This document shows positions 1 through 64,000 of a DNA stretch of 64,000 nt, in pieces. The notes beneath the pieces are model-generated. The model saw only the letters and a list, made by a program, of their open reading frames with translations, ran no database searches and was not told the DNA's origin. The stretch comes from Chrysomallon squamiferum (lineage: Eukaryota; Mollusca; Gastropoda; Neomphalida; Peltospiridae): NCBI GenBank assembly GCA_012295275.1, contig CM022678.1, positions 108,586 to 172,585 on the forward strand, given 5' to 3'. Position 1 is the stretch's first letter; each line of letters begins with the position of its first letter. Both the position numbers and the translations under genes were made by a program.

Positions 1-1171
1 TCCAAAGCCATAGGGAATATGCATCTAACATATTACAAAGTTTTATCACTTATTTCAATTTATTTGGAAGCAACAGTCATTTACAAAAACTTGCTAAACT
101 TTTCTGGTTAGGTATATTTTTAACTCCTTAAGTAAATCTACTATTGACGGTTAAAGTTATAATTTCTTTGTTCTTGGAATTTGAGACAGAAATAATAATA
201 TAAAAGGCTTCTAATAAACGGCCCCCTCCGATAAAAGAAAAAAAAGTAGCGGGTTATTGTCTGAATGCAGTTGAATGTTTACTTGTCATTGAACTCTCAA
301 ACTACAGATGTAACACAGAGTCTCAAAAGTAACATTTTCTCTCTGCATCAGCTTTTTAAACTATTTTATGGACTCTGCAGCTCCATACGTTGAAATGTTT
401 TGTCTTTAGTATTAGATGGGACAGGTGATTATGTGATAATACTTTGATAAAAATAATCTGACACTTAATACAACAGTGGGTTGTTTCCCAACTCAAATTC
501 TCTGTTTACTGTAATGTATTTGTAAAAAAAAAGGTTTACTAGTCACTCAGAGCGTTTTTCCAGATAAATATAACAATAAATTTAAAACAGATGTCACTCT
601 TTTGTGTTCAGATAATTTAACACTTGAGTTCTTCAGTAGACCACACTTTCAGCTTTGCTCATATTTAACTGTATTCAGTTACTTACTTAATACGACATAT
701 TTCTGGAACAAATAATTATAAAATAGTGAGAAATACTTCAAATCCGGATAATGCTGAAACATGTTGTACAAGATTGTTTTTTTCATCATTGTGTCTGTTT
801 GTATAAACACACTGAGAATATGTTGCTTTCAGCTTTCAATAATCTGCAACATTCTCCATTCCAAATCTTGATCACTTCATGATTTCATGTTAATGTACGG
901 ACACATTTTCTCTCTTCTGTGGTTAGCATCTTGAAAAAAAATAATTAAAGCCAATACAGTATTTACTCTTTCACAGGAGGATAACTGGCAACAAACATAA
1001 TTAACAGTCCACATGCTCATATAGAAAACAATCAACTGCATAAGTTAACTGTTTTGTGGACCGGATTTTAAGTTCATTTTACACCGGGTTAACAACGCCT
1101 GAAATCAGAATGGTTTATTACTTTGATATGGGATGAAATGAATTACATTACTGATAAAAGTGATATTATAC

Positions 1172-1214
<43 letters not shown>

Positions 1215-2090
1215 TCCATTCCTTTTATACAGCTGTTCTGACTATATACAAGACCCAGTGGTAACCCAAATGTGCTCCAGCATTTTCAAATCTGGACTCA
1301 TGACTGGCCAAGGCAGAATTGTTAAAACTTTGTTTTATAGTTGGGCTGTTACTTGATGAGATTACCAATGACAGTGATTGTAGTGAAGTTGATACCCAGT
1401 ACATTTGCTGGACATCATTTTTGTATCCATTCCTTTTATCTGCCATATTTTTGCCTCTGATGTCCTCCTTCATGTAATATATACTGTGAATGACACAATA
1501 CAATGGAGTTAAATATGCATATATGATGTAGAATATTCTGCAGTTTGGAAAACTCATGGGTGGACATTGGTAAGTTTTCACTTATGGTGTTTGTATAACT
1601 TAATTTAGTACTGATATTGAGAAAACTGAGCATATAACTTACTAAAAGTATTCTGGTGTTATCTATATATTTCCATTGCTTATGTTACAATTTAGTTTTA
1701 GTACTGAGAAAACTAAGAATATGTTTTATTGAAACTATTATGATAGTATCTGTTCATTTTCATTGTTTATTTAACTTAATTTAATATTAGTATTGAAAAA
1801 TATGTAAATATAAGTTATTGAAACTACTTTTACATTGTTTGTTTTACTTAATATAGTAAAATTATTTTATGATATGTTCATTTATATTGTTTATATAGCA
1901 CAGTTTGATATTAGGGTTGACAAAACTAAAACTATAACTTAGTTACTATTCTGATATATTAAGTACACTTGACAAAATTAAGAGTATAACATAGTAAAAC
2001 TGTTCTGATAATTATTATATTTACATAATTTAATAGTGCAGTTCAGAAAACAGACTATAAAGGCTTTGTGATAATGATTACATTTTTACA
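1..2090. other. AT-rich sequence, no gene recognised
   Basis: No coding exon supported. Contains an (AAT)n microsatellite at 1172-1213 and A/T-rich introns-like sequence with tandemly similar blocks at about 1600-2090. Confidence 0.5.
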
Positions 2091-2894
2091 GGTCATACCA
2101 ACAAGATAACATAAAAAGTTCAGAAGTATCTTCTAACAGCAGAAATGTCTCTTCTTCAGAGAGTATGACAAAATTGTTTATATCTTTATCAATCAGTATA
2201 CATAAATCTAGTGCTTACCTTTGGATAAGAAATTCGAAATGGACAAAATTATTATTTATGTGTAACGATGTAGCTTTTAAATTGTTGTTTACTTTTTATT
2301 ATCATTTGTAAACTGACACTTTTCTGATTTATATTGTAAATAAATTAACAATTTAAAGGGTTCTAAGTACTTTCTGACAGACGAAATTAAAAAAAATAAT
2401 AATAATAAAAAAATAAATAAAAAAATAACATAAAATAAAAATAATTGCATACTAATTACTCCTGACTATTATAATTATTGTGTTCACCATTATTTACTGT
2501 AATGCTTAGGTCATATGTCACAACATCTATGCATAATTAGTTAACAATACTAAGCACATTTGTTAAGAAACACATATTGCTGTATTCAGTAATACATTTT
2601 AGACAGACTGTATTATACTGTATGTTGCCATATCTCTACATACAGATTAAAAACATTTGCTGTGTGTTACAAACATGCAGACATTCATTACATAGACACA
2701 CACAAATATATTCAGAGACACATGTGTGCTGTCATATCTCTACATATATATAAAACAGTTTTTTGTGTTTCAAAAATTGCTACAACATTTTATAATTATA
2801 TCTAATTCTCAGTATTTTGCAGGTAAAAACATTTTTTGAAATTATGCATTGAAGTTGTGAATTATAAAAGTGTGTTTACTCTGTTTTACTGCAG

Positions 2895-2957
2895 GACTAA
2901 TGTCAAGTAATATATATCATTCTGGTTCTACTGAAATGACAGGTAACACTATACCCG
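2895..2957 (+). CDS. Duplicated small exon A (63 nt, phase 1-1)
   Basis: After acceptor TTTTACTGCAG and before donor G|GTAAGT. Encodes LMSSNIYHSGSTEMTGNTIP. Surrounding intron sequence is repeated around exons B and C. Confidence 0.55.
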
Positions 2958-3377
2958 GTAAGTTAAAAACTGAAAGTTTTCTCTTCTCTATATATTTAAT
3001 AGTGTAACAGAATACACAGTAGACATTAGTACTTTGCTATCAGACACTGTTACCTGAATAACATTGAAACACGCACATAAATAGAAAGATACAATAAATA
3101 TAAACATACATACTTGTACCTACAGTTAGCTCATACACAGAAAACAGACATACACAGACATACACATAAATACATTCAGACTGAGACACACTATATGTAT
3201 GTTAAACTGTATGCTGTCATGTTTCTACATATATATAAAAACATTGTTTTGTTTTTCAAAAATTGCTACATTTTATAATTATATCTAATTCTCAGTATTT
3301 TGCAGATAAAAACATTTTTAGAAATTATGCATTGAAATTGTGAATTATAAAAAAGTATTTGCTCTCTTTCACTGCAG

Positions 3378-3440
3378 TACAACTGCCAGCAGATGCATCT
3401 CATTCTGTTTCTTCTCAAATAGGAAATAACTATGTATCCG
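3378..3440 (+). CDS. Duplicated small exon B (63 nt, phase 1-1)
   Basis: After TTTCACTGCAG, before G|GTAAGT. Encodes QLPADASHSVSSQIGNNYVS. The stretch SSQIGNN resembles the core of short amyloid-type motifs such as RHIM (hydrophobic-Gln-hydrophobic-Gly), which is only a suggestion. Confidence 0.55.
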
Positions 3441-3884
3441 GTAAGTTAATAACTGAAAGTTTTCTGTTCTCTACATGTTTAATAGATAACAGAATACATA
3501 CTAAATATTAGTACTTTTTTCTCAGACACTGTGACCTGAACAACATAGAAAGATGCACATTAATACATAGACACAATACATATGAATATACATACCTGTA
3601 CCTACATTTAGCACATACACAGAACACATACATACACATATATATATGCAGACGTGCAGTACACAGATATACACACAGATATATTCAGACTGAGATACAG
3701 TGTATGTATGTTAAACTGCATGATGTCATATCTCTTACATATATATAAAATCAAAATGTGTTTCAAACACTGGTGCTGCATTTAATAATTACATCTAATT
3801 CACAGAATCTTGCAGGTAAAACATTTTTAGATATTATGCATTAAATTTATGAATAATAAAATATATATTTACTTTGTTTCACAG

Positions 3885-3944
3885 GACAGTCCTTAATAAA
3901 CATAATTAACAGTCCAGGTGCTAAAGTAGGAGATATTAAACTGA
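3885..3944 (+). CDS. Duplicated small exon C (60 nt, phase 1-1)
   Basis: After TTTCACAG, before A|GTAAGT. Encodes QSLINIINSPGAKVGDIKL. Its start (S-x-I-N-x-I) matches exon D at 7900 (STVINNISSQ). Confidence 0.55.
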
Positions 3945-6900
3945 GTAAGTTAAAAACTGAAAGTTTTCTTTTGTGTGTCTGTTTAATATATAACACATCA
4001 CGAGTGCAATACACATCACGAGGAGACGAGTGCAGATTGTTATATATGAAAATATTTAGAATCCTCATCTAATATCTTTTCCAATACATCATGTATATAA
4101 CTTGAAACTGACTAAGTTGTAGCAGTTTCTAATAATGTTTATGCAACAGAATACCCAAGTAACCAATAGCTTGCGGAAATATTCAGGAATTTCAGATTAT
4201 AGAATTAAAAAACGTTGTTACGGTGAATGCAGCAGGTCAGAAATATGAAAATGTGTCCAGATGCTAAAACGATGGTCAGTGACAGATTAAAAACAGGTCT
4301 GTAAAAGAAATACTTAGTAGAAGTATCAGTGTTATTAACATACTGAAGTGCACATTTCATATCATGTTTCAGAGTTTCAACTTTTTATTATGATCTCATT
4401 ATGTGCATACACTGAGATGGCAATGTGTGTATGTATGTTTCTTGATAGATACAAAGATATTTGTAAAGTTGATGAAGGTTTTGTCCTGTTTTGGCACTCA
4501 TGATCTTAGTGGATGTAACCTAAAACAGCAGTGAAGTACACAAGTAAAACCTAATTAACAGACAAGCTGACGTCACCAAGCTCACTCAGTAACTGTTTAG
4601 AAGTCATTTTACCGCAGTGTTGACCTTCTAGCAACATAGCTAAATATTACCAGACAAAACTACTTATTTTTCATTAAATCAAACACTGAGTCAAAGTTTT
4701 GACACCATTAATGTTGCCCAGAACAAAGTCTGTGCTGCAGAGGTTACCCTAATAAAACCAAAACCTTGTTAACTAAGAAATTGTAATTTTGAGAGCAACA
4801 TTAATATTTTTGATACAAGTAATATCATTTTTTCCTTTGAGTGAGGGGAGTAAAAGAAATGAAAAAATATTTTAATTGTTTTACCTGTTCGGAAATAGCT
4901 GTCCGATCTATGTGTGCAGGGCTGGAAATCAAAGCATTTTGTTTCATTTTAACTATTCTCGTTTTTTTACTTTAACAATTTCAAAAATTACTTATTATTC
5001 CTCTATAATTATCAAAGCAACATTAATTATCCATAACACTTCCGGCTTTTACCTATGAAACTAAATAAATTACACTTTATTAACAGAAAAAAAACAGAAA
5101 GAAAGAAACTTTATATAACTGTATTAATTTATTGCAGTCATAATCCTTAGTTGATATGTATTATTACTCATTTATAAACTATAATACATAATTTTAAGTA
5201 GTGTTACGGAAAAGAAAATGATTATGCAAACATTTTTTGAATTACGTAGAATTTACACACACACAGACACATAAAAACATAAATAAATTAACACAAACAT
5301 TCACACATACAAACATATTCAGGCATAGAAAAAGTTTTGACTGAGATTTTCTTCTTAAACTGTTGATATAACTCAACATGACTATATATGCCTGTCATTA
5401 TTATCACCTGTAAATACTAAATATACTGCAAAGCATACATAACATCAACAGCAACAACAACAACAACAATAATAATAATAACAATAACAACAGCAACAAT
5501 AAACAGTGGGGCATCTAAGGCACTCACAAGCGACCCGTAATTAACACCATCGTCACGTAACCAAATTAGAACCCTTTATTGGGCATAACACTCTTCCTCC
5601 AAAATAACACTAACTATACATAGGAAACTCCCTGTATCGGGTAGATAGCTACCCAATTTGGCTTGACTCTAAGGCCATATATGTATTTATATTTAATGTT
5701 AAATCATTAGAAACACAAAAACAGAAGTTTGGATTAAAGAATATATGATCTAATAATAGTTATTTACCAAGTAAGCTTACAATGTCTGCACAGCCGATTG
5801 CAAACAGTTTTACGCCACAAAATTCACATACTTGAACATGTGAGAGATATTTCATATGTTTAAACTAGGAAACCCCAAGATGTATTTGAAGATGCAAGTA
5901 TATCAAACTAATGTTCTGTTTAGCAGGACATTGACGTGACAGTCAGTTAATAATAACACCATTGTGGTATCTATGTTTACAATTACTGATGGTCAGTGTT
6001 GATCTCAGATACCCACTATTCTCACCCACTGTTTCAGAGATAACAGTCTACAGTTACTGTGATGAGTCTGATCTCAGATTACCAGCCGTGCTCCAAATTA
6101 ATGGTTATACCAGTGATTCTCAACAAGTGTGCATGGCAATTGATTCTCAACCAGTGTGCCGCAAACTTTTGTAGAAAAAACAGTTTGAGAAAAAAAACAC
6201 GATTGACTGACCTGTCATTCAGAAACATGGAAAATCATTCTGTTGTTAATCATCACAAAGTTGTAATAACTTGTCACATGTTTTCACTCATTATTTCAGT
6301 GCTTAAATTTTTCCAAGTGTATATTTGTGACATTTCCATTTGTATTGTTTATATCATGTTTATATTGTTTATATATTTTGGGATCAATTCCTCCTACATT
6401 AATTTGAGTGAGTATAATTACAACTATTCAGATATTATCTGTACATTTATATTGTTTATATAACAAAATTTTGTAATAGCATTAAGTTTAAGTTATTCTG
6501 ATATTACTAGTGTTAATCCTATATTATTTAACTTCAAGCCCAACTGTGATTGTTCTACATGTTTTAACATTATTTGCAATTTGTGATGGTTTTCAAAGAA
6601 AAACAGAAAGATTTAAATTCGAACATTTTCAGTATGATAAAATTTTAGAAGACAGTCTATAAGATTAAAACTAGTATTAATACAAGGAACTAGATGTAGG
6701 TCTCTAGAAGAGTATGCAAGATGTAGGAGGTTTTGGGATCAATTCCTCCTGATAGAATCTTGAGCTGTTTCTATTTTAGCAGTGCAGAACAACTGAGTTA
6801 TGAAATAGTAACTGTCTGTGGGTAGGTATAAATGTAATAAGAAATAGTGGACTGTGAAGTGACAACACAGGGTTTTTTCTTGTATTATCTAAATGTTCCT

Positions 6901-7006
6901 TAATCTTATGTCTAACCTCATATAAATAAAAAAAAATTCTTCCTTCTGTTAAAAAAAACACAACAAAAGAAAATAAAAACTCAAATCCTTATATTACTTT
7001 TTACAG
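3945..7006. other. Intron-like AT-rich sequence
   Basis: No exon supported between exons C and E. Holds a CRE-like TGACGTCA near 4569, an (AAC)n/(AAT)n tract at 5447-5500, and at about 6107-6160 two copies of gattctcaac(c) that look like a fragment of the hAT end seen whole at 13355. Confidence 0.4.
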
Positions 7007-7324
7007 TTCAACCAATACAGATGACAAAAAAGAGTTCAAAAAATCTTTCTAGCATCACAGCTGATTTTTCCTCTGACAACATCACAGCTGAGTCTTCCTC
7101 TGACAACATCACAACTGAGTCTTCCATTGACAACATCACAGCTGATTCTTCCTCTGACAACATCACAACTGAGTCTTCCATTGACAACATCACAGCTGAG
7201 TCTTCCTCTGACAACATCACAGCTGAGTCTTCCATTGACAACATCACAGCTGAGTCTTCCTCAGGCAACATCACAACTGAGTCTTCCTCGGACAACATCA
7301 ATCCTAGAGTAATTTTTATTTATG
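7007..7324 (+). CDS. Exon with nine 27-bp coding repeats
   Basis: A 318-nt exon between TTTTTACAG and G|GTAATA, phase 1-1. After QPIQMTKKSSKNLSS it encodes nine tandem nonapeptides of the form ITAESSSDN (7054-7296), varying at a few positions, then a short tail. Each join makes an N-I-T sequence. The donor GTAATA was chosen because it keeps phase 1, unlike AGA|GTAATT 16 bases earlier. Confidence 0.55.
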
Positions 7325-7518
7325 GTAATACATAGAGCATTTCAATATATTATTTTCTTTATTGATTGGAAACTCTAAGCAGAATTATTATTTGTATCTG
7401 TTCCAATGCAGTTTTTCAATATATTGTTTTGATGGGCAATTCTAATCTGACAAAATTATTATTTATATCTGTAACTGTCTTATATTGTTTACTTTTCTAA
7501 AAAGATTATTTGTAAACT

Positions 7519-8322
7519 GACATTTTTTTCTGATTTAAACTGATAATAAATTAACAACTGAAAAGGTTTCATGTACTCTCTACAGGCAAACGTAGCAAAA
7601 ATAATAAATTTAAAAATAGACTAATTATTGTTTCATCATAACTATTATAATTATTCTTGTGTTGACCATTATTTATTTTAATGTTGTAAAGCAATGCTCA
7701 CATCAAATGTTATCTATGTATAATTAGTTAGCATTACTAAAGACAGTTGTTAAAACATATATTGCTATATTCTGTAATACTGTTCACACAGACTGTATTA
7801 TACTGTATGCTGCCATATCTCTATAGATAGATAAAAATTTTCTATATTCTTAGAAATCATGCACTGAAGTTACAGAAATGTTTTTACTCTGTTTCACAGG
7901 ATCAACGGTGATAAATAACATTAGCAGTCAGATTTGTCAATTCAGACATGACAATACAGCCAGTAAGTTAAAGACTGACATTTTTTTCTGATTTAAACTG
8001 ATAATAAATTAACAACTGAAAAGGTTTCATGTACTCTCTTACAGGCAAACGTAGCAAAAATAATAAATTTAAAAAATAGACTAATTATTGTTTCATCATA
8101 ACTATTATAATTATTCTTGTGTTGACCATTATTTATTTTAATGTTGTAAAGCAATGCTCACATCAAATGTTATCTATGTATAATTAGTTAGCATTACTAA
8201 AGACAGTTGTTAAAACATATATTGCTATATTCTGTAATACTGTTCACACAGACTGTATTATACTGTGTGCTGCCATATCTCTATAGATAGACATGACAAT
8301 ACAGCCAGTAAGTTAAAGACTA
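7519..8322. repeat. ~460-bp direct duplication
   Basis: 7519-7830 and 7978-8290 are near-identical, and the 3' end of exon D with its donor is repeated at 8292-8322. The same intron sequence, more diverged, is also found at about 2300-2640. The downstream flanks at 4560-4690 and 8700-8830 are also related, so about 2.3 kb was duplicated earlier. Confidence 0.8.
7900..7962 (+). CDS. Duplicated small exon D (63 nt, phase 1-1)
   Basis: After TTTCACAG, before A|GTAAGT. Encodes STVINNISSQICQFRHDNTA. Its last ~18 nt plus donor recur at about 8292-8322 without an acceptor, as part of a local duplication. Confidence 0.55.
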
Positions 8323-10075
8323 AAACTGTTCTCTTCTCTACATTTTTAATAGGTAACAGTCATGAATTTAGATTGCTGTCAGTGCCATAACATTCAGTAA
8401 TAGATTATCAAAAGGCTGTTATCATAAAAATTAAATATGTATCTTTGATTAGCAACTGAACTGTAGCCCATATTAGATTTCATGAATTAGTGTCCTTGTC
8501 CATAACTATTGATGAGATATTTCCACTTTCCAACAGCAAAATACAAACAGTTAAATATTATAAATTCCACAAAGTATTACAAATTATATTTTTATTAGAT
8601 ACATGTACACTCTGTATACATTTCTGTATTTATAAACCTGGTGGGGGCTTGTCATATTTTGGTTCACACTTTTCTTAATGGATGACTAAAAAAAAACTAA
8701 TCACCAGGCAAGTTCATGTCACCAAACTCATTTGGTCATTTCTGATTTTCAGAAATCATTTTACTACAGTGCAGACTTTCTAGCAACTACTTAGCTAAAT
8801 TATTAACTACAAAACTATTTTCATTAAATAGAAGAAAAAGTGTTATACATTTATTTTGGTATCAAACAATAAAAGCAAGTAGTAATCTGCCACTCACAGC
8901 AGTTAAATAGTCTCTCTCTCTGTGTGTGAAACCTAATCACTTAAACATGGTCATATAACTGGCATTTCCTTGACCAATAACATGTCACATATAGAAATGC
9001 ATACATGTATACTAATCAAACATAATTTAAACATGTAGTTTGTGGACAGTATAACACATACTAGTTACAAAATAATAGTTGAAGGATCAATTTTTTTTAA
9101 CATGGATATTACAGTTACTTTTCTATAAAATCAACACAATTACAAATGCATATTCAGAACTGTCTTAATGAGTAATATCTCCACATTTCAGTTCTTGATA
9201 AAGAAGTAGTGGAAGATAAAAGGGATGAAACTAAAATGCTAGAAATCCTGGTTAATTCTGGAAATCCTGTGATATAATAAATGACAAAAACAATAAAGGT
9301 GAAACAGCTTTGATTGTAGCTCTGAAAACCATTGTAGACAGAAAGCTGGTTTTTACTGGAATGTGGAGCTGATCCTTGTGCATCAGACGATGATAGAAAT
9401 TCTGTTTTGCTTCTAGCTGCTAAACAAGGATATTTTGAAATTGTGAAACAATTGATTAAGAAAGGAGTTGATGTGAATACTAAAAACAGTACAGGTGAAA
9501 CTCCCTCTGTTTACAGCTGTTAAGTATGAACAGAACAAAGTAGCGTTGTATTTACTGGAAAATGGGAGCTGATCCTAATTTAACAGACAATGATGAAAAT
9601 TCTGTTTTACACTAGCAGCTAAATGTGGAAATAGAAAATTGTGACAGCACTGATTGGAAAAGGTGTTAATGTAAATATTAGAAACATTACAGGTGAAACT
9701 CCTGTTTTAACAGCTGTTAAACATCAGCAGAAGGGTATAGTTTCATATTTACAGGAAAATGGTGCTGATCTTACTATAAAAGACAATGATAATTCTGTTT
9801 ATCACCCAGCAGCTAAATAAGAAAATGTAGAAATTGTGACAAAATTGATTGAAAAGATGTTGATATAAATATTTGTAATGGAACCTCATTAATGCCTTTT
9901 GCCAGGCTTGTTTTAACGAAATTTTGTCTTCTATGTAGTGAATTATATATATTCAGAAACACTTATTTTTATAAGTGGTAATTATGGTATACATTTAATA
10001 TTACAGTCTGTTATCCTTTTAGACAGGAGGAGCCAAATTTTAGGTATTAATACCAATTAAAGCTAATCTCATTAG

Positions 10076-10290
10076 GGAAACTCTTTTCTACAGCTGTTAA
10101 GTATAAACAGAAAACGTGTAGTTTTGTATTTACTGGAACGGAGCTGTTCTTGATTAACAACATCAGCTCCATGTTCCAGTAAATACAAAGACACATTTCT
10201 TTACACCCAACAGCTAAACATGGAAATATAGAAATTGTGAGAGTATTGATTGAAAAGGTTCTGCTGTAAATATTTTCAAATCAAGGTAAA
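10076..10290 (+). pseudogene. Ankyrin-repeat remnants with inverted piece
   Basis: Fragments of the same ankyrin units as 9192-9900: a TAVKYKQK-like stretch near 10090, and AKHGNIEIVRVLIEK near 10210. Between them, ctttgtatttactggaac appears in inverted form: plus copy near 10119-10136, minus copy near 10171-10190, making a potential hairpin. Not coding. Confidence 0.55.
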
Positions 10291-10605
10291 TGCCTTTCAT
10301 GTAACATGAAATTAAATGTATATCTGATGCACAAGCATTGAGCAGTCTGAAAAAAAAAAAAAAACAGAAGTTTTGTATTAATATTGAGAAATTTATGAAT
10401 ATAAATAAATGAAACCATTCTAATATTGTCTATGTATTTTCCACATTGTTTATAACTTAGTTTACTAAAATTATTCCAAGATATGTGCATATATATTTTT
10501 TATATAACACATTGTGGTACTAGGATTGACAAAACTAAAATATAACTTAGTAAAGTATTTTGATAATTATTATATAATTTTACAATAGATGATAAAATAA
10601 AAATG

Positions 10606-11160
10606 TTACAAAAAAGATAGTGAAACCTGACTGTTTTGATGTTCTTGCTCGCAGGTTTATTGACTTGCTGGCATCAAATAATGCCAGGAGAAATTATTTC
10701 ACATCCATCACTGAAAGATGAAGGGTTTGGCAAAAGCATCTCATGAGGAAAACATTTTGGTGGTAGACTGTCTGAAATACTGCATCAGAAACTTTTTGAA
10801 AATGCATTTCATAAAAACAGTCCTCATTCAATACTTGCTCAAAAGAAATATTTTTATATATCAGTAGAAATATTTCATGTCTTCTTGACAATGAGTCAAA
10901 AACTATATCTAGTTACATGTGGTATTTGGAAGTTGAAGACACTTAAATTTCATTCACTGTTCCAAGAGTGCATTTTAATAGATGAAGAACATTAAGATTG
11001 TTCACATCAAATCTATAAAATGAAACCATAATTTGGTTTGAAAAAAAAAGAACTTTAGATATTTTTGTTTGTTTGGTGATGAAGATATTGTGAATGTTGT
11101 TAAAACTAGGTGTTGTACCAACATTTGATATTAATTAATGGTTTTGTTCAAAAACAGACA
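10606..11160. other. Possible decayed coding sequence, not recognised
   Basis: Short open pieces (for example LLDNESKTISSYMWYLEVEDT near 10880-10945) are interrupted by many stops. I recognise no family and make no call beyond possible relic. Confidence 0.2.
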
Positions 11161-11300
11161 GCTACTATACTCAAAGAACTGTTACAGTATAAAAGAAGAT
11201 GAAATTAAATATTTGTTCTCACTTGTTACATATTTCAATTTGTCTTAGGTAATATGAACATTGCTCATCTAGCAATACGTAACTGAAACGAAGCATACCA

Positions 11301-11500
11301 NNNNNNNNNNNNNNNNNNNNNNNNNNNNNNNNNNNNNNNNNNNNNNNNNNNNNNNNNNNNNNNNNNNNNNNNNNNNNNNNNNNNNNNNNNNNNNNNNNNN
11401 NNNNNNNNNNNNNNNNNNNNNNNNNNNNNNNNNNNNNNNNNNNNNNNNNNNNNNNNNNNNNNNNNNNNNNNNNNNNNNNNNNNNNNNNNNNNNNNNNNNN
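11301..11500. other. Assembly gap (200 N)
   Basis: Exactly 200 undefined bases, a conventional fixed-size gap. True distance and content are unknown. Confidence 0.99.
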
Positions 11501-12266
11501 TTGACTGTGTAATTAAAAAAATGTGACTGTTGATTATAATAGATAATATTTGCATATACTACAGATATAAACTATATATAATATCAACTATCCACTATGA
11601 ACATCAAAACAAAACACAACATTTAAATTAGTAAGAAAATTAAATAATGCGAGTATTATAATATTATAATTTCTATTTCTTTAATTTTCACGAACAGGTT
11701 ATGTTATAAATATATATAACTCAAGCTCTCTTACACACGTAAACGTTTCGTTTTAATTTTGAAATAAATTAGCGAAAAAATATTTTAAAAATATCATTTT
11801 AGAAATAAATACGGAAATAAAATAGTGACTAAACAGAATTTTTATTATTATTATTATTATTATTTATTTGCTAAATTGAAAAAAATAAATAAATAAAGGG
11901 GAGAACTATATTAATCATCATCATCATCATGATCACAGTATAAAGGACAACAAAAATAACAAAAACAACAACAATAAACAAATAAATAAATAAATAAATA
12001 AATAAATAAACGAAACTACAAGGCAGCTTATGTTTCGCTGCCATGACAACTCGTTTATCGATCGACTTAAGGTCGTGTCGCAGAGCTCAAACAAAATTAA
12101 TAAACTAGGTCACCCCCCACCCCATACCATCCCATCCAGTTCTCAGTACTCACTGCTGATGTGAATTTCACCTTAAACACTGAACAAACAACTGACGCTT
12201 TAGAATTCTTTCCGAAAACATTTATTACAACAAATTCAACAACAAAACAGACACGAACAAATTGAA

Positions 12267-12318
<52 letters not shown>

Positions 12319-12668
12319 TAAAATAAAATAATATTAAATAAAAATAAAATAATAAATATAAATAAATAAATAAATAATAATAGCAACAACAACATCATAA
12401 CAACAACACTAATAATAGTAACAATGAGAAAAACAATAATAAGAAGTAAAACTAGATAGACTACTTATATGTAACAGTTGCAGCAGTAGTAGTAATTAAT
12501 TAATTTATACGTAACTACATTTTCCAGTACACGAGAAGTAAAACAGCTGGCTAGATACTGCTCATTTCCTGTCACCAACAAATAGTTTTCAGTAAACGTC
12601 AAACTTTTAGAACAGTAAATAAATAAATAAGCAAATAATCTATATACAGGTTTTCATATTAAATTAAT

Positions 12669-12721
<53 letters not shown>

Positions 12722-13346
12722 TCTCTTTATTTTTCTTGTTATTGTTTAGATTACTACATGCTAGAGCAGGGGCTGATAGACGTTTTACAGCACGACAAAA
12801 TATTGTATAGGTTCAGCTTAAGTTTAAGTGAAAACAATGATTTCTTCTAATATTGTCTTTATGTATCAAACTTTCTTAAAACATCTTAAAGAAAAGTAAT
12901 GAAACAACCATTTTTATCTATTTTTTATATCCAACACTCAAGCCATAATCTATATTTAATACTTAATAAATAGGCTTAACTTTGCCAAAATCTTCTTTTG
13001 ATTAAAATCTTTGTTTAGTATTTAGTGCTTTCTTTGGTATCCGAAAAGTCTTATTAATTTTCAAAGATTCACATCTGATTTATTTAAGTGTTCTCCATAT
13101 TGTCTTTTCTTTTTTCCACTTTTCTTGATAATATTGGAATCTTCATCCTGAGTAATGGCTAACTGTCGCTTGTGATCCAGCAACACACCCACTGCCTTGT
13201 TTATAACAGTTTACTCTGATTTATATGTTGTTAGCACACAAACCAATACCATTCAATAATGCAAAAACAACAAAAAGTCACTAAATTTGAACTAACCGCC
13301 ATTTCCCGCTTGAAACTTTACTAGCTACTGTTGTTATTTTGAATGC
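11501..13346. other. AT-rich, microsatellite-bearing, no gene seen
   Basis: (ATT)n at 11843-11866, (AAAT)n near 11975-12010, (AAT)n at 12266-12316, (ATT)n at 12670-12721. No exon supported on either strand. Confidence 0.6.
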
Positions 13347-13354
13347 CACTATAC

Positions 13355-14962
13355 CAGTGATTCTCAACCGCCGTGTCGCGACATACAAGTGTGTCGCGAG
13401 GCAAGGTGTGTCGCGAAACTTTGTGACGAACACCGGAAAACACGGACAATGTGCATAAATCTCGGTTTCGTGTTCCACTAATAAGCCTTGGAGGAAGGAA
13501 CTTCCTTTCTCCAATGAATATGCACAACAACCTTTGCACCTTTCGCTCAAGGTCGATCAGTAGCCCATGAGACGTCAGTGTGATAGGTTGTGTGTGTGGT
13601 GTTGTTCCGCACTGGTAATGCCGATTGCCGAATTAACTTCGCTGTGTTTTAAATTATTGTCATTCTTAAACACTTCTTAGTAAAGAGATGTAGCTAACTA
13701 GGTGTATTTAGTTAAGAAATTATGCTAGTTAGAACAGACTTTGCAAATCTGTTCAGTTAACAGTGTTTACTATTTACTTACATCGAACTCAATCGTACTG
13801 CACACTCGATTTTGACCTCTAAATTACAGATGAATTTAAACTAAATTAGCTTGTGGCTGAACGCTGTTTTCTGTGCTTGCATATTTTTCAATTTGTTTAG
13901 CTCAGAATCAGTGTTGTTCACGTACTTTCAAACTATTGTTTTTAGCTCGCAATACTCGAGTTAAATCATATGGTGAATTAATTAAATAAGGATATTCAGT
14001 TTTTGTTATTGCATTGGTAGAATAAAGGTTAGTTTTTACCATATATTTCAGAAGGTGATTGAGTGAAAAAAAAATTGAACACTACTTAATGTTCCAGTTT
14101 GACACAGGATGTTGACCGTTGACACACGGATCAGTTTAACACTGCCTGTTGTTTACTGTTGTTGGTTAGATTAGCGCGTGTTACTTCACAATGGATAAAT
14201 TTGTTAAAAGGAAGGATGTTAGTGACGGGTGTGAGGTTGAAACAGAACATACAATGAAGCCCACAAAATCCAGCACAAAAAAGGCAAAAGTTCACCATAA
14301 TAGACGGTATTGTGATGATTATTTGAAGTTTGGATTTTCTTGGTCAGGAGATGTTGCTCAACCATGTCCATTATGTATAGTTTGTGGTGAAAAAATGGCC
14401 AATGAATCCATGGTACCAAATAAATTACTAAGATATTTCACGACTAAACATTCCTACCTACAAGATAAAGATCTGAATTATTTTCAAAGACTGTTACAAC
14501 AGCAATCAAAACGACGCAATGTTTTTCAGAAAACAATGACCGTGTCTGAACCGGCTCAATTCGCTTCAGTTGAGGTAGCTGAAATAATAGCAATGAAATC
14601 CAAATCCCACACTCTTGCTGAGTCAGTTATCCTTCCCGCTTGTAAAAAGATGGTGGAATCCATAATATAAAAAATAAGAAGAGAGAAAGACTACGTTCCA
14701 CTGAAGAAGAAATGAGAGTTTGCTTATCGCACATACGACCAAATATTCAAGAAGTCATAAGACAACACCAGGCACAAGTTTCACACTAGGTAAGTGGCAA
14801 TTCTGGGATACTAACATAATAAATTGAATCAGACAAGTCCATATATGTACTTTTTAATTTATTTTACGATTTCATCATATAATATTTAAAATTATTACTG
14901 TGTCGCGACAGTTTCATGCGCTCGTGGGTATGTCGAGAGTAAAAAAAGGTTGAGAAACACTG
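13355..14962 (+). mobile_element. hAT DNA transposon, internally deleted
   Basis: Terminal inverted repeats begin CAGTGATTCTCAACC on the left and, read inward from the right, CAGTGTTTCTCAACC. The element is flanked on both sides by the 8-bp direct repeat CACTATAC (13347-13354 and 14963-14970), the target duplication size typical of hAT. It is 1608 bp, too short for a full transposase. It carries an N-terminal transposase piece (14191-14670) joined to the C-terminal end (about 14690-14790), with the catalytic middle missing. Non-autonomous. Confidence 0.93.
14191..14670 (+). pseudogene. hAT transposase N-terminal fragment (ZBED/SCAND3-like)
   Basis: 159 codons from ATG. CPLCIVCGEKMANESMVPNK followed by LLRYFTTKHSYLQDKD is a BED-type zinc-finger region (C..C then H) as in ZBED5/SCAND3-type hAT transposases, followed by a KKMVESI start of the transposase core. 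The frame then stops. Immediately downstream, in another frame, lies EEEMRVCLSHIRPNIQE, the normal C-terminus of this family, ending in a stop near 14790. So about 400 or more codons of the RNase-H-like core, including the DDE residues, are deleted. Not functional as transposase. Confidence 0.85.
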
Positions 14963-14970
14963 CACTATAC

Positions 14971-19774
<4,804 letters not shown>

Positions 19775-20592
19775 GTTGTCTGGGTGCTGCAAGCTGGTTG
19801 TGCGAGTTCGTAGTGACGTCACGCTGCTGACACGTCAGTGTTGTTGTCTGTGTGCTGCAAGCTGGTTGTGCGAGTTCGTAGTGACGTCACGCTGCTGACA
19901 CGTCAGTGTTGTTGTCTGGGTGCTGCAAGCTGGTTGTGCGAGTTCGTAGTGACGTCACGCTGCTGACACGTCAGTGTTGTTGTCTGGCTGCTGCAAGCTG
20001 GTTGTGCGAGTTCGTAGTGACGTCACGCTGCTGACACGTCAGTCTTGTCTGTGTGCTGCAAGCTGGTTGTGCGAGTTCGTAGTGACGTCACGCTGCTGAC
20101 ACGTCAGTGTTGCTGTCTGGGTGCTGCAAGCTGGTTGTGCGAGTTCGTAGTGACGTCACGCTGCTGACACGTCAGTCTTGTTGTCTGTGTGCTGCAAGCT
20201 GGTTGTGCGAGTTCGTAGTGACGTCACGCTGCTGACACGTCAGTCTTCTTGTCTGGGTGCTGCAAGCTGGTTGTGCGAGTTCGTAGTGACGTCACGCTGC
20301 TGACACTTCAGTGTTGTTTTCTGGGTGCTGCAAGCTGGTTGTGCGAGTTCGTAGTGACGTCACGCTGCTGACACGTCAGTGTTGTTGTCTGGGTGCTGCA
20401 ACTGGTTGTGCGAGTTCGTAGTGACGTCACGCTGCTGACACGTCAGTGTTGTTGTCTGGGTGCTGCAAGCTGGTTGTGCCAGTTCGTAGTGACGTCACGC
20501 TGCTGACACGTCAGTCTTGTTGTCTGGGTGCTGCAAGCTGGTTGTGCAAGTTCGTAGTGACGTCACGCTGCTGAGACGTCAATCTTCTTGTC
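19775..20592. repeat. 68-bp tandem array, 12 units each with a TGACGTCA palindrome
   Basis: Twelve units of 66-69 bp, GC-richer than the surroundings. Each contains gtagTGACGTCAcgctgctgaca, that is the perfect 8-bp cAMP-response-element palindrome, followed about 10 bp on by the near-palindrome TGACACGTCA. All twelve TGACGTCA copies are intact (near 19814, 19881, 19949, 20016, 20083, 20152, 20219, 20287, 20356, 20422, 20489, 20557), while other positions vary (gtgtt/gtctt, ggg/gtg). Confidence 0.95.
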
Positions 20593-21049
20593 GACATTTT
20601 ACATGAGTTTGTCCTCAATCAATTCTGCGACAAACCACTACCGTAAAGCTCTTAATAACCTACTTTTGTTTGTTACTCGAATAGGGTGCGTCATTCCTTT
20701 TGTTACGCACAGGTAAAATAATAACTCAGTTTTTGTAAATAAACGTTGGTTCAAGAACACATGATGGTATGAATTTACATTTAAAAAAAATAAAGAAAGA
20801 AAGAAAAAAAAATCGGTCACGAAGCAAAAGCAAAGTTCGTAGTCGATAGCAACAGTTTATTTTGAAGTGCACACAGTCTATACATATTTTTTAATGTATT
20901 CGCTATTGCAAAGACTCACCTGTACTTTGAGTAACAGGATTTAGAAATAAGATTTAAGAGACCTACATTCAGGTGTGTGTCTCTGTGTGTCATAATGAAA
21001 ATAATAAATGAATAAATGAATAAAAGGTAAACTATTGTACTTATGATAT

Positions 21050-21245
21050 AGCTCAATGGTTTCCGAAATCTATATTTACTGTGATGGGTCCCAAACCAAT
21101 CTACACGTTTTTATTTATTCCTCCTTCCAAGTCAAGTTGAAAAAATCTAAACCATACCCTGGCTCAAGAACAATCTCGCGACCCCCAGAAAAAAGGCTGG
21201 CAACCTTTCTGGGGTTCGCGATACTCAGGGTGAAAACCTATGATT
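21050..21245. mobile_element. Short non-autonomous repeat, copy 1 (hAT-like MITE?)
   Basis: About 190 bp sharing gggtcccaaacc, ctacacgtttttattt, tccttccaagtcaagttgaa and cgacccccagaaaaaaggct with 28966-29130. Ends look like weak inverted repeats (aatggtttcc at left, gaaaacctat at right). Confidence 0.6.
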
Positions 21246-21267
21246 TAGCGGTAGTAGTAACACTGAC

Positions 21268-21326
<59 letters not shown>
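21268..21326. repeat. (AAT)n microsatellite
   Basis: About 20 AAT triplets. Confidence 0.95.
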
Positions 21327-21327
<1 letters not shown>

Positions 21328-22149
21328 AGTAAAATAATAAAAGATAATAATAATAAAAACAAAGATAAATAAATAAAAATAAGAAACTTGAACAGGACTA
21401 CAAATTCTTACAAAGAAATACGAGCTTAAACCTTTCATTGTGGAATAACTGTCACAGGTATCGGATTATTAACATGAAGTATAAACAGAGCTGTTAGAAG
21501 TATTAATCTGTTGTTATGACAGTTAAAAATAAACTTGACGTCAGTGCAAATTACTATTATTACTGTTTACTTTCTGACTGCTAAATGTTTATTTCATCAC
21601 TGACGCACGGAAATTGACCAGTTAGTTCACAGACTCGTTTAGCTGGTAGAGATGTTCTGTTTCAGGTTTTCTTTTTCTTCTTCTTCTTCTTTTTATTTTA
21701 TTTTTATTTTTAAATTTTAATCTCGCAAAAAAGGACGAGAAACATCTTGCGCCAGTGGAAATGTTAACGTAGCTTTTTAACCCGGGCAGACGTAAATTCG
21801 AAAGGTCGCGAGTCGACGATCGTCTGCAGTGTCTAAACTAAACCAGATAACTCTTTGACAGTACCAGTAGAGTTCTCTCCTTTCATTTATTCGAAAATAA
21901 TCTTTTTATCACGTATTATAACTATCTGATCGGCAGAACTAAATCTTTGGCGCCCTAAAGCTTCAACTTTTATGAGAAGCTTTCGAAATCAGCAACGAGA
22001 TCTGCGTCACCATTTTTATTATGTCCTGTGGGTTTCTTCCGTGACAGCTTTAAAAGTGTATTTACGGTCTGTTAGATTCATCTTTGTATGCAGTTTAGCA
22101 TTTTGAATGTTCTCTGTCTTATGTACGTCTGATTAGACTCTGCACATAG

Positions 22150-22312
22150 ACAATATTCGGGAATGCACTGGCGCAGGAGGACAAAGTCCAATCACGACCA
22201 CACAAAACCCGTTAGATGCCGCTGATGAGACTCGAACATACGGCACCCATTCGTCCACACTTCGAAGGCGGACGATGTAACTGTTCGGCCACCGAGAGAA
22301 CCATAAAAAAAA
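22150..22312 (-). mobile_element. Probable tRNA-derived SINE
   Basis: On the minus strand the sequence opens GGTTCTCTCGGTGGCCGAAC, with a box A-like GTGGCCGAACAGTT, and about 55 nt later a box B-like TGTTCGAGTCTCA, the spacing of a tRNA promoter. A tRNA-unrelated tail follows. Only one copy is in the window, so the family cannot be confirmed here. Confidence 0.55.
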
Positions 22313-22986
22313 GTTGCTCAGTAACCGATGTAATCATCGCTTCCCACGAAGGACGCCGTTCTTTGTCTTTCGTCATTTCTGCGTGAATCTATTTCTCTTG
22401 TGAGAAACTGGCCATTCTCAAGTATATAGTTTAGGGTTTTGAATATTATATGTATGTATGTGTGTGTGTGCATTATGTATGTATTTATGTATGTATGTTT
22501 CATATTCTATCAACAATACTTATCAATGAAAGTAAAAAGTTTATCCTTTTTTTTCACGGATTATTATTATTGACTAATTTATTTCATAATAATTGCAGAT
22601 ATGCTGTGTAAAATTAATACTCGTTCAGTCTCACCATAGACAAATAGAAACATGAGAGAGAAAGAATGTAAAAAAAAGAGAAAGAAAGAAAAAAATAAAA
22701 AAAAAAAGTAAGTGAATAAATAAATAAATACATAAAAATAACCAAAGCAACCTCAAACGATTTAAATTAATAATATGAGACTTATATGATTCTGGAGAGA
22801 AAAGACGGAGAGACAGTTAATAACAAAACAGAAAAGAAAGAAAACTTAAATAACTTGCCTGCAGCCTGAGCTGTTGAATCTGCTTTGTATTTATTAACAA
22901 ATATATCTGTTACCAGGTCCTAATTTTTTATATACTGTTATATATAAATAACTTGCTACTTTTAAATAAATAAATATAAAATGTTT

Positions 22987-23112
<126 letters not shown>

Positions 23113-23889
23113 TCAGAGAGTGAGTTAAGCAGACAGAAATACTCAAACACACAGAAAAAAGTACGTAAAAATATCTTATTAATATATGCACTCAAGACCT
23201 TCTGGCTCTAACTCTGATTAATTATTAAGCAGTCGACAGAAACAGAAATCGAATATTCACCTCTAAATACTTACTTGACAGTACCAGGTTTCCAGGAAAA
23301 CATAGATACATACAGAAAATACGAAATGTTACTGGGCAGCCTTTTCAAGACAGACACACAGACAGCATCACATACAATTGCGAGGCTACATTTAAAAGTA
23401 CATTCCATCTGAGTTTGTTATTAGTTTTTTGTTTTCTAAACCAACCTTTCATAAGTATGAAGTACAAAAGCAATATAATATATCGGTGTATATAATATAC
23501 ACTTTATTCTGTTTTAACAGTTTATTAACATAGACCATGATCATACAGTGTAATTGCTATTAGTAAATTAATAATAATCATAATCATAACAACAACAAAA
23601 CAACAACAACAACAATAATAATACTCCTGCTATTTAATGACAAAAGTGTTTACTGGTAGAGTGGGAAATAATTCCTTTACCACTTGCATAAAGATGAAGC
23701 TTGAGTTATTTCCCCTTAGTGTTTCGAAGTTATTCTTAATTAATTGTAGATTCTGAATACGTAAGCTTCTGATACAATATCGTGGGAGTAGAAGAAGAAA
23801 TAGAAAAAGAACAACAACAATTATATTAACTTCGGAGTTTCAAATCAAACATGGATATCGACCGTTTCTAATAAACAGGAATCGTGTTC

Positions 23890-26350
23890 GTATATAACTG
23901 GTAAAATTACAAAACGCTTAAAACGTGACACAGGATATAGACAAGGGGATCTGTTATTTCACTGTCTTTCCATCTTTTATGTTGAGAGTCTTGGAATCTT
24001 GGTAAGAAATAAGAAACGTATATACAGGATTGATATAAACGGCAATGAATTTAGAAATTTCGCCGACGACACAACCTTGCTATTAGGTTAGTGTGATAAA
24101 ACTCTGTGAGCGTCTGTGGAAACAAAATGTTTTACCGATATATCTGATCTTAAAGTTAATACATATCAAACAAATACAATAAACTTAGGGAAATACCAAA
24201 TTAATCACAAAAAAAGATCTAATAAAACAAAAATTAAAATGGACTACATAATTCACAATACGGATTTGTGTCAAATACAAAATTTAAAATTATATGCAAA
24301 GTTGAATGCGGTTAAAAGGCTGCTTGAACAATGGTCAAAGTTTTCTTTCTCACCTCTGGAAAAATTACTGCAATCAAAAGTTTAGTTTCATCGAAAATTG
24401 TTTGTTTGTTTTTCTTCTCTGCCAAATCCAACAAACTGTTTCTTTAAAATATTAGAAACATATTTCTGGAACAAACAAACCCCGACAAAATATATAAAAA
24501 AATATTATTTCAGGATTAAATATATAAATTCGAACCAATACATTGCTTGTCTTTTGTGTAACTGTTTATAATCTAGAGCGTCACTGATATTGGTTTATGG
24601 ATCACCTACAGCAGCGGTTCTCAAACGTTTTGAAGTCGGGGCACACTTGAAGCCTTACAATAAATTCCGGGCACACTACACACAATATGCTAAGAAATAT
24701 ACTACAAAATGTAAAATAAATTACAGAAATAACTGAAAGAAGAGTATAGACCTTTATTCATCATCTATTTGTTAAATAATAAATTAATAATAATAATAAT
24801 AATAATGTTTACCGACTGTTGAATACCTACATACTAATAGGCGGCTATTTATTGCATATTACAGGAAATGTAATAGAAATTAAAATATCCGTAAATCAAT
24901 AAATTCATCAAGAAAATAAATGCAAAAATAGTTTTTTTTAATTATTCAGTAAGTTTCATAGATAATGATAAAATAGTTTTGAGCCTGACGTGTTTTGGCA
25001 ATTTCTTCAATGTTGAGGTGTATGTATGATAAGCAAACTCTCATTTCCTCATCAATAAACTGTTGATTTGTTCTTTTTTGCCACTTGATGTTCGTGAGAG
25101 TGGAAAATCCTAATTCGCATAAATATGATGTTGAAAAATGCAGAGAAATGGCTAAAGCTTTTCTGGATATAGACTGGTATGCTTCTCTGATTGAAATTCA
25201 AACTTTTTCAAGACTTGATTCCTTATATTTAACCTTCAATACACCATCAATGGATACAGCTGCTAGTTCTACTTGTTCGGTTAATGTTAAACTAGCATCA
25301 TCTGAGATTTCTATCAATGGATTTCGAATGCAACCGTATTGTTCAGTGTTAAGTGATGCGAAATAATGATTTAATTTATCTTCCAAATTTGTCAGATGTT
25401 CAAGTATTAAGGGAAAGATGTCATTTATGCAAGTTTTTCTTGTCAAAGGAAACGTTTCCAAATTACCTTCAGAAGCTCTTCTCTTCGCATGCTAGTATTC
25501 AAAATACTGAAGTACTGAAATATATCAGCCAAATGCGGTAATCTGCTAATCCAGAATTGACATCGAAGGAGTTCACGAAAGTGGTTTTGTTATCACAAAT
25601 ATCTATCTGGATCCTAGAAGTTCGTGGGGCACACCTAAGCATGTCTCCAGGCGCACTACAGGACACACCCTTTGAGATCCACTGACCTACAGTAAAGTTA
25701 AATTGCAGATATGTACAAATCCCTTTTGGAAAAATGTATCAGATATATGCTCAAACTTTCTAGACAAATGTAAAGTCACAAGGGATAAGATAAAAATACT
25801 ATGTCAATAGATTTAGTATGACGTTCATATTAAAACTGATAATAAATCAGATTATTATAAAACATTGTCAATGAAATGACTTTTATATTTTTAATATCTT
25901 TTTTCTAAAGCCAGCTGTCTTTCATGCATAGCATTCTGTTAAAAAACACCTAAAAAATAAACAAACAATATATATGTATAAGTTTAGACCACCATTTACA
26001 GTTTACAATGACTTGATGCTAGCTATCAATATATAGTATAAACTGTCTTTATAAAACAAATAAGAAAACAAAATAGCAGCATATTTTGGGGAGTTCTGTG
26101 ACAAATGGTGGACAAATATACAGATCTTGTTTCGTTGAAGCTAACTACAGACATGCATTTGGTATTATATGGTATAAAAGGTTCAGATAAATGTGAATTT
26201 TATAATAAGCTTATGAAGATTTAATGTACATTGTTTCCTTATGGAAACAACTTCAGACATTCTGTAAATATATAATAATTATTTAGGAATAGAAAATGCA
26301 AATATATGCAAAGTTTTAATTGATTTTTCTATATTAGTTTTGCCAATGTC
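23890..26350 (+). mobile_element. Non-LTR retrotransposon (LINE) relic, interrupted
   Basis: At 23926-24090 a frame reads GYRQGDLLFHCLSIFYVESL and then INGNEFRNFADDTTLLLG, matching reverse-transcriptase palm motifs (RQGD, and xADD with the two catalytic Asp). Further on are ISDLKVNTYQT and, after frame changes, KIVCLFFFSLPNPTNCFF and YFWNKQTPTKYIKK, which are typical post-RT thumb sequences of LINEs. A hAT element sits at 24612-25684. Past it, NPFWKNVSDICSNFLDKCK and later weak coding traces suggest the LINE C-terminal region. Several stops; dead. The 5' and 3' limits are approximate. Confidence 0.7.
24612..25684 (-). mobile_element. Second hAT transposon relic, nested in the LINE
   Basis: Terminal repeats CAGCGGTTCTCAAACG (left) and, inward from the right, CAGTGGATCTCAAAGG. 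Both sides carry the 8-bp target duplication ACCTACAG (24604-24611 and 25685-25692). 1073 bp. The transposase C-terminus runs on the minus strand: NPLIEISDDASLTLTEQ, then SIREAYQSISRKALAI, FSTSYLCELGFSTLTNIK and FIDEEMRVCLSYI, matching the ZBED/SCAND3-like dimerisation region. A stop (TGA near 25197) breaks the frame. Confidence 0.9.
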
Positions 26351-26939
26351 CACTTTTGTATGTTTCTTACAATGACTTATACTCTTATTTATATGAACAA
26401 ATATATTTATATCTAAAACATTAATTCTTCATCATCATCATCTTCTTCTTCTTGTTCTTCTTCTTCTTCTTCTTCTTATTATTATTATTATAATTACGGT
26501 TGTTGTTTTTATTGATGTGGTTGACACTTCTGTATTTTAACACATTAATTTCCTTTAACTTTTTTTTATCAAATATAATACTGCATCATTTGTAATCCAA
26601 TACAATAAAAAGAAAAAAGAAAAGAAAAAAGAAAGAAAAATAGACCAAATTTTTATATATATATATAAGTGAAACAGATAAATAAGTTATAATAAAGAAA
26701 TAAAGAAAGAAAGAAAGAAATAAAATAAAATAAAACTAAACATTATTACCACAACGATGAGTAAAAGTCACACCTGTGTTTAGATCACTCTGACTCCTAA
26801 TATCTACATATAAAAAAGTGTCCGATATTTTATTATTCACCATTACATTGCATTTTTCATTATTATTTTTATTATTAGCCCTAAGAATTGTTATAGTTCT
26901 GAGTCCGAACAATTTCTTTTTGTCCTTCTCTCCATTCCA

Positions 26940-26985
<46 letters not shown>

Positions 26986-27001
26986 TGTTTATAATGAAAA
27001 C
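26350..27001. other. AT-rich, microsatellites, no gene
   Basis: (TTC)n/(ATT)n near 26430-26490, (ATATAT) near 26657, (ATT)n at 26941-26984. May include the promoter of the adjoining BTB gene, but no motif is convincing. Confidence 0.4.
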
Positions 27002-28502
27002 ATGGCCACATCAGCTGCAGTTTCAAGTTGGCAGACAGGTAAAAAACTAACGGAATGTATTGAACACATTTTTCGTACGAGAACAGACAGCGACGTCAGA
27101 TTTGTTGTTGGACAAGATGAAACAATGGTTGAAGCACATCGGTTCATCCTCATGATACAAAGCGAAGTTTTCCACAAAATGATAACGTGAGAACTTCGCG
27201 AACAAAATAGCATCAAGTTGCCTGATGTGCAGGCAAATATTTGTACAGAGTTTTTTAAAGTATCTTAACAAATACAAACACAGGCACACGCGCAGCGACA
27301 CAGGAACAAACACATATAGGAAGCGAGATATACATACCAACACGAACATTGATAACAATACAGTTTTTGTTAGTAATCTAATTATTTTCTAATTAATTAA
27401 TCTCCCATAATTATTTCTCGTTATAGTTTTACTTCACATTCTATTACATATATCTTTACACGGATGACGTCGTCCTAACAGGCCACAACGTCACCGGTCT
27501 GCTGTATCTATCGAGGAAGTACATCGTCACGACACTTGAAGAACTGTGTGTACACTATTTGGAATCGTTGCTGTCGTCACAGAATGCGTGCGTCGTGCAG
27601 GAACAAGCTCACCTGTTTGATGAACATGATCTAAGAAGAAAACTCTGGACTTCATTTTGGCAAATGGCGACGAAGTTCTGAAGTCGGATGAAGTCACCGA
27701 TCTTTGTCACGAATGTCTGGTTGAGATCGTACGATCAGACGAACTGACAGCAGACGAGAAAAATGTTTTCGAAGCCGCTGTGAAGTGGGCTGACAGCGCG
27801 TGCACGAAGCAAGGAGAAGAGACGAATGGAGAGAACATGCGCGAAGTACTGGGGGAGGCCGTGAAGCACGTGCGTTATCCATTACTCGATCAGAAGTATT
27901 TTGTAAAACACGTGACACACACTAACAGACTCAGTGACACAGAAGGATTCAAGATTTGGAGACACTGGGTGAGCAGTGATGAAGATGTTTCACCTTTTAA
28001 CTCAAACAAGAGAACTTTAATGATGAAAACACAGAGTACAATAAACCGGTTTCGTAAAATGCGTTACGGCTGGTTCTTTTCTGGTAAATCTCATGAAGCC
28101 ATTACTTTCTCTGTCAACAAAAACGCTTTACTTCGCGGATTTCAGTTGTACAGTCACAGTGAACCACGCAACTACGACGTCAGCGCCTTCGTCACTGACA
28201 GAAGAACAGACGAAATACTTCACGGGTCTACGCTGACACAGAAATATAAAGACGTCGTGTCTGACGTGTATGACGTCGTGTTAAGACGTCCAGTGAAGAT
28301 TACTAAAAACACTGAGTACAGCTTGTTTTTTAATATTAAGGGAGACTACTCATGGTTTGGAGATTTTGGTAAATCCGAAATTGTTGTAGACTCTTTTGTT
28401 TGTAGATTTTCTGATTCAAAGAAATCTAAACACAGTGACAGAGAAGTTAGTCTTACACGTGTGTCATATGGACAGATACATGCTTTGTTATTTTTAGTGT
28501 GA
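27002..28502 (+). pseudogene. BTB-BACK-PHR protein (BTBD1/2/3/6 type) with two lesions
   Basis: This family acts as cullin-3 ubiquitin-ligase adaptors. Exon 1 (27002-27259, donor AAA|GTATCT) encodes WQTGKKLTECIEHIF and SDVRFVVGQDE followed by EAHRFILMIQSEVFHKM, a BTB start. Codon 63 is TGA (27188-27190), where relatives have a residue before the next conserved stretch, and reading continues ELREQNSIKLPDV. Exon 2 (from 27427) reads YTDDVVLTGHNVTGLLYLSR, then NACVVQEQAHLFDE; near 27646 one base is missing, and the frame shifts into the intact 281-codon stretch ending at 28502. That part holds the BACK domain (VFEAAVKWADSAC; VRYPLLDQKYF) and the PHR domain (ITFSVNKNALLRGFQLY; DYSWFGDFGKSEIV). 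Two lesions in an otherwise clean gene could mean a recent pseudogene or assembly errors. The exon 1/2 junction adds several unexpected residues. Confidence 0.8.
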
Positions 28503-29555
28503 AAACAACATCGTTCAAATAATGTCAGTTTTAGTCATCTCTGGGATCATACTTTAATTTATTTATTTATTTTTATTTGTTTGTTTACGTTTTGTATTTC
28601 TGATGACGTCATAACACTTGATTTGAGATTTTTGATTTCTAATGGACTGCTTTCTGTCAAAAACGTGCATGATGTATATAAACATCTCATTTGTTATATA
28701 TTATTTTACTGTCGTTATTAAATTAAATTTTTGTTTCGAATTTACTGTTTCTTTGTTTATATATGAGATATATATATATAAACAAAATGCAAATAAATTT
28801 CTTTTTGTATCATGAATTTCACTTCGTTCATATTTGCATTTAATTTGTGTTTAGAAAGTAAACAAAGTAAGTAGATATAAGAATACATTAATCAAGTATT
28901 ATTATTTTTATTATTTTGTAAAATTTTTATTTTTCTGCTTTGCCTCTCTCTCTCTCTCATTGATTATGACGGGTCCCAAACCTATCTACACGTTTTTATT
29001 TGTTCTTCCTTCCAAGTCAAGTTGAAAAAGACTAAAACATACCCTCGCTCAAGAACGATTTCGCGACCCCCAGAAAAAAGGCTGCCTACTCCTGTGGAGT
29101 TGGCGACCCACAGGTTGAAAACCTGTGCCCTTTACGTAACTAAATGAACATGATCACTATCACTATGTTAATACCAGAGTGAATTCACTCATTTCAAGTG
29201 TCAAAATCAGAGGTCTGAATAAATACGTATGACGCACACTTTGCTTTATTTTATTGAATTCGTCACAGACCGAACTAAAAAACGGCAACGTATCGAACTT
29301 TCAAATGCCAAATTATTGTCACAAACTGCATACTGAACGCGTTAAAGCAATTATATCATTGATATTTTGAATATCAATAAAATTAATTTGTATACAAGTT
29401 TAGAAGAACTGTGTGTATTGTCAAACTCTAATCACAAGAGTAAACAATGAAGATGAGAGAAATAACGGAAGTCCCCTGATCGCAAAATGTGTTATGGAGA
29501 TCGATGTACAAAACAGAGGCAAAATGTATAGATACATTCAACTTTCAAGTGATCT
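28503..29555. other. Downstream flank of BTB gene, no gene seen
   Basis: A CRE-like TGACGTCA near 28603, an AATAAA near 28790, a short repeat copy at 28960-29130, then unique AT-rich sequence to the start of the 55-bp array. Confidence 0.5.
28960..29130. mobile_element. Short non-autonomous repeat, copy 2
   Basis: Second, diverged copy of the element at 21050-21245 in the same orientation. No coding capacity. Flanked by a (CT)n stretch on the left. Confidence 0.6.
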
Positions 29556-32500
29556 GATACTGAACAATTCTAGAAGTAACTGAGTGTAATGGTGTACTGA
29601 GATCACTGACAACACTGAACAATACTAGAAGTAAACGAGTGTACTGGTATATTGAGATAACTGACAATACTGAACAAATCTAGAAGTAAGTGAGTGTAAT
29701 GGTGTACTCAGATCACTGAAAATACTGAACAATTCTAGAAGTAAATGAGTGTAATGGTTGACTGAGAGCACTGACAATACTCAACAATTCTACAAGAAAA
29801 TGAGTGTAATGGTTGACTGACAGCACTGACAATACTCAACAATTCTACAAGAAAATGAGTGTAATGGTGTACTCAGATCACAGACAATACTCAACAATTC
29901 TACAAGAAAATGAGTGTAATGGTGTACTGAGACCACTGGCAATACTGAAACATTCTAGAAGTAAATAAGTATAATGGAGTTCTGACATGACAGACAATAC
30001 TGAAACAATTCCACAAGTAAATGAGTGTAATGGTGTACTGAGATCACTAACAATACTGAAAAATTCTAGAAGTAAATGAGTGTAATGGTGTTTTGAGAAC
30101 ACTGACAATTCTAAACAATTATAGAAGTAAATGAGTGTAATGGTGTACTGAGATCACTGACAATACTGAAAAATTATACAAGTAAATGACTGTAATGGTG
30201 AAATGAGACCACACACAATACTGAGCACTTCTAGAAGTAAATGAGTGTAATGCTCTACTCAGATCACTGACAATATTGAACAATTCTAGAAGAAAATGAG
30301 TGTAATGGTGCACTGAGATCACTGACAACACTGAACAGTTCAGAAGTAAGTGAGTGTAACGGTGTACTGAGATCACTGACAATACTAAAACATTCTCGAA
30401 GTAAAAGAGTGTAGTGGTGTTCTGACATGACAGTCAATACTGAAACATTCCAGAAGTAAATGAGTCTAATGGTGTACTGAGATCACTAACAATACGGAAC
30501 AATTCTAGAAGTAAATGAGTGTAATGGTGTATTGAGATCACTGACAACACTGAACAATTCTAGAAGTAAAAGAGTTTCATGGTCTACTGAGATCATTAAA
30601 AAAAGTGAACAATTCTAGAAGTAAATGAGTGTACTGGTGTAATGAGATCACTGCCATACCGAACAATTCTAGAAGTAAATGAGTGTACTCGTGTACTGAG
30701 ATAACTGACAATACTGAACAATTCTAGAAATTAATGGGCATACTGAGATCACTGACACCACTGAACAAATTTAGAAGTAAGTGAGTGTAATGGTGTACTG
30801 AGATCAGTGAAAATACTGAACAATTCTAGCAGTAAATGAGAGTGATGATGTACTAATATCGCACACAATATTGAACAATTCTAGAAGTAAATGAGTGGAC
30901 TGGTGTACTTATATCACTGATAATACTGAACAATTCTAGAAGTAAATGAGTGTAATGGTGTATTGAGATCACTCACAATACTGACAAATTCTACAAGTAA
31001 ATGAATGTAATGGCGTTCTGAGATCATACACAATACTGAGCACTTCTAGAAGTGAATGAGTGTAATGGTGTACTGAGATCACTGACAATATTGAACAGTT
31101 CTAGTAGTAAATGAGTGTAATGGTGTTTTTAAACCACTGACAATTCAGAACAATTATAGAAGTAAATAAGTGTAATGGTGTAATGAGATCACTGCCATAC
31201 TGAACAATTCTAGAAGTAAATAAGTACTGGTGTACTCAGGAAACTGACAAAACTAAATAATTCTAGAAGTAAATGTGTGTAATTGTATACTGATATCACA
31301 GAGAATACTAAACAATTCTAGAAGTAAATGATGGTAATGGTGTACTGTGATGAGTGACAATACTGAACAACTCTAGAAGTAAATGAGTTTGATGGTCTAC
31401 TGAGATCATTCACAAAACTGAACAATTCTAGAAGTAAATGAGTATAATGATGTAATGAGATCACTGCCGTACTGAACAATTCTAGAAGTAAATCAGTGTA
31501 CTCGTTTATTAAGATAACTGACAATACTGAACAATCCTAGAAGTTAATGAGTGTACTGAGATCACTGACACCACTGAACAAATGTAGAAGTAAATGATTA
31601 TAATGGTGTACTGATATCACTGATAATAATGAACAATTCTACAAGTAAATGAGTCTAATGGTGTACTGAGATCACTAAAAATATTGAACAATTCTAGAAG
31701 TAAATGAGTGTACTAGTGTTTTTAAACCACTGACAATTCTGAAAAATTATAGAAGTAAATGATTGTAATGGTGTATTGAGATCACTGACAACAGTGAAAA
31801 ATTCTACAAGTAAATGAACGTAATGGTGTACTGAGATCACACACAATACTGAGCACTTCTAGAAGTAAATGAGTGTAATGATGTACTGAGATCACTGAGA
31901 ACTCTGAACAATTCTACAAGTAAATGATTGTAATTATGTACTGCTATCGCAGACAATATTGAACACAATTCTAGAAGTAAATGAGAGTACTGGTGTACTT
32001 ATATCACTGATAATACTGAGCACTTCTAGAAGTAAATGAGTGTAATGATGTACTGCTATCGCAGACAATACTGAACAATTCTAGAAGTAAATGAGTGTAA
32101 TGGTGCACTAATATCACTGACAACACTGAAAAATTCTAGAAGTAAATGAGTATAATGGTGTACTGAGATCACTAAGAACACTGAACAATTCTAGAAGTAA
32201 ATGAGGGTAATGGTGTTTTGAGACCACTAAGAACACTGAACAATTCTAGAAGTAAATGAGTATAATGGTGTTTTGAGACCACTAAGAACACTGAACAATT
32301 CTAGAAGTAAATGAGTATAACGGTTGACGGAGATCACTGACGATAGTGAACAATTCAAGAAGTAAATGAGTGTAATGGTACACTGATATCACAGTCAATA
32401 CTAAACAATTCTAGAAGTAAATGATTCTAATGGTGCACTGTGATGAGTGACAATACTGAACAACTCTAAAAGTAAATGTGTGTAATGGTTGACTGATAGC

Positions 32501-35500
32501 TCTGCAGTAGTGAACAATTCTAGAAGTAAATGAGTGTAATGATCTCGCAGACAATACTGAACAATTCTAGAAGTAAATGAGAGTAATGGTGTACTTAGAC
32601 CATTGACAATACTGAACAATTCTAGAAGTAAATGAGTGTAATGGTGTACTGAGATCACACACAATACTGAGCACTTCTAGAAGTATATGAGTGTAATGGT
32701 GTACTCAGATCACTGACAATACTAAACAATTCCAGAAGTAAATGAGTGTAATGGTGTATTGAGATCACTGACAATACTGAACAATTCTAGAAGTAAATGA
32801 GTGTAATGGTGTATTGAGATCACTGACAATACTGAAAAACTACAAGTAAATGAGTGTAATGGTTGACTAAGAGGACTGCATTACTGAACAATTCTAGAAG
32901 TAAATGAATGTAATGGTGTATTGAGATCACTGACAATACTGAACAACTCTACAAGTAAATGAGTGTAATGGTTGACTAAGAGGACTGCATTACTGAACAA
33001 TTCTAGAAGTAAATGAGTGTAATGGTGTACTGAGATCACTGCCATACTGAAACATTGTAGAAGTAAATAAGTACTGGTGTACTGAGATCACTGACACCAC
33101 TGAACATATCTAGAAGTAACTGAGTGTAATGGTGTTCTGAGATAATTGAGAATACTGAACAATTCTAGAAGTAAATGAGTGTAATGGTGTACTAAGATCA
33201 CTCACAATGTTGAACAATTCTAGAAGTAAATGAGTGTACTGGTGTACTGAGATCACTGACATAGTGAACAATTCTAGAAGTAAATGAGTGTGATGGTGTA
33301 CTGATATCACAGACAATAATAAACAATTCTAGAAGTAAATGAGTGTAATGGAGTACTCAGATCACTGACACCACTGAACAAATCTAGAAGTAACTGAGTG
33401 TAATGGTGTACTGAGATCACTGACATAGTGAACAATTCTAGAAGTAAATGAGTGTACTGGTGTACTGAGATCACTGACACCACTGAACAAATCTAGAAGT
33501 AACTGAGTGTAATGGTGTACTGAGAAAAGTGAGAATACTGAACAATTCTACAAGTAAATGAGTGTAATGGTGTACTGAGACCACACACAATACTGAGCAC
33601 TTCTAGAAGTAAATGAGTGTAATGATGTACTGAGATCACTGACAATACCGAACAATTCTAGAAGTAAATGAGTGTAATGGTGTTTTTAAACCACTGACAA
33701 TTCTGAACAATTACAGAAGTAAATGAGTGTAATGGTGTATTGAGATCACTGACAATACTGAAACATTCTACAAGTAAATGAGTGTGATGGTGTACTGAGA
33801 CCACACACAATACTGAGCACTTCTAGAAGTGAATGAGAGTAATGCTGTACTCAGATCATTGACAATATTGAAAAGTTCTAGAAGTAAATGAGTGTAATAG
33901 TGTTTTTAAACCACTGACAATTCTGAACAATTACAGAAGTAAATGTGTGTAATGGTGTATTGAGATCACTGACAATACTGAAACATTCTACAAGTAAATG
34001 AGTGTGATGGTGTACTGAGACCACACACAATACTGAGCACTTCTAGAAGTAAATGAGTGTAATGGTGTACTGATATCACAGACAATAATAAACAATTCTA
34101 GAAGTAAATGAGTGTAATGGAGTACTCAGATCACTGACAATATTGAACAGTTCTAGAAGTAAATGAGTGTAATGGTGTACTGAGATCATACAGAATACTG
34201 ATAACTTCTAGAAGTGAATAAGTGTAATGGTGTACTGAGATCAATGACAATATTGAACAGTTCTAGAAGTAAATGAGTGTAATGGTGTACTGATATCACA
34301 GACAATAATAAAAAATTCTAGAAGTAAATGAGTGTAATGGAGTACTCAGATCACTGACAATACTGTTCAATTCTACAAGACAATGAGTGTAATGGCTGAC
34401 TGAGAGGACAGACAACATTGAACAATTCTAAAAGACAATTAGTGTAATGGTGTACAGAGACCACTGACAATACTGAAACATTCTAGAAGTATATGAGTGC
34501 AATGGTGTTCTGACATGACAGACAATACTGAACAATTCCACAAGTAAATGAGTGTAATGGGTACTGAGAACAGTAACAATTCTAGAAGTAAATCATTGTA
34601 ATGGTCCTTTTAAACCACTGACAATTCTGAACTATTATAGAAGTAAATGAATGTAATGCTGTAGTGAGATCACTGACAATACTGAACAATTCTAGAAGAA
34701 AATGAGTGTAATGGTGTACTGAGATCAGTGACAATACTGTTCAGTTCTACAAGAAAATGATGCAATGGTTGACTGAGAGCAGAGACAACACTGAACAATT
34801 CTAAAAGAAAATTAGTGTAATATTCCACAGAGATCACTGACAATACTGAACAATTCTAGAAGTAAATGAGTGTAATGGTGTTTTGAGACAAATGAGAATA
34901 CTCAACAATATTAGAAGTGAATGACTGTAATGGTTGACTCAGATCAGTGACAATACTGAACAAATCAAGAAGTAAATGAGTGTAATGGTGTACTGGGATC
35001 ACTGACAAAACTGAACAATTCTAGAAGTAAATGAATGTACTGGTGTACTGATATCAGTGATAATACTGAACAATACAAGAAGTAAACGAGTGTAATGGTG
35101 TACTGAGATCACTGACAATACTGAAAAATTCTACAAGTAAATGAGTGTAATGGTGTACTGAGACCACACACAATACTGAGTACTTCTAGAAGTAAATGAG
35201 TGTAATGGTGTTCTGACATCACTGACAATACTGAACAATTCTAGAAGTAACTGAGTGTAATGATATCCTCAGATCACTGAAAACTCTGAACAATTCTACA
35301 AGTAAATGAGTGTAATGATGTACTGCTATCGCAGAGAATATTGAACAATTCTAGAAGTAAATGAGTGTACTGCTGTACTGATGTCACTGATAATACTGAA
35401 CAATTCTATAAGTAAATGAGTGTAATGGTGTTTTTAAACCACTGACAAATCTGAACAATTATAGAAGTAAATGATTCTAATGGTGTATTGAGATCACTAA

Positions 35501-36908
35501 CAATACTGAAACATTCTACAAGTAAATTGATGTAATGGTGTACTGAGACCACACACAATACTGAGCACTTCTAGAAGTAAATTAGTGTAATGGTGTACTG
35601 AGATCACTGACAATACTGAACAATTCTACAATTATATGAGTGTAATGTTGAACTGAGATCACACACAATACTGAAACATTCTAGAAGTGAATGAGTGTAA
35701 TAGTGTACTCATATCACTGAGAAAACAACAATTCTAGAAGTAAATGAGTGTAGTGGTGTACTGAGATCACTGACATACTAGAAGTAAATAAGTACTGGTC
35801 TACTCAGGTCCCTGACAACACTAAACAATTCTAAAAGGAAATGAGTGTAATGGTTGACTGAGAGTACTGCAATACTGAACAATTCTAGAAGCAAATGAGT
35901 GGACTGGTGTACTGAGATCAGTCACAATACTGAGCAATTCTAGAAGTAAATGAGTCTAATGGTGTACTCAGATCACTGACAATAGTGAACAATTCTAGAA
36001 GTAAATGATTGTAATGATGTACTGATATCGCAGACAATATTGAACAATTCTAGAAGTAAATGAGTGTACTGGTGTACTGATATCACTGATAATACTCAAC
36101 AATTCTACAAGTAAACGAGTGAAATAGTGTGCTGAGATCACTAACAATACTCAAGAATTCTAGAAGTAAATGAGCGTAACGGTGTTTTTGAACCACTAAC
36201 AATTCTGAACAATTATAGAAGTAAATGAGTTTAATGGTGTATTGAGATCACTGATAATACTGAACAATACTAGAAGTAAATGAGTTTAATGGTGTTTTGA
36301 GATCACTGCAACACTGAAAAATTCTAGAAGTAAATGAGTTTGATGGTCTACTGAGATCATTCACAAAACTGAACAATTCTACAAATAAATGAGTGTAATG
36401 GTTTACTGAGATCACTGACAATACCGAACAATTCTAGAAGCAAATGAGTGTAATGGTGCACTCAGATCACTGACAATACTGATCAATTCTACAAGTAAAT
36501 GAGTGTAATGGTGTACTGAGATCAGTGAGAATACTGAACAAATCTAGAAGTAAATGAGTGTAATGCTGTACTGAGATCACTGAGAATGCTGAACAATTCT
36601 ACAAGTAAAAGAGTGTAATGGTTGACTGATATCAGTGAGAATACTGAAGAAATCTAGAAGTAAATGAGTATTCTAGTGTACTGATATCTGTGTGAATACT
36701 GAATAAATCTAGAAGTAAATGAGTGTAATGGTGTACTGAGATCAGTAAAATACTGAACAATTCTACAAGTAAATGAGTGTAATGGTGTACTGATATCACT
36801 AAAATACTGAATAATTCTAGAAGCAAATGAGTGTAATGGTGTAGAGATCACTGACAACACTGAACAGTTAAGAATTAAATGAGTGTATTGGTATAATGAG
36901 ATCACTAA
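29555..36908. repeat. 55-bp satellite array, ~130 copies
   Basis: Consensus built from tgaacaattctagaagtaaa, tgagtgtaatggtgtactga and gatcactgacaatac, 55 bp, over about 7.35 kb. Most units keep TTCTAGAA; a common variant has TTCTACAA. Variant classes (tttttaaaccactgacaatt; gagaccacacacaatactgagcacttctag) recur in the same order about every 220 bp, for example at 33680-33830 and 33900-34050, showing higher-order duplication of four-unit blocks. Because 55 is one more than a multiple of three, minus-strand open frames with HHYTHLLLELFS-like repeats arise by chance; I see no splice or start evidence for them. Confidence 0.95.
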
Positions 36909-37095
36909 GCAATGTCTAAAGATATATGGAACTTCAGAAACTCAGGTCACTAAAGACACCGAAGAGGTGGATTGAAGAACTGACTGGAAAGACATAATAT
37001 GTGACCCAGGACAACAAAACATGTCTTAAGTTGCATTTTGTTCACTGCTTTTTAACTAAATAAATAAAACAAGAAGTAAAATATAAAGGAGAAAC

Positions 37096-37136
<41 letters not shown>

Positions 37137-37447
37137 TATTTAAAATCAAATAAATAAAATAATTTAAAAATCCAAAACCCCCAAATATATATAAATAAAT
37201 AAGTAGAAAATATTTATAAAAAAAAATGGTGAGATAATTCTGAGGTGTGTGTTGTCATGTGTACTGCCAGTCAAAAAAAAAAGAACAAATGAGCAGTTAA
37301 CCTCTCAGTTTTGTTGTGTATCATTAACATATTAAAACTGTGAGTAAAAATATTACCACTGACAACTGCAGCTGCTGAACTCTGTTTGTGGACTTGAATG
37401 TGCTGGAAGCAACCCACCAGAACACAGCAACATCTCTGGGGATGGAG
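36909..37447. other. Unique AT-rich sequence after the satellite
   Basis: (AAT)n at about 37096-37132 and the likely 3' UTR of the minus-strand gene ending at 37448. No other feature. Confidence 0.4.
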
Positions 37448-39159
37448 TCAAGCTGGGTTCTGTCTTTGATTGGAATTTAGATGAACATTCGCCAGAACAG
37501 ATTTCAACACAGTTCCAATAACTCCATTATCAACCAGCTTCTTTCGAGAATCCCTGTAATAAAGAAAAAAAATGATTAAATGTCATTAATTGTTATGAAC
37601 TCTACAAGAAAAACTGAAAAAGATGTTTATTAAATTAAAAATAAATTATAAAATAAAAGATATTAAACATTAATAAATAGTATTTTCACCCGTATGAATA
37701 TAGTTTTCCTGCTGTGTGAATTAATATAATTAATACTACATTAGTTTAGTTTAATATAAAATCTAAATCCTCAGAAGAAGAATTAAATAAACATAAAAGA
37801 AATAAAACAGTAAATATAAATAAATAAATAATTATTTATTTTATTATATTTTTTTTTAATTTGTACTGTAATGTAGTTTGATATTAGGTATAAAATAACT
37901 GAAGACATTAAACATTTTATAGAATATATATTAATGAAAGGAAACTTGAAGACTAATTTGTTAGTATTAACAAAGAGAATTACAATTAGTAAAGAAACAA
38001 TGCACACATTTTATTTTACTCAAACACTAACAACTTTAACTAGGTGCTTCCAAATGTTACACTACTGTTACCAGAATATTCTTTGTATCAACAATATGCT
38101 GAATCTTCCTCCACAGAGCTTGGACACTGCTGAAAAAACATCTTCATGAACTCTTTCACTGCTGCACTGGAGACAGCTTTCTCAAAGTCAGTCTAGATAA
38201 TCTGTGGCTTCAAATTCAAGTTTTTTCTGCTTCAATCTTCACTAGTTGAAAAACTGAGACATACATAGCTTCAGCCTTGTTTGGAATGAACATGTAAACA
38301 AGAGGGTATGTGATGTCCTGGATTTCTGCATGAAGATTGTAAAACCAGTGTTTCGTATCACACTCTTAAACCTGCTGCAATGAGACCTGATGAATTGTCT
38401 CCCTTTTTTCTTATTTCACCTGAGAGTACTGGTCACAATGGAGACTGTACCTGTGAGTTATATAACTGCTACCTGTACAAGATATTTATGATCTTGAAAT
38501 AATATACAAGTTATTAATTTCATAAAAAAAGAGAAACATTAAAGGAAAGAAAAAAAGCAATAAATAAATAAAGAAGAAAAAAGAGCAATAATAGTAAAAA
38601 CAAAAAATATTATCCTAATAACAATATTAATGTATGATAGTTTCTTTGATTTTGCTTCTGGAGAGAAATACTGCATAAATTACCACAACAAGTTAACAAA
38701 ATGCTTAAATAAATGTTTCTTTGTTTAAGAATATAAAACAGTTCATTCACTGAAGGCAAGCTTGCATTTGTATGGTTATTAAAACAACAAAAGCATTCAG
38801 TAATTTTGTAAAATAATTTTCTAGTCATCATTTAAAATCATAAGCTTTTATATCATTTTATTTACATTGTTGTAAAATTATAGTAAACTGAATTTGAATA
38901 AAAATATTTTTAGTTAAAACATTAAAACTTTGATTTCTGATTAAATAAAATATCATTCCCTCAAAGAGAGGTAATACAGGAAATATCACAACTAACTTTG
39001 CTGCAGAATTAGAAACACCATGATAATGTTTCTAAGGAAATCCACTCACATTTCCATTAATGAGGTCAGAGATCTTTCTGTGACATCTTTGAAAAGACCA
39101 TGAGGGTTTCCAGGGATGTCCATGTAATCAAGAATTTCATTTGCCTGACTTCTGAGTTC
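37448..39159 (-). CDS. Two-exon 3' part of an unrecognised gene
   Basis: Exon 39159-39050 lies between CATCTGTAG and donor AT|GTGAGT and encodes ELRSQANEILDYMDIP, NPHGLFKDVTE and RSLTSLME in phase 0, leaving two bases. Exon 37553-37448, after TTTATTACAG, takes those two bases and reads DSRKKLVDNGVIGTVLKSVL, ANVHLNSNQRQNPA and a stop. The phase agreement and the open frames support a real spliced gene. The helical, leucine-rich character would suit an armadillo/HEAT-like or adaptor protein, but I do not recognise the family. Upstream exons (higher coordinates) were not found. A MULE relic lies in the intron. Confidence 0.5.
38030..38365 (-). pseudogene. MULE transposase relic
   Basis: Minus strand, with frame changes: LHAEIQDI, TYPLVYMFIPNKAEAMY, NLNLKPQII-stop-TDFEKAV and CFFSSVQALWRKIQHI. 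These are the recognisable blocks of the MULE transposase catalytic domain (YPLxYxLxPNKxExxY; the DFE catalytic segment; GCxFHxxQxxWRxxQ). At least two stops and two indels. Only the core domain is left; no termini found. Confidence 0.8.
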
Positions 39160-42100
39160 CTACAGATGAAACAGAGAATTACAATATTAAGTATAATAAC
39201 AAATTCAGTAATAATATGGAAATAGTTTTATAGGCAAAGGAATTTGTTTCTCTAACATGAAATAATTTATCTTATTGGATTAAAGTATTTTGTTAAACTC
39301 GAACGGTTTCTAGGTTGTATTGTCTTTTTTCCCTTTGTAACTTTATGATGCTAACTTAAGTTTGAAAATGATTATATATCTGCAATTTATTGTTCAATTT
39401 TAATTTCAAGGAAGGGTATTAATTAGCATTGAGTATTAAATAAAGAAAATACCAAAACAAGAACACACATAGATACTAGTTAACTATTTAACTTTCACTT
39501 TTTGTATAAATGTAATGAAAAGTAAGTGTAAACTAAAATATTCAATATAATAAATAACTAAATAAATAAAAGAACAGCTAATATTTTAATATACTGCACA
39601 AATAATTTAATTTTTTTTTTAAAATGAAGATTTAAAATTTGTTTTTAATATTTATAGAAGCTCAATTTCTGTATTGCAAAAATACAATATCCTGGTGCGT
39701 ATAGAGGGTAGAGGAGGGTAAGGAATACAAATAATAACCATAACTAAGGAAGAAAGAAACAAGACTCAGTGACACAGAAAAATTAAATATAAAAACTATT
39801 GTAAGACTGACATCTCCAAACAGGACAAAGTGACCCAGGTTTATGACAACAACACTAATGAGACTGAATAAACCATCAGTTCATTTTACTGATATATTTG
39901 AGAAAAAACAGAATCATTCTTGTGCATTTACTACTTCTTTGCTGACATCTACATGTTGGAAGATCAACTAGGAGTGGCTGTTATTTCTCAACTCACAGAC
40001 TTCACCTCTGGTAACACCAGTGACACAAAACTGTGTGACAAGGTTTTGAGAATGAAAACAAATAAACTCATTATGAATATTATAAAATATTTCACAATTG
40101 AAAATGAGAAAACAACAACTAATAAATAAAGTAACAGTGCATCAGTTGAACACTTTTGTAATATTTTTATACTAATACATACTTGACCATGGACAGTAAC
40201 ATCAAGGACATTTCGGTATTGTTGCCATATAAAACACCCCACTTGTTAGGGATGGTTCTGTATATAAAACAGCTGATCCTAGATCATTTAAGAGATTCTT
40301 CAGTTCTAAGTACATAAGTGTGCAAAGCAATGTTTAAACAAAAGCAATTCACTTCAGTTTGGCATTTTCTTCTTAAGTTCAGTTGTTTTGTGACAGGGCT
40401 TCTATTGTCTCTCATAGAAACACATTAACATCTAGAAGATTCCCCGATAGGCATGATTCCATTTTTATAATCTTGAGATTATAGAAATGAAGAAGAATTA
40501 TGCTAAAAATACTAGCATATGAAAATCAACATAAATATAAAATGGAACGTGGTAACTTTGGACTTCAGCAATCTCAACATGCTGTTTCAAGATGCACATA
40601 AATACATCTACTTTTGTCAGTTACAAATACTAGGGTATTAACAAAACAACTAAAACATAGAAAAGTTACCTTTTTGTATAGTCTTTTATTTGTATCAGAA
40701 AAACATTTATAAACCAGTTATAATGTAATAAAACCTCCATAAATAAATGAATGTGCATGCTTGCAGTCTGTATATATTTAGTTACATGTCACTCTTCAGC
40801 TATGGTAGGCCATTTCTGTCAAACTTGCCTTGTATTCATGTTAACTGGGAAGTAAAGTAAAATCATATGACAACTTAACATGGTCCATGTTTAGAAACAC
40901 ATAAAAACAAACCCAAATAGCAGCATATTTACATCAGTCCTGTCAAACTATTAAACTAAACTGTACTCCACACAACTGAATTTTGTTTATAATAGATAAG
41001 TGAAACATCGCTAGATAATAGTAAATAATAATTTACTTGACAGTACATTTGTTGTGAGATTCCTGAGTCACAAATAACTTTTTAAAGTGGATAACTTTTT
41101 GTCAGTGTAATTACATGATACACTTGTGTCATGTTTGCTGCTGTACGTCTATCTAGCTACATACAGGTATCATGTATATCCTGGGGTGAATCTGTTATCA
41201 AACTAATGAAGTGTAAACTTCAGGGTCCTAAACCCACAATAAGCAACTTTAGACCAAATGTCTTCAAAATCTGACGTGGTTAAATGCTTAAAATCTGTTA
41301 TGGAAAAAGCCACAGAAGAAGATAAACATGTTTAGCCAGACCTTGTTGCTGCTTGTGAAGGCCTCAAAAATATAGGTCCACTACTGTATTTATGTATGTT
41401 GCCTATGATGTATATGGCCTTGCTTTTAATTCAAGATATCTTTTATATTTAGTCGTCACATATTTAGAGGCCATACTTGCTTGTGTAGATTTGATTAATC
41501 ATGTGACCTAAGCTGTTTTTTATAAGTTAAAGTTGACTACTGAAAACATATCAGGCTTGGATTTGATTATCAGAAATCATGTTTAAAAGGAATCTTCTTA
41601 TTCGTGATACTGATACTGTAGCTAGGTATCACCTCACACAGTTTCCATATAACAACACTTCTACTTGAAGAAGTGCGAGAGTTACTTCAGTAATTTAAAA
41701 AGAACAATCACTCAAATAAATCTAATAATTTTATCTTCATGAGTACTTTTCTAGAGAATTGTTGGACATTTTTAAAGATATAAACTAACAAGTTGATTAC
41801 CTACAGAATGTGACTTTTAGAACAGACATCATTTGGACCAAAACTGTATAACAATGAAAACACTAACATAAATATAACAAAAAAGTGTCATTTTATAAAT
41901 ACAGTATTACCCTATCTTTTAACTTTTTGTCTCACATTGTAACTTGTATCTTTTAATTAGTTTCTATTAAAATTTGAATAATAACAACATCATCAATGAT
42001 AATAATAATAAAGCAGTGTACTTCTATGTGTTCACTTATAATGAGAGATGTGGTCCAAGATTACTAAAGTCTGAATTTACCTCTAATCACATAAAACACA

Positions 42101-42924
42101 CAGTTTTGTAAGTAGTGACATAAGTAACACTTACTCCATACAACCAGTGTCACCAGCTGCACAGAAATAATGAATATGTATCAGCTGTGTTTACTGAGAA
42201 AATACTCATTTGTAAATGTATTTCCATGTGGAAATTAACACAGATCATGTTCATTATTATAAATTGTAACCATAACTACTTAAACATATTTAATAAATTG
42301 TGCTCTGGCATATTCAGTATTAATGAAACTAAAAACTACATTTCAATGTGAAAAACTGTCACTTTTTCAATTGCTCAGAAAGTTTCACATCTAAGAATTT
42401 CTAATACAGGCTCCTCTAGTTGTACATAAAATAGAAGTCAATAACATTCATATTTTAAACTCAAACCGAGATTATTTGTAACAAACACATTACTTCTTGG
42501 TTTTCAATAAAATCAAAACTGGAATGAATTTTAAAGCAAAAGTTATAAAAATCAAAAATAGTTTAAAACAACTTATTTCAAATTTACCAGGAGAAAACTT
42601 CAACCAATCATAATCCACACCAGCCCAGTGAACATTCTAGAATGAGCATTGTCTGACTGTGTAGAGCTGAAACCTGCGAGAAAAATAAATCTCAGAGTAA
42701 GGGAAGTAATAATTAAAATGTATGACTAATAAAAAGTCTTACACTGTATTCAGAAACAGATACTGGTTATGTCTTGAAAACTGCTAAATGTTAACATTCT
42801 CATTCTGCATGTGTCAGTTTTAAATATTATTTAGTATTTACAATTACCTACCTGAAACAATAGATATCAAATACAAATATGAATATTCATGATTAAGTAA
42901 TGAATATTAATGTTATGAAAATGA
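39160..42924. other. AT-rich unique sequence, no gene supported
   Basis: Short open frames only. Possible exon-like pieces near 39960-40125 (plus) and 42590-42680 (minus) lack homology or phase partners, so I leave them uncalled. Confidence 0.4.
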
Positions 42925-43090
42925 GTACAGGGCAGGACAAACTGCTGATGTCTGCCTGGTCTGTTCACCTCTCACTCGATTCATCATCATCATCAACATC
43001 AGCTCTGGTGTTGACAGCCAGTAACTGTAATCATTCTGTGATGTTGTGCTGCACAAATCTTCTCAAACTGTTTACAGGGCTACCTGCAGT
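42925..43090 (-). pseudogene. Collagen IV NC1 domain relic
   Basis: After TTACACTGCAG the minus strand reads NSLRRF, then in another frame QNDYSYWLSTPELM. SLRRF and NDYSYWLSTPE are signature segments of the type IV collagen C-terminal NC1 domain (network-forming basement-membrane collagen). The sequence expected between them is shortened, and stops (TAA, TGA) interrupt the frame that carries YWLSTPE. The 3' part dissolves into a (GAT)n expansion. A dead fragment. Confidence 0.75.
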
Positions 43091-43347
43091 GTAATATTTT
43101 TTTTTTTTTTTTTGTTCTCTTAGAATAGTTTTTCTGTTTGTTTGTAAAACAAAAACCATTTTATCATTCAATAAATCTGTATCCTGAGGAAAAATACAAT
43201 TTTAAAAACAGTTTGAATATATAGAAAAATACATTTTAAACAGTATTTATTTATTTATTTATCTTGTATCAGATCTTAAAAAGTGAATGCCTCTATTTCA
43301 GTCTTCAGTTTTGATAACTTTAGAACATGAAATTAAGCAAAAAAGAA

Positions 43348-43465
43348 ACCAGGAAACCTGGTAGACCAGGAACACAATCATTACCATGAAGTCCTTGAAC
43401 TCCAGGTGCCACAGGATCTCCATGGATACCAATTTCTCCAGTGTAATCAGCTTCACCATTTCTAC
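43348..43465 (-). pseudogene. Collagen Gly-X-Y exon, decayed
   Basis: After TTTTTTCAG the minus strand encodes thirteen triplets: GRN GEA DYT GEI GIH GDP VAP GVQ GLH GND CVP GLP GFL. Three of the glycines are replaced (Asp, Val, Cys), each explicable by one base change from a GGN codon, and no donor follows. It lies 260 bp upstream, on the same strand, of the NC1 relic, so the two probably come from one collagen IV gene. Confidence 0.75.
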
Positions 43466-46877
<3,412 letters not shown>

Positions 46878-46999
46878 TTATTTAGTATTAAAACACAAAT
46901 ACCAGAATATATATATACACAGAGACATTTATACACACTTACATACACACATATACGTACGTACATATATAGATACACCCACAGACATACATGTGAGAT

Positions 47000-48300
47000 A
47001 CAGACACAGATACGTGATTATGTGTATTTATAAATTACTAATATTTCAGATATAGATACACACACAGACATACACAGATACGTGATTATGTGTATTTATA
47101 AATTACTAATATTTCAGATAGAGATACACACACAGACATACAAGTGAAATACATACACAGATACGTGGCTACGTGTATTTATAAATTAGTAATGTTTCAT
47201 TTATAGATACACACACAGACATACAAGTGACATACAAAGATACGTGATTACGTGTATTTATAAATTACTAACGTTTCATATTTAGATACACACACAGACA
47301 TACAAGTGACATACAGACACAGATACGTGATTACGTGTATTTATAAATTACTAATGTTTCATATTTAGATACAAACACACAGACATACAAGTGACATACA
47401 GACGCATATACGTGATTACGTGTATTTATAAATTACTAACGTTTCATATATAGATACAAACACACAGACATACAAGTGACATACATACACAGATACGTGA
47501 TTACGTGTATTTGTAAATTACTAACGTTTCATATATAGATACACACACAGACATACAAGTGCCGTACAGACACACGTATACAACAGACACAGATACATGA
47601 TTACGTGTATTTATAAATTAGTAATGTTTCATATATAGAAACACACACAGACATACAAATGCCGTACAGACACAGATACGTGAATACGTGTATTTATTAA
47701 TTACTAACGTTTCATATATAGATACAACCACACAGACATACACGTAACATACATACAGATACGTGATTACGTGTATTTATAAATTACTAATGTTTCATAT
47801 ATAGATACAAACACACAGACATACACGTGACATACAGACACAGATACGTGATTACGTGTATTTATAAATTACTAATGTTTCATATATAGATACAAACACA
47901 CAGACATACACGTGACATACAGAGATACGTGATTACGTGTATTTATAAATCACTAATGTTTCATATATAGATACAAACACACAGACATACACGTGACATA
48001 GAGATACGTGATTACGTGTATTTATAAATCACTAATGTTTCATATATAGATACAAACACACAGACATACAAGTGACATACATACAAAGATACGTGATTAC
48101 GTGTATTTATAAATTACTAATGTTTCATATATAGATACAAACACACAGACAGACATACAAGTGACATACATACACAGATACGTGATTACGTGTATTTATA
48201 AATTACTAATGTTTCATATATAGATACACACAGACAGACATACAAGTGACATACATACACAGATACGTGGATACGTGTATTTACGTGGCTACGTGTATTT
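47000..48300. repeat. 84-bp tandem array, ~16 copies
   Basis: Units contain gatacgtgattacgtgtatt, tataaattactaatgtttca, tatatagatacaaacacaca and gacatacaagtgacatac. Two ACGTG motifs per unit are mostly kept. The array ends abruptly at a zinc-finger sequence. Confidence 0.93.
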
Positions 48301-48310
48301 ATGAATTACT

Positions 48311-48433
48311 GATGTGCACTCCTGTGGCGTGTGTGGTAAGGCCTTCACACTTGCGAGCACGTTAAACACTCACAGACGCACACACGTTTTAAAAAGCCAC
48401 ACAGTCAGCAACGAGAACGAGAGACACAGATGA
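48311..48433 (+). pseudogene. Single C2H2 zinc finger, truncated
   Basis: Reads HSCGVCGKAFTLASTLNTHR then RTHVLK and a stop 40 codons in. The CxxCGKAFxxxxxLxxHxxxH pattern is a classic C2H2 DNA-binding finger. The in-frame TGA at 48302 lies only nine bases upstream and the 84-bp array starts there, so the rest of the gene is missing on the 5' side. No acceptor is visible. Probably the last finger of a gene broken by array expansion or duplication; a terminal exon with an unusual acceptor is less likely. Confidence 0.7.
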
Positions 48434-48518
48434 CGGACGTAATTCTCATAGCAACGACAAGGGAGATAACTATCTTACTCCGGCTGGATTACCTCTGAAT
48501 ATCACTGCATATATATTG

Positions 48519-49478
<960 letters not shown>

Positions 49479-49484
49479 TTTATT
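49479..49484 (-). promoter_or_regulatory. Candidate poly(A) signal of SIAE
   Basis: AATAAA on the minus strand about 47 nt past the SIAE stop codon. Position fits a short 3' UTR; other A/T-rich matches nearby cannot be excluded. Confidence 0.4.
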
Positions 49485-49530
49485 TACTACGAGTTTCTGA
49501 TCTGAGATAATTAACCACAACGCTATTTAT

Positions 49531-52500
49531 TTAGAAAGCCGTGTTCCAGACGAAGGGCGGGGCTGGCAGATCACTGTCCCGTGCGTAAACTGAGCACTGT
49601 TTGAACTCACAGGGACTCGTTCTCCACGCGTACCTCACCCCGACGACATTTTGGTGACAAGCGGAAGTAGACAGGGTGACTGACGACGTGTCGCCGTGCG
49701 TGATTGGTGCAGGCAGCCACGTGTCGTGAGCTGCGCAGTAAGAGACATGCGCAGAGCAGCAGATCTGTGAAACAGACGAACATTATTTTGAATTTGAATG
49801 TTTTTCTTTTTCGTTTGTCTGCACTTTTGTATGAAATATGATAATATAAATGTATTTTCTTAAATTCCATTGCTGTTGTATGAATGAAATGAGCACTGAA
49901 AAAGAGAATACGTTTGAAACGAAGAATAACAAAGTAAGATAAATTTAAACTAGCTGAACTGAGAAATATCTATCTATCTATCTATCTATATATTTCACTA
50001 AAAGCAACTAAAAAGGCACAAAATAGATGAATGAACGAATGAACGAACAAATAATAAACAAATTTCAGAAATATACGTCAGAAACAGATGACAAAGAAAC
50101 CAATAAACATTAACTAACTAACTAACTAACTAACTAAATAAATAAATAAATAAATAAATCAGAACTTTACGTACATCGAAACCGCGGTGATAGTTTCTGA
50201 CTTCAATTGGAGTCCTGCCGTGGTCGTATTCGACTGTGAGATGATGCTGATGTTTGTCTAACCTGAATGACGTCGGAAACGGGCCCTGGAACTCGATGTT
50301 TTTCCTACCATACGCCACAGCCAGAGCACTGAGTACCAGTCTATGAGCAACATCCTGTTTGTCACGTGGATGGATTCTGTGAGTGAGAAAATGAATGAAT
50401 GAATGAAGGAACGATCGAAGGACTGACTTGCAGGAAGCTGCTCTGTTATTTATTTGTAGGTTTGTTTATTTTCTGTCGTTGTTTATTACACCATTTGTTA
50501 TTTGTCAGTATGTAATTTTTAGTAGTAGTAGCAGTTGTGTTGGTATAGTAGTAGTAGTACTAGTAGGGGTAGCTCTGATTGTAGTATAGTGTAACATGCG
50601 TACTAGTCATCACAGTTGCATTAAAGTAATAGTATTCGTTTTAGTAGTAGTAGCGGTGTGAATAGTTTTACCATTATTACTTCTATTACTACCACCCCAC
50701 TACTTCTGCTATTACTCCTACTACTACTACATCTATTATTATTATTCCTACCACTACGACTACAACAACAACAATTACGACTACTACTAACACTACTATT
50801 ACTACTACTCTACTACTACTACTAATAGTAATAGTAATAATCAGTATTATAATCGGTTTGTTTTATTTTATTTTTAATATAATTGTAATTTAAACTTACG
50901 TTCCACGAGGTGAAGAGAAATCTGGAAGATCCATAGCAACCGCCATGAAAGTGTTCGGCATCTTGTGATTTGGCACGTGGCCAACTTTCGCCGTCTGCGA
51001 CCATCTCAAGGGAGGGAACCCACCTACACTGTCTAAGTTGTGAGCATTGGCAGCGAGCTGAAATATAATAAAACAATAACAACAGTAACAACAACAACAA
51101 TAAATATTACTGTGATTAACATCATCATCATCATCATCGTCGTCATCAACATCACTGTTGTTTAAGTTGTCAGCATTGGCAGCGAGCTGCAATATAATAA
51201 AACAATAACAACAGTAACAACAACAACAACAACAATAAATATTACTGTGATTAACATCATTATCATCATCGTCATCAACATCACTGTTGTCGTAACTAAA
51301 CTCACATCGGAAGGAAAATAAATGTTTGACGGTTAATGATAAATCTCTCTCGGGCAACTGGTTAGATCGGGAGAAAGCCCTATTTGGGTGGTCAGGAGAT
51401 TTGATCTAGCAACCCACACGACACATTATTTGAACTACAGAGATCCAGCTAAGATCACAGATAAAACAACTAACGAGTTGATGTTAATTTTCACCTGAAC
51501 AAAGCCGAAGGGGAAGTCGGGTCGAGTCTCGCCGAGTGAGGCGTGGTGAAACTTGTTTCTCCAGTCTTTGATCATAGCAGGAAACTGACACGAATACGCG
51601 TCGGGGTGACCAGCATTGCTCTCCCCTGAATAGAAACACGTCATTCATTTCTGTCTTTATACACTGTGTATACTTGATATAGAAACAAATAAAACATCTT
51701 TACGTCTGTTAGTTTCCGACCAGAATTTGTAACTGGATTAAAAAAAAAAACAACAACAAAAAACTGTAAATATTCGATAATTTTATCAGTTATCAAAAGG
51801 AAGGATAATGATCTGCTTCGCAATATATGCAACAGTAATCTCCCGTTATAACTTTTTACAATAATCATAGTCAGTCTTTTATTATTCTTGTTCTTCAAAA
51901 ACAGTATAATTATCTGCATATACACTCACACACTCACACACACACACACAGACATGCAGACACACATACAAATATATCGGGCGTATGAGTAGTCACACAC
52001 ACATACACAGAGATATATATTTACACATACAAACATGTACACACACAAACACACATTCACATACATACATACAAAAATATATAGATACTTTACACACACG
52101 CGCGCGCACACACAAAAGCATACACATGGACATATGCATACAACAAAACAGAAAAGAAAAGAACAACGCTGACATAGCACAGCGACAGTAACATCAACGA
52201 CTACAACAACGAAAAGGAAAATGGATTACCTTGGTACCAGATAGCACCGTATATAGTAGTAGGTAAAATTGGGTTGATCATCGCGTTCCAAAGTACACTG
52301 GGTGCACTAGGAGTTCTGAATTAAGTAAATAGCAGAACGTATTATTGAAAATAGTATTTAAAAAATCCTGCCGACTGTTTGTGTAAATATAAATTTAGAC
52401 TGTTTGTGTAAATATAAATTTAGACTGTTTGTGTAAATGTAACGTAGACTGTTTGTGTAAATATAAATTTAGACTGTTTGTGTAAATATAAATTTAGACT

Positions 52501-55500
52501 GTTTGTGTAAATATAAATGTAGACTGTTTGTGTAAATGTAAATTTAGACTTAGATTCTGTTCTCATGCTGCGTCTTTTGGAAAAATTCCGGAAACCAGTT
52601 TTTGTTAAAACAACAAGGAAAGAAAAACAAAACAAAACAAAAACAAAACACACAAAAAAAAAACGAGATCAGAACATCTTGTTTTGGTTATTTTTTGACA
52701 GCACACCTATTCGATTGCGAACACAAATTTTATTTTTCTTCTCTAACAGTTATGTCTATTAATAAATAAATAAATAAAAAGAAAGACAGAAAAGAAAAAC
52801 GACTGACACAAACAGATTAATTAAATAACGAAAAAGTATCGTTTAGTTTTACCTTTTTGTTCTTGTTCTGCAAGCTGCCAGCGCGTCAGGGGAAGACCAC
52901 GCCTCTATGGGAGTCCCGCCCCAAGCAGATTCGATGAGTCCGATCGGTCGATTGATGTGAGAATATAAATATTTGCCAAAAAGCCAGCAAACAGCAGAAT
53001 AGAACTGTAATCTATCTGAACAGATGATTTCGAAATAAAACAAGAAGAAGAAGAAAACGAAAAATAGTAACAACAACAACAGATCTCTCTCGCTCGAAGT
53101 ATTTTGTTTTTCTTTGTAGCCCTTTTATTTCTTTCTGTGTCTTTCTGTCTCTGTGTCTTTCTTTCTCTCTTTCTTTGTTATTACGTATTTCTGTGTGTGT
53201 GTTTCATATGGATGTTCTAGATTGCATACATCTATTGTTCTTGTGTGTTTGTCTCTCTTTCTCTCTTTCTCTGCCTGTGTGTTTGGTGTGTGTGTCTGTA
53301 CATGTGTTTGTGTGACAGCGAGAGATAGAGAGGGCTAGAGAGTGAGAACGAGTGAAAGATATTTCTATGTGTGTGTGACTGTTGCATTGCGTAAGTACGT
53401 GTGCCTATATATGTAGATGTGTGTGTATTTGTGTATATGCATGTGTATGTTTTTGTATGTTTATGTGTATGTTTTTCTATGTTTATGTATGTTTATGTGT
53501 GAGTACATGAACGTGTATGTTTACGTGTATGTTTTTGTATGTTTATGTATGTGTATGTGTGAGTACATGAACTGTATGTTTACGTGTATGTTTATGAATG
53601 TGTAATGTGTATGTGTGTTTATATGAATGTGTAATGTTTATGTGTGTTTATATGAATGTATGTGCTTGTGCATCTTTCTGGACAGTTTCCAGTTTCTCTG
53701 AATGTGTACAAGAGTGAGTATGTTTGTGTTACGTACGTGCTGAAGGTAGGGTCCAGCGTCTGAAGCTGTGAAGATCTTCAAACTGAGTGGGGGACTGTAT
53801 CGTGTCTGCTTGAAACACTCTGATGTTCTGATAATGATCTGCAGACGACAGTTCGTAGCTTGCGTTAAAACCTGCAGTTAAAACAGTGTTATGTTAATGA
53901 AGTATAAGTCTGATGTGTTTCTGAGCGTGTAAATGTATGTATGTATGTGTGTGTCTATGTCTTTCTGTTTGACTGTCTTTCCTTGTGTCTGTATGTGAGT
54001 GTGTGTCTGTGTGTCTCTTTCTGTGTGTCTGTATATGTCTGTGAGTTTGTTTCTGTAAGTGTATGTGTTTCTGTGTGTTTCTATGTCTGTGTATGTGTAT
54101 CTCTCTCTGTGTGTAAAACTGATATTTTAAACAGTAATCAGTAAATTGTTTACAAAATGATCTAAACCTGCAGTTATGCTTTGGCCAGTAAATACGTAAA
54201 TAACCAGTAATTGCAGAAACTGCAAGAAGGAAACTAGTAATAATAACAACAACAACTAATATTAACTTACGTTTTTCAAGGTAAAACCCATATTACTTTG
54301 TCCAGAACACAGACAAACATCAATATAAACTGGAAGAAGGAAACTAGTAATAATAACAACAACAACTAATATTAACTTACGTTTTTCAAGGTAAAACCAA
54401 TATTACTTTGTCCAGAACACAGACAAACATCAATATAAACTGGAAGAAGGAAACTAGTAATAATAACAATAACAACAAGAACTAATATTAACTTACGTTT
54501 TTCAAGGTAAAACCCATATTACTTTGTCCAGAACACAGACAAACATCAATATAAACTGCAAGAAGGAAACTAGTAATAATAACAACAACAAGAACTAATA
54601 TTAACTTACGTTTTTCAAGGTAAAACCCATATTACTTTGTCCAGAACACAGCCAAACATCAATATAAACTGTAAGAAGGAAACTAGTAATAATAACAACA
54701 AGAACTAATATTAACTTACGTTTTTCAAGGTAAAACCCATATTACTTTGTCCAGAACACAGCCAAACATCAATATAAACTGTAAGAAGGAAACTAGTAAT
54801 ACTAATAACAACAACAAGAACTAATATTAACTTACGTTTTTAACACGTTTTTCAAAAAAACCCATATTACTTTGTCCACAACACAGCCAAACATCAATAT
54901 AAACAGCAAGAAGGAAACTAGTAATAATAACAACAAGAACTAATATTAACTTACGTTTTTCAAGGTAAAACCCATATTACTTTGTCCAGAACACAGCCAA
55001 ACATCAATATAAACTGCAAGAAGGAAACTAGTAATAATAACAACAACTAATATTAACTTACGTTTTTCAAAGGTAAAACCCATATTACTTTGTCCAGAAC
55101 ACAGCCAAACATCAATATAAACTGCAAGAAGGAAAGTAGTAATAATAACAATAACAACAACAACTAATATTAACTTACGTTTTTCAAGGTAAAACCCATA
55201 TTACTTTGTCCAGAACACAGCCAAACATCAATATAAACTGCAAACATCAGAAAACTGCAAAGAAACTAGTAATAATAACAACAACTAATATTAACTTACG
55301 TTTTTCAAGGTAAAATCCATATTACTTTGTCCAGAACACAGCCAAACATCAATATAAACTGCAAGAAGGAAACTAGTAATAATAGCAACAAGAACTAATA
55401 TTAACTTACATTCTTCAAGGTAAAACCTATATTACTTTGTCCAGAACACAGCCAAACATCAATATAAACTGCAAGAAGGAAACTAGTAATAATAACAACA

Positions 55501-58500
55501 ACAAGAACTAATATTAACTTAAGTTTTTCAAGGTAAAACCCATATTACTTTGTCCAGAACACAGCCAAACATCAATATAAACTGTAAGAAGGAAACTAGT
55601 AATAATAATAACAAGAACTAATATTAACATACGTTTTTCAAGGTAAAACCCATATTACTTTGTCCAGAACACAGCCAAACATCAATATAAACTGTAAGAA
55701 GGAAACTAGTAATAATAACAACAAGAACTAATATTAACTTACGTTTTTCAAGGTAAAACCCATATTACTTTGTCCAGAACACAGCCAAACATCAATATAA
55801 ACTGCAAGAAGGAAACTAGTAATAATAACAACAACAACAACTAATATTAACTTACGTTTTTCAAGGTAAAACCCATATTACTTTGTCCAGAACACAGCCA
55901 AAGATCAATATAAACTGCAAGAAGGAAAGTAGTAATAATAACAATAACAACAACAACTAATATTAACTTACGTTTTTCAAGGTAAAACCCATATTACTTT
56001 GTCCAGAACACAGCCAAACATCAATATAAACTGTAAGAAGGAAACTAGTAATAATAACAACAAGAACTAATATTAACTTACGTTTTTCAAGGTAAAACCC
56101 ATATTACTTTGTCCAGAACACAGCCAAACATCAATATAAACTGCAAGAAGGAAACTAGTAATAATAACAACAACTAATATTAACTTACGTTTTTCAAAGT
56201 TAAAACCCATATTTTTGTCAGAACACAGTAAAAACTAGTAATATTACTTTGTCCAGAACACAGCCAAACATCAATATAAACTGCAAGAAAACATCAAACT
56301 AGTAATAATAACAACAACTAATATTAACTTACGTTTTTCAAGGTAAAACCCATATTACTTTGTCCAGAACACAGCCAAACATCAATATAAACTGCAAGAA
56401 GGAAACTAGTAATAATAACAACAAGAACTAATATTAACTTACGTTTTTCAAGGTAAAACCCATATTACTTTGTCCAGAACACAGCCAAACATCAATATAA
56501 ACTGCAAGAAGGAAACTAGTAATAATAACAACAACAACAACAACTAACTAATATTAACTTACGTTTTCAAGGTAAAACCCATATTACTTTGTCCAGAACA
56601 CAGCCAAAAACATCAATATAAACTGTAAGAAGGAAACTAGTAATAATAACAACAAGAACTAAATAATTAACTTACGTTTTTCAAGGTAAAACCCATATTA
56701 GAACACAGCCAAACATCAATATAAACGTTTTTCAAGGTAAACCATATTACTTTGTCCAGAACACAGCCAAACATCAATATAAACTGCAAGAAGGAAACTA
56801 GTAATAATAACAACAACAACTAATATTAACTTACGTTTTTCAAAGTAAAACCCATATTACTTTGTCCAGAACACAGCCAAACATCAATATAAACTGCAAG
56901 AAGGAAACTAGTAATAATAACAACAACAAGAACTAATATTAACTTACGTTTTTCAAGGTAAAACCCATATTACTTTGTCCAGAACACAGCCAAACATCAA
57001 TATAAACTGCAAGAAGGAAACTAGTAATAATAACAACAACAACTAATATTAACTTACGTTTTTCAAGGTAAAACCCATATTACTTTGTCCAGAACACAGC
57101 CAAACATCAATATAAACTGCAAGAAGGAAACTAGTAATAATAACAATAACAACAACAACTAATATTAACTTACGTTTTTTTCAAGGTAAAACCCATATTA
57201 CTTTGTCCAGAACACAGCCAAACATCAATATAAACTGCAGAAGGAAAACTAGTAATAATAACAACAAGAACTAATATTAACTTACGTTTTTCAAGGTAAA
57301 ACCCATATTACTTTGTCCAGAACACAGCCAAACATCAATATAAACTGCAAGAAGGAAACTAGTAATAATAACAACAAGAACTAATATTAACTTACGTTTT
57401 TCAAGGTAAAACCCATATTACTTTGTCCAGAACACAGCCAAACATCAATATAAACTGCAAGAAGGAAACTAGTAATAATAACAACAACAACTAATATTAA
57501 CTTACGTTTTTCAAGGTAAAACCCATATTACTTTGTCCAGAACACAGCCAAACATCAATATAAACTGCAAGAAGGAAACTAGTAATAATAACAACAACAA
57601 GAACTAATATTAACTTACGTTTTTCAAGGTAAAACCCATATTACTTTGTCCAGAACACAGCCAAACATCAATATAAACTGCAAGAAGGAAACTAGTAATA
57701 ATAACAACAACAACAACTAATATTAACTTACGTTTTTCAAGGTAAAACCCATATTACTTTGTCCAGAACACAGCCAAACATCAATATAAACTGTAAGAAG
57801 GAAACTAGTAATAATAATAACAAGAACTAATATTAACATACGTTTTTCAAGGTAAAACCCATATTACTTTGTCCAGAACACAGCCAAACATCAATATAAA
57901 CTGTAAGAAACTAGTAACTAGTAATAATAACAACAAGAACTAATATTAACATACGTTTTTCAAGGTAAAACCCATATTACTTTGTCCAGAACACAGCCAA
58001 ACATCAATATAAACTGTAAGAAGGAAACTAGTAATAATAACAACAAGAACTAATATTAACTTACGTTTTTCAAGGTAAAACCCATATTACTTTGTCCAGA
58101 ACACAGCCAAACATCAATATAAACTGATCAATATAAACTAACTTACGTTTTTCAAGGTAAAACCCATATTACTTTGTCCAGAACACAGCCAAACATCAAT
58201 ATAAACTGCAAGAAGGAAACTAGTAATAATAACAACAACTAATATTAACTTACGTTTTTCAAGGTAAAATCCATATTACTTTGTCCAGAACACAGCCAAA
58301 CATCAATATAAACTGCAAGAAGGAAACTAGTAATAACAACAAAGAACTAATATTAACTTACGTTTTTTTTCAAGGTAAAACCCATATTACTTTGTCCAGA
58401 ACACAGCCAAACATCAATATAAACTGTAAGAAGGAAACTAGTAATAATAACAACAAGAACTAATATTAACTTACGTTTTTCAAGGTAAAACCCATATTAC

Positions 58501-61500
58501 TTTGTCCAGAACACAGCCAAACATCAATATAAACTGCAAGAAGGAAAGTAGTAATAATAACAATAACAACAACAACTAATATTAACTTACGTTTTTCAAG
58601 GTAAAACCCATATTACTTTGTCCAGAACACAGCCAAACATCAATATAAACTGTAAGAAGGAAACTAGTAATAATAACAACAAGAACTAATATTAACTTAC
58701 GTTTTTCAAGGTAAAACCCATATTACTTTGTCCAGAACACAGCCAAACATCAATATAAACTGCAAGAAGGAAACTAGTAATAATAACAACAACTAATATT
58801 AACTTACGTTTTTCAAAGTAAAACCCATATTACTTTGTCCAGAACACAGCCAAACATCAATATAAACTGCAAGAAGGAAACTAGTAATAATAACAACAAC
58901 TAATATTAACTTACGTTTTTCAAGGTAAAACCCATATTACTTTGTCCAGAACACAGCCAAACATCAATATAAACTGCAAGAAGGAAACTAGTAATAATAA
59001 CAACAAGAACTAATATTAACTTACATTCTTCAAGGTAAAACCTATATTACTTTGTCCAGAACACAGCCAAACATCAATATAAACTGCAAGAAGGAAACTA
59101 GTAATAATAATAACAACAACAACTAATATTAACTTAACTTAAGTTTTTCAAGGTAAAACCCATATTACTTTGTCCAGAACACAGCCAAACATCAATATAA
59201 ACTGTAAGAAGCGAAACTAAACTAGTAATAATAACAACAAGAACTAATATTAACTTAACTTTTTTTTGCAAGGTAAAACCCATATTACTTTGTCCAGAAC
59301 ACAGCCAAAACATCAATAATAAAACTGCAAGAAGGAAACTAGTAATAATAACAACAAAAATACTAATATTAACTTACGTTTTTCAAAGTAAAACCCATAT
59401 TACTTTGTCCAGAACACAGCCAAACATCAATATAAACTGCAAGAAGGAAACTAGTAATAATAACAACAACAAGAACTAATATTAACTTACGTTTTTCAAG
59501 GTAAAACCCATATTACTTTGTCCAGAACACAGCCAAACATCAATATAAACTGCAAGAAGGAAACTAGTAATAATAACAACAACAACAACTAATATTAACT
59601 TACGTTTTTCAAGGTAAAACCCATATTACTTTGTCCAGAACACAGCCAAACATCAATATAAACTGCAAGAAGGAAACTAGTAATAATAACAACAACAACT
59701 AATATTAACTTACGTTTTTCAAGGTAAAACCCATATTACTTTGTCCAGAACACAGCCAAACATCAATATAAACTGCAAGAAGGAAACTAGTAATAATAAC
59801 AACAAGAACTAATATTAACTTACGTTTTTCAAGGTAAAACCCATATTACTTTGTCCAGAAACATCAATATAAACACAAAACATCAATATAAACTGCAAGA
59901 AGGAAACTAGTAATAATAACAAACTGCAACAAGAACTAATATTAACAACAACGTTTTAACAAGTTTTTCAAAACCCACCCATATTACTTTGTCCAGAACA
60001 CAGCCAAACATCAATATAAACTGCAAGAAGGAAACTAGTAATAATAACAACAACAAGAACTAATATTAACTTAAGTTTTTCAAGGTAAAACCCATATTAC
60101 TTTGTCCAGAACACAGCCAAACATCAATATAAACTGTAAGAAGGAAACTAGTAATAATAACAACAAGAACTAATATTAACTTACGTTTTTCAAGGTAAAA
60201 CCCATATTACTTTGTCCAGAACACAGCCAAACATCAATATAAACTGCAAGAAGGAAACTAGTAATAATAACAACAACTAATATTAATATTAACGTTTTTT
60301 TCAAGTAAAACCCATATTACTTTGTCCAGAACACAGCCAAACATCAATATAAACTGCAAGAAGGAAACTAGTAATAATAACAACAACAACTAATATTAAC
60401 TTACGTTTTTCAAGGTAAAACCCATATTACTTTGTCCAGAACACAGCCAAACATCAATATAAACTGCAAGAAGGAAACTAGTAATAATAACAACAAGAAC
60501 TAATATTAACTTACGTTTTTCAAGGTAAAACCCATATTACTTTGTCCAGAACACAGCCAAACATCAATATAAACTGCAAGAAGGAAACTAGTAATAATAA
60601 CAACAACAAGAACTAATATTAACTTACGTTTTTCAAGGTAAAACCCATATTACTTTGTCCAGAACACAGCCAAACATCAATATAAACTGTAAGAAGGAAA
60701 CTAGTAATAATAACAACAAGAACTAATATTAACTTACGTTTTTCAAGGTAAAACCCATATTACTTTGTCCAGAACACAGCCAAACATCAATATAAACTGC
60801 AAGAAGGAAACTAGTAATAATAACAACAACAACAACTAATATTAACTTACGTTTTTCAAAGTAAAACCCATATTACTTTGTCCAGAACACAGCCAAACAT
60901 CAATATAAACTGCAAGAAGGAAACTAGTAATAATAACAACAACAACAAGAACTAATATTAACTTACGTTTTTCAAGGTAAAACCCATATTACTTTGTCCA
61001 GAACACAGCCAAACATCAATATAAACTGCAAGAAGGAAACTAGTAATAATAACAACAACTAATATTAACTTACGTTTTTCAAAGTAAAACCCATATTACT
61101 TTGTCCAGAACACAGCCAAACATCAATATAAACTGCAAGAAGGAAACTAGTAATAATAACAACAACAACTACTAATATTAACTTACGTTTTTCAAAGTAA
61201 AACCCATATTACTTTGTCCAGAACACAGCCAAACATCAATATAAACTGCAAGAAGGAAACTAGTAATAATAACAACAACTAATATTAACTTACGTTTTTC
61301 AAGGTAAAATCCATATTACTTTGTCCAGAACACAGCCAAACATCAATATAAACTGCAAGAAGGAAACTAGTAATAATAGCAACAAGAACTAATATTAACT
61401 TACATTCTTCAAGGTAAAACCTATATTACTTTGTCCAGAACACAGCCAAACATCAATATAAACTGCAAGAAGGAAACTAGTAATAATAACAACAACAAGA

Positions 61501-63041
61501 ACTAATATTAACTTAAGTTTTTCAAGGTAAAACCCATATTACTTTGTCCAGAACACAGCCAAACATCAATATAAACTGTAAGAAGGAAACTAGTAATAAT
61601 AACAACAAGAACTAATATTAACATACGTTTTTCAAGGTAAAACCCATATTACTTTGTCCAGAACACAGCCAAACATCAATATAAACTGCAAGAAGGAAAC
61701 TAGTAATAATAACAACAACAACAACTAATATTAACTTACGTTTTTCAAGGTAAAACCCATATTACTTTGTCCAGAACACAGCCAAACATCAATATAAACT
61801 GCAAGAAGGAAACTAGTAATAATAACAACAACAACTAATATTAACTTACGTTTTTCAAGGTAAAACCCATATTACTTTGTCCAGAACACAGCCAAACATC
61901 AATATAAACTGCAAGAAGGAAACTAGTAATAATAACAACAACAACAACTAATATTAACTTACGTTTTTCAAGGTAAAACCCATATTACTTTGTCCAGAAC
62001 ACAGCCAAACATCAATATAAACTGCAAGAAGGAAACTAGTAATAATAACAACAACAAGAACTAATATTAACTTACGTTTTTCAAGGTAAAACCCATATTA
62101 CTTTGTCCAGAACACAGCCAAACATCAATATAAACTGTAAGAAGGAAACTAGTAATAATAAATAATAACAAGAACTAATATTAACTTACGTTTTTCAAGG
62201 TAAAACCCATATTACTTTGTCCAGAACACAGCCAAAGATCAATATAAACTGCAAGAAGGAAAGTAGTAATAATAACAATAACAACAACAACTAATATTAA
62301 CTTACGTTTTTCAAGGTAAAACCCATATTACTTTGTCCAGAACACAGCCAAACATCAATATAAACTGCAAGAAGGAAACTAGTAATAATAACAACAACAA
62401 GAACTAATATTAACTTACGTTTTTCAAGGTAAAACCCATATTACTTTGTCCAGAACACAGCCAAACATCAATATAAACTGTAAGAAGGAAACTAGTAATA
62501 ATAACAACAAGAACTAATATTAACTTACGTTTTTCAAGGTAAAACCCATATTACTTTGTCCAGAACACAGCCAAACATCGCCAAACAAAACGTCGTGGAT
62601 GGTTGTGTGTCCTTCGCTGGATTTAGCTGTGATGGTGAACGGACCATGCGCAGTGATGGCCGGAAGTTTGACTTTCCAGATTCCATGAGAAGCATGCGGG
62701 TCTTGAACGACGTTGGCAGTGACGTGGCCATGTCCGCTGACTGTCACAGTGACTGTGTCGCCGACGTTGTCCGCTGTCCCCCAGATGACAGCGCGCTGAG
62801 GACCACGCTGAAGGACCACGTGATTACCGTAATAAGACGCAAACTTTAGAGCGGCAAGAGATGCTAAAAAACATGGAGGTAAGACCTACTACTACTACTA
62901 CAACTACAACGACAGCTACTGCTACTACCACCACCACCACTACCACCACCACTACTACTGCCACTACCACCGCCACCACTACTACTACTACCACTACCAC
63001 CACCACTCCTACCACTACCACCACCACCACCACTACTACTA

Positions 63042-63072
<31 letters not shown>

Positions 63073-63274
63073 CACTACTACTACTACTACCACCACTACT
63101 ACTACTACTACCACTACCACCACCACCACTACTACTACTACCACTACCACTACCACCACCACCACCACCACCACTACTACTACTACTACTACACTACTAC
63201 TACTACTACCACTACTACTACCACTACTACTATCACTACTATTACTACTACCACTACCATCACCACTACTACTA

Positions 63275-63323
<49 letters not shown>

Positions 63324-63512
63324 CACTACCACCACCACCACCACTACTACTACTACCACTACTACTACCACTAGTACTACTACTACTATTACTACTACTA
63401 CTACCACTATTATTACTACCACTACTACTACTACTATTTTTACTGTAATACCCATACCCGTAATTTGGCACAAGAGTAAGAAAACTTCCCACATTAGAGT
63501 AAGTTTTCTCAT
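49531..63512 (-). CDS. SIAE: Sialate O-acetylesterase, nine exons
   Basis: Secreted or lysosomal SGNH-type esterase that removes 9-O-acetyl groups from sialic acids. Exons, reading down the minus strand: 63512-63458, 62863-62529, 53871-53737, 53015-52853, 52315-52230, 51625-51495, 51057-50900, 50376-50175, 49764-49531 (TAA). All have GT donors and AG acceptors, and every junction keeps frame except exon 2 to 3. Seen in order: signal-like [31 protein letters not shown]; nucleophile block [86 protein letters not shown] (likely catalytic His); Cys-rich tail ending PCEFKQC and LPAPPF. These match the vertebrate SIAE blocks in order. The total is 1499 nt, about 499 codons plus stop once the one-base deficit is allowed, against about 520 residues in vertebrates. 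Oddities: a huge exon-copy array in intron 2, a one-base phase error at that junction, and a duplicated acceptor before exon 7. Identity is firm; intactness is not. Confidence 0.9.
51058..51300 (-). repeat. 129-bp duplication of SIAE intron 6 end and exon 7 start
   Basis: The exon 7 acceptor region (TTATTATATTTCAG then CTCGCTGCCAATGCT) is repeated exactly 129 bp upstream, at 51186, as TTATATTGCAG then CTCGCTGCCAATGCT. Between the copies lies (GAT)n and (TGT)n low-complexity sequence, and a third, partial copy without the exon start lies at about 51190-51300. The interval from 51186 to 51057 has no stop in the exon 7 frame. Confidence 0.85.
51910..52150. repeat. CA-rich low-complexity tract, SIAE intron 5
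   Basis: Impure (CA)n/(ACAT)n sequence between exons 5 and 6. It creates Cys/Val-rich open frames on the minus strand with no coding support. Confidence 0.8.
52373..52555. repeat. 25-bp minisatellite in SIAE intron 4
   Basis: Seven or so copies of a unit close to agactgtttgtgtaaatata, differing at one or two bases, between exon 4 and exon 5 of SIAE. Confidence 0.85.
53090..54120. repeat. TG/TATG-rich low-complexity tracts flanking SIAE exon 3
   Basis: Pyrimidine-rich then (TG)n/(TATG)n sequence fills intron 3 (53016-53736) and the start-side flank of intron 2 (53930-54120). Only exon 3 at 53737-53871 is unique sequence here. Confidence 0.8.
54217..62528 (-). repeat. ~110-bp tandem array of SIAE mini-exons with both splice sites
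   Basis: About 75 units (periods of 110, 116, 113 and 110 bp measured at the low-coordinate end) fill nearly all of SIAE intron 2. On the gene's strand each unit reads: pyrimidine tract plus acceptor TTTCCTTCTTGCAG (or CTTACAG, CTTCCAG); 8 nt TTTATATT; a 51-nt copy of the exon 2 end beginning GATGTTTGGCTGTG and ending TTGAAAAAC; donor GTAAGT; then a (GTT)n/(ATT)n stretch of about 30 nt leading to the next acceptor. Acceptor AG is kept in every regular unit I inspected. Most donors are GTAAGT, a few are GTATGT, and four units near 55520, 59147, 60074 and 61514 have lost GT. A few units (near 56220, 56710, 57910, 58120, 59860-59960) are scrambled. The array ends in the parent exon at 62529. Confidence 0.95.
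62529..62863 (-). CDS. SIAE: SIAE exon 2 with catalytic-serine motif (parent of the array)
   Basis: A 335-nt exon after acceptor TTTTTTAG. It encodes [16 protein letters not shown], a beta-rich N-terminal region and, at its very end, [17 protein letters not shown]. The Ser of GQSN is the family's nucleophile. The exon stops at AAAAAC|GTAAGT, a strong donor, in phase 0. The last 51 nt of this exon plus the donor are what has been copied about 75 times downstream in intron 2. Confidence 0.85.
62885..63436. repeat. (ACT)n/(ACC)n trinucleotide tract, SIAE intron 1
   Basis: About 550 bp of interspersed ACT and ACC triplets with a few ATT and GTC variants. It leaves long open frames (poly-Thr on plus, poly-Val or Ser/Gly on minus) that are artefacts of triplet periodicity. 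It fills the interval between the inferred SIAE exons 1 and 2. Confidence 0.9.
63458..63512 (-). CDS. SIAE: SIAE exon 1, signal peptide
   Basis: The ATG at 63512 opens [18 protein letters not shown], a basic start followed by a hydrophobic core, as expected for a secreted esterase. A donor ACGG|GTATGG leaves one base over, and exon 2 starts with the two bases CA that complete the codon, so phase fits. A second GT six bases downstream gives the same phase. An in-frame ATG at 63572 would add 20 residues ahead of the hydrophobic core, so I prefer 63512. No homology supports this exon; the call rests on position, phase and hydrophobicity. Confidence 0.5.
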
Positions 63513-63865
63513 ATAAGATTTGGGGAATGGAATTAAGCTATGAGAATTTATAACATGGTTTTGGGAGTTCACAGCTGTACTTACTAATCAGAGTAAATTT
63601 GAGATAATACAACATATATAACGATTATCACATGTGATACAAGATGTATCTCACAGATAAGATTATCACTGCTATATATATGCAGACTTGACGTTACTCT
63701 TATCTGTGTGTAGACATCTGGACTGTTTTCCAGTTTCTTAGTTTCAAAAAGATAAATACAGAAATAAAATAATAAATAATAGTAAGAAGAAGAAGAAGAC
63801 AAAAAGCGAAAGTAGAAAAAATAACCACATTATCATTATAATAATAACTATTATTATTAATGTTG

Positions 63866-63912
<47 letters not shown>

Positions 63913-64000
63913 GTTATTGTTGTTGTTGTTGTTGTTGTCGAGGTTGTAATGTTCGTACTATTACCGTTTTGTTTTTTACTTTGTGAAATACAGACGCATG
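63513..64000. other. Upstream flank of SIAE
   Basis: AT-rich; (GAA)n near 63783-63800 and (ATT)n/(GTT)n at 63858-63940. The SIAE promoter should lie here if exon 1 is right, but I see no convincing core element. Confidence 0.4.

Follow-up and report, generated by a model that had tools for sequence, protein, structure and literature searches.

The SIAE gene and its second intron

The window, by which we mean the whole 64,000-nt stretch of Chrysomallon squamiferum DNA that was analysed, carries a sialate O-acetylesterase (SIAE) gene on its minus strand, with eight coding exons between 49531 and 62863. Exon numbering presumes an upstream exon 1, which is taken as given. Exon 2 (62529–62863) ends AAC/GTAAGT, where the slash marks the splice junction, and is 76% identical to the SIAE of Gigantopelta aegis (P0001) over residues 1–90. 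It is followed, in the gene model, by an intron 2 of 8,657 nt (53872–62528) and by exon 3 (53737–53871), whose acceptor reads CAG/GTTTTAACGC. Exons 4 (53015–52853), 5 (52315–52230), 6 (51625–51495), 7 (51057–50900), 8 (50376–50175) and 9 (49764–49531) are each open, bounded by GT–AG and, on our reading, consistent in phase. Together, the eight exons match all 462 residues of P0001 except 91–93, at the exon 2/3 junction, and the concatenated model is matched by Pfam SASA. The best full-length protein match, among the best 120 of 7,982 matches, is that of Gigantopelta aegis at 72%; among the 79 listed, the best shorter match reaches 70% over 89% of the query, and P0199 reaches 87% over 18% only.

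Six of the seven exon junctions are GT–AG and in phase, the exception being the exon 2/3 junction. With exon 2 in phase 0 at its end, exon 3 starts GTTTTAACGC, as against GTTTTCAATGC in the paralog L012, and is one nucleotide short of the frame set by exon 2 (window position 53871; the junction context is GTTTTAAC in the window gene and GTTTTCAAT in L012). The base missing from the T-run at the start of exon 3 may have been lost in sequencing, or the gene may be truly frameshifted; loss of a T within such a run is a typical Nanopore error. Alternatively, a weaker-looking donor four bases further on, AACGTAA/GTTAAT, may be used, which would restore the frame and add one residue.

Array structure

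Intron 2 begins with a tandem array that occupies its first 8,312 nt and makes up 96% of its length. Wrap-around alignment of window positions 54217–62579 resolves this region, in gene orientation, into the authentic 51-nt tail of exon 2 (62579–62529), 74 units (62528–54271) and an incomplete last unit of 54 nt (54270–54217), which runs on into ordinary intron. The array is also detected by Tandem Repeats Finder, as three blocks. Each unit consists of a GTAAGT donor, a (GTT)n stretch, a pyrimidine tract with an AG, the 8 nt TTTATATT and a copy of the exon-2 tail; the authentic tail, from which the coding part of the units derives, is identical to the array consensus. The authentic donor of exon 2 may be that at 62528 or that of the last copy, as the sequence is compatible with either.

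Unit lengths of 110 bp (23 of 74) and 113 bp (19 of 74) are the commonest, and the consensus unit comprises 54 nt of intron-like and 59 nt of exon-like sequence. The exon-like block is not wholly exon, because 8 of its 59 nt are intron sequence; the remaining 51 nt are identical to the end of exon 2. This block is 59 nt long in 61 of the 74 units. The intron-like part measures 51 nt in 28 units, 54 nt in 19, 57 nt in 8 and 48 nt in 7, and lengths other than 51 nt mostly reflect differences in 3-bp steps within the (GTT)n stretch. The splice signals are widely kept: a GT donor is present in 69 units (GTAAGT in 62), an AG acceptor in 71 and both together in 67.

A previous sequence-only reading of the window had described about 75 tandem copies of roughly 110 bp in one intron, with both splice sites kept in nearly all of them, and the alignment bears this out, as it does that reading's account of the unit's donor, acceptor and encoded peptide. 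Its 59-nt exon-like block is right in length for most units, with 8 of the 59 nt being intron sequence, and its mini-introns of about 51 nt correspond to the modal value rather than to a uniform length.

Outside the (GTT)n stretch, and with gapped columns skipped, mean pairwise identity between units is 98.0%, which excludes chance likeness. The units nonetheless fall into 42 distinct types. The last four units carry a mean of 1.75 substitutions outside the microsatellite, compared with 0.50–1.60 in the seven other groups of ten, and the last three share a change absent from all other units. The edge adjoining exon 2 is not divergent.

Origin of the repeat unit

We searched the 404.6-Mb assembly (22 sequences, with the window on contig C14) with a query of 241 bases covering the exon-2 border and the first unit. 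At least 78 matches were obtained, of which at least 73 lie at the array locus (the query itself included) and at least 5 lie elsewhere, each of them SIAE-like. Introner-type introns have copies dispersed over many genes, and with this concentration at one locus we rejected the array as a dispersed introner.

Two degenerate SIAE paralogs, L009 (C14:12.326 Mb; deletions and a GC donor) and L010 (C5:1.518 Mb; an in-frame stop), each have a single copy of exon 2 and of the first part of intron 2. A sequence made of the exon-2 end followed directly by the last partial unit of the array aligns unbroken to both paralogs, in pieces of 70–80% identity. Because the border is single in these two paralogs, the array is a tandem expansion of one exon-2/intron-2 segment, and the earlier proposal that an exon border had been amplified in tandem thus finds its unexpanded state. 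The duplicated segment, about 113 bp in all, takes in the last 51 nt of exon 2 and roughly the first 60 nt of intron 2. As we read the alignment, the initial duplication would have joined intron position ~+60 to a point 51 nt short of the exon-2 end, no more than about 1 base of sequence being shared.

The single-copy introns of L009 and L010 also contain a pyrimidine tract with an AG about 50 nt from their start, and the TTTATATT of the units is explained by the L009 intron sequence ...CAGTTTATATAATTGCTGG. A unit acceptor copied from exon 3 is ruled out by the presence of the same AG inside these introns, as is an origin of TTTATATT as filler DNA by its counterpart in L009. As the AG was already present in the single-copy intron, duplication made each copy an exon-like cassette between this AG and GTAAGT.

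Elsewhere in the window, part of a BTB/BACK/PHR-domain gene (Pfam; 26856–27756) recurs, 75–88% identical, at L010:8998–10000 beside the degenerate SIAE on C5, which suggests a larger segmental duplication.

Growth and age of the array

Local duplication predicts that neighbouring units should be more alike than distant ones. Repeated neighbour pairs of units are indeed more frequent than in shuffled arrays (10 versus 4.2, p = 0.029), yet no identical neighbouring units were seen where 2.2 were expected, and unit similarity is nearly flat with distance along the array, so that the history of growth is only loosely constrained. The heterozygosity of C. squamiferum is reported as 1.38% (PMC7142155); unit identity lies near this scale, and the present units are therefore young or well homogenised. 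Tandem repeats are reported to make up about 10.17% of this genome, compared with 2.89% in Pomacea (PMC7736800).

Splicing potential and constraint

The unit splice sites look strong beside the authentic ones. At positions −15 to −5, the pyrimidine fraction averages 0.91 at unit acceptors (70 units) and is 0.73 at the acceptor of exon 3, and most unit donors are the same as that of exon 2 (GTAAGT in 62 of 74). With acceptors richer in pyrimidines and donors like that of exon 2, the units would be expected to compete with the authentic sites. Inclusion of a unit would seldom leave the reading frame intact: read in phase after exon 2, a stop falls within the block in 68 of 74 units, and 66 of 74 blocks have a length of 3n+2, shifting the frame by two.

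Selection on these sites is not apparent from their variation. Outside the microsatellite, 4 of 9 splice-site columns (GTAAGT and CAG) are variable compared with 21 of 82 others (Fisher p = 0.25), a test of low power that is weakened further because Nanopore polishing could have smoothed the units. Counted by cells, variation amounts to 2.1% in the donor columns, 0.5% in the CAG and 0.8% in the exon-like part. The coding-derived 51 nt show 16 distinct changes, 5 synonymous and 11 non-synonymous (one of the latter a stop), with no synonymous bias (5 of 16 versus an expected fraction of 0.19, p = 0.21). The sequence thus lends no support to the role in splicing that had been proposed for the array; that splice-site bases vary as freely as the rest of the unit, at the low power stated, is half of what the sequence-only reading had named as its refutation.

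Products of unit splicing were sought in the genome and in public proteins. No copy of a spliced unit–unit junction was found genome-wide within 2 mismatches, and no intronless SIAE copy was seen, as all 31 SIAE protein matches in the genome are exon-sized. Four-residue words from the 17-residue unit-derived tail are absent from 199 public proteins, which carries little weight as none of these is recognisably from C. squamiferum; among the matches listed, no public protein was recognised as coming from this SIAE gene and so able to show its splicing.

Two further candidates were rejected. A classical recursive, or ratchet, splice site has an AG that directly abuts a GT; in the array consensus, the acceptor reads CAG/TTTATATT and the donor lies 59 nt further on. 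Folding is ordinary for the RNA of two units (z 0.46) and for the DNA of one (z 0.60), and Rfam at gathering score gives no match in window 53000–63000; on this ground, hairpins of RNA or of DNA were rejected as a cause or an outcome of the array.

Relation to known border repeats

The sequence-only reading knew of no described case of this form, but a precedent exists in lancelets. Under the name of mirages, tandem repeats across exon–intron borders, many of which keep AG/GT, have been described there in Adh3, the globins BflGb6 and BflGb9, troponin C and PGBD5 (PMC3087553, PMC3902484). In the accounts available to us, either border can be affected and regular splicing is reported to be undisturbed; BflGb6 occurs with 6 units in one haplotype and 3 in another (PMC3087553, PMC3902484). 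Mirages are further characterised by concerted homogenisation, less complete at the array edges, and by unstable length between alleles, and a somatic spread in unit number is reported for Adh3. The snail array shares with these cases, as they are described, a minisatellite-like duplication of a border, the retention of many splice signals and an intact authentic exon: its unit spans the border (51 nt from exon 2, the remaining 60 nt or so from intron 2), exon 2 is open beside the array and ends at 62529 with its donor in place, and AG and GT are kept together in most units. Also common to both, on the same accounts, is that either type of border is affected and that several genes of one genome are involved, in the snail the SIAE gene and a paralog (see below). 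The snail array differs in belonging to another phylum, in having 74 units as against the 6 and 3 of the BflGb6 haplotypes and, so far as the lancelet repeats are described, in that a cryptic intronic AG together with the exon donor makes each unit a full cassette. On its genome sequence, the array probably belongs with the mirages.

The gain of introns through tandem arrays, or through duplication of genomic DNA in tandem, is covered in PMC3443670 and is reportedly the subject of Zhuo (2007). As in the snail, the tandem copies presented there carry donor and acceptor signals; in the snail, a gained intron in actual use would be hypothetical. Internal tandem repeats at exon–intron boundaries of human segmentally duplicated genes, which are described as possibly forming novel introns (PMC2812944), also lie over borders, but these were found by comparison of transcripts and have, on average, some 4 units, each of 30 bp; the snail array is known from DNA. 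The intronic VNTR of ABCA7 resembles it as an intronic tandem repeat for which an effect on splicing is claimed, although the available text does not describe its unit as a copied exon border (PMC5954066). Earthworm metallothionein has intronic minisatellites and unused exon-4 duplications, not termed border repeats in the part of the source available (PMC12783039). No molluscan mirage was found in the titles and abstract openings searched, a set that most subscription papers fall outside, and the terms 'mirage' and 'minisatellite' are absent from the gastropod papers that were checked for them. Mirages, which in the literature searched were found named for lancelets alone, thus probably extend to a mollusc, with far more copies.

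Because single-copy paralogs exist for both the exon-2 duplication and the exon-7 duplication described below, the states before and after duplication can be read directly. Should splicing pass over these 70 or so strong decoys, the locus would offer a natural experiment on the choice of authentic sites; should the unit sites be used, it would show intron birth at an early stage.

Interpretation of the array

We consider it very probable that the array is a boundary-spanning minisatellite, or mirage, in SIAE and that it is young and neutral. A segment of about 113 bp from exon 2 and intron 2 is repeated head-to-tail inside the intron; its growth would have been by unequal exchange or replication slippage together with homogenisation, and recent. 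The array would persist in the intron without function and be spliced out in the joining of exons 2 and 3; we infer such normal removal by analogy with the lancelet mirages. A transcript mis-spliced into a unit would in most cases gain a stop codon and be degraded. The absence of excess constraint at the splice columns or in the coding-derived part favours neutrality, and the single-copy paralogs fit the neutral satellite born by slippage that the sequence-only reading had offered as its alternative. Neutrality is harder to square with the pyrimidine-richer unit acceptors and exon-2-like unit donors, and with the fact that the sole out-of-phase junction is the one that spans the array intron. 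The lack of identical neighbours and the flat similarity with distance count against local duplication as the mode of growth.

The strength of the unit sites is what a decoy or poison-exon sink would exploit, its 70-odd sites slowing or diverting exon 2–exon 3 splicing and its stop-bearing units allowing array length to tune SIAE output. The joint retention of GT and AG, pyrimidine tracts stronger than that of exon 3 and the prevalence of in-phase stops and 3n+2 lengths all suit such a sink. We nevertheless judge it very improbable, as the splice sites are no more constrained than the rest of the unit (on a weak test), the same AG occurs in degenerate single-copy paralogs and the lancelet mirages are, in the accounts available, reported not to disturb splicing (PMC3087553, PMC3902484). 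It is likewise very improbable, in our estimate, that the array forms a length-variable splicing rheostat, in which dozens of strong, mostly stop-carrying cassettes would work against a weaker authentic acceptor, array length in an individual or cell would set SIAE output and occasional capture of a cassette would seed introns. The units might also be real mini-exons, used for stepwise removal of the long intron or for circular RNAs, or as a step toward new introns. Most of them do hold the complete cassette AG–59 nt–GTAAGT; against this, AG and GT lie 59 nt apart, unlike in classical recursive sites, intron parts of 48–57 nt would be very short for a mollusc, a search of the genome at up to 2 mismatches turned up no copy of a unit–unit junction and the unit-tail words are absent from the 199 public proteins, none recognisably of this species, which says little. 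Intron birth from such repeats has been proposed for lancelet globins, on the accounts available (PMC3087553, PMC3902484); for the snail units, we regard a mini-exon role as extremely improbable.

Two other readings concern the gene and the assembly. This SIAE copy might be dying, with the array having spread under relaxed constraint, which would be compatible with a neutral mirage. The nucleotide that exon 3 lacks relative to the frame of exon 2 (GTTTTAAC versus GTTTTCAAT in L012) and the degenerate SIAE relatives in the genome point in this direction, but apart from this the eight coding exons are open and follow P0001 throughout save for residues 91–93, at the exon 2/3 junction, six of seven junctions are GT–AG and in phase, and a T lost from a T-run is the kind of error that Nanopore reads produce; we think a dying gene unlikely. 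The assembly is reported to have been built from Nanopore reads and polished with Nanopore and short reads (PMC7142155), and such polishing may have homogenised or miscounted units. With the odd indels in some units, this is the case for regarding the array or its copy number as an assembly artefact. That is very improbable given 42 distinct unit types among 74, a longest exact internal repeat of 347 bp with its copies far apart, which argues against any large duplicated block, and a sole run of N in the window (11301–11500) far from the array. A moderately wrong copy number is possible.

Other repeats in the SIAE loci and the window

A second border duplication, which resembles a mirage of two copies, lies at the acceptor of exon 7. 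The authentic copy (51030–51158, minus strand) contains the end of intron 6 and the first 28 nt of exon 7; the 129-bp copy upstream of it (51159–51287, minus strand) is 86% identical and keeps the AG. The paralog L047, 86–93% identical on its two sides, holds this border once. In the paralog L046, a 38-bp tandem duplication of 2.3 copies (L046:6394–6478) covers the apparent donor of exon 8.

We scanned the SIAE loci for repeats at such borders after dropping tblastn matches within the array; the edges tested are ends of tblastn matches rather than proven exon ends. The scan flagged 26 of 82 edges, 23 of them in L047 (28 edges tested), which was set aside because its 58-bp array sits inside an exon. 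Border-spanning repeats were then present at 3 of 54 edges, all within SIAE loci: 2 of 16 in the window, 1 of 14 in L046, 0 of 16 in L012 and 0 of 8 in L013, which has 4 matches only. The array in L047, an SIAE paralog piece at C14:11.904 Mb, comprises 14.8 copies (98% matches) of an internal 58-bp piece of exon 6 (L047:5126–5976), a length that is not a multiple of three.

Several other features were seen in passing. A 25-bp tandem repeat, GACTGTTTGTGTAAATATAAATTTA, occurs both in an intron of the SIAE gene (window 52373–52550) and at L047:6363–6435, in differing copy numbers. The 200-N gap of the window is probably a scaffold join. Self-comparison reveals a further tandem array, with units of roughly 83 bp, at 46964–48283, and many open frames on the minus strand of window 30000–37000 contain recurring stretches similar to LLLELFSIVSDLSTPLHSFTSR, apparently the translation of a long satellite.
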